Positions 1-64,000 of a stretch of 64,000 bases of DNA are shown piece by piece. The stretch comes from Aeropyrum camini SY1 = JCM 12091 (lineage in GTDB: Archaea; Thermoproteota; Thermoprotei_A; Sulfolobales; Acidilobaceae), in assembly GCF_000591035.1 (NCBI RefSeq), contig NC_022521.1, positions 558,001 through 622,000 of the forward strand, given 5' to 3'. How positions within the stretch are numbered: position 1 is the stretch's first letter; every line of letters starts with the position of its first letter. The notes beneath the pieces were generated by a model, which worked only from the letters and a program-made list of their open reading frames with translations, was not told the DNA's origin and searched no databases. The translations under genes were made by a program, and so were the position numbers.

Positions 1-1
1 C

Positions 2-523
2 ATACTGGTCTACAGCACAGGGGGCCCTAGGCCGGGCAGGTTCATGGAGCTTGATGTGGGGGATTGGGACGAGTCTTACCAGCTGTTGGCGAGGAGCGCT
101 GTGTGGGTGGGCCGTAGGGCTGCGGAGCAGATGGTCGAGAAGGGGTGGGGGAGGATGGTCTACATAGGTAGTGTGACCCTCCTAAGGCCCTGGGCGGATC
201 TCGCCCTCAGCAATATAATGAGGCTGCCTGTTATAGGCGTGGTTAGAACTCTGGCCCTCGAGCTGGCCCCCCACGGGGTGACTGTGAACGCGGTACTACC
301 CAGCCTGATACTGACGGACAGGGTAAGGAGCCTCGCGGAGGAAAGGGCCAGGAGGAGCGGAGTTACTGTGGAGGAGGCGCTTAAGGCTATGGCCTCCAGG
401 ATACCTATGGGGAGGGTCGGCAAGCCGGAGGAGCTTGCAAGTGTCGTGGCGTTTCTAGCCTCGGAGAGGGCCTCTTTCATAACGGGGGCGGTTATACCCG
501 TCGACGGGGGAGCCCATATATAG
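2..523 (+). CDS. SDR-family oxidoreductase, 5' truncated by window edge
   Basis: The reading frame is open from base 2, and the residues before the first ATG (position 44) already look like SDR sequence, so the true start lies before the window. About 173 residues of the C-terminal half are visible. The region after the central strand ends in a segment of the type LELAPHGVTVNAVLP, and the C-terminus (GAVIPVDGGAHI) is typical of FabG-like reductases. The canonical catalytic YxxxK is not seen: that place reads LALSNIMR. A subgroup of crenarchaeal FabG-like proteins shows the same ALSN type motif, so this may be an SDR with altered chemistry. The substrate cannot be inferred. Confidence 0.85.
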   Translation: MLVYSTGGPRPGRFMELDVGDWDESYQLLARSAVWVGRRAAEQMVEKGWGRMVYIGSVTLLRPWADLALSNIMRLPVIGVVRTLALELAPHGVTVNAVLPSLILTDRVRSLAEERARRSGVTVEEALKAMASRIPMGRVGKPEELASVVAFLASERASFITGAVIPVDGGAHI

Positions 524-605
524 CTGGCGTGCCCGCGGGGGTGGCGGCGCCCAAGATTTAACGGCTCCCCGGTAATAAAGAGGGTTTGCGGGGGTACGGG
601 GTTCC

Positions 606-917
606 ATGGTGGAGAGGTACACTTCATACCCGAAGGTGGTCGATGACGTGGATATAGGGCCGCCGTACTTGACCAAGTATGAGCGGGCCCGGATAATAGG
701 GGTCAGGGCCTTCCAGCTCAGCATAGGAGCACCGCCCCTAGTAGACCCCGAGAGGGTGGGCTCTCGGAGACCGCTAGACATAGCCCGCTATGAGGTGGAC
801 AACGGCATACTCCCCGTCTCGATCTACAGGTACCTCCCTGGGGGAGGAGGCCAGTCCCTACCGCTATCCCGTCTTGCGGAGCTGGCTAGGGAGATACTGG
901 GGGGTGAGTACGTCTAG
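606..917 (+). CDS. rpoK: DNA-directed RNA polymerase subunit K (Rpb6/omega homologue)
   Basis: A small subunit of the archaeal RNA polymerase, equivalent to eukaryotic Rpb6 and bacterial omega, which clamps the large subunit and helps assembly. The 103-residue protein carries the family block LTKYERARIIGVRAFQLS at about residues 23-40. The second family block, PLDIARYEVDNGILPVSIYR, is at about 56-75. Length is normal for archaeal RpoK with a short N-terminal extension. The start is the ATG at 606, 82 bp after the SDR gene. The downstream protease gene starts 20 bp after its stop, so the two may be cotranscribed. Assignment is firm. Confidence 0.95.
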   Translation: MVERYTSYPKVVDDVDIGPPYLTKYERARIIGVRAFQLSIGAPPLVDPERVGSRRPLDIARYEVDNGILPVSIYRYLPGGGGQSLPLSRLAELAREILGGEYV

Positions 918-937
918 ACCACTCCAGCCCGGGCCTC

Positions 938-2056
938 GTGGTTGATGCCCGGCTTCAAACGTGTGTTGAGGGTGGTGTAGCGTCCGCCTTGATAGACTGT
1001 GTGGAGATAGTCTCCAGGCATTTCGAGATCCTGGAGGTTAAAAGGGGCGGTGGAAGGCTCGCCGTACACCTAGGGCTACCCCTGAGGGGCGGGGATCTAG
1101 AGGATGTTATGGCCTCTCTCTACAAGGATTTAACGGCTTCAGGCTGCTACCCCTACTTCTCTAGGGAGGAGCTGGGGCTCGTACTCTATATACACAGGCC
1201 CGAGGCGGGGGCGAGGAGGAGGGCCCTCGCTCTGGCCCTCGCCGCCGCCACTCTAGCCACAGTCTACATGTCGGGCCTGGCCCTATCGGACCCCTCCAGA
1301 GGCCTTAGCTGGAGCCCCCTGGCCTATCTAGTCGGCCTGCTATTCCCCCTTCTGGTGCACGAGATGGGGCATTGGATCGTTATGAGGCTTAACAGGGTTC
1401 CAGCCAGCCTCCCATACATGATACCCGCCCCCCCGCTACAGCTAGGGTTCCTGGGGACCTTCGGCGCGGTCATAAACATGAGGTGGCTACCCCCGACTCT
1501 AGACTCTCTAACGGTCATGGCTGTCATGGGGCCTCTGGCAGGGTTCGTCGTTGCGGTGCCGCTGGCGGTGGTTGGCCTGCAGCACAGCCTCCTCCTACCG
1601 CCCCAGGAGGCGGCTGCGAGGGGCGACCTCATAGGCATACCGCTGATGCCGCTGGTAATGCTGCTTCTCGGCGGCGCCCTCGGACTCCCCTCTGACAGGG
1701 TCGTCGTTCTAAGCCCCCTAGCGTTCGCAAGCTATGTAGTATTCATAGTCACATTCTTGAACCTGATACCCGTTGGCATGCTCGACGGTGGCCACATCAT
1801 AAGGGGTGTTGTGGGGGAGCGTATGCACCAGGCTATATCCCTCCTCGTCGTCGTAGCCTCGCTACTGGCCTCGGTTTACATGCCCCAGCTATCGCTATTC
1901 GCCCTCCTAGCCCTCCTCATATACATGATGACGGCCGGCCGCCACCCGGGGGCAGCCATAAAGATATCTGTACCGGGCTGGAGGTCTGTGGCTTCCGCGC
2001 TCATCTACTCGCTGCTACTAGTACTGACCTTCCCCCTCCCGCTCAGCCTCTCGTAG
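938..2056 (+). CDS. M50-family (site-2 protease type) membrane metalloprotease
   Basis: An intramembrane zinc metalloprotease of the S2P/RseP superfamily. The motif HEMGH (His141, Glu142, His145) sits in one hydrophobic segment, and the third zinc ligand is Asp283 in GMLDGGH, in a later segment preceded by NLIPV. About 90 soluble residues precede the first membrane span, and several spans follow to the C-terminus. The proposed start is GTG at 938. The last 52 bp overlap the 3' end of the convergent gene on the other strand. The substrate is unknown; family members release membrane-anchored regulators or clear membrane proteins. Catalytic residues are complete. Confidence 0.9.
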   Translation: MVDARLQTCVEGGVASALIDCVEIVSRHFEILEVKRGGGRLAVHLGLPLRGGDLEDVMASLYKDLTASGCYPYFSREELGLVLYIHRPEAGARRRALALALAAATLATVYMSGLALSDPSRGLSWSPLAYLVGLLFPLLVHEMGHWIVMRLNRVPASLPYMIPAPPLQLGFLGTFGAVINMRWLPPTLDSLTVMAVMGPLAGFVVAVPLAVVGLQHSLLLPPQEAAARGDLIGIPLMPLVMLLLGGALGLPSDRVVVLSPLAFASYVVFIVTFLNLIPVGMLDGGHIIRGVVGERMHQAISLLVVVASLLASVYMPQLSLFALLALLIYMMTAGRHPGAAIKISVPGWRSVASALIYSLLLVLTFPLPLSLS

Positions 2057-2895
2057 ATGTGTATCGCGATGGCTAGGTCGAAGAGGGGGGTTCCAACGCT
2101 CTTGTAAACGTAGACGTCGCCCCAGCGGCAGGAGGCCGCGCCCCTCACATAGTCCCTAAGCGTCACCGCCTCAACACCGCAGGCGTCATCGCTCTCCTCG
2201 CAGGCTATGGCGGAGTCGACTAGTATGCAGCTCGCCCTCCTCTTCACAGAGTCGTCTAGCTCCCTAACAGGCCTCGGGGCTCCAACGCTGACCACATAAG
2301 CCCCGCTCCTCAGGAAATCTCCCTCCACAACGGGCTCCCTACTGTTGGTAGCCGCCACGACAACATCGGAGCGTCTGAGGAGATCCCTCCTCCCCACCCT
2401 CCTACCGCCGAACTCCCGGGCCAGCCTCTCCCCAGTCTCCATCCTCCTGCTCGCCACAAGGATCTCGTCGAACCTGAAGATTTGTAGGAGAACCCTGAGG
2501 TGGTATCTAGCCTGCACCCCCGCCCCTATAACCCCGAGAACCCCGCCCCCCCTAAAACCGAGCTTGGAGAGCGCCAGGGCGGAGGCGGCCGCCGTCCTCC
2601 ACCCCGTAGGCTCCTCCGCGGGGATATCGAGAAGCTTCTCGCCATCACTGCCCCTGAAGAGGAGAAGAACACCCCTCACAAGAGGCAGCCCCCTACCAGG
2701 GTTCTCGGGGTAGACGCCGACTATCTTCGCGGAGAAGTAGCCCATACCACCAGCAACCATGGCACCCAGCCACGAGCCGCCCAGGGATATCGAGGACCTC
2801 GGCGCCTCATCATTCTCGCCCCGAAGCAGGTCCTCCAGAAGCTTCACCAGGCTATGGGGCTCCACAACTCCCTCGACATGGCCCACCTCCTCCAC
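2005..2895 (-). CDS. Ornithine cyclodeaminase / mu-crystallin family NAD-dependent enzyme
   Basis: Belongs to the ornithine cyclodeaminase, archaeal alanine dehydrogenase and mu-crystallin superfamily. The Rossmann glycine motif GVIGAGVQARYH lies near residue 120. It is preceded by the family region around EEPTGWRTAAASALA and followed by DVVVAATNSREPVV. Length (296) is slightly short for the family. Whether it acts on ornithine, alanine or another imino or amino acid cannot be decided. The longest start is GTG at 2895, but a TATA-like ctataaag lies only about 10 nt upstream, so translation may begin at a later GTG (2886 or 2865) on a leaderless transcript. The 3' end overlaps the M50 gene. 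Confidence 0.85.
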   Translation of the reverse strand: MEEVGHVEGVVEPHSLVKLLEDLLRGENDEAPRSSISLGGSWLGAMVAGGMGYFSAKIVGVYPENPGRGLPLVRGVLLLFRGSDGEKLLDIPAEEPTGWRTAAASALALSKLGFRGGGVLGVIGAGVQARYHLRVLLQIFRFDEILVASRRMETGERLAREFGGRRVGRRDLLRRSDVVVAATNSREPVVEGDFLRSGAYVVSVGAPRPVRELDDSVKRRASCILVDSAIACEESDDACGVEAVTLRDYVRGAASCRWGDVYVYKSVGTPLFDLAIAIHIYERLSGRGKVSTSSSE

Positions 2896-2982
2896 CCAGT
2901 ATCTTTATAGACGGCCTCCTCCCTTATCCTGTTTAAGACCCACAATTTTACATATAATAATAGTATCTCATGGTGGGTCAAG

Positions 2983-2992
2983 CTTTTTATAG
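2983..2992 (+). promoter_or_regulatory. TATA box of the branched-chain amino-acid-type ABC operon
   Basis: The sequence ctttttatag lies about 60 nt before the ATG at 3046, in an AT-rich gap that contrasts with the GC-rich surroundings. Expected transcription start is about 25 nt downstream, leaving a short leader. That leader contains a good ribosome binding site, aggtga at 3034-3039, six bases before the ATG. Inferred from position and composition only. Confidence 0.5.
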
Positions 2993-3045
2993 TCACTATA
3001 TAACGGGTTCTACTGAATATGGGCTGTGGATAAAGGTGAAGATAT

Positions 3046-4542
3046 ATGAATGCGGCTAAGATCGGGGCTTTACTTCTGGCCGTTGCTTTAATAGCGCCAA
3101 TATTCCTCTCCACCCCCGCACTATACACCGCGGCGGCCCAGCCCACTACAATAACGATAGGCGCCCTCCTCCCGCTCACCGGCGATCTCCAGAGCTACGG
3201 CGTCAGGGCCCAGGCCGCCGTGCAGGTGGCTGTCGAGGATGTCAACGCTTATCTCGAGAGCAAGAACGCGTGGTTCAGGTTTGAGCTCAAGGTTGAGGAT
3301 ACGCAGACGAAGCCTGATGTGGCGGTGCAGAAGTTCAACTCCCTGGTGGCCCAGGGGATAAAGTTTATAGTCGGCCCTATGACTAGCGCTGAGGTGAAGA
3401 AGCTCAAGGACCTGGCCGACCAGAACAACGTGCTGATAATAAGCCCCTCCAGCACCGCCATAGAGCTCAAGATAGCTGGAGACAACGTGTTCAGGTTCTG
3501 CCCCACCGACGATGTGCAGAGCAAGGCGATAGGCGCCCTAGTCAGGGACCTCGGTATAAAGGGCGTTGTGATTATAAACAGGGCCGACACTTGGGGCAAC
3601 GGCCTCATGGAGGCCACTAAAGAGGTTCTAGAGGGCGAGGGTGTTGAGGTTGCCAGCGTGTACAGCTACAACCCGGAGTCCCCCAACTTCTCCGGCATAG
3701 CCAGCCAGGCCAACGGTGATATGGAGAGCCTGGTGAGCAAGTACGGGGAGGATAAGGTAGCCGTTGTTGCTATAGGCTTCAAGGAGGTTGTAGAGCTGTT
3801 CAGCGCCGCCGCCGATTACGAGACGCTCGAGGGCGTGCTCTGGATAGGGAGCGACGGTACGGCTCAGCTGAGCGAGTTCACGACAGACCCGCTAGCAAGG
3901 GAGTTCGCAACCTCAACCCTCTTCATAAACCCGATATTCTCGCCCGCTGCAACGGCGGCCCAGGAGAAGGTTAGGCAGGAGGTTGTGGCGAAGATAGGGG
4001 AGGAGCCCGACGCCTACTCTCTAGCGGCCTACGATGCAGTCTGGGCCATAGCCCTAGCCCTACTCCAGGCGGGCCCCATGGACAACCCTGACGAGATGGT
4101 TAACCAGGTAAAGCAGCTGCTGCCCCAGATAACAACCAGCGATGAGTTCGCCAAATACGCGGCCACAGGCAAGTTCCCCCTGGACGAGGGCGGCGACAGG
4201 GCCACGGCAGACTATGACTGGTACATAGTCGCAGAGGTCGGCGGGGAGTACAAGTGGGTCAAGGCTGGCGTCTACAAGGGTGTAGAGGATAAGAACGAGT
4301 GGGTTACTATAGAGGGCGTGGGCAAGACGTTCCCACAGCTGTTCCAGGAGAAGTTCGCCGCCGCGGAGGAGACAACCACCACAACCACGCCGAGCCCCAC
4401 ACAGGCCACAAGCCCCACTGAGACTCCAGAGGAGACTGAGACAGCCGAGGAGGGCGGTGTATCAACAACCCTCATAGCCGCCATAATAATAGTGGTTATA
4501 GTGCTAGCCGCAGCAGCCTACTTCTTCCTCAGGTCTAGGTAA
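3046..4542 (+). CDS. Branched-chain amino-acid-type ABC transporter substrate-binding protein, membrane anchored
   Basis: Periplasmic-binding-protein-like receptor of the LivJ/LivK type (receptor ligand-binding fold). Residues 1-32 form a signal peptide ending near AAAQP. The mature protein begins with the family block ITIGALLPLTGDLQSYG. After the two-lobed domain comes a Thr/Pro/Glu-rich stalk (about residues 440-472) and a C-terminal transmembrane helix ending in FLRSR. The protein is therefore tethered on the outer face of the membrane, a common arrangement in archaea without lipoprotein anchors. It heads an operon with two ATPases and two permeases. Substrate specificity (branched-chain amino acids, amides or urea) is not determinable here. 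Confidence 0.93.
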   Translation: MNAAKIGALLLAVALIAPIFLSTPALYTAAAQPTTITIGALLPLTGDLQSYGVRAQAAVQVAVEDVNAYLESKNAWFRFELKVEDTQTKPDVAVQKFNSLVAQGIKFIVGPMTSAEVKKLKDLADQNNVLIISPSSTAIELKIAGDNVFRFCPTDDVQSKAIGALVRDLGIKGVVIINRADTWGNGLMEATKEVLEGEGVEVASVYSYNPESPNFSGIASQANGDMESLVSKYGEDKVAVVAIGFKEVVELFSAAADYETLEGVLWIGSDGTAQLSEFTTDPLAREFATSTLFINPIFSPAATAAQEKVRQEVVAKIGEEPDAYSLAAYDAVWAIALALLQAGPMDNPDEMVNQVKQLLPQITTSDEFAKYAATGKFPLDEGGDRATADYDWYIVAEVGGEYKWVKAGVYKGVEDKNEWVTIEGVGKTFPQLFQEKFAAAEETTTTTTPSPTQATSPTETPEETETAEEGGVSTTLIAAIIIVVIVLAAAAYFFLRSR

Positions 4543-4734
4543 AGCAGGCGGGAAAAAACGCCCAACCACATACTCCCCTATTTTTACAATTGACTCTCTA
4601 AACCTCCAGGCCCGACCCTCCACTCGGGGGACTGGCCGCCTCTATTGTTATTTTTGATTTGTGTAGAATTATGTTTAAGGTAAAGTTTATAGTAGTAAGT
4701 CGTGATTTCCACACTGGGGTAGAGGCTGCGTGTA

Positions 4735-5499
4735 ATGGCGGGGGATATTATACTCAGGGTGGAGGACCTGGAGAAGAGATTCGGCGGTATAGTGGCGCTA
4801 GACAAGGTCGGCCTTGAGATAGAGCGGGGCAAGGTGACTCTTCTCATAGGCCCTAACGGATCAGGCAAGACTACATTGGTTAACGTTATCTCTGGCTTCT
4901 ACAAGCCCGATGGGGGTAGGGTGCTGTTTAAGGGTAGGGATATAACTGGTATGAGCCCCCACGAGATATCGAAGCTAGGCCTTGTCAGGACTTTCCAGAT
5001 ACCCAAGCCCTTCGCAAACCTCACTGTGCTGGAGAACGTTCTCACTGCGGCGGATAGCCCCGGGGAGAACGTGTATCTAGCTGGCCTGGCTAGGAGGCTG
5101 TGGCTGGGGTTTGAGAAGAGGGCGGCGGCCAGGGCTTTCGAGATACTGGGCTGGGTAGGCCTTGACCACATGTGGGATAGGAGGTCGGGAGAGCTTAGCG
5201 GAGGCCAAATGAAGCTCCTCGAGATTGCCAGGTCTATAATGAAGGGCGCGGAGATGATAATTATGGATGAGCCCGCCGCTGGCGTGAACCCGAGGCTCGC
5301 GGGGTCTATAATGGAGAGGATAAAGTATCTGGCCAGGGAGAAGGGGATTACGTTCCTCATAATAGAGCACAGGATAGGGCTTGTGAAGGAGTATGTCGAC
5401 TGGGTTTACGCTATGAGCATGGGTAGGGTGATAGCTTCGGGCAAGCCAGACGAGGTCCTCAACAACCCCGTCGTGCTGGATAGCTACCTGGGTGGGTAG
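4735..5499 (+). CDS. livG: Branched-chain amino-acid-type ABC transporter ATPase (LivG type)
   Basis: Cytoplasmic ATPase of the HAAT-family importer. Walker A is GPNGSGKTT (about residues 38-46), the signature is LSGGQ followed by MKLLEIAR, Walker B is MIIMDEPAAGVNP, and the switch histidine is in IIEHRI. Length of 254 residues is normal for LivG. The start is ATG at 4735, after a 190-bp gap from the binding-protein gene. The stop is two bases before the LivF start, so they are surely cotranscribed. The gap before it may hold a second promoter or an mRNA-processing region. Confidence 0.93.
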   Translation: MAGDIILRVEDLEKRFGGIVALDKVGLEIERGKVTLLIGPNGSGKTTLVNVISGFYKPDGGRVLFKGRDITGMSPHEISKLGLVRTFQIPKPFANLTVLENVLTAADSPGENVYLAGLARRLWLGFEKRAAARAFEILGWVGLDHMWDRRSGELSGGQMKLLEIARSIMKGAEMIIMDEPAAGVNPRLAGSIMERIKYLAREKGITFLIIEHRIGLVKEYVDWVYAMSMGRVIASGKPDEVLNNPVVLDSYLGG

Positions 5500-5501
5500 C
5501 C

Positions 5502-6215
5502 GTGGGGGACTGGATTATAAAGCTTGAGGACGTCAGCGCAGGCTACGGGAAGCTCCAGACTCTCTTCGACGTAAGCCTCGAGATACCCCGCGGGCTGATA
5601 ACGGTTATAGTAGGGCCCAACGGGGCTGGCAAGAGCACGCTGCTGAAGACGATGTTCGGGTTTACAACGGTCTACAAGGGTAGGGTGCTCTTCGAGGACA
5701 GGGATGTTACCCGGCTGCCGCCCCACGAGAGGGCTAAGATCGGGATGACCTTCATATTCCAGCTTGAGAATATATTCAGGGAGCTGACTGTCTACGAGAA
5801 CCTCAGGCTAGCGGGCTACGACCTGCCCGAGGATGTTTTCAGAGAGAGGCTGGAGGAGGTTTTCAGCATGTTCCCCCGCCTAAAGGAGAGGCTGGGCCAG
5901 AAGGCCGGCACGCTGAGCGGCGGAGAGAGGCAGATGCTTGCCATGGCTATAGGTATAATGCGGAAGCCTAAGGTCTTCCTGATAGACGAGCCGACCGCAG
6001 GCCTCTCTCCAAAGCTGGCTAAAGAGGTTCTCTCCTACGTCAGGATACTCAACAGGGAGGGCTACACCGTCGTCCTCGTCGAGCAGAACGTCAAGGCCTC
6101 CCTGGAGATAGGGGACAAGGGGGTGCTGGTGGTTAACGGGAGGATCGCGTTCGACGGCCCCGCTGAAGAGCTCCTGGCCAGGAAGGACCTGGCCAAGATG
6201 TATCTAGGCGTCTAG
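5502..6215 (+). CDS. livF: Branched-chain amino-acid-type ABC transporter ATPase (LivF type)
   Basis: Second ATPase of the importer. It carries Walker A GPNGAGKST, signature LSGGERQMLAMA, Walker B VFLIDEPTAGLSP and the H-loop region LVEQNV, where Gln replaces the usual His, as is typical of LivF proteins. The 237-residue length and GTG start at 5502 fit the family. It sits between livG (2-bp gap) and the first permease (3-bp gap), so translation is probably coupled. Confidence 0.93.
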   Translation: MGDWIIKLEDVSAGYGKLQTLFDVSLEIPRGLITVIVGPNGAGKSTLLKTMFGFTTVYKGRVLFEDRDVTRLPPHERAKIGMTFIFQLENIFRELTVYENLRLAGYDLPEDVFRERLEEVFSMFPRLKERLGQKAGTLSGGERQMLAMAIGIMRKPKVFLIDEPTAGLSPKLAKEVLSYVRILNREGYTVVLVEQNVKASLEIGDKGVLVVNGRIAFDGPAEELLARKDLAKMYLGV

Positions 6216-6218
6216 GGG

Positions 6219-7298
6219 GTGGCGGCTTTGGTTGATGTTAAGGTATTGTTTGACATGCTAGCGTACTCGGGGGTTATAGCCCTTCTGAGCCTAGGCATAA
6301 CGCTGGCCTACATCACCACTAGGGTGTTCAACTTCGCCCATCCGAGGATAGCGAACGTCGGGGCGTACGCCGCCGCGGCCGCGATGGCGCTCTACGTAGA
6401 CCTTGTGAGGGACAGTGGTGTAGGCCGGTTTAAAGCGTCTCTAGGCCCTGTAGAGGTTACCGGGCTGATAGCGCCTGACGTGCTGGCGGTGGGAATTGTA
6501 TTCGCGGTGCTGGCCGGTATAGTGGTGGCCCTTGCTGAGTACTACCTTGTGCTTAAGCCCCTGATAGACCGGGGCGCCGACTTCCTCAAGCTGATGATAG
6601 CGACGCTGGCGTTCGACTTTTTCGTGATAGCCGCGCTGTTCATACTGGGAACCCACATATCCGTAAAGGAGCTCGTCAGCGGCGTCTTCGGCAGGGAGAC
6701 TACAAGCCTCTCCCTACACGCCTTCGACGCCAGGATCGACCTGGCCTTCCTAGGCTACAGGCTCAGGAGCATAATGATACTCTCCTTCCTAGGCAGCCTG
6801 GTGGTGGCCCTAATGCTCTACATACTGCTATTCAGGACGAAACTCGGGGTTAAGATGAGGGCGTCGATAGAGAACCCCTCGCTGGCTGAGGTCCTCGGCA
6901 TAAACGTGGAGCAGGTGTACACGATAGCCTGGATAATAAGCGGTGCCACAGCGGGCTTCGCAGGCTTCCTCATACTCTTCATGGGCGACATTGTGAAGCC
7001 CGTCACAGCCACTAGCCCGGCCGACGAGATAATAGTAAGCGCCTTCGCTGGCAGCATAGTTGGGGGTGTGAACAGCGTCTTCGGCTCCATAGGGGGAGGC
7101 TTCATAATAGGCGGTGTGGAGATCTTTGTATCCTCACTGATAACAGACCTCACCGGCATAGACGTCACGAGATATAACAAGATGCTCTCTATGCTCGCAG
7201 TGGCTTTGACGCTGCTCTTCGCGCCACAGGGGCTGGCCACTCTATTCTCAGAAAAAATCCAGGCAAGGCTGGCCAGGCTCAGGCTTAGGGCTGGTTAG
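6219..7298 (+). CDS. livH: Branched-chain amino-acid-type ABC transporter permease (LivH type)
   Basis: Polytopic permease of the HAAT importer with about eight hydrophobic helices. The family loop GLRAS-like region appears as LGVKMRASIENPSLAEVLGI, which contacts the ATPases. It contains longer soluble insertions than bacterial LivH (around residues 65-80 and 150-175), giving 359 residues against about 300. The start is GTG at 6219, three bases after the livF stop, and the next permease starts three bases after its stop. Confidence 0.9.
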   Translation: MAALVDVKVLFDMLAYSGVIALLSLGITLAYITTRVFNFAHPRIANVGAYAAAAAMALYVDLVRDSGVGRFKASLGPVEVTGLIAPDVLAVGIVFAVLAGIVVALAEYYLVLKPLIDRGADFLKLMIATLAFDFFVIAALFILGTHISVKELVSGVFGRETTSLSLHAFDARIDLAFLGYRLRSIMILSFLGSLVVALMLYILLFRTKLGVKMRASIENPSLAEVLGINVEQVYTIAWIISGATAGFAGFLILFMGDIVKPVTATSPADEIIVSAFAGSIVGGVNSVFGSIGGGFIIGGVEIFVSSLITDLTGIDVTRYNKMLSMLAVALTLLFAPQGLATLFSEKIQARLARLRLRAG

Positions 7299-7301
7299 GG
7301 G

Positions 7302-8465
7302 GTGGTTGCTGTGCCTTCGGTGGACGTTGTGTTTCTCGTGGAGTTCATAGTAGCCTATGTGGCTGTGTACTACGTGCTGACCGCCTCCCTAAACCTGAAG
7401 GCGGGGGTCACAGGCATACCCGACTTCGGGCAGGCGATGTTCTTCGCCGTGGGGGGCATAGTAGTAGGCAACCTAGCCGCCAGGATAGCGGCGGCGCTAG
7501 CGGGCATGGACCCCTCCCTAGTTATAGCGGAGAACACCACAACACTGGAGAGGCTTAACAGCGAGTTCTTCCCCAACAGGCCGCTGGAGTCTATAGCTAT
7601 ACTTGTAGTCGCAATAGCCTCTGCCCTAGCCCTTGGAGGCCTCCTGGGCCTGCTGGCCTCCTACCCGGCTCTAAGGCTTAGGGGGGACTATCTGGCTATC
7701 ATGCTGCTGGTTACCTCTGAGGCGCTCAGGATATACACGACCTACAGTGTGTGGCTAATGGGCTCCACACCCACAGTAGGCCTCACGCTCCCCAGCCTCC
7801 TCGCCTGGACAGGGGACCCTGGCCTCGCCTCCATACTGCTCACGTTGGCTATAGCTGTGCTGGTCTATGTATACATGGAGAGGCTCTACAACTCGCCCGC
7901 TGGAAGGCTGATGAGGGCTGTGCGGGATGATGAGGACGCCTCGAAGGCCCTGGGCAAGGACGTGGCCAGGGTCAGGAGGAACTCTATGGTGGTGGGAAGC
8001 GCCCTCGCGGCCCTTGCGGGGGTTCTATACTCGATAAACCCGCTGCTGGCGGGAAGCTCGGTTGCAGCCGTCTCGATATTCGACAGGATGCTATGGACCT
8101 TCTGGCCCTGGGCCCTCATGATACTGGGGGGAATGTCGAGCAACAGGGGAGTGGCGGTGGCCAGCGTCGTCACAGGCGCGGCCATACTAGGGCCCATAAG
8201 GCTCTACAAGGCCGAGCTGGCTAGGCTCCTTAGAGTAGATGCTCTAGGCTTCGACACAGACAAGTTCGCCGCTGGCCTGGAGTTCGTGCTTATAGGCGCC
8301 CTCATACTGGCCATACTCTTCCTGAGACCACAGGGCATAATACCCGAGCCCCCCTCAAGGACCCTCCCCGAGCGGGAGATAGAAGAGATAAGGGCTAGGG
8401 CGGCGGGAGAGGCCGGGCAGGAAGCCAAGGGGGAGCAGGGCGACAGCGAGGCTAAGGCTGGATAG
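7302..8465 (+). CDS. livM: Branched-chain amino-acid-type ABC transporter permease (LivM type)
   Basis: Second permease of the importer. The conserved cytoplasmic loop GRLMRAVRDDEDASKALGKD (about residues 204-223) is the LivM-type ATPase-coupling motif, followed by GSALAALAGVLYS. There are about nine membrane helices, and the end is a hydrophilic Glu/Ala-rich tail. The start is GTG at 7302. It is the last gene of the operon and is followed by the tRNA gene about 90 bp later. Confidence 0.9.
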   Translation: MVAVPSVDVVFLVEFIVAYVAVYYVLTASLNLKAGVTGIPDFGQAMFFAVGGIVVGNLAARIAAALAGMDPSLVIAENTTTLERLNSEFFPNRPLESIAILVVAIASALALGGLLGLLASYPALRLRGDYLAIMLLVTSEALRIYTTYSVWLMGSTPTVGLTLPSLLAWTGDPGLASILLTLAIAVLVYVYMERLYNSPAGRLMRAVRDDEDASKALGKDVARVRRNSMVVGSALAALAGVLYSINPLLAGSSVAAVSIFDRMLWTFWPWALMILGGMSSNRGVAVASVVTGAAILGPIRLYKAELARLLRVDALGFDTDKFAAGLEFVLIGALILAILFLRPQGIIPEPPSRTLPEREIEEIRARAAGEAGQEAKGEQGDSEAKAG

Positions 8466-8556
8466 CCCGCTGGCGGGCCATCTATTTTTAACCATGCCGG
8501 TCTCACCGCCTTCTAGGCTTAATAAGCCCTGGCTGTTAAACCGGGAATAGTGGCCT

Positions 8557-8633
8557 GGGCCCGTAGCTCAGCCTGGTAGAGCGCCCGGCTGATAACCGGG
8601 AGGTCGGGGGTTCGAATCCCCCCGGGCCCACCA
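8557..8633 (+). tRNA. tRNA-Ile, anticodon GAU
   Basis: A complete cloverleaf without intron. The acceptor stem gggcccg (8557-8563) pairs with cgggccc (8623-8629), the discriminator is A8630, and CCA is encoded (8631-8633). The D stem is gctc/gagc. The anticodon stem cccgg/ccggg encloses the loop ctgataa with GAU at 8591-8593. The T arm is ggggg-ttcgaat-ccccc. GAU reads AUC codons for isoleucine. It is a stand-alone gene between the transporter operon and a small hypothetical gene. Confidence 0.97.
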
Positions 8634-8719
8634 CCAGGCTCGATACTCCCCGGTAATACGGGGTTTCAACCTCCTATTCAGCCGCCCCCTCTAACAGACA
8701 CACCTGGGGTGCCCGGGGA

Positions 8720-9193
8720 TTGTCGTTTGAGAGGACTGTGGACTCGAGGGTCGGCCCTCTGGACTCAGCCACTAGGGCGGTTCTGTTCTCCGACTTGCTT
8801 TCCTCTGTAGACATATTCGTGGCGAGTGTAACGGCCTCCATGGTGTCCAGCGACGAGAGGCTCCTCTCCGTCGCCCTAACCGAGCTCGAATACCTCTTGG
8901 GGGAGACTGTGCATCTAAGGGACATAGAGGGCTCGCTGAGGGTTCTAGGGGAGGCTGGGCCAGGGATATATCAGATACTCGCCTCTCTAGGGCCCGAGGG
9001 GCTTAGAACTCTTCTGGCGTCGAGCATAGAGGCTCTGGAGGGGTATGGCAGTCCTGAGCCAAGCCTTGTGGCCGAGCTGGCTAGGCTTCACGGGTGGAGG
9101 GTTGATCCCGGCGTGCTAGATCACAGGACCTCGGCGAGCGCTGTTCTCCTCACCGTGGCGGCGGCGTTCCTGAAGGAGGTTTCCTCCGCCTAG
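8720..9193 (+). CDS. Hypothetical protein, helical, 157 residues
   Basis: I do not recognise the family. The composition is soluble and mostly helical, with no membrane segment, no cysteine cluster and no obvious catalytic motif. The codon pattern (AGG, ATA, CTC, GAG) matches neighbouring genes, which supports real coding. The start is TTG at 8720, with no better ATG or GTG nearby. It lies alone between the tRNA and the thiolase operon, whose own TATA-like gatatttaagc is at about 9212. Confidence 0.65.
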   Translation: MSFERTVDSRVGPLDSATRAVLFSDLLSSVDIFVASVTASMVSSDERLLSVALTELEYLLGETVHLRDIEGSLRVLGEAGPGIYQILASLGPEGLRTLLASSIEALEGYGSPEPSLVAELARLHGWRVDPGVLDHRTSASAVLLTVAAAFLKEVSSA

Positions 9194-9290
9194 GTCCTGC
9201 GGCGGCGATATTTAAGCTGCTTTCTTACCAGTATAATAAGCCCCCATGGCAGGCCCAGTCTTTACTCCTCGGTGAAACCCTGTTTATTAG

Positions 9291-10493
9291 GTGCATAGCT
9301 TGGGTAGGCCTGTTGCCATAGTAGGCACCGGACACTCGAAGTTCGGTGTCAGGAACGACGTTAACATTGCGGAGCTCGCATGGGAGGCTATGAGGGAGGC
9401 GGCCTCCGAGGCTGGAATAGAGCTGAAGGATGTTGACCAGGTTGTAGTGGGCAACGCCGGAGGGTGGAGCAGCGAGTACCTGTCTAGCATTGTCCTCCTC
9501 GAGTACGCCGGGATAAGCGGGAAGCCTGTTTACAGGGTGGAGGCCGCCTGCGCCACAGGGAGCGCCGCGATAAAGGCCGCCCACGATGCTATAGCTGCGG
9601 GTGAGGCCGATTTAGTGCTTGTTGTTGGTGTCGAGAAGATGAACGAGAGCCCCACCCCCATAGTGGTCGAGATGATAGGGAGGGCTGGTAACTACTTCTG
9701 GGAGTTCGAGAACTTCGGCCTCACCTTCCCAGGCTACTACGCCCTCTACGCCACCGCGTATATGAGCGAGTTCGGGGCTACAGAGGAGGACCTCTGCAGG
9801 GTGGCAGTCAAGAACCATCACCACGCAAGCATGAACCCCAAGGCACACTTCCCCCGTGCAATAACCCTGGAGCAGTGCCTACAGTCCAGGTACGTGGCCT
9901 GGCCCCTGAAGCTCTACGACAGCAGCCCCATAACAGATGGGGCCGCCGCGGTTGTTATGGCAAGCGAGGACCTCGCCAAGAAGCTTACAGACAGCCCGGT
10001 GTGGATCCACTCCATAGGCATGGCGAGCGACACGAGCAACCTCAGCAAGAGGCCCGACTTTCTGGTTCACAGGGCTAGCAGGCTGGCTGCTGAGAGGGCC
10101 TTCAAGAAGCTCGGGATAGAGCTTGAAGGCTCGTACAAGCACTTCGACTTCGCCAACGTCCACGACGCCTTCACTATAGCAGAGATACTGGCCTACGAGG
10201 CCATGGGCTTCGCCAGGCTGGGTGAGGGCTACAAGCTGGTTAGAGAGGAGCAGACGTACATAGGCGGTCTCATACCCGTTAACCTAGACGGAGGGCTCAA
10301 GGCCAAGGGCCACCCGATAGGTGCTACTGGCGTCAGCATGGCTGTAGAGCACGTGAGACAGCTCCAGGGTAGGGTGGAGAAGGGCAGGCAGGCGGAGATA
10401 AAGCGTGGCAGGAGCCTAGCCCACAACGTTGGGGGGACCGGGCACTACGCCTTCGTAACGGTCTACGGCCTCGACAAGCCTAGGAGGTATTGA
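9291..10493 (+). CDS. Thiolase of the SCP-x / acetyl-CoA acetyltransferase-like archaeal family
   Basis: Condensing or thiolytic enzyme of the SCP-x-like thiolase family. The nucleophilic cysteine is in EAACATGSAAIKAA (about residues 84-97). The conserved His is in VHDAFT, and the C-terminal region reads GGLKAKGHPIGATG and then HNVGGTGHY. The second active-site cysteine of biosynthetic thiolases is not at its usual C-terminal place, as is typical of SCP-x-like members. The start is GTG at 9291. The next gene is a DUF35 OB-fold protein with its start overlapping the stop; archaeal thiolase-DUF35 pairs form complexes, with DUF35 bridging to HMG-CoA synthase or supplying a CoA site. The role is probably in CoA-thioester or mevalonate-related metabolism. 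Confidence 0.9.
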   Translation: MHSLGRPVAIVGTGHSKFGVRNDVNIAELAWEAMREAASEAGIELKDVDQVVVGNAGGWSSEYLSSIVLLEYAGISGKPVYRVEAACATGSAAIKAAHDAIAAGEADLVLVVGVEKMNESPTPIVVEMIGRAGNYFWEFENFGLTFPGYYALYATAYMSEFGATEEDLCRVAVKNHHHASMNPKAHFPRAITLEQCLQSRYVAWPLKLYDSSPITDGAAAVVMASEDLAKKLTDSPVWIHSIGMASDTSNLSKRPDFLVHRASRLAAERAFKKLGIELEGSYKHFDFANVHDAFTIAEILAYEAMGFARLGEGYKLVREEQTYIGGLIPVNLDGGLKAKGHPIGATGVSMAVEHVRQLQGRVEKGRQAEIKRGRSLAHNVGGTGHYAFVTVYGLDKPRRY

Positions 10494-10513
10494 GCAGTAG
10501 GGGGGTGGTTCGC

Positions 10514-11056
10514 GTGAGCCAGAAGAGGCTTATGGACGAGTTTATGGCGCAGGTTGAGGCTTTCGCGGAGGAGATGAAGAGGAGCATGGGGCTCCCCATA
10601 CTCCTAGACCAGAAGACTGGTGTGGCCATGTGGTTCGACCAGAGGGAGCTGAGGCTGAGGTTCGCCATAAGCATCGAGAAGATAAGGAGGTTCTTCGAGG
10701 GGCTTACCGAGGGTAAGATACTGGCCACAAGATGCGTCAAGACGGGTAAGATATACTTCCCCCCGCAGGTGGACTGCCCCGACGCCCCGGACAGCGAGGT
10801 GGAGTGGGTTGAGATACCCCGGGAGGGCGTTCTGCTGACCTTCACCGTTATAAACACGAAGCCCTACACGTTCAGCCATTACCCCGACTACGTTGTGGGG
10901 ATAGGGAAGGTAGCGGAGGACCTAAACATACTCGCCTGGGTCAGGGGCGACCCCGCGAAGCTTAGGAGGGGTATGAAGGTTAGGCTAGAGGTTGTTAAGA
11001 GGGAGCCGGAGGGCTACCTAACCTACGAGTGGGTGCCGGTCGAGGAGCAGGGTTGA
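10514..11056 (+). CDS. DUF35 OB-fold acyl-CoA-associated protein, partner of thiolase
   Basis: The DUF35 domain consists of a small N-terminal zinc-ribbon-like region and an OB-fold, and binds acyl-CoA for partner thiolases. Here the ribbon is reduced: only two cysteines remain (ATRCVKTGKIYFPPQVDC) instead of the usual four, so zinc binding is doubtful. The OB-fold part runs from about VEWVEIPREGVLLTFTVI to the end. An in-frame TTG at 10490 overlaps the thiolase stop, but GTG at 10514 is better spaced from the gggggtgg purine run and is preferred. The N-terminal helical extension is long compared with typical members. Confidence 0.82.
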   Translation: MSQKRLMDEFMAQVEAFAEEMKRSMGLPILLDQKTGVAMWFDQRELRLRFAISIEKIRRFFEGLTEGKILATRCVKTGKIYFPPQVDCPDAPDSEVEWVEIPREGVLLTFTVINTKPYTFSHYPDYVVGIGKVAEDLNILAWVRGDPAKLRRGMKVRLEVVKREPEGYLTYEWVPVEEQG

Positions 11057-11066
11057 GTGTGGAAGT

Positions 11067-11951
11067 CTAAACGGGCTCCATATAGACGCCTTTTTTGCAG
11101 TTCTCACCCACAATCTTATAGACATCCCTGTCGAACTCTAAGGGGCTCTGCTCCCCAGCAGCAACCGCCAGCAGCCACTCCTCGACGGGGGAGAGCCTGG
11201 CTGGAACGATCATGGAGTAGACCCCCCTTTCCACCCCCGCCCTAGCCAGCTCCCCGAGGCTGCTCCAGTAGAGGACTCTATGATCGCCGCCCACCCCAGC
11301 AGACACGAGTATGGCGGGGAGCCTTGCTAGGAGGGCTGGAGCCCCAGCGAGGCTACTATACTCCTCGTCACCGCGGAGCAGCAGTCTAACGCCGACGCTG
11401 GGGTCGAGCTGGACACCCTGGTCGTCGACGTCTAGCAGGGCTGTAGTGTGTAGGTCGGCGCAGAGGTTGAGGTATATCCTCCTAGCCACGCTGAGGGGCG
11501 TCACACCCCTCCAGGGGCCCGGAAGGGTTACGGTGCCCCCGAACCTGTAGAAGCTCAGCATAGTCGCGCCCCGCGCGGCCTGAACACCGCTTACCCCCGG
11601 TATGTACCTGACCCTGACCCCGGCCTCCAGCGCCTCTGCGGCTAGGCTGGAGTGCGTGGTTGCTACCATGGGGTCGCCGGCAGTGACCACGGCTACCACC
11701 CTGTCGATAGCCATTGACACTATCTCACTGGACCTCTCCTCGAGGTCGCTCCTAGACGCCCTAACCACCCTACCATCACCCGCGGCCTCGGCAACGCTCC
11801 TATAGAGCCAGTCGGAGCCAGGCATAGTGTAAGACTCTACGTAGACAACGTCGGCTCTGTGCACAGCCTCCAGAGCCTCGAGAGTCTGCATTCCGGGGGC
11901 GTAGCCCCACCCGACGAGAAGCAGGGTCACGAGCCCTCTCCTCCCATCCAC
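11067..11951 (-). CDS. dphB: Diphthine synthase (diphthamide biosynthesis methyltransferase)
   Basis: SAM-dependent tetrapyrrole-methylase-fold enzyme that methylates the modified histidine of elongation factor 2 on the way to diphthamide. Diagnostic blocks are VTLLLVGWGY at the N-terminus, DVVYVESYT, VVTAGDPMVATTHSSLAAEA and YIPGVSGVQAARGATMLSFYRFG. The C-terminal domain ends with a characteristic Glu-rich SPLEFDRDVY segment. The 294-residue length fits. The start is GTG at 11951, overlapping the upstream radical SAM gene by 25 bp; a slightly later GTG is possible. Confidence 0.93.
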   Translation of the reverse strand: MDGRRGLVTLLLVGWGYAPGMQTLEALEAVHRADVVYVESYTMPGSDWLYRSVAEAAGDGRVVRASRSDLEERSSEIVSMAIDRVVAVVTAGDPMVATTHSSLAAEALEAGVRVRYIPGVSGVQAARGATMLSFYRFGGTVTLPGPWRGVTPLSVARRIYLNLCADLHTTALLDVDDQGVQLDPSVGVRLLLRGDEEYSSLAGAPALLARLPAILVSAGVGGDHRVLYWSSLGELARAGVERGVYSMIVPARLSPVEEWLLAVAAGEQSPLEFDRDVYKIVGENCKKGVYMEPV

Positions 11952-12985
11952 CTCTCCAGGGCTAACGCCCTCTCCGGTCTAACCCTGGTGGGTATGAGGT
12001 GGCTGCCGTCGCAGCTCCCCGCTTTGAACCACGTCCTACCCGTGAACCCCTCCCTGCACGTGGCGTACTCGAGGCCTAGCCTGGCGGCCTCCTCTATAAC
12101 CGGCTTTAGGAGGCTCCTCCTCAGATCCTCGGGCAGATATATGTAGCCGTGCATGTAGACACCCCTCTCCCTGTAAAGCCTGTACAGCTTCTCAGCCTCG
12201 GCTCCCAGAGCCCGGCGCATCCTGGACAGGTTGTCGGGTCTTGCCTTGTAGGTGCTTGTCACTATGAACCTCACTCCAGCCATAGCGAGCTTGGCCACAA
12301 GCTCCCTAAGCTCATACGGGTCGTCGTTCACATAGGGTATAACCGGGTCTACCCTAACGCCGACAGGCACCCCCGCCTTCACGGCGGCGGCCGCGGCTTC
12401 TATCCTCTCACCTTGGCCAGGCGCTCCAGGCTCTACTACCCTCAAGAGGGTGTTACCGTCAAGCCCGGTTATAGAGGGCGTCACTGCTGCGTTAGCCCTG
12501 GAGAGAATGTCGAGGTCCCTCCACGCGTAGAGGGTGCCCTTGGTAGTTATGAGGAGCCTGTAGCCGCGGGGGGTGAGGACCTCGAGGGCCACCCTGGTGA
12601 GGCCCAGCTCCTCCTCCTCAGGGGGGTAGGGGTCGCTAGACGTCCCTATGTTGACCAGGGACCCCGGGGGGATCCTGCCTAGGTCTCTCTCAAGCCTCCT
12701 AACGAGGCTCCTCTTGGGCGTCGAAGGCTTAACCCCGATATACGCTGTAGCGTAGCAATACCTGCAGCCTATGCTGCATCCGGTGTAGGGGTTTAGGCTG
12801 TATTTGAATGGGCAGACGCAGAGGGGGCTGTCCCAGGGGTCGAAAACGCTCAGCACACCAAGCCTCAGGCCACCACGCCCCCTAGACCCCAAGGCGCCAG
12901 TCACTCCCAGAAGAATACTCTTTAGACGCCTGGTGCCAGGTATATTTGTGGAGCGCGGCCTGTGAAGAACGATGGGCAGCCCCAA
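11927..12985 (-). CDS. Radical SAM protein of the SplB-like group
   Basis: A radical SAM enzyme with the cluster motif CxxxCxxC in GCSIGCRYCYA at about residues 75-85, preceded by CVCPFKYSLNPYTG. This is the pattern of SplB-like and Rv2578c-like proteins related to spore photoproduct lyase, whose archaeal function is unknown. The longest start is TTG at 12985, but a TATA-like aatata sits inside that stretch near 12950. The true start may therefore be GTG at 12904, leaving about 325 residues. It is tandem with dphB (25-bp overlap), so the two are one transcription unit. Confidence 0.85.
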   Translation of the reverse strand: MGLPIVLHRPRSTNIPGTRRLKSILLGVTGALGSRGRGGLRLGVLSVFDPWDSPLCVCPFKYSLNPYTGCSIGCRYCYATAYIGVKPSTPKRSLVRRLERDLGRIPPGSLVNIGTSSDPYPPEEEELGLTRVALEVLTPRGYRLLITTKGTLYAWRDLDILSRANAAVTPSITGLDGNTLLRVVEPGAPGQGERIEAAAAAVKAGVPVGVRVDPVIPYVNDDPYELRELVAKLAMAGVRFIVTSTYKARPDNLSRMRRALGAEAEKLYRLYRERGVYMHGYIYLPEDLRRSLLKPVIEEAARLGLEYATCREGFTGRTWFKAGSCDGSHLIPTRVRPERALALERWMGGEGS

Positions 12986-13133
12986 ACCCCCGGCCTGGAG
13001 CCCGGGTGGTGAGGAGGCCTTGTACCCGGAGGCCGCGCAGACCCCCCGGGTGGTTGGCAGTGTTTTAAACCCCCCCGTTCTATACAGTTTAATTCTGGCT
13101 GCCGGGAGGAGGTGTTGAGGCTTAAGAATTTAC

Positions 13134-14018
13134 GTGGGAGGGCTTCTCTTCGGAGCCGCGATAGGCTGGATCCTCGCGGTTACCGCGTTTATAGCCTCAA
13201 GCATTGTAACCCTCCACACCAGCCTAGTCTACCTCGTTGCAGCCTCGTTCGCCGCGGGCATGGTGGCGGGCTATCTGGTGTACATGAGAATCCTGAGATG
13301 GTTCTCGAGTAAGGTTGAGGAGATTGAGCAGGAATTCCTCCTCTCGGCACTACCCCGCAGGCAGGATTTGAGCGGTGGTAAAGCCCTCTACGCAAAGGCC
13401 GGGAGCCTCGCCCTGGCCCCTGAGGCGCCTGCAGAGGCATTCTCGGCCGGGGAGGACCTAGATTTTGCAGGGAGCTTAGAGGATGTAGAGAGGCTTGAGG
13501 AGGCCCTGTTCAAGGTCTGGGCTCTCGTTAAGACTGTAGTCGAAGGCGCTGTGGGTAAGAGGTTCGAGGCCGTGCTCATAGTGGCGGACGACGACGAGTA
13601 CGGGGGCGTCCCGGTGGCTATATACCCGGAGACTAGCGTCGCCTATGTTGACGATGACGTTCCAGGAGATGATGTGAGCGTCGCCATAGAGGGGGCTACG
13701 GTAAGCGTTGTACTACCCCTAAGCATATACAAGGTGCTCGTCGACATGGTTGAGGACGGTGAAACCGCGGCTGTTAGGAACCTCAGGCAGGCCAAGGCCC
13801 TCTACTTAATAGCCAAAAAGATAGCAGCCTCAAGCTCGGGCGACGACAGGATAGCAGCGTACATCGCGTACAAGACCCTGGTAAACCTGTCGAGGAGGGG
13901 TATAGTAAAGTTTGAAGGCTCGACCCTCGAGAGCATACCCTTCGAAAACGATGAGCTAAAGCTCAAAATCAAGGAGCAGGTGAGGCTGGAGAGCGAGAGC
14001 GCCGGGATAAAGATGTAG
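13134..14018 (+). CDS. Hypothetical membrane-anchored protein, 294 residues
   Basis: Not recognised. Two hydrophobic helices (about residues 5-27 and 29-50) with a very short turn form an N-terminal hairpin anchor, and about 240 soluble residues follow. The soluble part contains an acidic stretch (VADDDEYGGVP, YVDDDVPGDD) and a helical C-terminal half rich in Lys and Ala. The start is GTG at 13134. The strong purine run ggaggtg at 13107-13113 is about 20 nt upstream, which is farther than usual, so the start could be misplaced. It is convergent with the GltD-like gene, with a structured intergenic region between them. Confidence 0.7.
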   Translation: MGGLLFGAAIGWILAVTAFIASSIVTLHTSLVYLVAASFAAGMVAGYLVYMRILRWFSSKVEEIEQEFLLSALPRRQDLSGGKALYAKAGSLALAPEAPAEAFSAGEDLDFAGSLEDVERLEEALFKVWALVKTVVEGAVGKRFEAVLIVADDDEYGGVPVAIYPETSVAYVDDDVPGDDVSVAIEGATVSVVLPLSIYKVLVDMVEDGETAAVRNLRQAKALYLIAKKIAASSSGDDRIAAYIAYKTLVNLSRRGIVKFEGSTLESIPFENDELKLKIKEQVRLESESAGIKM

Positions 14019-14059
14019 AACACGCCTGCCTAGAGGCCTGGCCGGGGAAACTGTAAACT

Positions 14060-14172
14060 AGGGCACCCCCGGGCTACCTGGGGGTGAGCAGCCGCGACAC
14101 CTCCTCACACAGTCATGTTGCGGAGGCGTTGCAATCGGCATATAGCCCGTCGTGCATCCCCGGGGGTGCCCT
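14060..14172 (+). ncRNA. Candidate structured RNA with two competing long stems
   Basis: A perfect 14-bp stem joins 14060-14073 (agggcacccccggg) to 14159-14172. The inner segment can also form a local hairpin, cacccc(c) at 14064-14070 with gggggtg at 14080-14086, which competes for the same strand. Between them a further stem pairs gcgacacctcc (14094-14104) with ggaggcgttgc (14122-14132), with one G-U pair and one mismatch. A T-rich run (gatttttgtcttgcttttcc, 14201-14220) follows, as at archaeal terminators. It lies in a gap between convergent genes and has no convincing ORF. I do not recognise a known family (not SRP, RNase P or 5S). Confidence 0.45.
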
Positions 14173-14248
14173 TCTAGATAGATCCCTTCGAGGGTGTTTA
14201 GATTTTTGTCTTGCTTTTCCTCCTATTCGTAGCAGGCTTTTGTTAGGT

Positions 14249-15262
14249 TTAGAGCTGGCCCGAGAGGTATAGGTGGATCTTCTGGGCGGCGTCTAGACCT
14301 GATTTCAGGGCTTTTCCTATTAGGCTGGGCCCGTGTCTAACGTCTCCGCTGGCGAACACACCCTTTCTCGTCGTCATGAAGTTCTCATTCGTCTTTATGG
14401 TGCCGTCGGGGTTCAGCTCTATTCCACAGCAGCCGTTGCTGAAGGGTGGTGTGGGAACCTCGCCTATGGCAAGTAGCGCCCAGTCGAACTCTGCTTCGAA
14501 CTCGCTGCCCTCTATGGGGACTGGCTTTGGCCTGCCGGAGTCGCCTGCCTTGAGCTCCATTCTGACGAACTTGACAACCCTCCTGCCCCCCTCCTCGTAG
14601 AAGGCTATGGGCTGGGTTAGCTCCCAGGCTTCGGCCCCCATCTTTATGAGCCTCTCAAACTCGTTCTTCCTCATGGGTGCGTAGTCTCGGGTCCTCCTGT
14701 AGCTTAGGACGACTTTCTTCACGCCGTCCTTGAACTCGGGGTAGGTTAGGGGTACGTGTACTGCGTCGGCCGCCGTTAGGCCGCCCCCCACTACCAGAAT
14801 GCGGCCGCTTACCTTCGGGACCTTAGACCAGGGGAGGTAGCCGTACCTCGCCATGTGGACCTCGACCAGCCAGTCGGCCGCCGGGAGGACCCACGGGAGG
14901 TCCTCGCCAGGGGCGCCGAGCCTCCGAGGCTTCCAGGTGCCTGTCGCTATTAGGACGGCGTCGCTGGCCTTGATTATGTCCTCCAGGCTTATATCCCTGC
15001 CAACCTTGGTGTTCAGGATTATCCTGACACCCCCCTCAACAAGCTCCCTCACGCTCTTCCTTATATTGTCCTTTGGTATACGGTCGTCTGGTATGCCGAA
15101 CATCATCATGCCTCCTGGCTCGGGCATCATATCGTAGACAACTACCTCGTGGCCCCTGCACCTGAGGAACCCGGCTGCGCCGAGGCCAGCTGGGCCAGCT
15201 CCTATGATGGAGACGGTCTTGCCCGTGTAGGGGGGTATCTCCTTGCATCTCAGGAACTTCAC
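14249..15262 (-). CDS. GltD-like FAD/NAD(P)-dependent oxidoreductase
   Basis: Resembles the small subunit of glutamate synthase and NADH-dependent ferredoxin:NADP oxidoreductase subunits, but lacks their N-terminal FeS domain. The FAD Rossmann motif is VSIIGAGPAGLGAAGFL (about residues 17-33) with the following VYDMMPEPGGMMMFGIP. The NAD(P) motif is ILVVGGGLTAADAV, and the C-terminal FAD-contact block is GVFASGDVRHGPSLIGKA. The start is ATG at 15262. The partner is not encoded next to it, so it may work with a ferredoxin or a separate large subunit. Reaction direction and donor are not determinable. Confidence 0.88.
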   Translation of the reverse strand: MKFLRCKEIPPYTGKTVSIIGAGPAGLGAAGFLRCRGHEVVVYDMMPEPGGMMMFGIPDDRIPKDNIRKSVRELVEGGVRIILNTKVGRDISLEDIIKASDAVLIATGTWKPRRLGAPGEDLPWVLPAADWLVEVHMARYGYLPWSKVPKVSGRILVVGGGLTAADAVHVPLTYPEFKDGVKKVVLSYRRTRDYAPMRKNEFERLIKMGAEAWELTQPIAFYEEGGRRVVKFVRMELKAGDSGRPKPVPIEGSEFEAEFDWALLAIGEVPTPPFSNGCCGIELNPDGTIKTNENFMTTRKGVFASGDVRHGPSLIGKALKSGLDAAQKIHLYLSGQL

Positions 15263-15406
15263 CGGACAGCACCCCAGGTTTTTATAGCGCGGTATATGCT
15301 CTTTCTACACCAACCAATATTTGCGGGGGAGAGTGTATTTAAACCGGGGTGTAGGGCCTCCAGGGTTTGAGGAGGCTCCAGTACCTGTCCGCCATATTTT
15401 AACGCT

Positions 15407-16147
15407 TCATAGGGAGCGGGCTAGCCTGTAGAATCGGATCGCGTGGAGGGGAGAGACTAGGAGGGGGTTTAGGAGCTTCAGCCTAACATCACCAAGCGCA
15501 TCTAGGACCTCGCTCCACCTATCTCCGGCGGCCTCCCTATAGCTGCTTAGGGCCATCTCCACAAACCTCCACTTAAGCGGGGAGGCTAGTGCTATTGTTG
15601 TTGCCGCCAGGACTAGGAGGTCCCAGGCTGCCTTGTAGGGGGTGTAGTCGTCGGCCTGCTCGAAGTCCACGAGCCACACCCTCCCCCCTCTGTATATGAA
15701 GTTGCCCGGGTTGGGATCCCCCAGCACAGCCCCCACTGCGAAGTGCAGCCTCGCGAGGCCGAAGCCCAGCTCCCTCCAGGCGTTCTCGTCAACACTGTCC
15801 GAAGCAGGCTCGCCATCTATGAACTCTCGCACAAGCAGCGGCCTCTCTTCCATGCAGTAGGTTATTATCCTTGGAACCGGGTAGGCCCCCCTGAGGCGGC
15901 GGTACCATGCCAGCTCGTTCCTAAGCCTCCCCTCAGGGCTATAGATGTACCTGTAGACGGGGATGTAGGGTAGTGTGACGAGCCATTTTAGACTCTTCTT
16001 CGAATAGTCTTTGACAACGAGTTTTCCGCCGTTGCAGGTGCATATGAGGCTTGAGGTGGTTAGCCCGGAGCCTTTGCAGCTGCACTCGGCCACAATTCTT
16101 TTCGCTAGCCCGCAGTCCTCCTCCGGCTCGATAGGTCCTCCAGCCAA
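15407..16147 (-). CDS. Protein-kinase-fold protein (Bud32/RIO/WaaP-like) with N-terminal Cys pairs
   Basis: A compact kinase-fold protein of 246 residues. The catalytic loop is GDPNPGNF (Asp and Asn present) and the metal-binding motif is VDFEQAD in place of DFG. The invariant Lys is probably in KLVVKDY. These features match Bud32/RIO and lipopolysaccharide-kinase-like families rather than classical Ser/Thr kinases. Unusually, the part that should form the Gly-rich loop holds cysteine pairs (CSCKG and CTCNG), which could bind metal or form a disulfide. It starts with TTG at 16147, overlapping the DUF504 gene by 43 bp. The substrate is unknown. Confidence 0.7.
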   Translation of the reverse strand: MAGGPIEPEEDCGLAKRIVAECSCKGSGLTTSSLICTCNGGKLVVKDYSKKSLKWLVTLPYIPVYRYIYSPEGRLRNELAWYRRLRGAYPVPRIITYCMEERPLLVREFIDGEPASDSVDENAWRELGFGLARLHFAVGAVLGDPNPGNFIYRGGRVWLVDFEQADDYTPYKAAWDLLVLAATTIALASPLKWRFVEMALSSYREAAGDRWSEVLDALGDVRLKLLNPLLVSPLHAIRFYRLARSL

Positions 16148-16407
16148 CCCAACCCCCTGCGCCAGACAGTCTCCCCCCGAGGTCCTCTAATCTCAACTAT
16201 CCTGTGGAGGGGTATTGAGTCCCCGTTTACAAGATGTACAGCCCACTTGTCGACTCTGACGACGCTCTCCAGCCTGGCCTCCCTGAGAACCTCGCCAACA
16301 CCTTCAACCCTGTGCCTATACACTATCCTGTAATCGCCTCTATCCTCCAGGGGGTAATTCATTATGCGCCTGACAGCCTCGAATATATCGCTCCTACGCC
16401 TCCCCAC
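16105..16407 (-). CDS. DUF504 family protein
   Basis: A small archaeal protein of the DUF504 family. It begins with the family pattern SDIFEAVRRIMNYP and continues through a conserved basic and hydrophobic core (VYRHRVEGVGEV, IPLHRIVEIR). A longer open frame to 16536 exists, but the extra N-terminus is Pro/Arg-rich and overlaps the upstream gene. GTG at 16407 gives a 100-residue protein of family length that overlaps the upstream stop by only 14 bp. Function in archaea is not established; some relatives are linked to RNA metabolism. Confidence 0.75.
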   Translation of the reverse strand: MGRRRSDIFEAVRRIMNYPLEDRGDYRIVYRHRVEGVGEVLREARLESVVRVDKWAVHLVNGDSIPLHRIVEIRGPRGETVWRRGLGWLEDLSSRRRTAG

Positions 16408-17407
16408 CGCCTCGCCTCCCCCCGCACAGTATGGGGGCGAGGTCCTCCCTGGAAGGCGTCTTCCCAAGGTAGCCCGAGTAGAAAGCCTCGCCTCCCCCCT
16501 CACCGCCATACCAGTAGGGGGAGGCCTCCTCGACAATCCTAACGAGCCCCCGCCCTCCTCCCGCTAGGGAGAATACGGGCTGGCCGCCGCAGCGGTTGAC
16601 ACCGTATATGAACACCGGCTCCCTCAGCCTCCCCCAGAGGATCCTGGCCACCCTCTTGTGTATGAACCCGGTGTAGTCCACCCTCCCCAGCCTCCAACCA
16701 CACATGCTTCCAGCCTCTCCCTCGAGCCTGGAGGCCAGCTCCTCAGCCTCAAGATCCTCCTGCGCCCTAAGACTAGCCAGCATAGCGTCCTCGAACGCAG
16801 ACTTAGCCGGCTCTGCCGTATCGTAGCTGAAGAGCCTCGGGTACCATGAGGCGGCCTCCACCTTGCATGCCTCCTCAACTCCCTCCAGGTTTGATGCAAC
16901 CGTCTCAGGTATCCAGTAGTCTGTCGAGGAGTCTAGCCCGGCCTCCCCCATGAACCTCCTGTAGAGCGCGTTTTCCCTGGAGGCGTTCCATGCGACGGCG
17001 ACTATGCTGGCGGCAGCCATCAGCGGGTGGTAGTCTCCGGCGCCTAGGGATAGCTTGGCGTCTATCGAGACGGCCTCTGGCACGCCCGGGTCTAGCACTA
17101 TGGCGCTCCTAAGCCGTGGCCCCCTCCTGTATAGTATGGCGTAGGAGCTGGAGGCGTCAACACCCTCTTCGGGCGCGACGCCTAGGTATATGGCGAGGTC
17201 GAACTTCTCGCTGGGAGCCTTTATAACAGGCCTCCACGAGTGAACGGGCTTCAAAACAGCCTCATCACGTGCAGCCGGCCTGAGCAGCCTCATAACGTGG
17301 TAGGCCGAGATTATACCGTCCGGGTTCATAATATATGCTATCAGAACCCTGCCGCCTGAGTCTATAGCTTTGAGGAGGCCTGTGAAGTCCCTAGTGTAGA
17401 CAGTCAT
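16394..17407 (-). CDS. Hypothetical protein, possibly a degenerate DHH/RecJ-like phosphoesterase
   Basis: Not firmly recognised. The N-terminal block VLIAYIMNPDGIISAYHVMRLL resembles the first motif of DHH-superfamily proteins (D-G-x-x-S-A), but the metal-binding Asp pattern is incomplete. A segment like SLGAGDYHPLMAAASIV could match a later motif. Crenarchaeal Cdc45/RecJ-like replisome proteins of similar size are known to have lost catalytic residues, so this is one candidate role. The ATG at 17407 is preferred to a TTG at 17422. It follows the polyamine ABC operon by 43 bp on the same strand and overlaps DUF504 downstream. Confidence 0.5.
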   Translation of the reverse strand: MTVYTRDFTGLLKAIDSGGRVLIAYIMNPDGIISAYHVMRLLRPAARDEAVLKPVHSWRPVIKAPSEKFDLAIYLGVAPEEGVDASSSYAILYRRGPRLRSAIVLDPGVPEAVSIDAKLSLGAGDYHPLMAAASIVAVAWNASRENALYRRFMGEAGLDSSTDYWIPETVASNLEGVEEACKVEAASWYPRLFSYDTAEPAKSAFEDAMLASLRAQEDLEAEELASRLEGEAGSMCGWRLGRVDYTGFIHKRVARILWGRLREPVFIYGVNRCGGQPVFSLAGGGRGLVRIVEEASPYWYGGEGGGEAFYSGYLGKTPSREDLAPILCGGRRGGGEA

Positions 17408-17449
17408 TACACAGCAGCCCAAACCATATGTGGAGGCCCCGGGGGAGTA

Positions 17450-18253
17450 TTATGTCTCCCCTCTAAACCTCCTCCCGCCGAGCCTCGCCGTGAGGATGAC
17501 GTAGGCTAGGGCGGCCGCCAGGGACACGGCTAGGAGGACCATGGTTATAGCCGCCAGGTAGCTGAAGCTGGAGAACTCCGACAGGCCAGGCCTTCTAGCC
17601 CTGTTCCAGAGTAGTATGGGTATGGTCTCTATGCCCGGGCCTCTCGTGAACAGCGTTTTTATGAAGTCGGTGAAGCTGAGTATGAGCGCGAGGGTGAAGC
17701 CAGAGACGATGGCGGGGGCAGCGAGTGGTATGGTCACGCTCACCAAGGCCCTGAGGGGTGTTGCTCCTAGGGTTCTGGCGGCGTTCTCAAGGCTCGAAGC
17801 CCTCTGCAGCGCCGGGGCGGCGACGACGTAGACGTAGGCTATGTTGAACGCCGTATGCCCTATAATCACAGTCTTCAGACCGAGGCCGACGCCAAGCGCT
17901 GTCAGGAAGAGTAGGAGGGCGGCTGCCTCAGCTATCTCAGGGAGGACGAGGGGCGGGTACATTATGGCGTCCACGAGCCCCACCCCACCCCGCCTCCTGA
18001 CCGCGAGCCCGGCTGCAGCGCCTAGAAGGGTGCTAGCCACAGCGCTGGCAGCCGCTATGAGGAGGCTGTTGTAGGCTGCGTCCTGCAGCCTCTCATCACC
18101 CAGCATCATACCATACCACTTCAGTGTGAAGCCCTCCCACACTCCAATGTAGGGGCTGGGGTTTAGGCTCTGGAGGGCGAGCAGGACTATGGGGAGGTAC
18201 ATTGCAGATAGGATGGCGTACGTTACAGCCTTTGAGGGCGTTACCCCGGGCAT
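17450..18253 (-). CDS. potC: Spermidine/putrescine-type ABC transporter permease (PotC type)
   Basis: Membrane permease of the polyamine/Fe3+-type (BPD) importer family with about six helices. The EAA-like cytoplasmic loop is LENAARTLGATPLRALVSVTIPLAAPAI, giving the ATPase contact. The order of genes (binding protein, ATPase, PotB, PotC) is the classical potDABC order in this strand direction. The start is ATG at 18253, immediately after the PotB stop. Substrate is inferred only from the homologous set and could also be another small cation or sulfonate. Confidence 0.88.
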   Translation of the reverse strand: MPGVTPSKAVTYAILSAMYLPIVLLALQSLNPSPYIGVWEGFTLKWYGMMLGDERLQDAAYNSLLIAAASAVASTLLGAAAGLAVRRRGGVGLVDAIMYPPLVLPEIAEAAALLLFLTALGVGLGLKTVIIGHTAFNIAYVYVVAAPALQRASSLENAARTLGATPLRALVSVTIPLAAPAIVSGFTLALILSFTDFIKTLFTRGPGIETIPILLWNRARRPGLSEFSSFSYLAAITMVLLAVSLAAALAYVILTARLGGRRFRGET

Positions 18254-19027
18254 TCACAACACCCTATAAGCCTGCCTGAAGACGGCGTAGGCGGCTGTGG
18301 CGCTCAGCAGTGTTACCAAGAGGGTGACGGCACCCCCAAGATCCCACCTGTCCCCGGAGAGTATGAGGTGGTATATGAGGCTGCCGACAGTGAAGCCAGT
18401 GGTCCCCCCGAGTAGGCTTGGTACCACGTAGTCTGTGAAGCTTACGAGGAAGACCACCACGAACCCTGCCGCCAGCCATGGTAGGGCCAGCGGGGCGACT
18501 ATGCTCCTGTACACCTGGAGCCTCCCAGCCCCAAGGGTTCTAGCCGCCTCTACGAGGCTTCTGGAGACGCTGCTAACACCGGCGAAGGCGAAGAGGATGC
18601 CTAGGGGGAGGTTCTCGTAGACGAGGCCAATGAAAGTAGCCTTCCACCCGGGCCCTATGCCCGCGAGGGATAGTACGAGCTTTATGCTGAGGGTCCTGAG
18701 CAGCACGTCTACTATGAAGGGCGAGACGAAGAGGGCGAGGAGGATTATCCTCTCCCTCCTCCCAGCCTCCAGGGCGATGTAGTAGCTTGGGGCTAATGCT
18801 AGAAGCGTCACTACCAGGGCTGTCGCCGCCGCTACTGCGGCGCTGTTGAGTATAATCAAGTGGTAGTGTGGCCTGGTGAGGACCTCAATATACGGCGCCA
18901 GCAGCCCCTTCTCCCCGCTGTACACCGCGAGGTAGGCTAGGGGGGCGTAGAAGAATGCTAGTAGGTAGAGGACGGCTGGTGCAGCCAGGAGTGCAGCTGC
19001 AGCCGGGACCTTAGTCGAGCGCAACAT
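18254..19027 (-). CDS. potB: Spermidine/putrescine-type ABC transporter permease (PotB type)
   Basis: First permease of the importer, with about six membrane helices. The conserved coupling loop SLVEAARTLGAGRLQVYRSI is near residues 162-181. The start is ATG at 19027, overlapping the end of the ATPase gene by 17 bp, and the stop abuts the PotC start. This tight packing implies translational coupling in one operon. Confidence 0.88.
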   Translation of the reverse strand: MLRSTKVPAAAALLAAPAVLYLLAFFYAPLAYLAVYSGEKGLLAPYIEVLTRPHYHLIILNSAAVAAATALVVTLLALAPSYYIALEAGRRERIILLALFVSPFIVDVLLRTLSIKLVLSLAGIGPGWKATFIGLVYENLPLGILFAFAGVSSVSRSLVEAARTLGAGRLQVYRSIVAPLALPWLAAGFVVVFLVSFTDYVVPSLLGGTTGFTVGSLIYHLILSGDRWDLGGAVTLLVTLLSATAAYAVFRQAYRVL

Positions 19028-20039
19028 CCACGCCCCTCTCAGGACTCCAGGTTACCGAGACCAGCTCCCCGGGCCGGGGGAGGCTCGCCGCCATGCTCCT
19101 AGGAACTACGGCCTTAAGCCTGCCCCCCTTCCACCTGAGCTCCACCCTTATCAGGGGGCCCTGGAACACGAGGTCCTCGACAACCGCCTCAAGCCTCGGC
19201 CACTCTGGTGGTATAGACGAGCCGTTCCTAACTATCTCTAGGTCCTCCGGCCTGACAACAACAGCCGACCCATCCCCGCTCCCAGGGTTGAGAAGCTCCT
19301 TAGGCAGTATATTCGCGTCGCCGAAGAACGTGGCCACATACACGCTGGAGGGCTTGGTGTAGACCTCGACGGGGCTCCCATGCTGCACTATCCGGCCAGC
19401 CCTCATTATAACCAGTGTGTCCGCAAGCTCCATAGCCTCCCACTGGTCGTGGGTCACGTATATCATTGTCGAGCCAAGCTTCCTCTGCAGCCTCTTCAGC
19501 TCGCCGAGGAGGCGCTGCCTTATCTTGAAATCCAGGTGCGAGAGGGGCTCGTCGAGAAGGAGCACCGGAGGCTCGTAGGCTATAGCCCTCGCAAGAGCCA
19601 CCCTCTGCTGCTGCCCGCCGCTGAGGCTGGTAACCCTCCTGCCCCAGTACTCCCGGGGGGGTGTTAGGCCTACAGTCTCCAGCGCCCACTCAACCTGCCT
19701 CCTAACCCCGCTCTCGCTGAAGCCTCTAGCCCTGAGGCCGAAAGCCACGTTATCGTAGACCGTCATATGGGGGAAGAGGGCGAGGTCCTGGAACACGAAG
19801 CCCACGTTCCTCCTCTCAGGAGGGAGGCTGGTGTAGTCGACACCCCCGAATAGAACCCTACCCTTAGCAGGCCTCAGGAGGCCGGCTATAACCTTCAGCA
19901 TAGTGGTCTTACCGCACCCGCTGGGGCCTAGGACCGCGGTTATGGAGGATTCTGGAAAGCTGAAGCTAACCCCCCTCAGGGCCTCAACCTCGCCGTAGCT
20001 GGCGTAGACGCCCTCAAGCCTAACCTCTACGCCGCCCAA
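19011..20039 (-). CDS. potA: Spermidine/putrescine-type ABC transporter ATPase (PotA type)
   Basis: ATPase with Walker A GPSGCGKTT, signature LSGGQQQRVALARA, Walker B VLLLDEPLSHLD and switch motif VTHDQWEAM. The C-terminal third is a TOBE/OB-type regulatory domain (ends in SVTWSPERGVDVALD) typical of PotA/FbpC/MalK proteins. Length 342 fits. The start appears to be TTG at 20039. The binding-protein gene lies upstream with a 98-bp gap. Confidence 0.92.
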   Translation of the reverse strand: MGGVEVRLEGVYASYGEVEALRGVSFSFPESSITAVLGPSGCGKTTMLKVIAGLLRPAKGRVLFGGVDYTSLPPERRNVGFVFQDLALFPHMTVYDNVAFGLRARGFSESGVRRQVEWALETVGLTPPREYWGRRVTSLSGGQQQRVALARAIAYEPPVLLLDEPLSHLDFKIRQRLLGELKRLQRKLGSTMIYVTHDQWEAMELADTLVIMRAGRIVQHGSPVEVYTKPSSVYVATFFGDANILPKELLNPGSGDGSAVVVRPEDLEIVRNGSSIPPEWPRLEAVVEDLVFQGPLIRVELRWKGGRLKAVVPRSMAASLPRPGELVSVTWSPERGVDVALD

Positions 20040-20137
20040 CAGGCAGCCACCGCCCCCCCGGGTTTGGTCTAGAGTGTTGGTGGGGGGCTTAACGGTTAAA
20101 ACTTAACCGTGCGTCATCATTGCGGTCGGTGCTGCGC

Positions 20138-21382
20138 CTAGCTTCTTGACGCGCCCCGGGAGAGCCTGTATAGGAAGGCTGCGGCTACTACCAGCACAAC
20201 AACGCCGACCACTATTACTAGTGTTGAGTCTAGGTTGCTGGGCTGTGATGCCAGTATCCGGGATCTCGCGTCTTCTACTAGGCTCTGCATCTCGCTATCT
20301 AGCACGGGGCTTGGTATTAGCTTGGTGTTGCTGGGCGGGTAGACTAGCGGGTTGTCTAGGACCTCCCTGAGCTCTGGGTCGCTCCTCGCCAGAGGCTCCA
20401 GCAAGCTTTTCTTGATAGAGGGGGCGTACCAGACAGCCTTGAGGTTCATAGCCGCTATCTCGGGCTCTAGCAGGAAGTTTATGAAGAGGTGGGCGGCCTC
20501 AACGTCGTGGGCGTCCCGGGGTATCACCATGTAGTCGACCCAGAAGAGGGTTCCGTCCTCGGGGGCAACGTAGCCCACCTCGGGGTTCTCGTCCGCGGCT
20601 ATGAGGGCGTCCCCGTTCCAGGCCTGGGCTAGGCACAGCTCGCCGTTGACAAGCCCTGGTATGTACTGGCTCGCGCCGTAGAAGCCCGCAAGGTAGGGCT
20701 TGAGACCCACGATAAGCTCCACCACCTTGTCTATATTCTCCTTGGTCCACGAGGACCTATCGCTAGGGTCTATCCCCAACGCTATCATGCCAGCCTCGAC
20801 AACCTCGGAGAATTCGGAGAGAAGACTCACCTTACCACTATACCTCTCCATAAAGGATTTGGTAAGGAACTCCTTCCACGCCCGCGGGGGCTCGGTGACG
20901 CAGCCCTTAACATAGGCTATCCCCGTGGTACCCCACATGTAGGGCACTGCATAGTCCTGGCTCGGGTCAGCCGGGTGGGAGGCTATCCGGGGGTCTAGGT
21001 TGGCAAGGTTGGGTATCAATGTCTTGTCAAGCTTCCTAACAAGCCCCTGCTCTATGGCCAGCTTCACGTGCGAGTGGGCTATTATTATCACGTCGTAGCC
21101 GCCGCCACCAGCCTTCAGATAGGGCCACGCCTCCTCAGCACTCTCATACTCGTCGTAAACAACCTTAATACCATACCTATCCTCGAAGATCCTCAGCACC
21201 TCATAGTCGATGTACTCGCTATAGTTCAGCACCTTAATGGTTCTATCAGAAGCTGAGGCAGACACACCTAGAAGAGGAGCGGCTATGAGAGAGGCCACCA
21301 GGACGGCCACTACAAGCCCCGGAAAGACAAGCTTAACACCAGTTCTCCCCACACCGGGCACCTGAGAAGCAACCGATAACAC
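20138..21382 (-). CDS. potD: Spermidine/putrescine-type ABC transporter substrate-binding protein (PotD type)
   Basis: Extracellular solute receptor of the PotD/PotF group. An N-terminal hydrophobic signal (about residues 22-45) is followed by the family opening IKVLNYSEYIDYEVLRIFED, and the binding fold contains PYMWGTTGIAYV and LAQAWNGDALIAA. A C-terminal transmembrane helix after SNLDSTL anchors it, ending YRLSRGASRS. The longest start is GTG at 21382, and GTG at 21361 is an alternative. A TATA-like gcttaaat at about 21393-21402 is close upstream, suggesting a leaderless or short-leader mRNA. Confidence 0.9.
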   Translation of the reverse strand: MLSVASQVPGVGRTGVKLVFPGLVVAVLVASLIAAPLLGVSASASDRTIKVLNYSEYIDYEVLRIFEDRYGIKVVYDEYESAEEAWPYLKAGGGGYDVIIIAHSHVKLAIEQGLVRKLDKTLIPNLANLDPRIASHPADPSQDYAVPYMWGTTGIAYVKGCVTEPPRAWKEFLTKSFMERYSGKVSLLSEFSEVVEAGMIALGIDPSDRSSWTKENIDKVVELIVGLKPYLAGFYGASQYIPGLVNGELCLAQAWNGDALIAADENPEVGYVAPEDGTLFWVDYMVIPRDAHDVEAAHLFINFLLEPEIAAMNLKAVWYAPSIKKSLLEPLARSDPELREVLDNPLVYPPSNTKLIPSPVLDSEMQSLVEDARSRILASQPSNLDSTLVIVVGVVVLVVAAAFLYRLSRGASRS

Positions 21383-21491
21383 CCGGGAGATTTAAGCATA
21401 ACCCGGTTTAGACAGGCTAACGGTGAAAAGCACAGCAGCGAAGAGAAAATATCTGGAGGCGGCGTGGGCGGGGTGTGCAGAACCGCTGTCC

Positions 21492-21557
21492 AGCCCGAGG
21501 GCAAGCCGCTGCGGGGCTGCCCCGTGAGGGCGGCGGGGTTACGGGCTTACCCCGCCC
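21492..21557 (-). terminator. GC-rich hairpin cluster after sdhB, possible terminator or structured leader
   Basis: In the 183-bp gap between the sdh operon and potD there is a perfect 8-bp hairpin (21532-21539 with 21549-21556, nine-base loop). A second hairpin lies at 21512-21524 (cgggg-ctg-ccccg). An alternative pairing gccgc/gcggc competes with the first. The stem strings are much more GC-rich than the adjacent sequence. It could end the sdh transcript or form part of a small RNA; there is no clear T-run directly after it on the minus strand, so termination is not certain. Confidence 0.35.
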
Positions 21558-21565
21558 TACACCCG

Positions 21566-22483
21566 CTAGCCTACCAGCTTCTCCACAGGTATCTCCGGCG
21601 GCGTCTCCTCGAGCTTCTCCACGTCAACGCCCTCGAGAGGCTGCGCCTCTGGCGGCAGCGGGATCCTCTCCTTCTTGGCCTCCATCGGGGGTACAACCCC
21701 GTTTATCCTCTTCCTGTAGAGTCCCAGCCTGTACTTGAGGAGGAGGCTCCTCAGCCTCTGTATCGCCCCCGCCGGGTCGACCTCCTTCGGGCACACTGCG
21801 CTGCAGCTTGCGGCGAAGTGGCAGCCGAACACTCCGTCTATAGAGTCAACTATCTCCAGCCTCACCAAATAACCCTCGTCCCTAGGGTCGACAACGAACC
21901 TGTACGCCTGGGCCAGGGCCTGGGGGCCTAGGAATTTGGTGTCGCTGGCGAATATTGGGCAGGCCGCCACGCAGAGGCCGCAGGCTATGCAAAGGCTGTA
22001 CTGGTAGAACTGCTCGTACTCCTCTGGCAGGAGCTTGTACTCTAGCGTAGGGTTCTCCTGCTCCTCCACATCCCTCCTGATGAGGTAGGGTTTCACGCGC
22101 CTATGCTTCTCGAAGAACTCGGTGAAGTCTGTTAGAAGGTCCTTGACCACCTTGAAGTTGTACATAGGCTCGACCCTGACAACGGGGTTATCCTCCCTGG
22201 CAACCTGGGCAACCTGCGTCTGGCACGCGAGCCTGGGAGTCCCGTTTATAGTCATACCGCAGCTGCCGCAGACAGCCATACGGCAGCTGTACCTCAGGGT
22301 CAGAGTGTGGTCCTGCTCCTCCTTAATCTTTAGCAGCGCGTCCAGAACGGTCATGCCCCTGTACGTCTCTACCTCGTGCTCCTGCCACCAGCTCCTCCCG
22401 CTCTCAGGGTCGTACTTTCTGATTACAAACCTAACCTTCCTGGGCGGCGCGAGAGTAGCCACCTTGGGGTCGAACAGAGCCAT
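21566..22483 (-). CDS. sdhB: Succinate dehydrogenase iron-sulfur subunit
   Basis: Electron-transfer subunit of respiratory complex II. The [2Fe-2S] ligands lie in SCRMAVCGSCGMTING and LACQT. The [4Fe-4S] set is CIACGLCVAACPIF, and the [3Fe-4S] set is in CHFAASCSAVCPKEVDP. The C-terminus has a Pro/Glu-rich tail of about 40 residues beyond the usual end. The start is ATG at 22483. It is the last gene of the sdhA-C-D-B cluster on the minus strand. Confidence 0.95.
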   Translation of the reverse strand: MALFDPKVATLAPPRKVRFVIRKYDPESGRSWWQEHEVETYRGMTVLDALLKIKEEQDHTLTLRYSCRMAVCGSCGMTINGTPRLACQTQVAQVAREDNPVVRVEPMYNFKVVKDLLTDFTEFFEKHRRVKPYLIRRDVEEQENPTLEYKLLPEEYEQFYQYSLCIACGLCVAACPIFASDTKFLGPQALAQAYRFVVDPRDEGYLVRLEIVDSIDGVFGCHFAASCSAVCPKEVDPAGAIQRLRSLLLKYRLGLYRKRINGVVPPMEAKKERIPLPPEAQPLEGVDVEKLEETPPEIPVEKLVG

Positions 22484-22504
22484 AGCCCGACACCACCCCC
22501 CGTG

Positions 22505-22870
22505 CTAGAGCGGAGGCTCCACCCCGACTACCGTGTAGGTGGCTAGCGCGCCGAAGACTAGAAGCGTTAAGACGGCCGCTGCGTTCACAGCCTTATCCCA
22601 CAGCTCACCATGGTGCACCTCCAGGAGTATTATCCTCAGCCCGTTGACACCGTGTATGAGGGCGGTGTAGGCGAGGAGCAAGAGCACGAGGCTGAAGCTC
22701 GTTATCTCTCTATAGACCACCTCAGGCATAAGGGTTTGTATAAAACCGTCGACTCCGTGCAGCCACGGCAGCCTGAGGGCTAGATGCCACGACACAAGTA
22801 TAACCAGGAGGGCGGCCGTGACATACTGGAGGAGCTGCATGTAGCTAGACTTCACAGCCACAACCCACAC
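22505..22870 (-). CDS. sdhD: Succinate dehydrogenase membrane anchor subunit (SdhD type)
   Basis: A 121-residue protein with three hydrophobic helices and a His-containing first helix (SWHLALRLPW), as expected for a quinone- or heme-binding anchor. LIHGVNGLRIILLE near residues 72-85 matches the family GxxGxR region. The start is GTG at 22870. It lies between the other anchor gene (3-bp gap) and sdhB (21-bp gap), which supports the assignment despite weak sequence conservation in this family. Confidence 0.85.
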   Translation of the reverse strand: MWVVAVKSSYMQLLQYVTAALLVILVSWHLALRLPWLHGVDGFIQTLMPEVVYREITSFSLVLLLLAYTALIHGVNGLRIILLEVHHGELWDKAVNAAAVLTLLVFGALATYTVVGVEPPL

Positions 22871-22873
22871 CCC

Positions 22874-23350
22874 CTAGGTCAGGAAGAGCACATACCCTAA
22901 GGCTATCCACAATACTATCCAGAGGGCAAATACCACGTGTATCAGCCTCCTCTGGAACCCCCTCAGGCTCGGGGCAATGTAGGGTGGCTTGGGCTTCTCC
23001 GGCCTCCCTATCCCCAGAGCCAGTGCCTCGACCAGGAGGAGGCGGACGCCGTTGAGGCCGTGGAAGAGTACAGCGCCCATAGCTATGTAGAAGAGGATTG
23101 ATATGGGCGTGATGCCGTCGAGGTTGGCCACCTCCTCAAGCCACGCCTCCCAACCGCCCCTGGCGGGCGCACTGGTCGATATTATGTGGAAGAAAATGAA
23201 GAAGGCCGTTATCACACCCGTTATCCTGTGCATGTGGAAGGCCAGTCTCTCAGGGTTGTTCCATATGTTCAGTATGAAGGGGTCTATAAACGCCCTCCAC
23301 CCGGGCCTCAAGTCGAGATACCTCACAAGGTCCCTAGGCCTCCTAGCCAC
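22874..23350 (-). CDS. sdhC: Succinate dehydrogenase membrane anchor subunit (SdhC type, cytochrome b)
   Basis: A 158-residue anchor with three helices. The first helix holds the classical cytochrome b556 pattern AFHMHRITGVITAFFIFFHI with candidate heme ligands, and LFHGLNGVRLLLVE matches the second conserved block. An N-terminal 35-residue soluble part (LRPGWRAFIDPF) faces the cytoplasm. The start is GTG at 23350. With sdhD it forms the two-subunit membrane domain of complex II. Confidence 0.88.
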   Translation of the reverse strand: MARRPRDLVRYLDLRPGWRAFIDPFILNIWNNPERLAFHMHRITGVITAFFIFFHIISTSAPARGGWEAWLEEVANLDGITPISILFYIAMGAVLFHGLNGVRLLLVEALALGIGRPEKPKPPYIAPSLRGFQRRLIHVVFALWIVLWIALGYVLFLT

Positions 23351-23418
23351 CTCCCAACACCCCTCTCACCAAGCCTACTCCGAGACCACTAGAGGCCGGG
23401 GCTAAAACCCCTCCTAAA

Positions 23419-25170
23419 TCAGTACTTCCTCTCAACAGGTTTCCAAGTAGTTATTCTAACCGGCTCGTAGTCTATCCTCACGTCGTCCTCCCCGCTTGAG
23501 GTTACCAGAGTGTGTTTCAGCCAGTTCTCATCATCCCTCTTCGGATAGTCTACCCTGTAGTGGGCTCCTCTGCTTTCAGCCCTGTTGAGAGCGGCCTTGG
23601 CAACTGCCAGGGCTGCGTCCAGCATGTTAGCCGTCTCCAGCGCTGCTATCAGGTCTGTGTTGTATATTCGCCCCTTGTCCTCGACATATACATCCTCCCT
23701 GAACATCTTCCTCAGCTTCAGTATAGTGAGGAGCCCTCTCCTCATGCCCTCTTCATCTCTAATGACGTAGAAGTACTTACCCATGGTGTCCCTCAGCTCC
23801 CTCTTTATCACGTAGCTGGGGGTTCCCGACTCCCTCTTCAACAGGCCGTAAACCCAGCTCTCCTCCCTTTCAAACCTCTCAGGCTCCACACCCCTGGCCT
23901 CCGCCTTAAGCGCGTACTCGGCGGCCAGCATCCCGGCTATCCTACCAGAAGTCAGGCATTCTGCAGTGCTGTTACTCCCCAGCCTGTTAGCACCGTGTAT
24001 GCTGGCCGCCGCCACCTCGCCGGCGGCGAACAAGCCCCTAACCCACCTTCCCTCCGCGTCTAGCACCCTGTAGTAGCTGTCAGTCCTTATACCGCCCATG
24101 GTGTAGTGGGCGACGGGCCTTACAGGCAGCGGCTCTTCAACCGGGTCTATGCCAGCATACCTTATAGCTATCTCCCTCACCGCGGGTAGACGCTCGTTTA
24201 TCTTATCCTCGCCGAGGTGTCTAAGGTCTAGCAGCACGTACTCGAGGCCAGAGACCTCGTCCCTAAACCCCCTGCCCTCGAGTATCTCCCTTATGATACA
24301 CCTAGAAACTATATCTCTCGGTGCTATCTCCGCCATCTTCGGGGCGCATTCCTTCCTGAGCATAAACCTCTCGCCCCTGTTGTTGAGCAGGTAGCCGCCC
24401 TCGCCTCTGGCACCCTCCGTTATCAATATGCCGCTCGGCACGAGGCCCGTTGGGTGGAACTGGAAGAACTCGGGGTCCTTCAGGGGGAGACCAGCCCTAA
24501 GCGCCATTCCCCAGCCGTCCCCGGTTACCGTGTGGGCGTAGGTGGCGAAGTTGTAGAGCCTTCCAGCCCCTCCCGTCGCTATTATACCCGCCTTCGCCTT
24601 GAACAGGTATATGTCGCCGTCCTTCGGGTTTATGGCGAAGACTCCCCTGAACTCCCCGTCCTCCACCACGATGTTGGTGGCATACCACTCGTCATACCTC
24701 TCCCACCCGTCGTACTGGAGGAGCTTGTTGTAGAGGGTGTGCATCTCGTAGAATCCCGTCTTGTCGCCGGCGAATAGTGTTCTCTTGACGCTGTGGCCCC
24801 CGAAAGCCCTGACGGCCAGCCTGCCATCAGGCCTCCTGCTCCAGGGCATACCCCAGTGCTCCAGCAGCCTGACCTCCTCTGGCATGAGCTTGACGAATAT
24901 CCACACCGCATCCTGGTCGGCGAGGAAGTCGCTCCCCTTTATAGTGTCCCACGCGTGGAGAGCATAGCTGTCCCCCTCCTCCTTATATATGACAGCGGCC
25001 GTCCCCCCCTCGGCGCTTATACTGTGGCTACGCATCAAATGTATCTTGCTCACGAGGCCTACATCGAGCTTGTCCCCATACCTCCTCTTAATCTCAACCG
25101 CCGCCCTCAGGCCAGCTATCCCGGTGCCAACCACAACCACGTCGTGCTCTATTACCTCGGGTTTAGGCAA
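23419..25170 (-). CDS. sdhA: Succinate dehydrogenase flavoprotein subunit
   Basis: Catalytic subunit of complex II that oxidises succinate to fumarate. The FAD-binding motif is VVVGTGIAGLRAAVEI near the N-terminus. The flavinylation region is RSHSISAEGGTAAV, the substrate loop is FQFHPTGL, and the active-site Arg block is GANRLGSNSTAECL. Length 583 is normal. The start is TTG at 25170. It heads the sdhACDB operon and sits 88 bp from gcvH on the same strand. Confidence 0.96.
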   Translation of the reverse strand: MPKPEVIEHDVVVVGTGIAGLRAAVEIKRRYGDKLDVGLVSKIHLMRSHSISAEGGTAAVIYKEEGDSYALHAWDTIKGSDFLADQDAVWIFVKLMPEEVRLLEHWGMPWSRRPDGRLAVRAFGGHSVKRTLFAGDKTGFYEMHTLYNKLLQYDGWERYDEWYATNIVVEDGEFRGVFAINPKDGDIYLFKAKAGIIATGGAGRLYNFATYAHTVTGDGWGMALRAGLPLKDPEFFQFHPTGLVPSGILITEGARGEGGYLLNNRGERFMLRKECAPKMAEIAPRDIVSRCIIREILEGRGFRDEVSGLEYVLLDLRHLGEDKINERLPAVREIAIRYAGIDPVEEPLPVRPVAHYTMGGIRTDSYYRVLDAEGRWVRGLFAAGEVAAASIHGANRLGSNSTAECLTSGRIAGMLAAEYALKAEARGVEPERFEREESWVYGLLKRESGTPSYVIKRELRDTMGKYFYVIRDEEGMRRGLLTILKLRKMFREDVYVEDKGRIYNTDLIAALETANMLDAALAVAKAALNRAESRGAHYRVDYPKRDDENWLKHTLVTSSGEDDVRIDYEPVRITTWKPVERKY

Positions 25171-25258
25171 GAGACCACCCCGGGTCCCAATACATATATT
25201 TTGAGGTTCGATACTGCTTTATTTTTCCCAACGCAACAGCCGGGGGGGGTCCTCCCCC

Positions 25259-25693
25259 CTACTCTTCCTTCCTCTTCCTCACACTTTCCACATACTGCTC
25301 GGCTGTGAGGAGAGTCTCGAACTCTCGGGGATCCTCCACTTTTATCTTGAATATCCAGCCCTCGCCGTACGGGTCGTCGTTTATGAGCTCGGGCTGGTCC
25401 AGTAGCTTCTCGTTAACGTCGACTATCTCCCCGGAGAGTGGGGCATAGATATCGGCGGTAGCCTTTATGGACTCTACTGTCGCCACAGCCTCTCCCTTCC
25501 TAACCTTCCTCCCCTTCTCGGGCAGCTCGACCCCCACGACATCCTTCAACTCCTTCTGGGCAAAGTCTGTTATACCCACTGTGGCTATCCCGTCCTCCAG
25601 CCTAGCCCACTCGTCGCTCTCCGTGTACCTGAGGTCCTTGCGGAGGACGAACTTGACTCCGGCAACCTCAACCTCCATAACATCCCCTGCCAT
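25259..25693 (-). CDS. gcvH: Glycine cleavage system H protein
   Basis: Lipoyl carrier that shuttles the aminomethyl group in glycine cleavage. The lipoyl lysine is in VESIKATADIYAPLSGEIVDVN (about residues 72-93), and the family opening RYTESDEWARLEDG is present. Length 144 is typical. The start is ATG at 25693. Other gcv genes are not in this window. It is tandem with and upstream of sdhA. Confidence 0.95.
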   Translation of the reverse strand: MAGDVMEVEVAGVKFVLRKDLRYTESDEWARLEDGIATVGITDFAQKELKDVVGVELPEKGRKVRKGEAVATVESIKATADIYAPLSGEIVDVNEKLLDQPELINDDPYGEGWIFKIKVEDPREFETLLTAEQYVESVRKRKEE

Positions 25694-25804
25694 AAATCAA
25701 GACACCCCCCAGACTTCGCATCGTCTCAGCTATAGATACTTAATGTGGAGGCTAGTTATTCCTTCCACATTACAATATTGATTCGCACTGGAGGTAGACG
25801 CGGG

Positions 25805-26527
25805 GTGGCGGGCCCGCTTAGAGTACCTGGGAGGCTAGGATCCTCCCTAGCGGAGTGCGGCTACGTTCTCCAAGTGGCTCTCGACTACACAAGCCTCTGG
25901 GACGCTGTAGCGCTGGCCTCAAGAATAGGCGTGTGGAGAGGGCTGGCCCTAGAGGTTGGGACCCCGCTTTTGAAGGCCTATGGGGCGAGGGACTCTGTGG
26001 CGGCGCTCAGGGGTGTTGCAGGGGGGGAAGCCCCGGTTGTTGTCGACACTAAGACGGCCGATGCTAGCGACGTGGAGGCGGATATAGTTGCGTCAGCTGG
26101 GGGCGACGCGTTCACTGTTGTGGCCGCGGCCCACGAAGTCACCCTGAAACAGGCCTCAGATGCTGCTGGCACCCGCGGCCTCGCCGTTTACGGCGACCTC
26201 GTCGTCAGCAGGGATCCACTGGGCGACGCTAAAAGGGCTGTGGAGGCTGGGGTCCACATAGTGCTTCTACACCTAGGCCTAGACGTCCAGAGGGCTCTTG
26301 GGGTCACAGCCTCCTCGAGAGTCGACCTGGTCAGGAGGATGTCCTCGGAGATAGATGCTACCATAGCTGTGGCTGGGGGTGTCAAGCCTAGGGAGGCGGG
26401 AGCCCTGGCATCAGCTGGTGCCTCTATAATTGTCATAGGCGGGGCCATTACAGGAAGCCATGACCCCAGGGGTGAGGTTGAGAGGGCTCTAGAGAGCCTC
26501 AGGGGTGCTGGGTTTAGATGCCGCTAG
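25805..26527 (+). CDS. HPS/OMPDC-superfamily TIM-barrel enzyme (hexulose-6-phosphate synthase-like)
   Basis: A member of the orotidine-5'-phosphate decarboxylase, hexulose-6-phosphate synthase and ketogulonate-phosphate decarboxylase superfamily. The metal and catalytic motif DxKxxD appears as VVDTKTADASDVEADIV, and phosphate-binding regions VAGGVKP and VIGGAITG are near the C-terminus. Similarity is closer to HPS, which in archaea helps make ribulose 5-phosphate. An in-frame GTG lies at 25745, but GTG at 25805 has the well-spaced ggaggt (25790-25795) and gives 240 residues. Its end overlaps the next gene by 10 bp, so the two are coupled. Confidence 0.8.
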   Translation: MAGPLRVPGRLGSSLAECGYVLQVALDYTSLWDAVALASRIGVWRGLALEVGTPLLKAYGARDSVAALRGVAGGEAPVVVDTKTADASDVEADIVASAGGDAFTVVAAAHEVTLKQASDAAGTRGLAVYGDLVVSRDPLGDAKRAVEAGVHIVLLHLGLDVQRALGVTASSRVDLVRRMSSEIDATIAVAGGVKPREAGALASAGASIIVIGGAITGSHDPRGEVERALESLRGAGFRCR

Positions 26528-27237
26528 ATCTCGTCAGGATCTCCAGCTTTCAGGCGGCGGAGCTTCCGGGGAGGACGCTGCCTGTGATACCCGTAGGGAG
26601 TGTGGAGCAGCACTGCAACCTACCCCTGGGCACCGACGCTATCCTGGCTGAGGCTGCAGCCCGGGGCGCCTGCGAGCTGTTGGAGCGCGAGCACGGTATC
26701 ACCTGCCTCCTCCTGCCAACGCTATACTATGGCTTCAGCCCCGAGTGGTCGGGCTACCCTGGAACCATAAGCCTCTCCCTATCTACACTCCATTCCATAC
26801 TCTTCGACCTGCTCTCCAGCTTGAAGGGCTGGGGGTTTGAAAGGGCGGCTGTTGTGAACGGCCATGGCGGCAACACTAGCGTGCTCGAGGCGGCGGCGAG
26901 AGAGGCGTCGAGGAGGCTATCCATGGTGGTTGGCGTGGCAAACTACTGGGCCTTCCTGCCGGGCCGGGAGCTCGGGCATGGAGGCGAGGCTGAGGCCAGC
27001 TTGCTTCAACACTTGGCTGGCGCAGTTCCCTCCCAAGGTGGTGTTGAGAAGTGTAGGAGGGTGAGGACATCCCGCTGGGGCGGGTGGATAGCCAGCCCGG
27101 GTGCCGGCGGGGGTGTGGGTGCTTACGCACAGGGCTCCGGGCCCGTAACGCTGAGTGGAGTTGAGGAGATGCTCAGGGGCCTCTCTAGGTTCCTCTACGA
27201 CGTGTGGAGGCAGCCGGTGGAGGAGCAGTCGATATAG
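26518..27237 (+). CDS. Creatininase-family metal-dependent amidohydrolase
   Basis: A creatininase-fold enzyme; archaeal relatives include the ArfB-type formamide hydrolase of riboflavin and F420 synthesis. The metal-binding ExH is in GSVEQHCNLPLGTD, and later ligands are in NGHGGNTS and GHGGEAEAS. The common EQHGPHLPLGTD motif is one residue shorter here and lacks its second His. The gap between the ExH and the Asp is thus eight rather than nine residues, and activity could differ. The start is ATG at 26518, overlapping the HPS-like gene. Specific substrate is unknown. Confidence 0.82.
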   Translation: MPLDLVRISSFQAAELPGRTLPVIPVGSVEQHCNLPLGTDAILAEAAARGACELLEREHGITCLLLPTLYYGFSPEWSGYPGTISLSLSTLHSILFDLLSSLKGWGFERAAVVNGHGGNTSVLEAAAREASRRLSMVVGVANYWAFLPGRELGHGGEAEASLLQHLAGAVPSQGGVEKCRRVRTSRWGGWIASPGAGGGVGAYAQGSGPVTLSGVEEMLRGLSRFLYDVWRQPVEEQSI

Positions 27238-27313
27238 TCCTTGGGAGAGGTAGAGCCGTTCCTGCGGGCGATGGGGTGGAGGCTCCTCCAAATATAATAT
27301 TACCTAATCTAGC

Positions 27314-28162
27314 TTAGTCCAGTCTCTTCTCCAGCCTTCTAAGACTTCTAAGGGTATTTATGAGGTCCTCAAACTCTTCTTCGCTCATGGATGAGACCAT
27401 CTCGGCGAGCTTGGTGGGGGTGCACCGCTCCTCGAGCTCTCCACCTATTATCCTCTGGAACATGTTCGATACCGTGCCTATGAGGAGGGTTAGAGCGCTT
27501 ATGCCGGTAAGCATTACAGCTATGCCTATCATTTTCCCTACGGGGGTTGCTGGGACTACGTCCCCGTAGCCTACAGTGGTGGCTGTGACAATGGCCCACC
27601 ATAGGGCGTCGAAGACCGACTTTATGCTGCTCTCCGGGTCTGGATACTCGACTAGGTATATGGCGAAGGCGCCGTAGAGGACCGTGAGCATTACAGCGCC
27701 GAAGAGGTGGTAGAACTTTATCTTTTCCGCAGCATCTGCTACGGCTGAAAGGAACTTGCTCCCCCTGGATATGATGAGCAGGATTCTAAGTAACCTTAGC
27801 AGCCTTACGAGCCTGAAGAACCCTAGACCCGCTAGATGACCCTCGATAAGCGCTAACAGGCCGGCTGGTATAAGTGTGGGTATCTCGTAGAAAGTCTTCT
27901 TCAAATAGCCCCGAGGGTCTCCACTCTTGTACGCACGGTAGGCATAGTCGATCCAGAGTATAAGTACTAGGACGAGATCTATAAGGTAGAGTCTTATGAG
28001 GTAGTCCCTGCTAAGCTGCATAGTGTACTCCACTACAACGACTATAACAGACAGGAGGGCCGCGTATGAAACCCCCAGCTCCACCAGGGGGTGCTCCATG
28101 ACATCTCCGATGCTCCTAACCCTGTCGCCGAGATCCGTTAAACCCCTCCTAAACCTAGCCAT
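27314..28162 (-). CDS. kvaP: Voltage-gated potassium channel, KvAP orthologue
   Basis: Six-helix, pore-loop K+ channel. S4 carries the gating arginines at R117, R120, R123, R126 and R133 and K136. The selectivity filter TVGYGD is at residues 196-201, and a cytosolic coiled-coil-like tail follows (MSSMSEEEFEDLINTLRSL). The numbering agrees with A. pernix KvAP as I remember it, a structural model for voltage gating. I can see differences from the remembered sequence in the S1-S4 linkers and the tail, so this is a close orthologue. The start is ATG at 28162. The gene is transcribed alone, divergent from nucS. Confidence 0.96.
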   Translation of the reverse strand: MARFRRGLTDLGDRVRSIGDVMEHPLVELGVSYAALLSVIVVVVEYTMQLSRDYLIRLYLIDLVLVLILWIDYAYRAYKSGDPRGYLKKTFYEIPTLIPAGLLALIEGHLAGLGFFRLVRLLRLLRILLIISRGSKFLSAVADAAEKIKFYHLFGAVMLTVLYGAFAIYLVEYPDPESSIKSVFDALWWAIVTATTVGYGDVVPATPVGKMIGIAVMLTGISALTLLIGTVSNMFQRIIGGELEERCTPTKLAEMVSSMSEEEFEDLINTLRSLRRLEKRLD

Positions 28163-28260
28163 AACGCTGCACCCGGGAGACGCCTATAGCTCAACACCAA
28201 TCTCTTCAAAAGGGTAGACCCCTAATTAGGTGGGATAGACTCGGGGTTTGGGGGAGGCTG

Positions 28261-29052
28261 GTGCCTGGGGAGCAGCAGGAGGGCGGGAGGTTTGGCGTTG
28301 CATCAAGCCCCACTGTAGAGGAGGCTGCAGACCTGCTGAAGAGGCTTATCGACGGGTCTTCTATGGTGGTTGCCGCAGGCTTCTGCAGCTCACAGTATGA
28401 GGGGCGTGGGGCGAGCGTCTCGACCGAGGGCGACAAGCTCCTCATAGTCAAGCCGGGGGGTGCTGTCATACTCCACGGCCCCCGCGGGTTTAGGCCCCTA
28501 AACTGGCAGCCCAACACATCCCACACAGAGGTTTCGGTGGAGAAGGGCACACTAACCATGAAGTTCTACCGGAGGACGCCCCGCGAGGTCCTCACTATAA
28601 CCTGCAGCAGGGTATGGTACATAGCGTGGGTCAGGTTCCCAGAGGAGGGCGCCTTCTGGATGTACATGACCGAGGACGACCTGAGAAGGGCGGTGGCCTC
28701 CAACCCGAGGGAGCTTCTGGGAGAGGATATAAGGTTCTTCGCTGAGGAGAAGAGGACGCCCACCGGCAAGGCCGACCTATATGGTGTTGACGGTGAGGGT
28801 AACATTGTTATAGTAGAGATCAAGCGAGTCAAGGCTGACGAGTCCGCGGTAAGACAGCTGGAGGGCTATGTAAGAGACTATCCGACGCAGGCAAGGGTCA
28901 GGGGGATACTAGTGGCTCCAGACATTTCGGACACGGCGCGCAGCCTCCTAGAGTCTCTGGGCCTCGAGTTTAGGAGGGTTGACTTGAAGAAGGCGTACAG
29001 CCTTATGAAGTCGGGCAGGGGTAGTAGGAGGAGTGTTCTAGACTTCCTTTAA
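28261..29052 (+). CDS. nucS: Endonuclease NucS (EndoMS) for mismatched or branched DNA
   Basis: Archaeal NucS/EndoMS, which cuts mismatch-containing and single-stranded-flap DNA. The catalytic core is GKADLYGVD followed by IVIVEIKR (Asp, Glu, Lys) and a Gln in VRQLEGYV at about residues 195-202. The N-terminal DNA-binding domain holds the conserved block NWQPNTSHTEV. The C-terminus RRSVLDFL resembles a PCNA-interacting peptide, as in other NucS proteins. The start is GTG at 28261, with a longer N-terminus than usual. The divergent spacing from the K+ channel is 98 bp. Confidence 0.94.
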   Translation: MPGEQQEGGRFGVASSPTVEEAADLLKRLIDGSSMVVAAGFCSSQYEGRGASVSTEGDKLLIVKPGGAVILHGPRGFRPLNWQPNTSHTEVSVEKGTLTMKFYRRTPREVLTITCSRVWYIAWVRFPEEGAFWMYMTEDDLRRAVASNPRELLGEDIRFFAEEKRTPTGKADLYGVDGEGNIVIVEIKRVKADESAVRQLEGYVRDYPTQARVRGILVAPDISDTARSLLESLGLEFRRVDLKKAYSLMKSGRGSRRSVLDFL

Positions 29053-29083
29053 GGGTAGGAGGATAGCTTGGGCCCCCCTTCGA

Positions 29084-29368
29084 TTACACGCCTGTCAGCG
29101 CCTTCTCGGCCGCCGTGCTCGCGTCGAAGCTTATGAACTCGACCATGCTACCTTTTATAAGTACTCTGCCGATCTTGGCGACCAGCCTTGTCCCGTTATC
29201 CGCAACCTCTATAGCGTCGTCCAGTATTAGGTTCATTGTCGTGTCGGTAGCCACTAGCTTCCCCACGTACTCGCTACCATCCTTCAGCTTAACGTATATC
29301 TGGCTGTTGAGATGCTCCTTAAGGTATTTGAACGGGTTTACCAACTGCTTGCCCCCCTTTGTAGCCAT
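29084..29368 (-). CDS. Lsm (Sm-like archaeal) RNA-binding protein
   Basis: A single Sm fold of about 94 residues. Sm1 is seen in LNSQIYVKLKDGSEYVGKLVATDTTMNLILDDA, and the Sm2 motif IGRVLIKGSMVEFI is near the C-terminus. Archaeal Lsm proteins form heptameric rings that bind U-rich RNA and small RNAs. A GTG at 29377 is in frame, but ATG at 29368 (MATKGGKQ) fits the family start better. It follows nucS convergently. Confidence 0.92.
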   Translation of the reverse strand: MATKGGKQLVNPFKYLKEHLNSQIYVKLKDGSEYVGKLVATDTTMNLILDDAIEVADNGTRLVAKIGRVLIKGSMVEFISFDASTAAEKALTGV

Positions 29369-29393
29369 CTTGTCCACCCGCTGCTCCCGCTCT

Positions 29394-29765
29394 TTAATCA
29401 GGCTTTGCGGTTGATAAAGCTTCTGTATCGCCAGGAGGGTCTAGCAGGAGGCTGGCCAGGTCTATGATGTGGCTGGGGTGCACAAGGTAGGACCCATTAG
29501 ACCGGACTAGCCTCACCCCCTCAAGCCTCAAGAGGGCGGCCTTAACCTCGGGGCCGCCCATAGAGTAGCCGCCTATCCTTCCATCGCTCCTAACAACTCT
29601 ATGGCAGGGGACGACTATGGGGGTTGGATTTCTAGCGAGTATCCTCCCCACTGCTCTAGGGTGCAGCCCCGAGGCTCTTGCTAGGGAGGAGTAGGTGGTT
29701 ACCGATCCAAGGGGGATTAGGAATAGGAGGGTGTAGACTATCTGGCTTCCAATGCTAGGGGCCAT
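29394..29765 (-). CDS. ogt: Methylated-DNA-protein-cysteine methyltransferase (AGT/Ogt)
   Basis: Suicide repair protein that removes methyl groups from O6-methylguanine. The active-site block PIVVPCHRVV is present, with the helix-turn-helix region ARASGLHPRAVGRILARNP before it and GRIGGYSMG after it. An open frame continues upstream to GTG at 29921, but that stretch is the 5S rRNA gene. ATG at 29765 is therefore the credible start, giving 123 residues. That is a short form with the C-terminal catalytic domain only. Its transcript likely begins at the 5S promoter or just after the 5S gene. Confidence 0.85.
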   Translation of the reverse strand: MAPSIGSQIVYTLLFLIPLGSVTTYSSLARASGLHPRAVGRILARNPTPIVVPCHRVVRSDGRIGGYSMGGPEVKAALLRLEGVRLVRSNGSYLVHPSHIIDLASLLLDPPGDTEALSTAKPD

Positions 29766-29790
29766 GAGGGGGGCACCAACCTGCTGTAGC

Positions 29791-29919
29791 GGCCCGGCCC
29801 CGGCTTGGAGGCCCCTGCAGGGCCTCTCGGACCCCACTGGAGCCTCCAACGCGGCCGGCTTAACTTCCGGGTTCGAAACGAGTCCGGGTGTTACCCGGCC
29901 GCTATGGCCGGGCCGGGCC
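29791..29919 (-). rRNA. rrf: 5S ribosomal RNA
   Basis: Minus-strand sequence reads ggcccggcccggcc at the 5' end, and further on it carries the archaeal 5S core ggaagttaagcc and gtttcgaacccgg. Helix I is a 10-bp match between the 5' end (29910-29919) and the 3' end (29791-29800). Length of about 129 nt fits Desulfurococcales 5S. It is not linked to 16S/23S within the window; the ogt gene begins about 26 bp downstream. The ends were placed by pairing of helix I and could be off by one or two bases. Confidence 0.93.
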
Positions 29920-29940
29920 ACTAACAGAGTTTCACTCCCG

Positions 29941-29952
29941 GTATTTTTAAGT
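29941..29952 (-). promoter_or_regulatory. TATA box for 5S rRNA
   Basis: On the minus strand the box reads acttaaaaatac, centred about 26 nt before the 5' end of the 5S gene, the normal archaeal spacing. It lies in the short gap after the cdvC stop. This supports independent transcription of 5S and probably of ogt behind it. Confidence 0.6.
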
Positions 29953-29963
29953 CTTTTGGTAGT

Positions 29964-31121
29964 CTAGACTGCCGCGAACCTCTCCGTCCACTCCTCGTAA
30001 GCCTTAAGCAGCCTGTGGTCGACGCTCGGCCTCCTCCTCTGGAGTATCTCTTTGAAGTCACTCATAGTTATAGGCCTGGGCTCCCCGTCGATCTTACCCT
30101 TCTCGAACAGCTCCCTGACAGTGGCCATGTAGGCCTCCCTCACTATATCTGCAATGTCGCTCCCTGTATACCCCTCTAGCATCTCCGAGAGCCTGTCTAG
30201 GTCGACGTCGCCGGAGAGCCTCAGCTTTCTGGTGTACATCTCCAACATCCTCCTCCTAGTCTCCCTGCTCGGCAGGGGGACGTAGATCCTCTTCTGGAAC
30301 CTCCTTATAAAAGGCTCGTCCAGCTTCCAGGGCTTGTTTGTAGCGGCTATGACGTAAACGTGAAGCCTGCTGCCCTTGTCCTGTATGCCATCCATCTCCT
30401 TTAGGAACTGGTTTCTAACTCTAACCTCGCCCCCCACCTCCGAGCCGTGGACTCCGAGTAGGGCGTCGACCTCGTCTATGAATATTACGACGGGCTTCCC
30501 CTCCTTAGCCTTCTTGCGGGCGTAGTTGAACAGCTTCTTAACGTTCTTCTCGCCCTCACCCAGCCACTTGCTCATGATGTTGGCGGCGTCGACGTAGAGG
30601 AACTCTCCGTCGATCTCGTTGGCCACGGCCGACGCCAGCATAGTCTTACCCGTGCCCGGGGGGCCGTATAGAAGTATCCCCCTAGGCCAGCCCAGGGGGA
30701 AGAGGTCGGGCCTCTTAACCGGGAAGACTATGGCCTCCCTGATAGCCTTCTTAGCCTCCTCCAGCCCCGCTATATCCTCGAAGGTTATGCTGGGCTTTTC
30801 CTTCAACACGAACTCTGGAGCCTCATCACCATCACCACCCCCATCCTCTCCCCTAGTGTCTACGTAGACCTCATCGCCAGACGCCGGTATCATTCTCGCC
30901 TTCCTCTCGAGGTCCTTAGCCTTCTTCCGATACTGGGCTATCAGCCTCCTGTAAATGTGGGCTAGAGGGTAGTCGGGGTAGTTTCTAACAATCTCCGTAA
31001 GATACTCTATAGCCTTGTTAAGGTTGATAATAGCGGACTCGTAGTCCCCCCTCTTCTCCGCGTCAACAGCGGCTAAGGCATACTTCTTCGCGCTACCCTC
31101 CAGGTAGGGCACCGCCCTCAC
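29964..31121 (-). CDS. cdvC: CdvC, Vps4-like AAA ATPase of archaeal cell division
   Basis: Disassembles ESCRT-III-like filaments in Cdv division. An N-terminal MIT domain (about residues 7-80, three-helix pattern AEKRGDYESAIINLNKAIEYL) binds CdvB. A linker precedes the AAA+ domain with Walker A GPPGTGKT and Walker B VVIFIDEVDAL, then the second region of homology with arginine fingers (PFIRRFQKRIYVP). Length 385 is normal. The start is GTG at 31121. It sits 48 bp downstream of cdvB on the same strand, the standard cdvB-cdvC order. CdvA is not in this window. Confidence 0.95.
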   Translation of the reverse strand: MRAVPYLEGSAKKYALAAVDAEKRGDYESAIINLNKAIEYLTEIVRNYPDYPLAHIYRRLIAQYRKKAKDLERKARMIPASGDEVYVDTRGEDGGGDGDEAPEFVLKEKPSITFEDIAGLEEAKKAIREAIVFPVKRPDLFPLGWPRGILLYGPPGTGKTMLASAVANEIDGEFLYVDAANIMSKWLGEGEKNVKKLFNYARKKAKEGKPVVIFIDEVDALLGVHGSEVGGEVRVRNQFLKEMDGIQDKGSRLHVYVIAATNKPWKLDEPFIRRFQKRIYVPLPSRETRRRMLEMYTRKLRLSGDVDLDRLSEMLEGYTGSDIADIVREAYMATVRELFEKGKIDGEPRPITMSDFKEILQRRRPSVDHRLLKAYEEWTERFAAV

Positions 31122-31168
31122 TCAAGCCACCCCCTACAGTTCACAAGCCCCCCGGCTCTCCGGCCATG

Positions 31169-32011
31169 CTAGCCTGGGGAGGCCTCTCTGCCTGATGCAA
31201 TGCGTATGAGACCCTTCTGCTGGAGCCTTCTAAGGGATTTTATGATTTCCTCCTTCTCCACGCCTAGCTCGGCTGCTATCTTGCTTATCCTCACCACTCC
31301 ACCGCTCCTCTTGACGTAGTCGTAGACCCTCTGGTCTATATCGTCGTCCCCACCCTTTCCACCCACGATCCGCTCGGGGTCGGGGACGAGGTCGTCGACC
31401 TCCCTGCTGACCTCGCTCAACACCCTCCTTATCTCCCTCTTTATCTCAGGGTCTAGCTCCACAGTTGCGGCTGGGACGGGTATGTTGTTTACTGTAAGCG
31501 CCGTAGACCTCACCACCCTCTCGGTCGACTGCACAATGCTAGTTAGCCTCGCCGCTATCTCGGGGCTTGTAGCCGCTAGGTACTCGTCCATAGCCCTCAT
31601 GGCGAACTCGAGAGGCGCCAGCGCCTTGGCAAGGGATTCTATGCTCCTGGCGTCCTGTATCCTCACTATGGCCAGCTCGATAAGCCTCGAGTACATTGTT
31701 AGAGCCTTTAGTATCCTCTTCTTCAAAACGATCTCGGCCGCGTGTATATGTAGGGCATCGTAGTCCCTCCTCCTAGCGGCGTCCAGCATTTTGTCGTAGA
31801 ACCTGTTTATCTCCGCTAGCACAATGTTCTTCATGGAGTCGACTTCCGTCTTTGTAAGCTGAAGCCTAGCCAGTATCTCGTCGTAGTCTACACCCTCCTC
31901 TCCATAACCAGTTTGATGCCCGGCCTTACCGCCCGGGCCCCATCCTATTATGCCGAGCCTCCTGACTATGTCTATAACCACTTCATGCTTCACCCCGAGC
32001 TTCCGCCACAT
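31169..32011 (-). CDS. cdvB: CdvB, ESCRT-III-like division protein with C-terminal winged helix
   Basis: ESCRT-III-like polymerising protein of archaeal cell division. The helical core (from about VDSMKNIVLAEINRFYDKML) carries long amphipathic helices. A Pro-rich linker with ELDPEIKREIRR may hold an MIT-interacting segment, and the C-terminal winged helix (DDDIDQRVYDYVKRSGGVVR onward) would bind CdvA. An earlier ATG exists at 32104, but a TATA-like gattatatgt at 32025-32034 lies between the two. ATG at 32011 (281 residues) is therefore preferred on a leaderless or near-leaderless mRNA. Confidence 0.88.
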   Translation of the reverse strand: MWRKLGVKHEVVIDIVRRLGIIGWGPGGKAGHQTGYGEEGVDYDEILARLQLTKTEVDSMKNIVLAEINRFYDKMLDAARRRDYDALHIHAAEIVLKKRILKALTMYSRLIELAIVRIQDARSIESLAKALAPLEFAMRAMDEYLAATSPEIAARLTSIVQSTERVVRSTALTVNNIPVPAATVELDPEIKREIRRVLSEVSREVDDLVPDPERIVGGKGGDDDIDQRVYDYVKRSGGVVRISKIAAELGVEKEEIIKSLRRLQQKGLIRIASGREASPG

Positions 32012-32024
32012 CTTTAGGGGTGCC

Positions 32025-32034
32025 ACATATAATC
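32025..32034 (-). promoter_or_regulatory. TATA box for cdvB-cdvC
   Basis: The minus-strand sequence gattatatgt is centred about 19 nt before the ATG at 32011. This spacing implies transcription start at or very close to the initiator codon. It is the main argument for the shorter CdvB. The weak point is that the centre-to-start distance is a little shorter than the usual 25 nt, so GTG at 31993 could also serve. Confidence 0.45.
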
Positions 32035-32159
32035 TCGGGCAGGGTGTGTAAGACCCTGTAATTACCCGAAAGCCGCTGAACCATGTTACAGAGCCGCTCC
32101 ACATCTAGGCCGGAGTACTCTCCAGCCCGGGCCTACCCGCCGCTACCGCCAGCTAGACC

Positions 32160-32927
32160 TCACCTCTTCACAGCAACAAGGCCGAGCGCCCTCCTCCTAA
32201 AACCGAGGACCTCGAACCCAGCCTCTCTTAGGAGCCTAGCCACCCTCCCAGGAAGGTTCAGCCCCCTAATCCTCCCGGGCTCACCTGTATAGTGGAAAAG
32301 CCTGCCGCCTCTCCTAAGAACTCTGTGGAACTCTTTGTAGAGGTCCATGGTGTAAAGCCTGCTTGTCGACTTTGAAAACCTTGGGGGGTCGTGTATGATA
32401 GCGTCGAAGACAGAGTCCCTGAAGATGGAGACAGTCTCCACAGCGTCTCCAAGCACAACTCTTACCCTGCCATCCCTAAGGCGGTAGCTCCATGGGTTGA
32501 TAGAGGCCAGCTGGAGCACGACCTCGTCCACCTCAACCGTATAGACGAGCGAGGCTCCCCTATCTAGTGAGGCTACCGCAGTGTACCCTAGCCCGGTGCA
32601 CACGTCGAGCACCCTGAACCCCCTTTTCACAACTAGGGAAGACTTCGACGCCGCATCCCTCCAGGGATCGACGTCCACAACCCTATGCATGTGAATCCCG
32701 TTTATCTCAAGAGTAGGAGGCTTCCCACCGGGTAGGGGGACGAGCTTGTAGTATGAGCCTCTGTACGCCTCAGCAGCACCTACAAAGCCATGGCCATCCA
32801 CGATGGCCATGCTCCTTCCGCCGAGGGATGCTGCGTGCTCGTCGACAACGAACCTAGACCCCCCAGTTGACAGGATGGCCTCGCCGTCTCGACACTCTAC
32901 CTCAAAAACTAGACTACCCACTCTCAC
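32160..32927 (-). CDS. SAM-dependent methyltransferase (Rossmann), start uncertain
   Basis: A class I methyltransferase with motif I VLDVCTGLGYTAVAS and the acidic motif II end VYTVEVDE. The post-motif DAIIHDPPRFS resembles DPP(Y/F) in nucleic-acid or N-methyltransferases, and LLREAGFEVLGFRRRAL is near the end. It was considered as CdvA because it lies upstream of cdvB, but these methyltransferase motifs rule that out. The first standard start codon is GTG at 32927. However, open frame with typical Aeropyrum codons continues upstream to about 33121 (see finding), so the true N-terminus may be longer and begin with a non-standard codon or be spliced. The substrate is unknown. Confidence 0.8.
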   Translation of the reverse strand: MRVGSLVFEVECRDGEAILSTGGSRFVVDEHAASLGGRSMAIVDGHGFVGAAEAYRGSYYKLVPLPGGKPPTLEINGIHMHRVVDVDPWRDAASKSSLVVKRGFRVLDVCTGLGYTAVASLDRGASLVYTVEVDEVVLQLASINPWSYRLRDGRVRVVLGDAVETVSIFRDSVFDAIIHDPPRFSKSTSRLYTMDLYKEFHRVLRRGGRLFHYTGEPGRIRGLNLPGRVARLLREAGFEVLGFRRRALGLVAVKR

Positions 32928-33124
32928 CGGGGAGGGGCGGTTTTCGACGCTATACCCCCAGCTATTACAGACGCTTAGAAGCTCCCTGGCCAGGCTTGAA
33001 GGGAGGGCTATCCTCTCCAGGCCCCCGATACTGTAGACTTCAGCAGCTACCGCAGAGCCACCCCCGCAGGGACACCGGTTCCAGGTTATTGTGTAAACAG
33101 CTGTGGATGCTAAATTAGCTAACG

Positions 33125-33136
33125 GCTATATATAAT
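33125..33136. promoter_or_regulatory. TATA-like element between the divergent methyltransferase and poly-Glu genes
   Basis: The sequence gctatatataat reads as a good TATA box in both orientations. On the plus strand it lies about 75 nt before the TTG of the poly-Glu gene. On the minus strand it lies about 20-30 nt before the upstream part of the methyltransferase frame. A single site could serve either or both genes. No BRE was distinguished. Confidence 0.4.
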
Positions 33137-33210
33137 CTCGCCTGATACAATGTTTAACGCTTAAAATCATAGGCGATAACCCCTTAAACCGGGGTAGGAG
33201 GGCGACTACA

Positions 33211-33378
33211 TTGAAGAGACTAGTCTACTCTAGGGAAGAGGAGGAAGAGGAGCTCTGGGAGGAAGAGGAGGAGGAAGAGCTGGAAGAGGAGGAGTTTTTC
33301 GACGAGGAGGAGCTAGAGGAGCTTGAGGAAGAGGAGGAGCTCTGGGAGGAGCTTGAGGAGGAAGAGGAGGAATTATAG
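33211..33378 (+). CDS. Poly-glutamate small acidic protein, 55 residues
   Basis: The frame starts with TTG (33211) after the purine block ggtaggagg (33194-33202, about eight bases of spacing). It encodes MKRLVYSRE followed by runs of Glu broken by Leu, Trp, Phe and Asp, and ends in EEL. About two thirds of the residues are acidic. There is no hydrophobic core of normal type; a charged helix with Trp and Leu at regular positions (ELWEEE appears twice) is likely. It has its own promoter-like region, is shorter than most gene callers accept, and lies in a spacer. It could be a binding partner for basic proteins such as DNA-binding or ribosomal proteins. Function is unknown. Confidence 0.6.
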   Translation: MKRLVYSREEEEEELWEEEEEEELEEEEFFDEEELEELEEEEELWEELEEEEEEL

Positions 33379-33465
33379 GAGGCAAACAGGCCCCACCCCT
33401 TCTTAGCAGATCATCTCTCAACTTCTCGGGAATTATAAGATACTATACATTTTACCTTTTCACAT

Positions 33466-34356
33466 ATGCGAAGGCCACTCTGGGATACAGCCGTGTCTTC
33501 ACTATTGGGGTACGCCCTTGCGTACACCGCCAGCCTGCTGTTTGCAGTGTCTGACGTGCTCGTTAGAAAGGCGTCGAGGGATATAAGCCCGGTCGGCATA
33601 CTGTTTCTCTCCCTAACCTCAGGCATACCGAGCCTGGCTGTTGCGGCGCTGCTTCTGGGAGAGCCTCCCCTCCCCGGGGTGGAGTACCTCATTCTATACT
33701 GTATCATAGGGGCCGGCCACTTCTACTTCGGAAGACTCTTCTTCTACACGGCAGTAGCCGGTCTGGGAGCGTCTAGCGCGGCAATTATAGTGTCCGCCAC
33801 ACCCATGCTCTCCAGCCTCCTGGCTGTGCTGCTTCTAGGGGAGGCTCTAAGGCCCCAAGTACTAGCAGCTCTAATCCTGGTCACCACAGCAGCCTACATA
33901 GCGGCGAGAAACCCGTCGGGACGGCCGCTCCAGAACGTTAGCCGTACGAGAGCAGTACTTGCAGCGGCCGCGGCCACCATGATATTCGCCTCCACAACGG
34001 TGGCGGTTAGATGGATCGGGTTCCACGCTGACTCCCCGATAACGGGGGTAATAGCCTCCTACACGGGGGCCTACCCTCTTGCCTTGGCCACGGTCGAGCT
34101 CAGAAGGGTCTCGTGGGGAAGGCCAGCCCTCTACACAGCACTCGCCGCAGGCGTTGTGGTCGCTTTCGCCCAGGCGTCTAGATACTCCTCGCTAGAGCTA
34201 ATACCCGTGCCTGAGGCCTCCGTGCTCTTCGGTCTATTCCCAGTAAACACTGCTCTCATATCGGCGGTTGTAGGGGGAGAGGATGAGAAGCCCTCTAAAA
34301 AACATGTTTCAGCGGCGCTGATGTCGGTTGCGGCCGTAGCCCTAATGTTCTCATAA
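33466..34356 (+). CDS. EamA/DMT-family transporter
   Basis: A ten-helix drug/metabolite transporter-like protein made of two five-helix EamA repeats. The first repeat opens with LLFAVSDVLVRKASRDISPVG and the second with MIFASTTVAVRWIGF, each with the conserved polar pattern after the first helix. The C-terminus has the typical VAALMSVAAVALMF ending. Likely exports or imports a small metabolite; the substrate is unknown. The start is ATG at 33466. It is convergent with the metallophosphoesterase gene. Confidence 0.87.
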   Translation: MRRPLWDTAVSSLLGYALAYTASLLFAVSDVLVRKASRDISPVGILFLSLTSGIPSLAVAALLLGEPPLPGVEYLILYCIIGAGHFYFGRLFFYTAVAGLGASSAAIIVSATPMLSSLLAVLLLGEALRPQVLAALILVTTAAYIAARNPSGRPLQNVSRTRAVLAAAAATMIFASTTVAVRWIGFHADSPITGVIASYTGAYPLALATVELRRVSWGRPALYTALAAGVVVAFAQASRYSSLELIPVPEASVLFGLFPVNTALISAVVGGEDEKPSKKHVSAALMSVAAVALMFS

Positions 34357-34378
34357 ACCAGTTGTCTCCCAAAGCTCT

Positions 34379-36565
34379 CTATCCAGCCCTCGACCTGTAT
34401 ACAGCAGCTGCTAGTATTATGATGGCAGCGGCCACCGCAGCCCCCAGTATTATGAGAGAGCTGTCGAAACCGCCGCCTACTGTTTGCCCAGTCTCAACCG
34501 TTGTGGCTGTAGCAGTTTTCTCCCCTGTCTCCACGGTGGTTGTGGTCACGCTGGTCTTCTCTCCCGTTGTCGTTGTTTCCACCGTCTCTTCCATCGTTGT
34601 CGTCTCCGGGACGGTCTCCTTTGCCGTTTCCGTCTCAGTAGTTTCAGTTGTCTCGGGTGGTTGAGTGGTTGTCGTGGTCTGGGGTGCAGGCACTTCAAGC
34701 TCTATAACAGCCTCGCTGGTGTTTCCAGCAATGTCTACCGCTGTCACTTTTATGCCCTCCATGCCTGGTACCGCCTGGGTTCTTATCACGTAGATTGAGG
34801 GGTCTAGACCGGAGAACACTGGCACCTCATCGCCCGTCCCCAGGACCTCAGCGTATATCCTCTCTATGCCCCAGCCGACGTCGGACACTTTCACCTGTAT
34901 AGTCACTATGGAGCCTGGGAAAGGCTTGCTTGGCACTACAGACTGGACCTCTATCTGCGGCGGCGTTTCATCGGGCTCGCCGTACATCACCGTCTTCCCT
35001 ATGCTGCTGTCTATTTCGAACGTGCCTATACCCAGGTAGTAGAGCCCTTGGTCCACAATCCTGATGTCTACCGGAGTGAGGCCCTCAGCTATGAGGTTGT
35101 TCTTGTAAACTTCCGCTGGGACCGCCTTGGATAGGGGGTAGACCAGTGTTAGCCTCTCTAGCGCTACCCCGAAGTCCTCGATATTGTATATCCAGGAGTA
35201 GGACTTACCGCCGGTTCCGTAGGATGAGTATACCTCGAAGCCAGTGGTGTCTATGCTCCCCTTCTCAAGCCTGTACTCACGGTCTAGCGATATAACCTCC
35301 ACCTGACCGTCTGCCGTCACCCTAACTACCTTAGCCCCCCAGAAGTAGCCCTGGGGGTGGCCGTGCATTGATGTGGTTGTGGTTATGAAGTAGACGGCAG
35401 TGTTGTCCTGTCTAAAGTAGATGGCGTCGGCGTCCCGGTGCACATGGCCTGCGAAGACCACCTTGACTATTTCATACTTGTTTATTATGTCGAAAAACCT
35501 CTCCACTAGGTCGAAGTGGGATTCCCAGCTGCCGTAGAGGGCTCCTCTAAAGCTCTCTGGGTCTCCCTTATACCTTCCTGGGTCCGAGAATATGGGGTGG
35601 TGGAACATTATCATGGCGACCACGTTTTCTCCACTGTACTGCGACAGAACGTTCTCAAGGAAGTCCAGGCCCTCCGGCTCGACATACCCTTCCGACTGGC
35701 TGTCCAGCCCTATAAACAGGAAGTTGCCCCACTTTGCAGCCCAGTATCTGGCTGGAACGTTGTATTTGCCGTAGAAGTCGAGCAAGAACGCTTTCAGGCC
35801 CGGAACCTGGGCCCAGTCATGGTTGCCGGGCGCTGTAAACGCAGGGACGAGCAGCTGGTTCATAGCGAAGACCCAGTTTCTATAGGAGCTTACGTTGATG
35901 CCGATGTCGCTAATATCCCCCGTAACCACTACGAGGTTTAGGCCCAGCTCGTACTTGAGTGTGTTGATAAGGGCGACGTACCTTGCAAGCTTTAGATCGT
36001 TCAATATACCCTTGTCTATAGCCCCAAGCTGCGTGTCGGTCAGGTGTAGGATAACAAGCTCCTCCGGCGGGGCGTCATACACTATAAGGGAGTGCGGCAT
36101 CCAGATGATATCGCCATCGGAGAGCACTAGGTAAAGATTGTAGAGGCCCGGGGCCGCGTCCGAGGGTAAAGAGAGTCTAGCCAGTGCTGCGCCCACCACG
36201 TAGCCATCCTTTATTGACACCGAATCGGCCATCTTCTCTACGGACTCTACCGTGAGATCTACCCTAGATCCCGTCTCAACGTTAACCACATACGCTGTGG
36301 CTACTTCTACATAGGTGCTAAGCTCCACCTCTATAGAGTCGCCGGGCCTGGCCGCAAGGGGCTTTGCCCAGGTGGGATCTAGGATTCGGGCCTCAGTTTC
36401 GACGGACTGGAGTACAGCCTGCCAAGGCTCGGGAGCCTCGCTTATAGCAGCAGTTGCCGTGGCCTCCGGAGCACCCGGGATCGGGCTTGCTAGAGGGGCG
36501 AGTAACGCTAGCGCTGCGAGGAGGAGTAGGGAAGCTCCAGCTACGGGCGTTCTCAAACACCACAC
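34379..36565 (-). CDS. Secreted, membrane-anchored calcineurin-like metallophosphoesterase
   Basis: Extracellular binuclear metallophosphoesterase. A signal peptide covers about residues 1-28 and a beta-rich N-terminal domain follows. The catalytic motifs are LHLTDTQLG, VVVTGDISDIG, TAPGNHDW, MFHHPIF and VFAGHVHRDAD. An Ig-like segment comes next, then a Thr/Glu-rich stalk (about residues 645-695) and a C-terminal helix ending YRSRAG. It would sit on the cell surface and may hydrolyse phosphoesters, nucleotides or polyphosphate. The start is GTG at 36565, only about 36 bp from the divergent gene's longest frame, so the shared promoter region is compact. Confidence 0.87.
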   Translation of the reverse strand: MWCLRTPVAGASLLLLAALALLAPLASPIPGAPEATATAAISEAPEPWQAVLQSVETEARILDPTWAKPLAARPGDSIEVELSTYVEVATAYVVNVETGSRVDLTVESVEKMADSVSIKDGYVVGAALARLSLPSDAAPGLYNLYLVLSDGDIIWMPHSLIVYDAPPEELVILHLTDTQLGAIDKGILNDLKLARYVALINTLKYELGLNLVVVTGDISDIGINVSSYRNWVFAMNQLLVPAFTAPGNHDWAQVPGLKAFLLDFYGKYNVPARYWAAKWGNFLFIGLDSQSEGYVEPEGLDFLENVLSQYSGENVVAMIMFHHPIFSDPGRYKGDPESFRGALYGSWESHFDLVERFFDIINKYEIVKVVFAGHVHRDADAIYFRQDNTAVYFITTTTSMHGHPQGYFWGAKVVRVTADGQVEVISLDREYRLEKGSIDTTGFEVYSSYGTGGKSYSWIYNIEDFGVALERLTLVYPLSKAVPAEVYKNNLIAEGLTPVDIRIVDQGLYYLGIGTFEIDSSIGKTVMYGEPDETPPQIEVQSVVPSKPFPGSIVTIQVKVSDVGWGIERIYAEVLGTGDEVPVFSGLDPSIYVIRTQAVPGMEGIKVTAVDIAGNTSEAVIELEVPAPQTTTTTQPPETTETTETETAKETVPETTTMEETVETTTTGEKTSVTTTTVETGEKTATATTVETGQTVGGGFDSSLIILGAAVAAAIIILAAAVYRSRAG

Positions 36566-36690
36566 CGTAATTCACCCTATTCCTAGTAAACCCCTTTATA
36601 GTGGAAGGCCTCCTGTTGAAGTGGACGTGTCAAAACCGGTTTTACACGCAGCTGAAAACAGGGGGAGGCCCTCTTATTAGCCCTAGAGGT

Positions 36691-37932
36691 TTGAATGGGA
36701 ATCCGGACGTGCTGGCAGGGTGGAATGTATTGGCTAGGCCTGTGCTAGCGATCCTCATGGCTAGTCTACTCATCGCTCCCCTACTGATGTCCGCTTCATC
36801 CCTAGCATCTCCCGGAGGAGTGATGGTGGCGGTAGACGTTAGCCACGGCCAGGGTACAGAGGGTCTCGACACTATAGTGTCGAGCTGTGCGGGCTGCATC
36901 TGGGTTCTCATACTCGCCGACGAGTCTCAGGAGGCGAACATAACGCCTGATATTCTCGGGCTGTTCCAGGAGAAGAGGTATGGGGGGCTAACGCCGGATA
37001 ACCTCTCCGACGTGGACGTGCTGCTCATAGGCCAGGCCGCTTCTCTGCTCTCCAACGATGAGGTCTCAGCTATTGCAAGCTGGGCCTCCCAGGGGAAGAA
37101 GGCTGTCTGGGTGGCTGGGGACAGCGACTACCCAGCCCAGGGTAGCGAGACCGCTCAGCAGGTTGTAAACCAGGTTCTAGAGGCTCTGGAAAGCAGTATT
37201 AGGATCGATTATATCAGCGTGGAGGATGACGAGAGCAACGCCGAGAGGTCCTACAGGGTAGTGGGCATCGTCGATCCTGAAGGCGTCTTCTCATTCCTAA
37301 AGGAAGGCCTGCCCAACGGCGGCAAGGTGCTCTTCCACGGTCCAGGCGGCCTCTTCGTGATAGGCACCGACGGCACCCCCGCTAACCCGATTAAGGAGCC
37401 TGAGAAGAAGCCGGACAATGTGTATGTCATAGTCAGGACCACGGAGAACTCGAGGAGCGTGCAGCACCAGGACCCGAGTAACGGCGGCCTCCCAGCAGTG
37501 CTCTACGACCCCCTAAGCGACTTCTACAACACCGGGCCCTTCCCGCTGATGATGGCTGAGGTTAAGGATAACGTGCTAATATTCGCCAGCAGCGAGACCA
37601 TGTACGGCGGCTACGAGCCTATGACCGCCCCCGAGTACTACGGGGTACAGCTAGACGGCCCGGAGTTCGTGTCAAAGGTAATAGCCACTATGGTCGGGTT
37701 CACTCAGGGCACTTTCATAGTGGTTGAGAAGGTCATAACACAGACCGAGACGGTCACCGAGACTGTGACTAAGACCCAGACGGAGACTACTACGGAGACC
37801 GAGACAGCCACCGTTACGGAGACAGTTACTGAGACTACTACGGTTACGGAGACGAATACAGCGGTTATAGCGGCCGCAGTGATAATAGTACTAGCCGCCC
37901 TGGGAGCAGCGTTCTTCCTACTTAGAAGATAA
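36691..37932 (+). CDS. Cell-surface protein with Thr/Glu stalk and C-terminal anchor
   Basis: A secreted protein of about 413 residues. The signal peptide ends near SASSLASP, and the first mature block VMVAVDVSHGQGTEGLD resembles a DUF4350-like or glutamine-amidotransferase-like surface domain. A central region (VDVLLIGQAASLLSND) has a Rossmann-like strand pattern. The stalk is dominated by TET repeats (about residues 370-400), and a hydrophobic helix ends in FFLLRR. The longest frame starts at 36601, but promoter space is needed; TTG at 36691, GTG at 36709 or TTG at 36730 are candidate starts. Its partner is the divergent surface phosphoesterase. Confidence 0.75.
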   Translation: MNGNPDVLAGWNVLARPVLAILMASLLIAPLLMSASSLASPGGVMVAVDVSHGQGTEGLDTIVSSCAGCIWVLILADESQEANITPDILGLFQEKRYGGLTPDNLSDVDVLLIGQAASLLSNDEVSAIASWASQGKKAVWVAGDSDYPAQGSETAQQVVNQVLEALESSIRIDYISVEDDESNAERSYRVVGIVDPEGVFSFLKEGLPNGGKVLFHGPGGLFVIGTDGTPANPIKEPEKKPDNVYVIVRTTENSRSVQHQDPSNGGLPAVLYDPLSDFYNTGPFPLMMAEVKDNVLIFASSETMYGGYEPMTAPEYYGVQLDGPEFVSKVIATMVGFTQGTFIVVEKVITQTETVTETVTKTQTETTTETETATVTETVTETTTVTETNTAVIAAAVIIVLAALGAAFFLLRR

Positions 37933-38156
37933 CAGCTGGAACGCTGTGAGAGCCCGGGGGCGTTCCGCCTTAACCCACCACACATTTCTTTTCTATAAAT
38001 TCCATAAATACTCTACTACGGTGCTCAGCCTTCTTATCACCCGGCTCTGGATCCCCGCGATCTGATCGAGGCCCCGGTCTATCTCGTGCTTCACGTCTAA
38101 ACTATAGTACTAATCTTTTAGCTGTTGGATTTAGCTTTTAAACGGGGTGGTGGAGG

Positions 38157-39626
38157 GTGGCTGGTCAGGCTGTTGTCGTCAGCCTCCTAGTCCTCCTTCT
38201 CTACCTGGCTCTTGGCTCCTTGATAACTGTTTATGCTAGGAGGAGAATGGCTCGTGGGGAGGGGGAGTTCTACCTCGCGGGTAGGAGGCTAACTGGGTTT
38301 CTATCGGCTATGACCTATGCCGCCACTACTTACAGCAGCTTTATGATCGTCGGTCTCGTAGGCCTCGCTTATTTTACGGGTATTGGCAGTCTTGTTTTCG
38401 AGCTCTCCTATCTTGTGGCTACTGTTGTGCTGCTCTCAATATTCTCCCATAGGGTTTGGAGGATGTCTAGGGAAAGGGGCTGGGTTAGCCCTGGCGAGAT
38501 GCTGGCCGACCTCTTGGGCAGCCCTTGGGTTGCTCTGGCTGCCAGCCTTGTTTTCCTGGTGTCCCTTGTACCCTATGCATCGGCCCAGCTGAAGGGTATT
38601 GCGGAGACCATAGTAGCTATAGCCGGGTATAGCCCAGACAACACTGGAGCTTATATAGCGGCGGTTGGGGCGGCCTTGTTGATCCTCCTAGCCTGGTCGC
38701 TGGTTGCGGGGGTTAGGGGCGTTGTTCTTACAGACGCTTTCCAGGGGTTGTGGATGCTCACAGCCGGTACCCTGCTGTTCCTATGGTTAGCCTCCAGGGT
38801 GTTCTCGGGGGCTGGGGCGGGCGAGGTCCTCACAGCCATGGAGTCTGCAGGGCTTTTTAGGATGTGGAGTTCGAGCCTGCTGATAGGCTTTGTGACTCCA
38901 TGGGTCTTCTTCGCCGTAACCAACCCTCAGGTGGTCCAGAGACTCTATATGCCGAAGGACGAGGAGAGCCTCAGGAGGATGATACTCTACTTCGCCCTCT
39001 TCGGTCTCTACTATACTCTCCTGGTTGTGGCCATAGGTTTTCTCGCTAGAGCGGGGGTGGAGCTGGGGATAGTAGACATAGACCCCCAGGGCAGGGACCA
39101 GGTTACCCCCCAACTCTTATCCCTGGCGCACCCCCTGCTGGCGGCGCTGGTTTTCACCAGTATTGTGGCGGCTTCGGTCTCCACAGCAGACAGCATTATA
39201 CTCGCCCTGGCGAGCAGCGCCTCGAGGGATATAGGGTTGCTAGTGCTCAGGCTAGGGGAGAGGGAGAGGCTGAGGCTCGGATACGGGGCGGCGGCTCTCT
39301 TCACCGTTTTGATGGCTGCTTTTGCAGCCTCCAGGATAGGCTATATAGTCCAGCTGTCTGTGTTAAGCAGTGTTATGCTGCTTGGACTGGCCCCCGTTAC
39401 CATAGCAGCTTGGCTCGGGCTGAAGGTAAACCCGGCTTTTGCAATATCTTCCATAGCCGCGGGGCCCTTAATAGTTGCTGCCAACGTCCTCTACCAGCTG
39501 GCGATGGGAGGGGGGATCTCCCTGAGCCCTGCTAAGGTTGTGCTGGGGTTGCCTCTAAGCGTTTGGGTGTTGATCGTGGCTATAGCCCTAACTCTAGCCG
39601 GACTGGTTGTTGAAAGGAGTAGATAG
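38157..39626 (+). CDS. Sodium:solute symporter (SSS) family protein
   Basis: A sodium-coupled transporter of the SSS family (panF/putP-like) with about 13 membrane helices. The conserved core motif near the first third is AMTYAATTYSSFMIVGLVGLAYFTG, and the sodium-site region is around ASVSTADSIILALAS (about residues 345-359). The start is GTG at 38157, with a TATA-like gcttttaaac about 20 nt earlier. Substrate cannot be assigned (pantothenate, proline, sugars or nucleosides are known for relatives). It is followed 21 bp later by the DUF1152 gene, perhaps one operon. Confidence 0.88.
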   Translation: MAGQAVVVSLLVLLLYLALGSLITVYARRRMARGEGEFYLAGRRLTGFLSAMTYAATTYSSFMIVGLVGLAYFTGIGSLVFELSYLVATVVLLSIFSHRVWRMSRERGWVSPGEMLADLLGSPWVALAASLVFLVSLVPYASAQLKGIAETIVAIAGYSPDNTGAYIAAVGAALLILLAWSLVAGVRGVVLTDAFQGLWMLTAGTLLFLWLASRVFSGAGAGEVLTAMESAGLFRMWSSSLLIGFVTPWVFFAVTNPQVVQRLYMPKDEESLRRMILYFALFGLYYTLLVVAIGFLARAGVELGIVDIDPQGRDQVTPQLLSLAHPLLAALVFTSIVAASVSTADSIILALASSASRDIGLLVLRLGERERLRLGYGAAALFTVLMAAFAASRIGYIVQLSVLSSVMLLGLAPVTIAAWLGLKVNPAFAISSIAAGPLIVAANVLYQLAMGGGISLSPAKVVLGLPLSVWVLIVAIALTLAGLVVERSR

Positions 39627-39647
39627 TATTTTTCAATTATAAGTAAC

Positions 39648-40709
39648 ATGTATTTTCCTATGAACCGGAGTACAAGCGGTGGTGGGGAGGCTTTGAAGCG
39701 TATAGGGGATTTAGAAGACCTCGCCGACGCTAAGGTCCTGGTTTTCGGTGCAGGAGGAGGTGGAGATGCCCTCGGCGCCATACACCTCTACAGACGGCTG
39801 GAGAGGATTGGGGCGAGGCCTATACTGGGCAGCATCGTCTGGGAGAGGAGGGTTGTAGACCCAACCCCAGGGCCGATTCCGGTGGAGAGCATAATAGGGT
39901 CTCAGAAGATAGCAGAGCATGCCGCAATAGTTAGGGGCTGGGAGTATGTTGAGAGGGGGGGTGTGAGGTTCATCCCCCAGATAGTTAGGGCTTCTAGAGT
40001 GCTTGGCGTTGAGGCCGTGGCACTCGGAGTTGACGGGGGAGCCTTGGGCCTTGCAAACGCTCTCGAGACCCTGGAGGATTTCTACGGGCTCGACGCTATC
40101 ATAGCCCTTGATTCCGGGGGCGACGCGCTTGCCCTGGGCTGCGAGGAGGACCTGTGGAGCCCGCTCGCAGATGCCGTCAGCCTCTCGTCCCTTAAGGAAG
40201 TTAACATTGGTGTGAAGCTCCTTGCAGTACACGGTTACGGCGTAGACGGTGAGCTACCTAGGAGCTACGTCCTCAAGAGGATAGCCGACGTTGCCAGAGA
40301 AGGGGGGTTGGTGGGCTTCACCAGCATAACAAGACTGGACGCAGGGGCTCTAGATAGGATTGAGCGTTATTTCGTGAGTGAAGCCTCGAAAGCCCCAGTC
40401 TGGGCTTTCAAGGGCGAGTGGGGGGGAAGGAGTATAAGGGGGGGTAGCAGGGTTATCGAGCTAGATCCTCTCCAGGCCACCACGGCAATAATGGATATAG
40501 ATAAGGTGGTGTCACTAACTCCCCTCCCACACGCTGTGGCCAATAGTAGGAGCATCTACGAGGCTAACTCTATACTCAACGATAGGTGCGTCTATACTGA
40601 GCTCAACTTGGAGGAGGACCTCGCATCGAACCCTGGGTTGAGAGCAGCTGAGGCTAGAAGCAGGGGCAGGAGACTCCTTAGAAGGCTAGGTTGCAGGCCT
40701 CTCTGCTAG
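39648..40709 (+). CDS. DUF1152 family protein
   Basis: Archaeal DUF1152 protein of unknown function. The Rossmann-like opening is ADAKVLVFGAGGGGDALGAIHLY (about residues 26-48), a Gly-rich nucleotide or phosphate loop. Conserved acidic segments follow (ALDSGGDALALGCEED and ELDPLQATTAIMDID). The C-terminus is basic (SRGRRLLRRLGC). It lies 21 bp after the symporter, which hints at coupled function, but no pathway is known. The start is ATG at 39648. Confidence 0.82.
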   Translation: MYFPMNRSTSGGGEALKRIGDLEDLADAKVLVFGAGGGGDALGAIHLYRRLERIGARPILGSIVWERRVVDPTPGPIPVESIIGSQKIAEHAAIVRGWEYVERGGVRFIPQIVRASRVLGVEAVALGVDGGALGLANALETLEDFYGLDAIIALDSGGDALALGCEEDLWSPLADAVSLSSLKEVNIGVKLLAVHGYGVDGELPRSYVLKRIADVAREGGLVGFTSITRLDAGALDRIERYFVSEASKAPVWAFKGEWGGRSIRGGSRVIELDPLQATTAIMDIDKVVSLTPLPHAVANSRSIYEANSILNDRCVYTELNLEEDLASNPGLRAAEARSRGRRLLRRLGCRPLC

Positions 40710-40714
40710 CGTCC

Positions 40715-41077
40715 TCACTCGTTCTTCGCAGGCCTTATCGCAGAGTATGCCTTAAGTGACATTACAGTCTCCTCTAGCATCTCAACCCTCTCTATAAGAT
40801 AGGTTATAGCGTCTTCCATCTGTCTGTACTTGCCTTCGAGGAGTGTGAGCTTCATCCTATAGTCTTTTTCAAGCTTGTCCACCTTCCTGCTTAGAGCGAG
40901 CAGGGTTTTAGTAGATTCCTCGCTCGGCTCTGAGGCGAACCCTTTGTTAAGCCCCATCTTTATGTAAAACTTTATAATGTCGGTGACCTGAACGCCGAGC
41001 TCGGCAGCCCTCTTCTTCAGCTCGCTATACACGCTATCGGGGAGTGAGAGGTGAACCGTTGGCATGTCTTTCCCCAT
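40715..41077 (-). CDS. Ribbon-helix-helix (CopG-like) regulator with C-terminal coiled coil
   Basis: The N-terminal strand (PTVHLSLPDSVYSELKKRAAEL, about residues 6-27) and helices form a ribbon-helix-helix DNA-binding unit. A long coiled coil of heptads (about residues 58-105, LSRKVDKLEKDYRMK and following) probably mediates oligomerisation. The start is ATG at 41077. The first 15 bases of the gene are repeated exactly upstream at 41119-41133, which may be an autoregulatory operator (see finding). Its stop faces the DUF1152 gene convergently. Confidence 0.8.
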   Translation of the reverse strand: MGKDMPTVHLSLPDSVYSELKKRAAELGVQVTDIIKFYIKMGLNKGFASEPSEESTKTLLALSRKVDKLEKDYRMKLTLLEGKYRQMEDAITYLIERVEMLEETVMSLKAYSAIRPAKNE

Positions 41078-41100
41078 AAAGAAGAATACTGTAGTCCTAG

Positions 41101-41110
41101 TATTTAAATT
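41101..41110 (-). promoter_or_regulatory. TATA box for the coiled-coil RHH regulator
   Basis: The minus-strand box reads aatttaaata, about 24-33 nt before the ATG at 41077. This places the transcription start at or near the ATG, so the mRNA is probably leaderless. The duplicated 15-mer of the gene start lies directly upstream (41119-41133). Confidence 0.5.
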
Positions 41111-41216
41111 AATCTGTCCATGTCTTTCCCCATGGAGAATAAGACTGGAATCCCATTAGAGTAATGTATTTCACGAAAAAAGACTCTATAAACTATGGTT
41201 TGGGGGTTGAGGAGGC

Positions 41217-41390
41217 GTGCGCGTCGTCAGTTTCAAGATAGAGGAGGATCTGCTGGAGCTGCTTGAAGAGTATGCTAGGAGGAAGAACCTGACTAAGAGT
41301 GAGATAATACGGAGGGCGCTTGAGAAGTATCTTAGGGAGAAGCCCGATATGAAGCCTTATGTAGGGAAGGTTATGAAAATATATGCCTAA
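41217..41390 (+). CDS. Small ribbon-helix-helix (CopG-like) regulator, 57 residues
   Basis: The frame begins with GTG at 41217 after a strong gaggagg. It encodes RVVSFKIEEDLLELLEEYAR followed by a turn (RKNLTKSEIIRRAL), which is the ribbon-helix-helix pattern of strand, helix, TxSE turn and helix. The end is KVMKIYA at stop 41388-41390. It is divergent from the other RHH gene across 139 bp and followed by the HTH-CBS regulator. Small archaeal RHH proteins usually act as dimeric repressors. Confidence 0.78.
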   Translation: MRVVSFKIEEDLLELLEEYARRKNLTKSEIIRRALEKYLREKPDMKPYVGKVMKIYA

Positions 41391-41536
41391 ATCCACAGTT
41401 TTATGCTTGACGTCGGACTCGAGACCCTCCCTTATGATTATTCTCTGGCTATAGGCTTATGGAACGCTAGGTTTCTTTCAATTTTCTATATAAAAGTTTT
41501 ATACGGTTAAACCGTGACAAATTTAGTCGAGGGTCT

Positions 41537-42442
41537 ATGGACTTGAAGATGCTTACCAGCCTTCAGAGGGAGGTTCTTGAGACTCTTGTGTCGCTCTATG
41601 AGAGGCACAAGAGGATGATAAAGAGTAAGGAGGTTGCAGAGGCGCTTGGCAAGGACGAGGGTACTGTGAGGAACGTTATAATGTGGCTCAAGAGCCTGGG
41701 GCTCGTTGAGAGCCGCACGGGCCCCGCTGGAGGTTACATGCCGACTCTGAAGGCCTACGAGGTTATAGGTGTTCAGACCCCTACTCTCAGCCACGTCACC
41801 TACGGGCAGGTTATAGTGGAGAAGGATGGTAACCAGTACCGGTACGCCGCGCTCGATATGGAGATAATGGGTATATTCGGGAGCGACACTATGAAGGCCG
41901 TGGTAACGGTCTCGGGCAACATAGCCCCTGTTGAAAAGGGCGATCTGGTTAGGGTTGAGAGCGTGCCCGTACGGAAGTTTGCGTTGGAGGGGAGGGTAGA
42001 GAAGGTGAGCAAAGAGGCTAGACAACTGATGATAGTTATATCCAAGATGACCGTGATACCGAATATCAAGGTTAACAGCCTGATATCTAGAAAGCTCCTA
42101 ACGGTAAGGCACAACATGACAGTTAGGGAGGTGGCCAAGTTCCTCTACAGCCACGGCATTAGAGGGGCTCCGATAGTCGACGACAAGAATAACATCATAG
42201 GGTTCATAACCACCACAGACATATCAATGCTCATAGCCCGGGGCGAGGACCTCGATGCGACAGTTGACAGGTATATGAGGAAAACAGTGTTTACTATAAA
42301 CGAGGACGAGAGCATATACGAGGCTATGAGGTACATGGACTTCAACGGCGTGGGGAGACTAGTGGTTATAGACTATGCTGGCAGACCACTGGGCATAATA
42401 ACCAGGACAGACATTCTCAAGGCTCTAATAGCGGTTAAATAA
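41537..42442 (+). CDS. Transcriptional regulator with winged helix and two CBS domains
   Basis: A winged helix-turn-helix domain (about residues 5-70, SKEVAEALGKDEGTVRNVIMWL) is followed by a beta-rich middle domain and two tandem CBS domains (about residues 180-240 and 243-300, each ending GFITTTDISM and GIITRTDILKAL). CBS pairs usually sense adenosine nucleotides, so the protein may link transcription to energy state. The start is ATG at 41537. It sits next to two RHH regulator genes, which makes this a regulator-dense segment. Confidence 0.87.
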   Translation: MDLKMLTSLQREVLETLVSLYERHKRMIKSKEVAEALGKDEGTVRNVIMWLKSLGLVESRTGPAGGYMPTLKAYEVIGVQTPTLSHVTYGQVIVEKDGNQYRYAALDMEIMGIFGSDTMKAVVTVSGNIAPVEKGDLVRVESVPVRKFALEGRVEKVSKEARQLMIVISKMTVIPNIKVNSLISRKLLTVRHNMTVREVAKFLYSHGIRGAPIVDDKNNIIGFITTTDISMLIARGEDLDATVDRYMRKTVFTINEDESIYEAMRYMDFNGVGRLVVIDYAGRPLGIITRTDILKALIAVK

Positions 42443-42594
42443 TGCGGTGGCTACCAGGGTATGTAAGAGGCTCACGCAACCCCAACTCTGCTTGAAAGCT
42501 CATAACATCCAGCCCTGCCCAGAGATCTTGGGCTATAGGGGTTGAGAGGTCGGGGCGGTCCGCTGGCGGGTTGGAGGTCCTGTCTATCCGCCTT

Positions 42595-43386
42595 CTATTT
42601 CTCCGGGGGTTCGAGCCTCTTCTCCTCTCTTCTCCCCCTTCTTCCCTTCGATTTTGGTAGGATTGAGTCTAGTATCCTGTTGTTTAGGTTGAACACGTCT
42701 TCCGCTATGACTCTTATGTATTTGTCGTCGGGGAGCACCTTCCTCCCTAGCCATGAGAACTCGAGGGCTAGGGCCTGCTTTGTAGCTTCCTTGGTTAGCC
42801 TGTCTCTCACCTCCCCCTTCTGTATGTTGTCGGCTATTTTGAAGGCTATGTAGAATCTGGCGTACTTGGAGGCCATGTCCTTGTACTCTGGGAAAGCCTC
42901 GGAGAGCCTTTTGAGCAGTGTCTTGAGCGAGTCTTGGTTTGAGAAGCCGAAGTAGACTTCGGCGAGCTTCAGTCTCAGCATCCTGGCTATAGTGTTTTCG
43001 TCGAAGCTCCCCCCGAGCAGAGTCTCGACCTTCATCCTCGCGGTTGAGGGCTCTTCCGTCAGCAGTATCTTTATGGCCTCCTCATACCTTATCTCGTCGT
43101 GGAACACCTTGTCGAAGAGCTCTGGATAATCGCTCTCCAGCCCCATGCCATACTTGCCCACCACATAGAGGCTTGCCAGCTCCTTCTCGAAAAGGTCGGG
43201 CGGGTTCGCCGCGCCCTTCAGAGGCTTTATCCTCTCCCTACTGTACACCTCCTTCAGTATCTCCACGGCCCTCTCCCGCGTGAGAGCCCCCTTCTCCCAC
43301 TCCTCGAGCAGCCTCTCCCAAACATCCATCAGTATGGATACCCTCCTCCTAATGCTGACACCCCTAGGCTTCCTCTCCACATCCAA
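42595..43386 (-). CDS. DUF2192 family protein
   Basis: Archaeal DUF2192 family; all-helical with no membrane segment. Characteristic features are the opening VSILMDVWERLLEEWE, the internal RERIKPLKG and a highly basic tail (SKGRRGRREEKRL). The tail suggests nucleic-acid or ribosome association, but no function is established. The start lies at 43386. It is convergent with the CBS regulator. Confidence 0.75.
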   Translation of the reverse strand: MDVERKPRGVSIRRRVSILMDVWERLLEEWEKGALTRERAVEILKEVYSRERIKPLKGAANPPDLFEKELASLYVVGKYGMGLESDYPELFDKVFHDEIRYEEAIKILLTEEPSTARMKVETLLGGSFDENTIARMLRLKLAEVYFGFSNQDSLKTLLKRLSEAFPEYKDMASKYARFYIAFKIADNIQKGEVRDRLTKEATKQALALEFSWLGRKVLPDDKYIRVIAEDVFNLNNRILDSILPKSKGRRGRREEKRLEPPEK

Positions 43387-43528
43387 CCACCATAGACTCC
43401 CGCAGCCCTACATGGGGACGCGCGCAACGTAACCCCTCTAGCGTGTACACCACTCTAACGGGGTGTGATCCCGTACCTTTAAAACTGAAATTCCCCTGGG
43501 GCTTCCCTCTTAGGGAGGGTGGCCGGGG

Positions 43529-43711
43529 CTGGCTAAATGGCCTCCTTTAAGGCCTGGTGTTAGGGTTGAGAGGCTTGAGAGAGGCCTGGAGGCTGGGTGC
43601 CGGGAGGGCACTCTGTATAGGGTGGATCTGGGTGGTGTTGAGAGGCTGTTGAGGATGTGTGAGTGGGTTGAGAGGGATTGTGTCTTCGAAATTGTTTGGG
43701 AGGAGGGTTAG
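43529..43711 (+). CDS. Small protein with possible CTG start, 60 residues
   Basis: The open frame runs from 43514 to the TAG at 43709-43711 with no ATG, GTG or TTG in its first third. The codons and amino-acid mix look coding for this genome ([34 protein letters not shown]). The candidate start is CTG at 43529, nine bases after gggaggg. Three cysteines lie at intervals. The last four bases overlap the stop of rpl14e on the opposite strand. It could also be a decayed gene or a longer gene with a sequencing error. Function is unknown. Confidence 0.42.
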
Positions 43712-44010
43712 AGTGTGAAGGGCGATACCCTCGCTATCCTCACAGGCTCTCTCATGAAGTCGGCCAGCCCGGCCTCCTCGATGGCTTTGAGGACCTCCTC
43801 GTCGCTCGCCCCCTTCTGGATCTCGACTTTCTTGTCGAGTATCTCGATGTGGTCTATGTTGGCCCTCCTCCTCCTAACGCCTGTGAGGCTCTTGGGCCCC
43901 GTAACGAGAACGAAGTTCTCGTCTATAATATCAACTATCACACACTTCCTACCGGCCTCCCTACCCCTAGTCTTGACGCATATCCTCCCAACCTCGACAA
44001 CCTTAGCCAT
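43708..44010 (-). CDS. rpl14e: Ribosomal protein L14e
   Basis: Large-subunit protein L14e, an archaeal/eukaryotic-type KOW/SH3 fold. Family blocks are [20 protein letters not shown] and the basic [16 protein letters not shown] five-residue-longer ATG-like start upstream (44025) is less likely; ATG at 44010 (MAKVVEVGR) gives 100 residues. It is near cmk and rpl34e on the same strand in an archaeal spc-like neighbourhood. Confidence 0.94.
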
Positions 44011-44058
44011 ACTGTCCACCCACATTCGCCTAGGCCGTGCGAGGGATTTTAAGGGTTT

Positions 44059-44628
44059 TCAGAGGCCCCTCCTCCTGGCCCCCTCGAGGACTAGCCTGTA
44101 TGTGTCCTCGACGCCGTACCTGCTGGTGTCCACTATAAGGTGGAATATGGTTGTGTCGGTCACGTCGATGCCATAGTACCTCTTGAACCTCATCCTCTGG
44201 CTCCACTCCCTCTCGAGAGTCTCCACAAGCGCCCTTCTAAGGGTAACGCCGTCTCGCCGGGCTATACGCCTAACCCTAACCCACATTGGGGCTTTGACGA
44301 GCACGAGGTAGTGTGCAGTATCCTTGAGTAGCCAGGCGGCGAGATGGCTGTCTATAACCACGCCGCCCCGGGAGGCGACGCCCAGGGTCCTCCTATCAAT
44401 CTCTAAGTCTATCCTTGGATCCTCCTCGGCGAGCCTGCTCATCTCCGCCAGGCTGAGGCCCCTTTCCCGGGCTAGGCTGCGGAATATAGTTCCTGTACTG
44501 TAGTATGAGAGCCCCAGGTCCTCCGCAAGCCTCTTGGCGTAGGTGGACTTGCCGGAGCCCGGGGGCCCTGATATCACGACGACCCTGCTATCGCCTCGAA
44601 TATCAGCTCCGCTAGGCATGTGCTGCAA
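44059..44628 (-). CDS. cmk: Cytidylate kinase
   Basis: Phosphorylates CMP and dCMP to the diphosphates. The P-loop is [10 protein letters not shown], followed by [16 protein letters not shown] and [18 protein letters not shown], as in archaeal CMP kinases. Length is 189, including a roughly 15-residue N-terminal extension that overlaps rpl34e. An internal GTG near DSRVVVISG could be the true start. It is tandem with rpl34e upstream and rpl14e downstream. Confidence 0.92.
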
Positions 44629-44846
44629 AGCACCCCTCCGTAGGGCCTCTCCGGCCTCTTAGCCGTCTTGCTCAGCCTCCTAACCCTGGGGGGCCTGCCT
44701 CTCGGGACCCCGCCTAGAGGCCTCCCGCACCTAGCACACCTGGCGGGCCCCGGCTTGCGCCTCTCATAGTGAACAACCGTATAGCCCCCTGGAGTCCTGC
44801 GGTAGACCCTCCTCAGGCTCCTGCTCCTCAGGGCAGGCCTGACCAC
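44574..44846 (-). CDS. rpl34e: Ribosomal protein L34e
   Basis: A 90-residue basic protein with a zinc ribbon: [10 protein letters not shown] (first pair) and LCSTCLAE (second pair). The N-terminal [15 protein letters not shown] is the family opening. The assignment fits the neighbours cmk and rpl14e, which are commonly clustered in archaea. The start is at 44846, overlapping cmk at its 3' end. Confidence 0.93.
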
Positions 44847-44888
44847 TCCGCAGCACCCAAGGATACCGCTCCTGTTAGGCGGAGGCTA

Positions 44889-46229
44889 TTAATGGATGGG
44901 CTCCGCCCTGTAGGGTAGCAGTATGGCGGCTGCAAGGAGGGCCTCGAGGCTCCCGGATGTGAGCAGTAGTGGAGCCGGGGCTCCGCAGTCAAGCCGGGAC
45001 GGTCCGAGGGGTATGGAGATGCTGTACAGGTCTAGCGCGTTGGCTAGGGATGTGAATACTATGGCCCTCCTTGTGTAGGCGATCCTACCCGCATCCTCCA
45101 CGGGGATGCACCCCCCGGTTGCGACGGCCGGCGTGGCAAGCACTGGGGAGTCGGGTATAGGGGTTGAGGTCCTAAGCTTCTCCAGAACCCCCTCCGCCGC
45201 CTCTCTCCAGGCGTGGAGCATGGACCCGAGCCTTAGCAGCTCCCTGAGCCTCTCGGGAAGCCTAGCCATACACTCCCCGCCGCAGTGCCTCCCCGCCCAC
45301 TCAGCCGCCTCCGAGAGGGTGACAGTAGCTCTAACAGGCTCCAGCGTCCTGTAGAGGCTGTGGAGCCTTATGCTGGCCGTGGAGAACGCGCCCGAGGACC
45401 TCGCCGACTCAACCTGCTCCTCATAGACGGCGCAGGCCCCGGGGTCCAGGGCTTCCCTGCAGAGGAGCCCCAGGTCCTCGGGGGTGAGTAGTGTTATGGT
45501 GGCTAAACCCTCGGCAGCGGCCCCGGCAGCCAGGATAGCCCTCTCCCCCACACCCCGGTAGCCCAGGGCCTCGAGACCCCTTATCAGGGTCTTTATGCTG
45601 AGGGAGAGGATGCCCGGTGCCTCGACGCTGGGAGCCATACCCCTGTGCCCCCTATAGTCACCCCTCCTGAGCTTCAGCCCCAAGACCCCGGTATAGCCCG
45701 CCGGTATCCTAGCCGACCCCCCGGCGTCGCTGGCCAGGGCTAGGAGGCCTGGCGCGAGCAGTGCTGTGGATGCGGCTCCCCCCGAGCTACCTCCAGTAGT
45801 GTACCTGGGGTTTCTGGGGTTTAGGGTGTCTCCTAGGACCGGGTTGAAGCCCGAGGTCCCCAGGGCTAGGATGTCCATCGAGGTCCTCGCATACGGTTTG
45901 AACCCCCTGGCCTTCAGGGCCGAGACCACCCAGGGCTCTCCACCGGTGTCGAGGGGCAGGCCTGTGCCCCAGCCCGCGGGCTCCCTGGGGAGCGGGTAGA
46001 CGTCCTTATAGCTAAGAAGCCTGTTGGGGCTGTTATCCTCGAGCCCGCCCCTGCATATTATAACGGCGTTCAGCCTCTCCAGCCTGCTGCACAGCCCCGG
46101 CTGCATACCACCCTTAGGCTCCCTCGCCTCAAACAGCTTCACCCCCCTCTCCAGGGCTGAGTCGAGTAGGCTCGAGGCGCCCCTAACGCCAGCAGCTATC
46201 GAGCCTGCAGCGGATTCCAGCCTGCCCAC
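44889..46229 (-). CDS. Amidase signature family protein (GatA-related)
   Basis: An amidase-signature enzyme with an intact Lys-Ser-Ser core: Lys in LSYKDVYP (about residue 74), Ser in TGGSSGGAAS (about 148) and the second Ser in SDAGGSARIPAGYTG. Similarity to GatA of tRNA-dependent amidation is clear, but the N-terminal and C-terminal thirds are divergent and Ala-rich. No gatB or gatC neighbour is seen, so a stand-alone amidase is also possible. It lies just before the DUF106 and adenylate kinase genes, on the same strand. Confidence 0.8.
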   Translation of the reverse strand: MGRLESAAGSIAAGVRGASSLLDSALERGVKLFEAREPKGGMQPGLCSRLERLNAVIICRGGLEDNSPNRLLSYKDVYPLPREPAGWGTGLPLDTGGEPWVVSALKARGFKPYARTSMDILALGTSGFNPVLGDTLNPRNPRYTTGGSSGGAASTALLAPGLLALASDAGGSARIPAGYTGVLGLKLRRGDYRGHRGMAPSVEAPGILSLSIKTLIRGLEALGYRGVGERAILAAGAAAEGLATITLLTPEDLGLLCREALDPGACAVYEEQVESARSSGAFSTASIRLHSLYRTLEPVRATVTLSEAAEWAGRHCGGECMARLPERLRELLRLGSMLHAWREAAEGVLEKLRTSTPIPDSPVLATPAVATGGCIPVEDAGRIAYTRRAIVFTSLANALDLYSISIPLGPSRLDCGAPAPLLLTSGSLEALLAAAILLPYRAEPIH

Positions 46230-46281
46230 AGCCAGCTACCGAAAGATATTCTGGACGTAAATACTGTTTAATGCTACCACA

Positions 46282-46710
46282 CTACACCATCTCATCCCTA
46301 TACAGGAGGGCAGCGTAGAGGAAGGAGAAGAAGTGGGCGAAGAGGGAGCTGAGCATGGGACCCTGGGGGGTGTCTATGGTGAGTAGGGGTAGCCTGTAGG
46401 GTGAGGGTATGGCTGGGACCAGTGTGAGGGCTGCCACCCCCAGTACTGTGTAGATAGCCATGAGGAGGCCGATCTTGACTATAATACTCCTGAATATAAT
46501 GCTCCTGGCCCTCCTAGCCTCAGGAGCCGCCTCCCTCAGCTTCTTAGCAGCCCTCCTACTCCTAGCCGCCTCCCTCTCAAGCTCCCTATACCTGCTCGAC
46601 ACCTCCATAGCCCACAAAACAGCCTCCCGGGGGACAAGCCTGTTGTAGAGGGTCTTGGCGAGGTAGACCGAGAGAAACCCGGTGGCTACGGGTACTAGGT
46701 AGACAACCAT
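46282..46710 (-). CDS. DUF106 membrane protein, EMC3/YidC-like insertase
   Basis: An archaeal relative of EMC3, TMCO1 and YidC/Oxa1. Three hydrophobic helices are visible (about residues 3-20, 82-100 and 118-138), with a long Arg/Glu-rich coiled segment (YRELEREAARSRRAAKKL) between the first two. This is the expected topology of the small archaeal insertases. It sits between amidase and adkA, and downstream of secY, matching the archaeal secY-adk-DUF106 arrangement. The likely role is insertion of short or simple membrane proteins. Confidence 0.85.
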   Translation of the reverse strand: MVVYLVPVATGFLSVYLAKTLYNRLVPREAVLWAMEVSSRYRELEREAARSRRAAKKLREAAPEARRARSIIFRSIIVKIGLLMAIYTVLGVAALTLVPAIPSPYRLPLLTIDTPQGPMLSSLFAHFFSFLYAALLYRDEMV

Positions 46711-46732
46711 GCCGGCCCCCGCCCCCTAGGGG

Positions 46733-48717
<1,985 letters not shown>

Positions 48718-49060
48718 GCGGATGCACCCACTAGGTGAACCCAGAATATTCCCGGGAAACCCGTGTTAAAGCCGAAGGTTAAAAACTGACAATCACCCTC
48801 GCCCAAAGGTATCACAACCCCCCCGGGTCGTTAGCCGTGGATGCTCTTGAGGGCTGTTCCGCGCCTCCCTGATTAATTATTGGCTTGTGATAATTAGATT
48901 GAGAGGATAGGCTGGGTATTAAAACGTTTAGAGCTGGGGTCTATATTGCAGCCGCTGCACCACGCCTAAATGGGCCTGTAGCTCTCGCTAATGAATAAGT
49001 ATTTTGTATGTTACATCAAATACATTCGAGTAGCTGGGTTTGTTTATTCGGGGTAATCCT
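48718..49060. other. Intergenic region between divergent secY and a hypothetical gene (about 340 bp)
   Basis: No gene was accepted here. The secY side carries a TATA-like gtttttaacc on the minus strand. The centre (about 48870-48930) is AT-rich with ttaattattgg and gtgataattag. The plus-side promoter candidate is gggtattaaaacg near 48915, and a second is nearer the ATG at 49061 (tttgtttattcg). A weak box C/D-like pattern near 48840-48930 was considered and rejected (see rejected list). Confidence 0.4.
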
Positions 49061-50062
49061 ATGAGTTATGAGGCACTGGGTGTCAGGTATGGAGAGGGAA
49101 TTCATAAGAGGATTGAAGTATCAGTAATGATCTTCAACTTGATAGTCAAGGATACTATAAAAAGCCGGGTTGGAGAGGGTAGGAGCCTAGAGGAGATTGC
49201 CAATTCCCTCTCATACCTTGACATAGCCGACAGGGGCTTCATCATGATGGTGTCTGAACTCGGAGGCGTCTACCTCTCCTCCTCCCCCCTGATAAACACT
49301 ACTGTGCTCTACCTCTCGGTGGCCAGCAGGGTTATCCAGAGGAGTGTGGAGGAGGGGTTGGAGGTTCAAAGTGTTTTCGAGAGGCTTGACAAGGCTTCCC
49401 AGCTCCTCGTTAGAGCCTTGTCACGCCTTGTGGAGGAGGGGTTCAGGCTAAGCATATCCAAGCTGGCCAAGGAGGCTTCCGGCCACAGGCTGTATATATA
49501 CGGGAGCGAGCTGTTCTCGAGGGTGGCATACCAGCAGGCCTCCTCTGAGGGTGTCGAGGCGGTATTGATAGCCGCCTCCCCCTGGGACTCTCTCATATCC
49601 AGGGTGTCGGAGGATTATGGAGCCCCCATGGTATATTATTCCAACGTTAACCTCGAGTTTGCGACCAGAGGGGGCGGAGACTTCTACGTGGCTATAGAGG
49701 CTGAGTCGATATTCGAGGACCACCTCCTAGCCCTCGCCGGATCCCGGGGAGTAGCCGCTCTAGCGGGATTGTGGGGGGGCAGCGTGGGAGCCGTCTCCAC
49801 ACCCCTAGGCCCCTCACTCTGGACGCCAGAGTTCTTCACGAGCCTAAGGACCGGCGAGATAGTGCCCTCGTACATAATGGTCACCGAGTGGGGCGAGTCC
49901 CTCACGTTCAAAGCCCTGGACCCGATACCGAGGAGGGGGGTTGAAGCTATCTACATCGGCGACGGCAAGTTCCCAAGAGATGCAGACAACATAACCTTAT
50001 CCTCCGAGTCGTCGAGGCTGGTCAGAGAGGTGCTGGAGGAGGTTTATGTCGAGGTCGGCTGA
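49061..50062 (+). CDS. Hypothetical protein, possible eIF2B/isomerase-like fold
   Basis: Not firmly recognised. The N-terminal half is helical (RSLEEIANSLSYLDIADRG). The C-terminal half has alternating strands and helices (LYIYGSELFSRVAYQQAS, VLIAASPWDSLISRVSEDYG, FYVAIEAESIFEDHLLALAGSRG). This arrangement recalls eIF2B-alpha and ribose-1,5-bisphosphate isomerase proteins, but the known active-site residues are not clear. An in-frame TTG at 49040 is possible; ATG at 49061 is preferred (333 residues). It has a separate promoter and no operon partners. Confidence 0.55.
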   Translation: MSYEALGVRYGEGIHKRIEVSVMIFNLIVKDTIKSRVGEGRSLEEIANSLSYLDIADRGFIMMVSELGGVYLSSSPLINTTVLYLSVASRVIQRSVEEGLEVQSVFERLDKASQLLVRALSRLVEEGFRLSISKLAKEASGHRLYIYGSELFSRVAYQQASSEGVEAVLIAASPWDSLISRVSEDYGAPMVYYSNVNLEFATRGGGDFYVAIEAESIFEDHLLALAGSRGVAALAGLWGGSVGAVSTPLGPSLWTPEFFTSLRTGEIVPSYIMVTEWGESLTFKALDPIPRRGVEAIYIGDGKFPRDADNITLSSESSRLVREVLEEVYVEVG

Positions 50063-50117
50063 CGGGGGGCGCATTTATTCGTAACAGCTAAATATTACTC
50101 CTCGCGGATCTAGAGTC

Positions 50118-50127
50118 AATATAAATA
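50118..50127 (+). promoter_or_regulatory. TATA box for ribB-ribC
   Basis: The sequence aatataaata is about 60 nt before the GTG at 50189. The 126-bp gap between genes is otherwise GC-rich. A short leader of about 40 nt is expected, with gggaggca near 50153-50160 too far upstream to serve as a ribosome binding site; the actual start signal is unclear. No riboswitch (FMN type) was recognised in the leader. Confidence 0.5.
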
Positions 50128-50188
50128 GATGCGTCTGGGCGCGCTCTGGCCGGGGAGGCAGGGCTAAGCTCCTGGCGAAGGTGTCTGC

Positions 50189-50908
50189 GTGTTGGAGGGC
50201 AGGTACAGGCCTAGCTTGGAGGGCTCCATAGCGAGGGCTGTCGAGTCGCTGAGGAACGGGATGCCGATTATGATATATGATGGGGACAGGCGTGAGGGCG
50301 AGGTGGACCTCGTCTACTACGCTGGCACGGTTTCCTGGAGGGAGGTCTACACCCTCAGGACGGTGGCGGGGGGCCTCATATGCTATGTGACGAGCGAGAG
50401 GGTTGGGAGGCTGCTTGGCCTCCCCTTCGCGCAGGAACTCCTCCTAACCCAGGAGAGCCTCGCACCCCTAGCCTCAAAGACGCCCAGCTATGGCGACCCC
50501 CCGGCTTTCTCCATATGGGTTAACCACGTCTCCGTGAAGACCGGGATAAGCGATGAGGACAGGGGGGTAACTATCTCTGGGCTCCACAGGGTGGTTGAGA
50601 AGGCTTATGGGGGGATGGTTGAGGAGGCCCGTAGGATGCTTGTTGAAGAGTTCATGTCGCCAGGCCACGTGCCCATACTGCTGGCCCGCAGCCTGGATAG
50701 GAGGAGGGGCCATACCGAGCTCACGGTAGCCCTGGGTAGGCTAGCGGGCCTGCCCCCGAGCTTTGTGATAGCCGAGATGCTAGGGGAGAGGTGGAGCCTG
50801 GGGCTTAGGGAGGCCGAGGCTATAGCGAGGGAGAGGAGAATACCCCTCTTGACGGGCGAGGAGATAGTGGAGGCGTGTAGCCGTGGAGAAGTGTGTTGGA
50901 GTGGCTGA
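50189..50908 (+). CDS. ribB: 3,4-dihydroxy-2-butanone-4-phosphate synthase
   Basis: Makes the four-carbon precursor of riboflavin from ribulose 5-phosphate. Catalytic blocks are MIYDGDRREGEVDLVYYAG (acidic loop), TGISDEDRGVTISG and SPGHVPILLAR. Length 239 fits the mono-functional archaeal enzyme. The start is GTG at 50189 (TTG at 50192 possible). It overlaps ribC by 26 bp, so the pair is coupled. The HPS-like and creatininase-family proteins elsewhere in the window may feed the same pathway, but this is a guess. Confidence 0.93.
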   Translation: MLEGRYRPSLEGSIARAVESLRNGMPIMIYDGDRREGEVDLVYYAGTVSWREVYTLRTVAGGLICYVTSERVGRLLGLPFAQELLLTQESLAPLASKTPSYGDPPAFSIWVNHVSVKTGISDEDRGVTISGLHRVVEKAYGGMVEEARRMLVEEFMSPGHVPILLARSLDRRRGHTELTVALGRLAGLPPSFVIAEMLGERWSLGLREAEAIARERRIPLLTGEEIVEACSRGEVCWSG

Positions 50909-51350
50909 CACCACCTTTGCCCGGGTTGACATGGGGGGCGTGGCCCTAGAGGTCCTGAGGAGGAGGCTCCCGGGCTACAGGATAGTCAGGCACACGGTGC
51001 CGGGGATAAAGGACCTGCCCGGCGCCGCCAGGAGGCTGCTGGCGATGGGCTGCGAGGGGGTTATAACCCTCGGCTGGGTGGGCCGTAGGGAGGCGGACAA
51101 GCTAAGCTACCTCGCAGCCAGCGTCGGGCTTATAATGGTTGAGGTCCTCACTGGCAAGATAGTTATAGACGTTACAGTCCACGAGGACGAGGCCGAGGAC
51201 CCCGAGGAGCTCGCGGCCATAGCTGTTGACAGGGCTAGGAAGCACGCTGAGAACCTCGCAGCACTGTTGAGGGAGGGGCCTGAGGCCCTAGTGAAGCAGG
51301 CCGGGCTGGGGCTTAGACAGGGCTACCCGGATGTGGGGCCGATAAAGTAG
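50883..51350 (+). CDS. ribC: Riboflavin synthase, archaeal type
   Basis: Archaeal riboflavin synthase, related to lumazine synthase rather than the bacterial two-domain enzyme. Blocks are GVADTTFARVDMG at the N-terminus, VRHTVPGIKDLPGAARRLL and VTLGWVGRREADKL (seen as ITLGWVGRREADKLSY). Length 155 is normal. The start is GTG at 50883, inside the end of ribB. It catalyses the dismutation of two lumazines to riboflavin. Confidence 0.92.
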   Translation: MEKCVGVADTTFARVDMGGVALEVLRRRLPGYRIVRHTVPGIKDLPGAARRLLAMGCEGVITLGWVGRREADKLSYLAASVGLIMVEVLTGKIVIDVTVHEDEAEDPEELAAIAVDRARKHAENLAALLREGPEALVKQAGLGLRQGYPDVGPIK

Positions 51351-51433
51351 AGGCTCCCTATATAGCTCCCTGCAGTCCACGTAAATAGTTAAGGGCATAT
51401 GAACCCCGGGAGTTTAGGGGTGCGTCTAGAGGC

Positions 51434-52536
51434 ATGGTTGAGGAGGCTGTCGACGCGAGGAGCATGGGGGCTAGGTTCATAGAGAGGGTCAAGTCCATAT
51501 GCGGCAACACCTCCCGGATACTCTATAAGTACGACGAGCCCACAGACCCTAGACACGGCTACATACCCCCCGAGAGGCCGCTGGAGGTTTACCTCAGGTA
51601 CGGCATGATAGTGGTGGACAAGCCTCCGGGGCCGACGAGCCACGAGGTGGTGGCGTGGATAAAGAGAATGCTGGGAGTATCCAGGGCGGGCCACGGGGGG
51701 ACCCTAGAGCCCCAGCCAGCCCTCTGGGGGCTGCGGGGCGGGGATATCCTAAGGTAACCGGAGTGCTCCCCGTGGCCCTGGAGAGGATGACGAGGATCAT
51801 AGGGACGGTGATGCACAGCAGCAAGGAGTACGTGTGCGTGATGCAGCTGCACAGGCCCGTGGAGGAGGGGAGGCTGAGGGAGGTCCTCAGGCTTTTCGAG
51901 GGGGAGATATACCAGAAGCCGCCTCTGAGGAGCAGCGTGAAGAGGGCTCTGAGGACGAGGAGGATATTCAGGATAGAGCTGCTAGAGTACACAGGGAAGT
52001 ACGCCCTGCTGAGGGTGGACTGCGAGGCCGGGACGTACATGAGGAAGCTCTGCTGGGACATAGGGCTGGTGCTCGGCGTTGGGGCGCACATGAGGGAGCT
52101 TAGGAGGGTTAGGACAGGCCCCTTCAGCGAGGACAGCGGCCTCATGGTGAGGCTGGACGACGTGGCCTATGCCGTCATAAGGTGGCGGGAGGAGGGTAAG
52201 GACGACCTTCTAAGGAGGGTGGTCATACCCGGGGAGTATAGCGTGTGCCACATACCCAAGGTGCTCGTGAGGGACTCCGCGGTAGAGAGCCTAACACACG
52301 GGGCCCAGCTAGCCGCTCCTGGCGTGGCCGCTGTGGAGGAGGGGGTGGAGAAGGGGGGTATGGTCGCCCTGATGACCCTCAAGGGCGAGCTCATAGGCCT
52401 GGGGAAAGCCCTAGCGAGCGCGGAGGAGATTCTCCAGGCTGAGAGGGGTATAGTGGTGGGCCCCACCAGGATAATAATGGAGAGGGGCCTCTACCCGAGG
52501 ATGTGGAAACGCCAGCAGACCCCCCAGGGGGCTTAG
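51434..52536 (+). CDS. cbf5: tRNA/rRNA pseudouridine synthase Cbf5 (dyskerin/TruB), split by an intron
   Basis: Catalytic subunit of archaeal H/ACA RNPs and a tRNA pseudouridine-55 synthase. Exon 1 (51434-51708) holds [20 protein letters not shown] and ends inside the catalytic block. Exon 2 (51747-52536) resumes with [19 protein letters not shown]. Joined, the junction gives [15 protein letters not shown] with the catalytic Asp (residue 92) formed by the ga of exon 1 plus the t of exon 2. The product has 354 residues. The C-terminal PUA domain starts near [24 protein letters not shown]. The start is ATG at 51434. Without splicing the reading frame breaks just there. Confidence 0.95.
51709..51746 (+). 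other. Archaeal intron in cbf5 pre-mRNA (38 nt)
   Basis: The 38-nt segment is 3n+2 long, which is exactly the shift needed to join the two frames. Removal from 51709 or 51708 gives the same spliced sequence, so the cut sites have one base of ambiguity. A 4-bp helix cccc (51710-51713) with gggg (51740-51743) is flanked by bulge-like bases (gag and ata). This suggests a bulge-helix-bulge target for the tRNA splicing endonuclease. The outer exon helix is weak or relaxed (cc and tag with cta and gg, one mismatch). A cbf5 intron is known from A. pernix and Sulfolobus. Confidence 0.9.
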
Positions 52537-52553
52537 GGCTAGGAGGAGCGGGG

Positions 52554-53297
52554 GTGTGGGCTGTGAGGAAGCCTGTCCACCTCGAGGCCGGCCCCGGGGA
52601 TATAGCCCCCCTCGCCGTGGCGGTCGGCGACCCCGGGAGGGCTGACAGGCTGGCCTCCAGCCTACTAGAGGACGCCAGGCTAGTCTCCTCAGCCAGGGGG
52701 CTTAGGGTCTACACCGGATCCTTCAACGGCTCCGAGGTGACGATAGCCACCCACGGCATAGGCGGGCCCTCCGCCGCCATCGTATTCGAGGAGCTGAGGA
52801 TGCTGGGGGCCGAGGTTATGGTGAGGCTGGGCACCTCAGGCGGCCTCTCCAAGGACCTTAGGCTGGGGGACGTGGTTGTGGCTGCGGGGGCCGGCTGCTA
52901 CTGGGGCGCGGGGGGGAGCATACAGTACGCGGGGGAGAGGCCCATATGCCTCCCAGCCTCCCCCGACCCCCTCCTCACCTCGAGGATATACAGGGGCCTC
53001 TACACCAGGCTTGGGGGGAGGGTGGTGCTAGCCCCCGTCCTCTCCAGCGACGCCTTCTACGCCGAGACTCCCGAGGCGGCGGGTAGGTGGAGCAGCCTGG
53101 GTATGGCGGCTGTGGAGATGGAGCTCCACACGCTCTTCAGCCTATCATGGATACGGGGCTTCCGCTCGGCTGGCGTGTTGATAGTCTCCGACCTGCTCCA
53201 CACCGGGGGGTTCGAGCGGATAGACCCCGGGGAGCTTGCAGGGAGGGAGGTTGAGGTTGGTAAAGCTCTTCTCGAGGTCCTCACAGGAGAAGTCTAG
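52554..53297 (+). CDS. Nucleoside phosphorylase (PNP/uridine phosphorylase family)
   Basis: A phosphorylase that splits nucleosides to base and ribose 1-phosphate. Family blocks are VAVGDPGRADRLASSL, ATHGIGGPSAAIVFEELR, VRLGTSGGLSKDLRLGDVVV and the C-terminal VEMELHTLFSLS followed by LIVSDLLHTGG. An upstream ATG at 52503 overlaps cbf5, but GTG at 52554 has a well-placed aggaggagcg (52541-52550), so 247 residues is preferred. Purine versus uridine specificity is not decidable by eye. Confidence 0.9.
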   Translation: MWAVRKPVHLEAGPGDIAPLAVAVGDPGRADRLASSLLEDARLVSSARGLRVYTGSFNGSEVTIATHGIGGPSAAIVFEELRMLGAEVMVRLGTSGGLSKDLRLGDVVVAAGAGCYWGAGGSIQYAGERPICLPASPDPLLTSRIYRGLYTRLGGRVVLAPVLSSDAFYAETPEAAGRWSSLGMAAVEMELHTLFSLSWIRGFRSAGVLIVSDLLHTGGFERIDPGELAGREVEVGKALLEVLTGEV

Positions 53298-54132
53298 CAA
53301 GCCGAGGACCCCTATAACCCTGGGCTGGCTGGGGTTCATAGGCGGCCTTCTCAAGGTCGTGTCGGCCCTCTACCTAGTCTTCATACTAGGCCTCTTCAGC
53401 AGCGTAAAATCCGTGCTCGCCAGCGCGGAGAGGCTGGCGCTCCAGCTCGAGAGCCAGGGCGGCTTCGAGCCCGGCGACGCCGCTGCCCTCGTGGCCTACA
53501 TAACCGGGGGGCTGAGGTCTATCTTGGCCGGGAACGCCCTGGGCATAGCGGCCGCCCTCTTCCTATGGATACTCGGCACCATCCTCTTCTCAAGGGAGTG
53601 GGAGAGGATAGCGGGCTACTGGCCCTCCATAGCGAGGAGGGCCTTCCACCTCTTCACCTGGCTCTCCAGGCTCGGCGCCCTAGCGGCGGGCGTGGTCACG
53701 GGACTCATACTCTCCAGGCTATCGGGCGACATGTCCTCCATAGCAGCTGGGGTTAGGCTCAGCTACATTGTGGCGACGCTCTATCTCCTCCCCCTCCTCC
53801 CCCCGGTGGTCTACTCCCTCCTATCCCTCAAGTACCCGCCACCGAGCTCGAGGGCGGGGGTGCTGCTGCTCCTAGCCGGGGCTGTTCTCTACGTGTACAG
53901 CATGTACAGCGTCATACAGGCCTTCAGACCCCTATCGGCCGTGGCGGGCCCCCTGGAGGAGGTCCTTAGGGGCGGTTTGAACCAGCATTCGGAGGCGGAG
54001 CTGGTGAACGGGTTTATAGAGGCGCTGAGGATATTGATGGACAGGGTTAGGAACACCCTCATAGCCCTAGCCCTAGCATCCGCCTTCTACACCCTAGGTT
54101 TCGCCGTGATAGGCTTTAGGAGGAGGCCCTAG
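53236..54132 (+). CDS. DUF973-like integral membrane protein
   Basis: A polytopic membrane protein with about six hydrophobic helices (near residues 28-52, 88-112, 130-150, 158-182, 205-228 and 258-280). The pattern resembles the archaeal DUF973 group, though I cannot confirm it. An N-terminal basic stretch (SRSSQEKSSKPRT) precedes the first helix. The first possible start is TTG at 53236, and TTG at 53257 is an alternative; either overlaps the end of the phosphorylase gene. It is convergent with the glycerate kinase gene, with 39 bp overlap. Confidence 0.72.
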   Translation: MQGGRLRLVKLFSRSSQEKSSKPRTPITLGWLGFIGGLLKVVSALYLVFILGLFSSVKSVLASAERLALQLESQGGFEPGDAAALVAYITGGLRSILAGNALGIAAALFLWILGTILFSREWERIAGYWPSIARRAFHLFTWLSRLGALAAGVVTGLILSRLSGDMSSIAAGVRLSYIVATLYLLPLLPPVVYSLLSLKYPPPSSRAGVLLLLAGAVLYVYSMYSVIQAFRPLSAVAGPLEEVLRGGLNQHSEAELVNGFIEALRILMDRVRNTLIALALASAFYTLGFAVIGFRRRP

Positions 54133-55440
54133 CAGCATTACGACTATGCTGTTTAGGTTGGTGCCCGTGAGCCCTGTGGAAACAAGGCTGCCCGCGTAGG
54201 CGAAGGCCCTCTCGCTATCGTTCTCCGCCAGCAGCTGGTACGGGTCGAGCCCCGCCTCCCTGAGGGCCACGGGGAGCCAGGGCCAGGCCACAGCCCCGGC
54301 CGCGTCGCTCCTCCCGTCTATACCGTCGGTATCCATAGCCAGTATGGCCGCCGGCGACTCTGGGCTCCAGTAGGCCATTGCCAGGCTCCAGGCCAGGGCG
54401 AGCTCCATGTTCCTACCCCCCCTACCGCCTCCCCTCACAGTCACAGTAGTCTCCCCCCCAGCCAGTATGGCCGCCGGGGGCTCCACGGGCACCCCCCTGT
54501 CTAGGGCCTCGAGGGCTATGCTAGCCAGGGCGCGGCCGACCTCCCTGGACTCGCCCTCCAGCCTCGAGGTCAGTATAAGGGTGTTGAACCCCATGCCGCC
54601 CAGCCAGGAGGCGAGGTCCTGGAGGACGTCCATGTTGGAGGCCGCCAGGCTGTTCTCAGTGGTGGAGAGCCTCTCGTCCCCGGGCTTGGGAGTCTCCTCA
54701 ACCTCGCCCCGGGCGCCCGCCTCCAGCAGCTCCACCACCCTTGGCGGCGTGGAGCCCCGGAGGCCGTACCTCTCGAGCACCGCCAGGGCGTCGCGATACG
54801 TCGTGGGGTCGGGCACCGTGGGGCCGGAGGCTATCATGTCCAGCCTGTCCCCGGGCACGTCGCTCGCATAAACCCCCAGCACCCTCGCTGGGTATGCCGC
54901 GGCGGCCAGCCTCCCGCCCTTTATCCTCGAGAGGTGCTTCCTCACCGTGTTGATCTCGTGTATAGAGGCGCCGGACTTGAGGAGGAGCATGTTAACCTCC
55001 CTCAGGTCCTCGAGAGCCAGCCCCCCCATAGGCACCTCGGCCAGCGCGCTCCCGCCCCCCGAGACCAGCACCACCACAGTGTCGCCCTCCCCCGCGGAGC
55101 CGGCCCACTCCAGCAGCCTCCTACCCGCCCTGAGGCTCCACTCGTCGGGCAGGGGGTGGCTACCCTCCACGACCTCGAGCCCCTCAACACCCCCCCTCAT
55201 ACCCCGGGGCTTAACCACCACACCCCCCTCAGGCTCGAGACACTCCAGCGCCCCACGGGCCATCTGCAGCGCCCCCTTACCCAGCGCGAGGACCACGGCT
55301 CGGGAGCGGCATAGGCCGCGTTGCTCCAGGAGGCTCCTCACCCTCCAGTCCAGCCTCGAAGCCTCCAAAACCCTCTCAACAGCGGCCCCGAGAATCCTGG
55401 CCAGCTCCCTCTGCTCCCCAGGCCCCATATCCAGTGGCAA
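54094..55440 (-). CDS. gckA: Glycerate 2-kinase (GckA, MOFRL family)
   Basis: Phosphorylates D-glycerate to 2-phosphoglycerate; archaeal glycerate kinases of the MOFRL type work in modified Entner-Doudoroff routes. Family blocks are VVLALGKGALQMARGALE, VLVSGGGSALAEVP, SGASIHEINTVRKHLSRIKGG and SDVPGDRLDMIASGPTVPDP. The MOFRL domain follows, with TDGIDGRSDAAGAV. Length 448 fits. The start is at 55440. The 3' end overlaps the DUF973-like gene on the opposite strand. Confidence 0.92.
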   Translation of the reverse strand: MPLDMGPGEQRELARILGAAVERVLEASRLDWRVRSLLEQRGLCRSRAVVLALGKGALQMARGALECLEPEGGVVVKPRGMRGGVEGLEVVEGSHPLPDEWSLRAGRRLLEWAGSAGEGDTVVVLVSGGGSALAEVPMGGLALEDLREVNMLLLKSGASIHEINTVRKHLSRIKGGRLAAAAYPARVLGVYASDVPGDRLDMIASGPTVPDPTTYRDALAVLERYGLRGSTPPRVVELLEAGARGEVEETPKPGDERLSTTENSLAASNMDVLQDLASWLGGMGFNTLILTSRLEGESREVGRALASIALEALDRGVPVEPPAAILAGGETTVTVRGGGRGGRNMELALAWSLAMAYWSPESPAAILAMDTDGIDGRSDAAGAVAWPWLPVALREAGLDPYQLLAENDSERAFAYAGSLVSTGLTGTNLNSIVVMLLGPPPKAYHGET

Positions 55441-55481
55441 AAGGCCGCACCCAGTCTAACGTAAGGGAGGCCCGCGAGGAT

Positions 55482-55825
55482 TTAACCCGGCGGCCGCCCC
55501 CCGGCTATACTCTTCGCCCCCCGCACCTCCGGCAGGGGGAGGGGGCCAAGGTAGGGTTTCGCCTCCACCCACACCTCCAGCGTGAAGTCCGCGCCACCCA
55601 GGATGGAGGCTAGGATTCTAAACGCGCTCACACTAACATCCATGTAAACAGTCCTCGACGACCCGGGTTCCAGGTGGACGGGGGATCTCGAGTACAGCAC
55701 GGCGACCTCCTCCAGGCTCCCGCCTGAGGAGGCGTAGACCCTAACCTCCACCCTCTCAACCCTAAAGCCGAACCTCGTAGGATTCTCAATAATAACCGCC
55801 ACACCCCCTCCAACGGGGCAGAAAC
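55482..55825 (-). pseudogene. LEA14-like protein, C-terminal part (interrupted by IS607-type element)
   Basis: C-terminal portion of a small gene whose N-terminal portion lies at 57805-57945, on the other side of the mobile element. Visible motif: the LEA14/water-stress-and-hypersensitive-response pattern VIIENPTRFGFRVERVEV and later RSPVHLEPGSSRTVYMDVSV, giving a beta-sandwich domain. The fragment runs to a TAA stop at 55482-55484. A start-like GTG (55802) exists inside it, so a truncated product is conceivable. The reconstructed protein has 159 residues. Confidence 0.8.
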
Positions 55826-55871
55826 ATTTAAATTATAGTATATTGTAGCATTCTATAGTGGAGTGTAGCGG

Positions 55872-56510
55872 TTGAGCGAGAGGCTATTACATCCGAGGGA
55901 AGCGAGTAGGCGGTTGGGTATTCATTATGTTACTTTGAAGAGGTGGATTTACTCTGGCAAGATACGTGCTGTCCAGACTCCTACTGGACGTTGGATGATT
56001 CCAGAGAGCGAGGTAGAGAGGATAATTGGGGGAAAAGTGGAGGAAAGGGAAGTTAGGGCTGTCATCTATGCACGTGTTAGCTCTAACGACCAGAGGAGTG
56101 ACCTGGAGAGGCAGATTCAATACCTTACACAGTATTGTTCTGCTAAGGGATACAAGGTAGTTGATATCCTAAGTGATGTAGCGAGCGGGCTAAAAACTAG
56201 CCGTAGAGGTTTGCTGAAGCTCTTCAAATACGTGGCTGATAGGCAAGTAGATGTAGTAGTTGTTACCTACAAGGACAGGCTTACGAGGTTTGGCTTTGAG
56301 TACCTGGAGTACTTCTTCAAGAAGTGCGGCGTGAGGATAGAGGTTATCTATAGCGAGGAGCCCAAGGATGCCTACCAGGAGCTGGTTGAGGATTTGTTAG
56401 CTATAGTTACCTCATTCGCAGGCAAGCTCTACGGGATGAGGAGTCATAGGAAAAGAAAGCTAGTCCAGGGATTCAGGGAGCTCCTAGAGGAGGTTGAGAG
56501 GGATGGCTAG
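55872..56510 (+). CDS. tnpA: IS607-family serine resolvase TnpA
   Basis: Transposase of IS607. The N-terminal MerR-like helix-turn-helix (about residues 5-48, SRRLGIHYVTLKRWIYSGKI) precedes the serine recombinase catalytic domain. The nucleophile is in VIYARVSSNDQRSDLERQ, with the arginine-rich patch in TYKDRLTRFGFEYLEYFF. The C-terminus is basic (MRSHRKRKLVQGFREL). Length 212 is typical. The start is TTG at 55872. It overlaps tnpB by eight bases (translationally coupled). Confidence 0.93.
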   Translation: MSERLLHPREASRRLGIHYVTLKRWIYSGKIRAVQTPTGRWMIPESEVERIIGGKVEEREVRAVIYARVSSNDQRSDLERQIQYLTQYCSAKGYKVVDILSDVASGLKTSRRGLLKLFKYVADRQVDVVVVTYKDRLTRFGFEYLEYFFKKCGVRIEVIYSEEPKDAYQELVEDLLAIVTSFAGKLYGMRSHRKRKLVQGFRELLEEVERDG

Positions 56511-57801
56511 GGTTGCTAGAACGGTTATCGTTAGAAGCGCTCCGTTACCGAGGAAAAAATTCAATGCTCTCGTCGAGCTTGAAGGTATGTACCGCAACAT
56601 GGTTGAGCAGCTGGTAATGCATGCCGTCAGGAATGGGATACGGAGCTTCATTAGGCTTAAAGCTTTAAAGTACCGCGAGATGAGGAAACTATACCCGCAT
56701 CTACCCTCGCACTACGCCTACACGACCTGCCAGGACGCCTCCACCAGGGCTAAGAGCTTCCTTAGGCTGAAGAAGCGGGGTTTAACTAGGAGGGAGCACC
56801 CGGAGGTTAGAAGCGTCGTAATATGGCTCGACGACCACCTATGGAAGCCCATCGGTTTAACCTTTATCAGGATAGTGACTCACAAGGGGTGGATTAAGGT
56901 GGAGCTCGAGCCTCACAGGCAATACTGGAGGTACGTTAATAGGGGGTGGAGGCTGGCTTCCGAGGCTAAGATGAAGCTTGACAGGAAAAATAGACGGATT
57001 ATAGTCTACCTAACTCTCGTTAAAGAAGTTGATGAGTATAAGACTAGAGGATACCTACCTGTTGATGTTAACGAAAATAATGTAACGATTCTGGTTGACG
57101 GCGCTGCCATCCTCTTCGAGACTGGCATGAGGAAGCTAGTCCTAGGCTACTACTATCGTAGGAAGAAGGTGCAACAGAAATATGATGAACTCTATGGCGT
57201 GAAGTCGAGGATTAAGAGAATGATTTTGAGGAAGCTCAGAGAGCGTAAGAAGAAACAGGACGTTAGGGGGAAGATTGCTAACATAATTGTTAGAACCGCT
57301 TATGAGAAGCAATATGCCATTGTCATTGAGGAGTTAGGCAAGAGACCGGCCAACAATATGATTAGGAAAGTAAAGGACAAGCAGTTAAGGCATAGGATTT
57401 TCCAAGCATCCTTCAGAGGTGTTCAGAGAGCAATAGAGGAGAAGGCAAGGGAGTATGGCGTCCAAGTAGTCTATGTGAACCCAAAGAACACTTCAAGGCT
57501 ATGCCCGCTACATAACGCTCCGCTCGCCTATAGTAATGGCTCGAGGGGGGGAAGGTGTAGGAAGGGCGGGGAGCAGTGGCATCGTGATGTAGTAGCCACC
57601 TGGAACCTCCTCCTTAGAGCCCTGCGGGGTGATGGGAGCGCTGCTCCAAGCCCCGCAGGCCCCACCCTAGATGGGGGCCGCGTGCCGTTCGGCCCGACCG
57701 CCACCCATGAGCCCACGCGGGTGCCCAAGCCCGTGTGGGCGAGGTGGAACACCCTACCACAGATACAAAACTCTACAACTATAAACAGAATGAAGCGGTA
57801 G
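56503..57801 (+). CDS. tnpB: RNA-guided nuclease TnpB (IS607/IS605 OrfB)
   Basis: Accessory nuclease of IS607, ancestor-like to Cas12. RuvC residues appear intact: Asp in VDVNENNVTIL, Glu in VIEELGKR, and Asp in WHRDVVATWNLL. The zinc finger is altered: SRLCPLHNAPL and GGRCRKGG give C-x2-H and a single Cys rather than two CxxC pairs. The C-terminal 50 residues are Pro/Gly-rich and coincide with the likely guide-RNA region. The start is ATG at 56503, and the stop is 57799-57801. Length 432 is slightly above average. Confidence 0.9.
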   Translation: MARVARTVIVRSAPLPRKKFNALVELEGMYRNMVEQLVMHAVRNGIRSFIRLKALKYREMRKLYPHLPSHYAYTTCQDASTRAKSFLRLKKRGLTRREHPEVRSVVIWLDDHLWKPIGLTFIRIVTHKGWIKVELEPHRQYWRYVNRGWRLASEAKMKLDRKNRRIIVYLTLVKEVDEYKTRGYLPVDVNENNVTILVDGAAILFETGMRKLVLGYYYRRKKVQQKYDELYGVKSRIKRMILRKLRERKKKQDVRGKIANIIVRTAYEKQYAIVIEELGKRPANNMIRKVKDKQLRHRIFQASFRGVQRAIEEKAREYGVQVVYVNPKNTSRLCPLHNAPLAYSNGSRGGRCRKGGEQWHRDVVATWNLLLRALRGDGSAAPSPAGPTLDGGRVPFGPTATHEPTRVPKPVWARWNTLPQIQNSTTINRMKR

Positions 57802-57809
57802 GGTGAAAC
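57600..57809 (+). ncRNA. Predicted omega (re)RNA at the right end of the element
   Basis: TnpB guides are encoded at the 3' end of tnpB up to the right element end, with the guide taken from flanking DNA. In this stretch the AT-rich element turns GC-rich and forms stems: cctgcgggg (57630-57638) with ccccgcagg (57652-57660), and further GC hairpins after that. The predicted guide begins just past 57809 (ggtcgaagtcc), in the remnant of the interrupted gene. This is inferred from TnpB biology plus pairing and is not verified. Confidence 0.5.
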
Positions 57810-57945
57810 GGTCGAAGTCCACAAGCCTGACCCTGAGGTCCTCCAGTGCCTGGGAGGCGCTCCAGTAGAGGGTGGCGTATGAGCCAGCTAAAACTGCCAG
57901 GAGTAGCATGGCGACAGCCACGGGCAGCGAGGCCCTCCCAACCAC
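57805..57945 (-). pseudogene. LEA14-like protein, N-terminal part (interrupted by IS607-type element)
   Basis: N-terminal portion of the interrupted gene. GTG at 57945 is preceded by a purine run (ctggggggttgctggagg). It encodes a hydrophobic membrane anchor (VAVAMLLLAVLAGSYATLYW) and the start of the domain (ALEDLRVRLVDFDRF). Joined to the piece at 55482-55825 by the shared GAAAC, the frame continues DRFCPVGGGVAVIIENP without a break. The upstream glycosyltransferase gene ends 26 bp earlier on the same strand, so the two were probably cotranscribed before insertion. Confidence 0.8.
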
Positions 57946-57971
57946 CCTCCAGCAACCCCCCAGTATAGGGT

Positions 57972-59147
57972 CTACTCTCCGGGGTTTAGGCTGGCCTGGG
58001 GGGCTCCCGGGCTTGTGCCCCGGCGTCTGTAGGCCCTGTGGATTATCGCCCCGGCTATGGCTAGGAGGAGGGCGGCTTTTATGTAGGTGGCTATCGTTGG
58101 GGGGGCTAGGGGTGCTAGGGGGTTGGGGGTGGTGTGCCAAGTCAGTATGACCGCGGCTGTGGCGGTGTCCTGGGCTAGGAGGAGGGGGTAGAGTGCTGGT
58201 GTGAAGAGGGGTGTCGATAGGGCTAGGAGTGCTGGGAGGAGGTTCATCTGGGGAGTGTAGACGTAGGTGCCTAGCAGGTAGGCTGAGAGGGTTGTGAACG
58301 CTGCTGTTATAGGGTCGAGCCTGAGCAGCCTAGAGGCGGCCAGCGCGGCTAGTACAGCCAGGGCTGCGAGGACCTGGGAGGCCCTCCTGAGCCCGGGGCT
58401 GAAGGGGTCTCCGAACACTAGGAGCCAGCTCCCCTCTATATACCAGCCCGAGTGGTGGCGGTAGAAATCCTCTATATAACCCGGCGCCAGGGCCTCGGCG
58501 GCGAGGAAGGAGGCGGCGGTGACCGCGAAAGCCGCGGCCGCCGCCCAGAGCCCCCGCCTCCCGGCGGCCACGGGGAGGGCGGCCGCGGCTAGCAGGGGGA
58601 GCAGCTTGGCCGCCCCTCCCAGGCCTAGCAGTATGCCGGCGGCCAGGCTCCTGCCTCGGGTGAACATGTAGAGGCCCCAGAGCATCGGGGCCGCCGCCAG
58701 GAGGTCCCAGTTGTAGACGGAGTAGACGGCCATGCTGGGTAGGAGGGCGGCGGCCAACGCCCTCTCAACCCCCGCAAGCCTCCTAACAGCCTCCACCGAG
58801 AGCAGCCCCATGGCCGTGGCTGCGAGAGCCTGGATTATGTAGTGGCTCTCCAGCCCTCCCAGACCGGGGAGGCGGATGTTGGCCGAGAGGAGCCATAGGA
58901 GACCGACTAGAGGGGGGTACTCTAGGTAGAAGTCCCTGTAGGGCAGGAGGAGGCCCCCGCCCCCCTGGGGGGCGGTCCTGGCTATCCTGTCTAGGTAGAG
59001 GCTGACTATGTCGGAGTATATCGGCGACTCCAGCCCCGGGTGGTGGAGGGCGATGGCAAGGCCCAGCGTCAGCAGCGCCGCCGCCAGGTGGATGTTGCAC
59101 GCGGCGAGCCGAGCAAGCCTCTGGCGCAAGGCAGCCCCCTCCACCAC
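57972..59147 (-). CDS. GT87-like polyprenyl-mannosyltransferase-type membrane protein
   Basis: A polytopic membrane protein with about ten helices, similar to GT87/DUF2029 glycosyltransferases that use polyprenyl-phosphate sugars on the outer face. Supporting features are an acidic loop after the first helix (LESPIYSDIVSLYLDR), LPYRDFYLEYPPLVGLLWLL and the later FYRHHSGWYIEGSWLLV. The start is GTG at 59147. It probably takes part in cell-surface glycan or N-glycan assembly. The last codons precede the interrupted LEA14-like gene. Confidence 0.8.
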   Translation of the reverse strand: MVEGAALRQRLARLAACNIHLAAALLTLGLAIALHHPGLESPIYSDIVSLYLDRIARTAPQGGGGLLLPYRDFYLEYPPLVGLLWLLSANIRLPGLGGLESHYIIQALAATAMGLLSVEAVRRLAGVERALAAALLPSMAVYSVYNWDLLAAAPMLWGLYMFTRGRSLAAGILLGLGGAAKLLPLLAAAALPVAAGRRGLWAAAAAFAVTAASFLAAEALAPGYIEDFYRHHSGWYIEGSWLLVFGDPFSPGLRRASQVLAALAVLAALAASRLLRLDPITAAFTTLSAYLLGTYVYTPQMNLLPALLALSTPLFTPALYPLLLAQDTATAAVILTWHTTPNPLAPLAPPTIATYIKAALLLAIAGAIIHRAYRRRGTSPGAPQASLNPGE

Positions 59148-59171
59148 GCGCCTTCAACCCCCCATGCCAGG

Positions 59172-60803
59172 CTAGCGAACGAGGCTCCTCCTGAGGTCCT
59201 CAACCTCCCCCTCCAGCATGTAGAGGTTGGACTCCAGCTGCTCCCAGAGTATGCTGCGGCTTATGGCTCTGGGGGGTGGTGTGGGGGAGAGGGAGTAGAG
59301 CATCCTCTCCTCCCTCCCGACCTCCACAACTGCGAGAGGCGGCCTGCCCCTATCGAGGTCCTCGAGAACCCTCTTGAACAGGGCGGCCTCCGGCATGTAG
59401 AGGGCCTCCAGGGGCCTGGACTCCCACCTGAGGCTGCCGTAGTGGACAACCTTCAGGAGCCTCCTGGACGCCTCTCTGAACAGCGGCCCCCAGCCCGCCC
59501 TCCTGGCTATAGACTCGAGTATGTAGAGCAGCCTCCTCCCCCTCAACCCCGCCCCTGAGAGGGCTGAGCGGAAGTGGGCGGCCAGCCTCGGCCACTCGGG
59601 CCCCTGTGCCATGCTCCTCACGGCTGCCTCAACAGCAGCCCAGGCGGTGGGCCACGAGACCCTGTCCGGGGTGTCCCTAGGAGTGTGGTACACCTCCTCC
59701 ACCCCGGGGCACCAGAGGCTGTGGAGGGAGAGCGTGGGTATCCCCGCCCAGGCCATCATGATGCTGTCGCACTCTGGGCACTCGCAGCACCTCTCCACGG
59801 CACCCGCCTCCAGGGCGCGGCCCACCAGCTGGGGGGCCCCGCTCGCCACCAGGCACCTGTAGCCGGCGACGTCGAAGTTTATATAGGCCTCCACCCCCTC
59901 CGCCGCCCCGCTCTCCCGGAGGAGGCGGGCGTAGCTCATGCTACCCGCCCCCCAGTACCAAGAGGCCATACCGGGCATGCCGTGCTCCTCAGCCCCGAAC
60001 ACCACAACACCCGCCGCCAGCCCCCTCCCCCTCAGCCTCCTCACGGTCTCTACGGCCTGGGCCACACCCAGTATGTTGTCCGTGAACCCTGTGTACCAGT
60101 GGTCCAGGTGCGCCCCGGCCAGCACCACCCCCCCGCGCCCACCATCCACAGCCACGAGGTTGTAGTCCCTCCTCCTCTCTACACAAGCATCCACCCAAAC
60201 CCTCACAAACCCCGCCCGCAGGGCGCGGGCCGAGTAGCCCAGGGGGACTGTGGCCACGGGTATGGGGGTGGGGCTCCCCACGCTGGTGCTATACCCCCAG
60301 TCACCCCCCGTCACTATAACCCTCGGGTCCCTAGACTCCACCAGGAGCGCCTCAGCCCCCGCCTCCGCCGCCAGGAGGGCAGCCGCCTTGAGATCGTCCA
60401 CAACACCCGGAGCCCGGGCCACGACCACACGCCCCCCCGCGTCCACCCCCCTCCAGCTGCGGGCCAGGCTTGGATCCCCCTCAAGCACCAGAGGCCTACC
60501 CTCAACATCACCCCCCAGAACATAGGGGCCCACGGAGTGCCAGGGGGCGGGGGGTTCGAGGCCCGAGGACCTCAGGACCCAGGCGTCAACCCAGAACTCG
60601 TGAAGCCTAGACTGGACCCCCAGGCCATCCTCAAGATAGCCCCTCACAACCTCGACAGCCGGCCTCGAAGACCCTGCATGCACCCCCCGCCAGCCCGACA
60701 CGCTCTTCAGAGAGGAGTAGAGCCGCAGCGCCTCCCCAGCCAGCCCCCTCCAGACAGGCACCCCCGGGACCCCCCCGCCTATGGGGGGAGGAGGGCGGCT
60801 CAT
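59172..60803 (-). CDS. M28-family metallopeptidase-like protein
   Basis: An M28 aminopeptidase-like protein. Metal-binding and catalytic blocks are AGAHLDHWYTGFTDNILGV (His, Asp and a second Asp), VVVFGAEEHGM (EE pair), YINFDVAGYR and EVYHTPRDTPD. An N-terminal domain of about 200 residues with a PA-like segment precedes them, and a helical C-terminal region follows. There is no clear signal peptide. A longer frame starts at 60887, but ATG at 60803 leaves space for the divergent promoter to the gene at 60853. Substrate is unknown. Confidence 0.85.
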   Translation of the reverse strand: MSRPPPPIGGGVPGVPVWRGLAGEALRLYSSLKSVSGWRGVHAGSSRPAVEVVRGYLEDGLGVQSRLHEFWVDAWVLRSSGLEPPAPWHSVGPYVLGGDVEGRPLVLEGDPSLARSWRGVDAGGRVVVARAPGVVDDLKAAALLAAEAGAEALLVESRDPRVIVTGGDWGYSTSVGSPTPIPVATVPLGYSARALRAGFVRVWVDACVERRRDYNLVAVDGGRGGVVLAGAHLDHWYTGFTDNILGVAQAVETVRRLRGRGLAAGVVVFGAEEHGMPGMASWYWGAGSMSYARLLRESGAAEGVEAYINFDVAGYRCLVASGAPQLVGRALEAGAVERCCECPECDSIMMAWAGIPTLSLHSLWCPGVEEVYHTPRDTPDRVSWPTAWAAVEAAVRSMAQGPEWPRLAAHFRSALSGAGLRGRRLLYILESIARRAGWGPLFREASRRLLKVVHYGSLRWESRPLEALYMPEAALFKRVLEDLDRGRPPLAVVEVGREERMLYSLSPTPPPRAISRSILWEQLESNLYMLEGEVEDLRRSLVR

Positions 60804-60852
60804 ATAAAACAGTCTTAGACGCCAAACCACAAGCCCGGGTGGAGGCGGCGCC

Positions 60853-61761
60853 GTGGAGGGGTGCAGCGGCCTCGCGGTCACAGCCATCGGGGTGTCGACG
60901 GTCGAGTCTATCCCCCTCCACCACTACAAGCCCGGGGGGCTTGCTCTAAGGCTCTATACTGGCCCCCACGGAGCCCCCAGGCCTCCGGCTGGCGTCTCGA
61001 GGGGCTGCCTCGAGTGGGGTTTGGAGGTGTGCGAGTGGATCTCCAGGCCAGGCAGCTTCCCGGCCTACGCTGTGGGGCTAGACAAGCTCCGGGGGGTCGC
61101 GGGGAGGTGGGGTGTGGAGGCCGTGGTGCTCGACGGGCTGGAGTCGTGGCTCCACGCCCCCTGCGCCTCCCGCCTCGGCCTCCCCCTGGTGGCGAGGACC
61201 CAGGGCCTCCTGGAGCCGGGCGGCGGGGAGCTGGGCCTCCTTGAGGCTCTGGCTGTGGAGTACACCTATCTCCTCTGGGGCGGGGGCTCGAACCTCGCCC
61301 TGGCCAGGGCCGTGGAGAGGGCCGCCGGGGCGGGTGTGTGGGTGGAGATAATAGTCTACACCCCCCGGCCCGTGGAGACGACGCTCCTAGCACCCCCCCT
61401 CCAGGCGGCGAGAGAAGCCGGGGCGCCCCTCCACATCGTGGCCCTAGACCACGGGGGCGGCGGGCCCCTAACCAGGCTCGCCGGGGAGCTTGAGAGGCTC
61501 CACTGGCCTGTGTACATACACTCACCCCCCTACAGCAGGCTCGACACCCGTTGCCCCCGCTGCGGCACAGTGGTAGCCACCAGGAGGGAGGGGCTGCTGG
61601 ACGCCATGGAGCTCGCCAAGGGCGGAGGGTGCCCCCGCTGCGGGGCCCCGGTGCCTGTGAGGGGGGGATGGAGGAGGGGGACACCAGGGTGGTTCAGGAG
61701 GCTGGCTCCACAGGGTGTTTACTGGATAGACCCCAGGGCCCTCGGGGGGAGGCCCCTCTAA
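60853..61761 (+). CDS. Protein related to the C-terminal part of AmrS/MemoRadiSam-type radical SAM, without the FeS motif
   Basis: The C-terminal zinc-binding region (RCPRCGTVVATRREG and GGCPRCGAPVPVRGG) and the preceding barrel segment (TTLLAPPLQAAREAGAPLHIV, LERLHWPVYIHSPPYSRLDT) resemble the end of AmrS-type radical SAM proteins. The CxxxCxxC motif that binds the FeS cluster is absent. The N-terminal 150 residues contain only isolated cysteines, so the protein should not be a normal radical SAM enzyme. The start is GTG at 60853. It is divergent from the M28 peptidase (49 bp apart). Function is unknown; a non-catalytic partner is one idea. Confidence 0.6.
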   Translation: MEGCSGLAVTAIGVSTVESIPLHHYKPGGLALRLYTGPHGAPRPPAGVSRGCLEWGLEVCEWISRPGSFPAYAVGLDKLRGVAGRWGVEAVVLDGLESWLHAPCASRLGLPLVARTQGLLEPGGGELGLLEALAVEYTYLLWGGGSNLALARAVERAAGAGVWVEIIVYTPRPVETTLLAPPLQAAREAGAPLHIVALDHGGGGPLTRLAGELERLHWPVYIHSPPYSRLDTRCPRCGTVVATRREGLLDAMELAKGGGCPRCGAPVPVRGGWRRGTPGWFRRLAPQGVYWIDPRALGGRPL

Positions 61762-61837
61762 ACCACCCGGGGGAAAACTTATAACCTCTCGCCGTCTTTA
61801 AGGAGTTGGACACCAGCAGTCTTGGAGGTGATGGCCC

Positions 61838-62110
61838 GTGAAGTTCTGCCCCAAGTGCGGCGGCGTCATGCTGCCCAGGAAGGATGGCGAGAAGAGGCTG
61901 CTAGTCTGCAGCAGCTGCGGCTACACAGTAGAGGCCAAGCCCGAGGACCTCAGCAGGTACAAGGGCGTGGAGAAGGTCAAGGACCACGTGCTGACGACCA
62001 AGACGGTGAACGTGGTTAAGAAGAGGCAGAGGGAGAAGGAGGAGATAGAGCAGGCGAGGGAGGAGTACTACGAGCTCGTGCTCGAGCAGCTGGGAGAGTA
62101 CGGTGAGTAG
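61838..62110 (+). CDS. TFS-like zinc ribbon protein (single N-terminal ribbon)
   Basis: A 90-residue protein with the N-terminal zinc ribbon of transcription factor S/RpoM (KFCPKCGGVMLPRKDG and LVCSSCGYTVEA). The C-terminal ribbon of TFS that enters the RNA polymerase channel, with its DE tip, is missing. The rest is a charged helical tail (KKRQREKEEIEQAREEYYEL). It may bind RNA polymerase like the Rpb9 N-terminus, or act elsewhere. The start is GTG at 61838, behind ggaggtga. The transcript is preceded by a TATA-like cttataacc near 61778. Confidence 0.78.
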   Translation: MKFCPKCGGVMLPRKDGEKRLLVCSSCGYTVEAKPEDLSRYKGVEKVKDHVLTTKTVNVVKKRQREKEEIEQAREEYYELVLEQLGEYGE

Positions 62111-62144
62111 CCTGGGGGACCCCCTAGAGGCTACTAGAATGCCT

Positions 62145-62684
62145 TTAGTTTAGAACGCCCCGGGCCCCCGCCCTCCCATCGCTATCATATTGGGGGCCCG
62201 CGGAGGGGGGCTGCAGCCCCCCGCCCTCCACCTCGCTCCTCCTCACCACAGTCATACCAACCCTCAGCACAGCCCCCCGCCTGAGGACCTCCACGAGGTC
62301 CCTCCTCAGGTCGGTGGCGGCCTTGGAGCTCCCTATCATAACCGTCTCCGGGCCGACGTGGCTGCTCCTCCTAAACACCATCCTCCTCCCGTCGCCGAAG
62401 CTCAGCCCGGGGTGGCCCCTGCCGACGGCGGTGTCGCAGACCCCGCCGGAGCAGAGGACGACTATTATGATCGAGTCGCGGCTCCTAGCCAGGCTCTTAA
62501 ACCACTGGGGGAGGCTCCTGGGTGTCACGCTGCTCCTGATCCCTATGATGCAGTCGCCCCTGGGGGTCAGATAGTCGTCGCTCGTGATCTCGAACGTTGT
62601 CCTATGGGTAGCCCTAACGTTAGGGTGCCCCCAGGCCTGGAAGAACACCCACCTACCCACAACCTCAAGCCCAGCCTCAGCCAA
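62145..62684 (-). CDS. DUF371 family protein
   Basis: A member of the archaeal DUF371 family. The central block AWGHPNVRATHRTTFEITSDDYLTPRGDCIIGI is diagnostic, and a further conserved region is VVRRSEVEGGG near the end. Function is unknown. The longest frame starts at 62723; TTG at 62684 or GTG at 62660 are more plausible because they leave promoter room and family-length products. I give 62684 as a compromise. It faces the pcm gene divergently. Confidence 0.78.
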   Translation of the reverse strand: MAEAGLEVVGRWVFFQAWGHPNVRATHRTTFEITSDDYLTPRGDCIIGIRSSVTPRSLPQWFKSLARSRDSIIIVVLCSGGVCDTAVGRGHPGLSFGDGRRMVFRRSSHVGPETVMIGSSKAATDLRRDLVEVLRRGAVLRVGMTVVRRSEVEGGGLQPPSAGPQYDSDGRAGARGVLN

Positions 62685-62864
62685 CAACAACCCCCCAGGG
62701 GCGGACCCGCGGCCTCCACACAATCCCTAGGAGCCAAAACCTTATAGTTTCCACCCCTCCGGGCGGCCTCCAGTTCGGGTGGACGGTTGAAAAGCCCGGT
62801 GCCAAGGGCCGTTTTAGAACCCTCCACACCCCCTCCAACAACCGGGACGTCTCGGAGGTGGACT

Positions 62865-63569
62865 GTGTTAAGGGAGGGCGACCCCTACAGGGAGGCTAGG
62901 CTTAGGATGGTGGAGCAGCTGAGGAGGAGCGGGCTGGTCACCAGCAGCCGGGTGCTCGAGGCCATGGCCCGGGTGCCCCGCCACCTCTTCGTGCCCCCGG
63001 AGTACAGGGGGATGGCGTATGAGGACAGGCCCCTCCCCATAGGCCACGGCCAGACGATAAGCGCCCCCGGGGTGGTGGGGAGGATGCTCCAGCTCCTCGA
63101 CCCCAGGCCCGGGGATAGGGTGCTGGACGTGGGGGCGGGCAGCGGCTACCAGTCCGCCCTCCTGGCGGAGCTCGTATCCCCCGGGGGCAGGGTGTACGCG
63201 GTGGAGAGGATACCCGAGCTGGCTGAGTACGCCAGGGAGAACCTAGGGAGGGCGGGCTACCTGGGGGTAGTGGAGGTTGTGGTGGGCGACGGGAGCAGGG
63301 GCCTCCCACAGCACGCCCCCTACCAGAGGATAAAAGTGGCCGCCGCCGCCCCCAAACCCCCCAAACCCCTGGTGGAACAGCTAGCATCCGGCGGGAGAAT
63401 GGTGATACCCATAGGAACCCCAGACCTCCAGGTCCTCACGGTGATAGAGAAGACGCCCGAGGGCCGGGTGAGGGAGTGGAGGGACATAGAGTTCCTCTTC
63501 GTACCACTAATAGGCGAGCACGGATACAGAGAAGACTGGCGGAAACAATACTGGCAATGGTGGCGATGA
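62865..63569 (+). CDS. pcm: Protein-L-isoaspartate O-methyltransferase
   Basis: Repairs isoaspartyl damage in proteins, expected to matter at high temperature. Motifs are the N-terminal LEAMARVPRHLFVPPEY, ISAPGVVGRMLQLLDPRPGDRV (post-motif AH) and motif I VLDVGAGSGYQSALLAEL. The C-terminal region (LFVPLIGEHGY) matches the family. The earlier ATG at 62787 would make an unusual Pro-rich tail. GTG at 62865, four bases after ggaggtg (62854-62860), is preferred and gives 234 residues. Confidence 0.94.
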   Translation: MLREGDPYREARLRMVEQLRRSGLVTSSRVLEAMARVPRHLFVPPEYRGMAYEDRPLPIGHGQTISAPGVVGRMLQLLDPRPGDRVLDVGAGSGYQSALLAELVSPGGRVYAVERIPELAEYARENLGRAGYLGVVEVVVGDGSRGLPQHAPYQRIKVAAAAPKPPKPLVEQLASGGRMVIPIGTPDLQVLTVIEKTPEGRVREWRDIEFLFVPLIGEHGYREDWRKQYWQWWR

Positions 63570-63718
63570 CGACTGTGGTTGGCACAGAACCCCAAAAGAA
63601 AGAGAGGGGGTGATGAAGACTAGGAGCCCACAGAGCCTTAATTAATATGTAATATGAAATATGATGTATGATGTATGAAACAAAAATTAAATATAAATAA
63701 TTAATGTTGGAGACTTAA

Positions 63719-64000
63719 CTATTGCACTGTGCCTTCCGTTATCGTTACAGGTACACTTGTCTGTCCGCTTTTCTCGAAACTAACAACAACCACAGCTGTA
63801 TCGCCTGGGTTCACGCTGGTAAAGTTGCAATCAGGACTTGCGCCTCCCAAAGCTATTGCATTTGAGTCATACCAGCCGCTGGAATTAGCATTTATAGTAG
63901 TGTTATTAAACTTAGCGGTTATATCACAAAACTCGTTGTTTATGGATAAACCTACGCTCAATATCTTGTCGCTTCCACTGCCAGTGTTAACTATGTATAT
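63719..64000 (-). CDS. Pilin- or archaellin-like surface protein, truncated by window edge
   Basis: The frame is open to the right edge and the last visible codons read IYIVNTGSGSDKILSVGL before the first internal ATG, so only the C-terminal part is in the window. The sequence is rich in Asn, Thr, Ser and Gly (NNTTINANSSGW) with typical beta-strand pattern (TAVVVVSFEKSGQTSVPVTI) and N-glycosylation sequons. This is characteristic of archaeal type IV pilins or archaellins. The gene is much more AT-rich than its neighbours, which suggests high turnover or lateral transfer. The assignment rests on composition and motif type only. Confidence 0.6.
   Translation of the reverse strand: MYIVNTGSGSDKILSVGLSINNEFCDITAKFNNTTINANSSGWYDSNAIALGGASPDCNFTSVNPGDTAVVVVSFEKSGQTSVPVTITEGTVQ

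Follow-up and report, generated by a model that had tools for sequence, protein, structure and literature searches.

A phylum-wide archaeal family of glutamate- and tryptophan-rich micro-proteins recurrently encoded upstream of ABCE1

The 64,000-nucleotide stretch of Aeropyrum camini SY1 = JCM 12091 DNA that we analysed (the window) contains a short open frame whose translation is dominated by glutamate. The locus raises the question of whether such a frame is a gene and, if so, what its product could work with. The frame and its surroundings are laid out as follows.

29964..31121, minus strand: CdvC (Vps4-type AAA ATPase) gene; its homologue in L027 matches the AAA, Vps4_C and MIT models
31169..32104, minus strand: gene for a presumably CdvB-like (ESCRT-III) protein, so assigned from gene order; a homologue lies in a contig titled Aeropyrum sp.
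32160..32927, minus strand: class I SAM methyltransferase-like gene, divergent from the micro-gene and adjoining it in many members of the window's family
33160..33167, plus strand: TATA-like element CTTAAAAT, recognised by consensus resemblance; the nearest relative has the same sequence across this stretch
33197..33202, plus strand: Shine-Dalgarno-like GGAGGG, 8 nt 5' of the TTG and conserved in the nearest relative
33211..33378, plus strand: Glu-Trp micro-protein gene, 55 aa, TTG start, stop TAG, supported by frame conservation and purifying selection
33466..34356, plus strand: EamA-family transporter gene, directly 3' of the micro-gene and its neighbour in 6/6 genus members

When the sequence was re-read, the frame, its coordinates and its TTG start agreed with the first-pass annotation, as did the two ELWEE units (at residues 14 and 43), the purine-rich Shine-Dalgarno-like block and the TATA-like element. 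Both signals fall within the best-conserved part of the upstream region common to the nearest relative, and a 5' leader of about 20 nt is predicted from the TATA-like element. Glutamate is indeed the dominant residue, although "almost entirely glutamate" was somewhat strong wording for a share of 64%. The 55 residues include 35 Glu, encoded by 27 GAG and 8 GAA codons, 8 Leu besides the TTG start, 2 Trp, 2 Phe and 1 Asp, and the net charge is about -33. AlphaFold2, given the window protein with two orthologues, predicted a single long helix (residues 2-54, mean pLDDT 88), which we judged uninformative since all-acidic helices of this kind are easily over-predicted.

The micro-protein frame was open in all six genus members, 5' of the EamA gene, and the length differences between these orthologues are whole codons. 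An excess of synonymous over non-synonymous changes between species had been proposed as a check, and it was observed on two scales. Against the nearest relative, 10 of the 11 substitutions were synonymous and one was non-synonymous, while 17-31% synonymous would be expected without selection (P from 2e-7 to 6e-5, with the transition bias varied from 1 to 8). Across the phylum, 28 close pairs gave pS 0.73 and pN 0.021 when pooled, values which are descriptive, some of the pairs having sequences in common. This corresponds to 252.6 synonymous and 55.4 non-synonymous changes, or 82% synonymous against 12% expected without selection. Selection acts on the protein. Orthologues without an open frame or with frame-breaking indels, which the first-pass annotation had named as signs of a mere repeat, were sought in the relatives and none were found. 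The periods reported by Tandem Repeats Finder were mostly weak and conflicting, so the micro-gene is not a simple GAG expansion; together with the nearest-relative substitutions and the pooled selection test, this rules out a simple repeat. Low-complexity DNA that is open by accident would also be purine-rich, weakly repetitive and under the usual size limits, as this frame is, but the share of synonymous changes, the conserved Shine-Dalgarno-like and TATA-like elements, and the presence of roughly a single locus in each genome, with its neighbours conserved, speak against it. That reading is already refuted by the selection test and we give it next to no credence. The window frame is almost certainly a gene of a real family, a selected small gene, kept open in the genus, of the sort that annotation easily misses.

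The first-pass annotation had treated the peptide as a local curiosity. Instead, the window protein represents a family that spans the phylum and whose members are short, strongly acidic peptides bearing Trp, Phe or Leu. A strict search with a DNA pattern for EEEE-x-W-[DE]3 covered 229 genomes of the window's class, 122 of them good, and matched 135 of the 229 and 78 of the 122, nearly always in one place. The reversed pattern, used as a control, gave almost no matches, which puts the occurrence of the motif above chance. A looser pattern recovered 29 more among 41 pattern-negative good genomes, with a Glu/Trp ORF at each of the 29 loci. The micro-protein is thereby present in at least 107 of the 122 good genomes, at about one locus per genome, and it recurs outside the class in many other families of the phylum, Thermoproteota, most of which it spans. 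In two genomes, G034 (C7 and C45) and G052 (C1 and C10), the pattern lies on two contigs each, reflecting a second copy or a mixed assembly. By pattern search, a method by which absence is weak evidence, the micro-gene seems to be missing from f18, f54, f34 and f5 and, within f1, the family of the window, from some genera. One f18 protein with a predicted membrane stretch (L229) ends in APIEEEWEEEEI, and a stand-alone micro-gene was not found in that family.

Family members are about 21-90 aa long and consist nearly entirely of Glu/Asp and Trp/Phe/Leu, commonly ending in ...EEEW or ...EEEF. Over 132 members, whose start sites were set by a simple rule, the composition is 65% Glu and 12% Trp, followed by D, F and L. 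The C-terminal residue is hydrophobic in 108 of them (W 83, F 18, L 3, I 2, Y 1, V 1) and the remaining 24 end in E. The predicted member at locus L098 reads MVFEEDWEEEFEEFEEEEDWEEEEDWEEEW, and extreme members such as MLEEEWEEEWEEEEWEEEEWEEEW are built from four letters. No match at the curated cut-off was obtained in Pfam (best 11.2 bits against 25) or NCBIfam (best 14.7 against 24), HMM libraries that cover low-complexity families poorly. No PDB chain matched the one family member searched (L089), and a literature search returned nothing on a Glu-Trp micro-protein family. We therefore call the family previously unnamed, and new in the sense that we could assign it to no known family or system, although one may exist. 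On viral contigs, the pattern matched mostly larger unrelated proteins and two candidate micro-ORFs. Small Glu/Trp ORFs on contigs L243 and L261 (MEEEEEWEEEDWEEEWEEEEEE; MKTKEEEWEEEEWEEEEEEE) are possible viral relatives, and many IMG/VR contigs (L233, L235, L239-L242, L244 and others) encode a protein of about 182 aa with a C-terminal EEEEWEEEEA.

In f1 the micro-gene is flanked by the methyltransferase-cdvBC block and a radical-SAM/UPF0004/TRAM gene (here called MtaB), with which it is convergent in most members. We consider EamA a lineage-specific neighbour and do not think it a functional partner. The first-pass annotation had pointed to the nearby division genes, but a special link with them was not supported: cdvBC adjoins the micro-gene only within the window's own family, a local association. 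Partnership with the Cdv (ESCRT) division machinery, or with the methyltransferase alongside, would fit the divergent arrangement in many members of f1, but the block is away from the micro-gene in two of the six genus members (G007, G008), and in the examined loci of other families cdvBC was not beside it. Gene order in the genus and in other families rules out a division-cluster partner as the general function, and we regard such a partnership as very improbable. Separately, a CRISPR-like array (repeat GAATCTAACCAATAGAATTGAAAG) lies fairly near the methyltransferase gene in G008 (L046, about 1000-1500).

The phylum-wide recurrent neighbour of the micro-gene is the gene for the ribosome-recycling enzyme ABCE1, together with TFS and CGI-121: in many loci the micro-ORF is directly upstream of ABCE1, or beside TFS-ABCE1 or CGI-121. 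A phosphoribosyltransferase and a thermosome gene also occur in neighbourhoods of this type, along with TFS and CGI-121. To avoid sampling bias, we sampled from the ABCE1 side. ABCE1 was located in 130 genomes, and 80 upstream regions, chosen regardless of the micro-gene, were read. The scan gave 32 same-strand flags in 18 of 33 families. One flag (L353, f3) was an ordinary Glu-rich C-terminus and not a micro-ORF, and one genuine micro-ORF (L354, also f3) lay 1,370 bp away in a longer stretch and was excluded. Of the 80 ABCE1 genes, 30, spread over 17 of the 33 families, were thus preceded on the same strand by the micro-gene at a distance of up to about 700 bp; in 18 of these 30 the gap to the start of the ABCE1 match was 41-136 bp. 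Given about one micro-gene per roughly 1.8 Mb genome, chance would yield only about 0.03 of 80. The window's own genome does not have the micro-gene next to ABCE1 (L292); in f3 it is divergent from TFS-ABCE1, and elsewhere TFS may stand between the two. Several ABCE1-bearing lineages appear to be without the micro-gene, so ABCE1 can work without the micro-protein. An acidic-Trp tail fused to the ends of ABCE1 was sought in the lineages of this kind that were read, and none was seen. The ABCE1 of genus g95 (f24; L346 of G250, 2-1174, minus strand) carries a large, intein-like insertion in its Fe-S region, in an open frame of 924 aa.

How could this position be explained? Successive acidic residues in a nascent chain can cause its translation to be discontinued (PMC9718836), and the micro-ORF could accordingly be a cis-acting leader, in which poly-Glu translation destabilises the ribosome and couples ABCE1 expression to recycling capacity. 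With the poly-acidic leader peptides of intrinsic ribosome destabilization it shares an acidic run upstream of a gene, here often that of a translation factor, and the frequent spacing of 41-136 bp before ABCE1 would suit such a role. A same-strand gene directly downstream is found in many lineages, but the micro-gene is convergent with MtaB in most of f1 and divergent from TFS-ABCE1 in f3, so overall the layout is not that of a leader. The gene is also kept before EamA in the genus, with no ABCE1 behind it, or has TFS in between, and selection keeps its residues, including the Trp positions, which acid content alone would not need. A leader function is in our view improbable.

The role of acidic ligand, mimic or chaperone suggested by the first-pass annotation is still plausible. 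In its general form the micro-protein would be a nucleic-acid mimic or chaperone, with Glu carboxylates standing for phosphates and Trp/Phe for bases, and would keep basic surfaces soluble or unoccupied on targets such as OB-folds, ribosomal proteins, Alba/Cren7-type proteins or RNA polymerase. The family composition and the C-terminal aromatic of most members fit this, as does survival of the gene away from ABCE1. SSB, T7 gp2.5 and RPA partners have acidic-aromatic tails that compete with ssDNA, in which an acidic run with a terminal or embedded aromatic binds OB-folds; those tails and motifs are parts of larger proteins, while here they would be the whole protein. Such a general role, however, leaves the repeated position before ABCE1 in 17 families unexplained, and we hold it to be a serious contender, yet on balance unlikely.

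Our preferred mechanism, held tentatively, is an acidic-aromatic peptide that acts in trans with ABCE1 and the small ribosomal subunit. The phylum-wide position before ABCE1 points to a role near ribosome recycling. The gene also persists where ABCE1 is not a neighbour, in some lineages without any same-strand target, and this argues that the micro-protein acts in trans. Operon proximity to ABCE1 is not physical contact, and we infer the expression of the micro-protein, its binding to ABCE1 or the 30S subunit and its effect on recycling. The aromatic residues of the peptide would anchor it, with electrostatics holding it in place, to a basic surface on ABCE1, on the 30S subunit to which ABCE1 is bound, or on both, and it would there modulate ribosome splitting or the later release of ABCE1. 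A comparable action is ascribed to the acidic SWD(D/A)E repeats at the N-terminus of eukaryotic eIF3j/Hcr1.

The eIF3j N-terminus is said, by Kratzat et al. in 2021, to contact ABCE1. Hcr1 helps ABCE1 in recycling, possibly via its ATPase (PMC7196836), and eIF3j has been seen together with ABCE1 on 43S complexes (PMC10175282). The yeast eIF3j chain has 265 residues, begins with three SWD(D/A)E repeats (SWDDE, SWDAE, SWDAEEEE) and has a basic stretch. Like these repeats, the two ELWEE units of the window protein set Trp in an acidic context, a compositional match that may reflect convergence. eIF3j is linked to ABCE1 function, and for the micro-protein gene order suggests such a link. Yeast eIF3j also has a folded, helical dimer core, for which neither the 55 residues of the window protein nor the length range of the family leaves room; the micro-protein would correspond to the acidic-aromatic part, without statistically supported sequence homology to eIF3j. 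We consider it rather doubtful that the micro-protein is a stand-alone Glu/Trp recycling factor of Thermoproteota, ancestrally encoded just ahead of ABCE1, that fulfils the function of the eIF3j N-terminus and is possibly connected with its origin. LysW/ArgW are likewise small acidic proteins, and some family members (L105-L107) have an EDWGE-like stretch, but the window protein has no Cys, no zinc ribbon and no C-terminal EDWGE. In f36 a small zinc-ribbon-like protein that resembles LysW (L115, L222, L223) carries a Glu/Trp stretch as its tail, and in L218 this stretch follows a different Cys-rich domain.

These results describe a protein family in which two or three residue types make up most of the chain. 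It is close to universal in an archaeal class and strongly selected, and the searched libraries hold no model for it. The results also show that simple DNA patterns, combined with selection tests, can recover small low-complexity genes. If the micro-protein works with ABCE1, it would be an added factor in archaeal ribosome recycling, would bear on the origin of the eIF3j N-terminus and would offer a minimal natural acidic-aromatic ligand to study.
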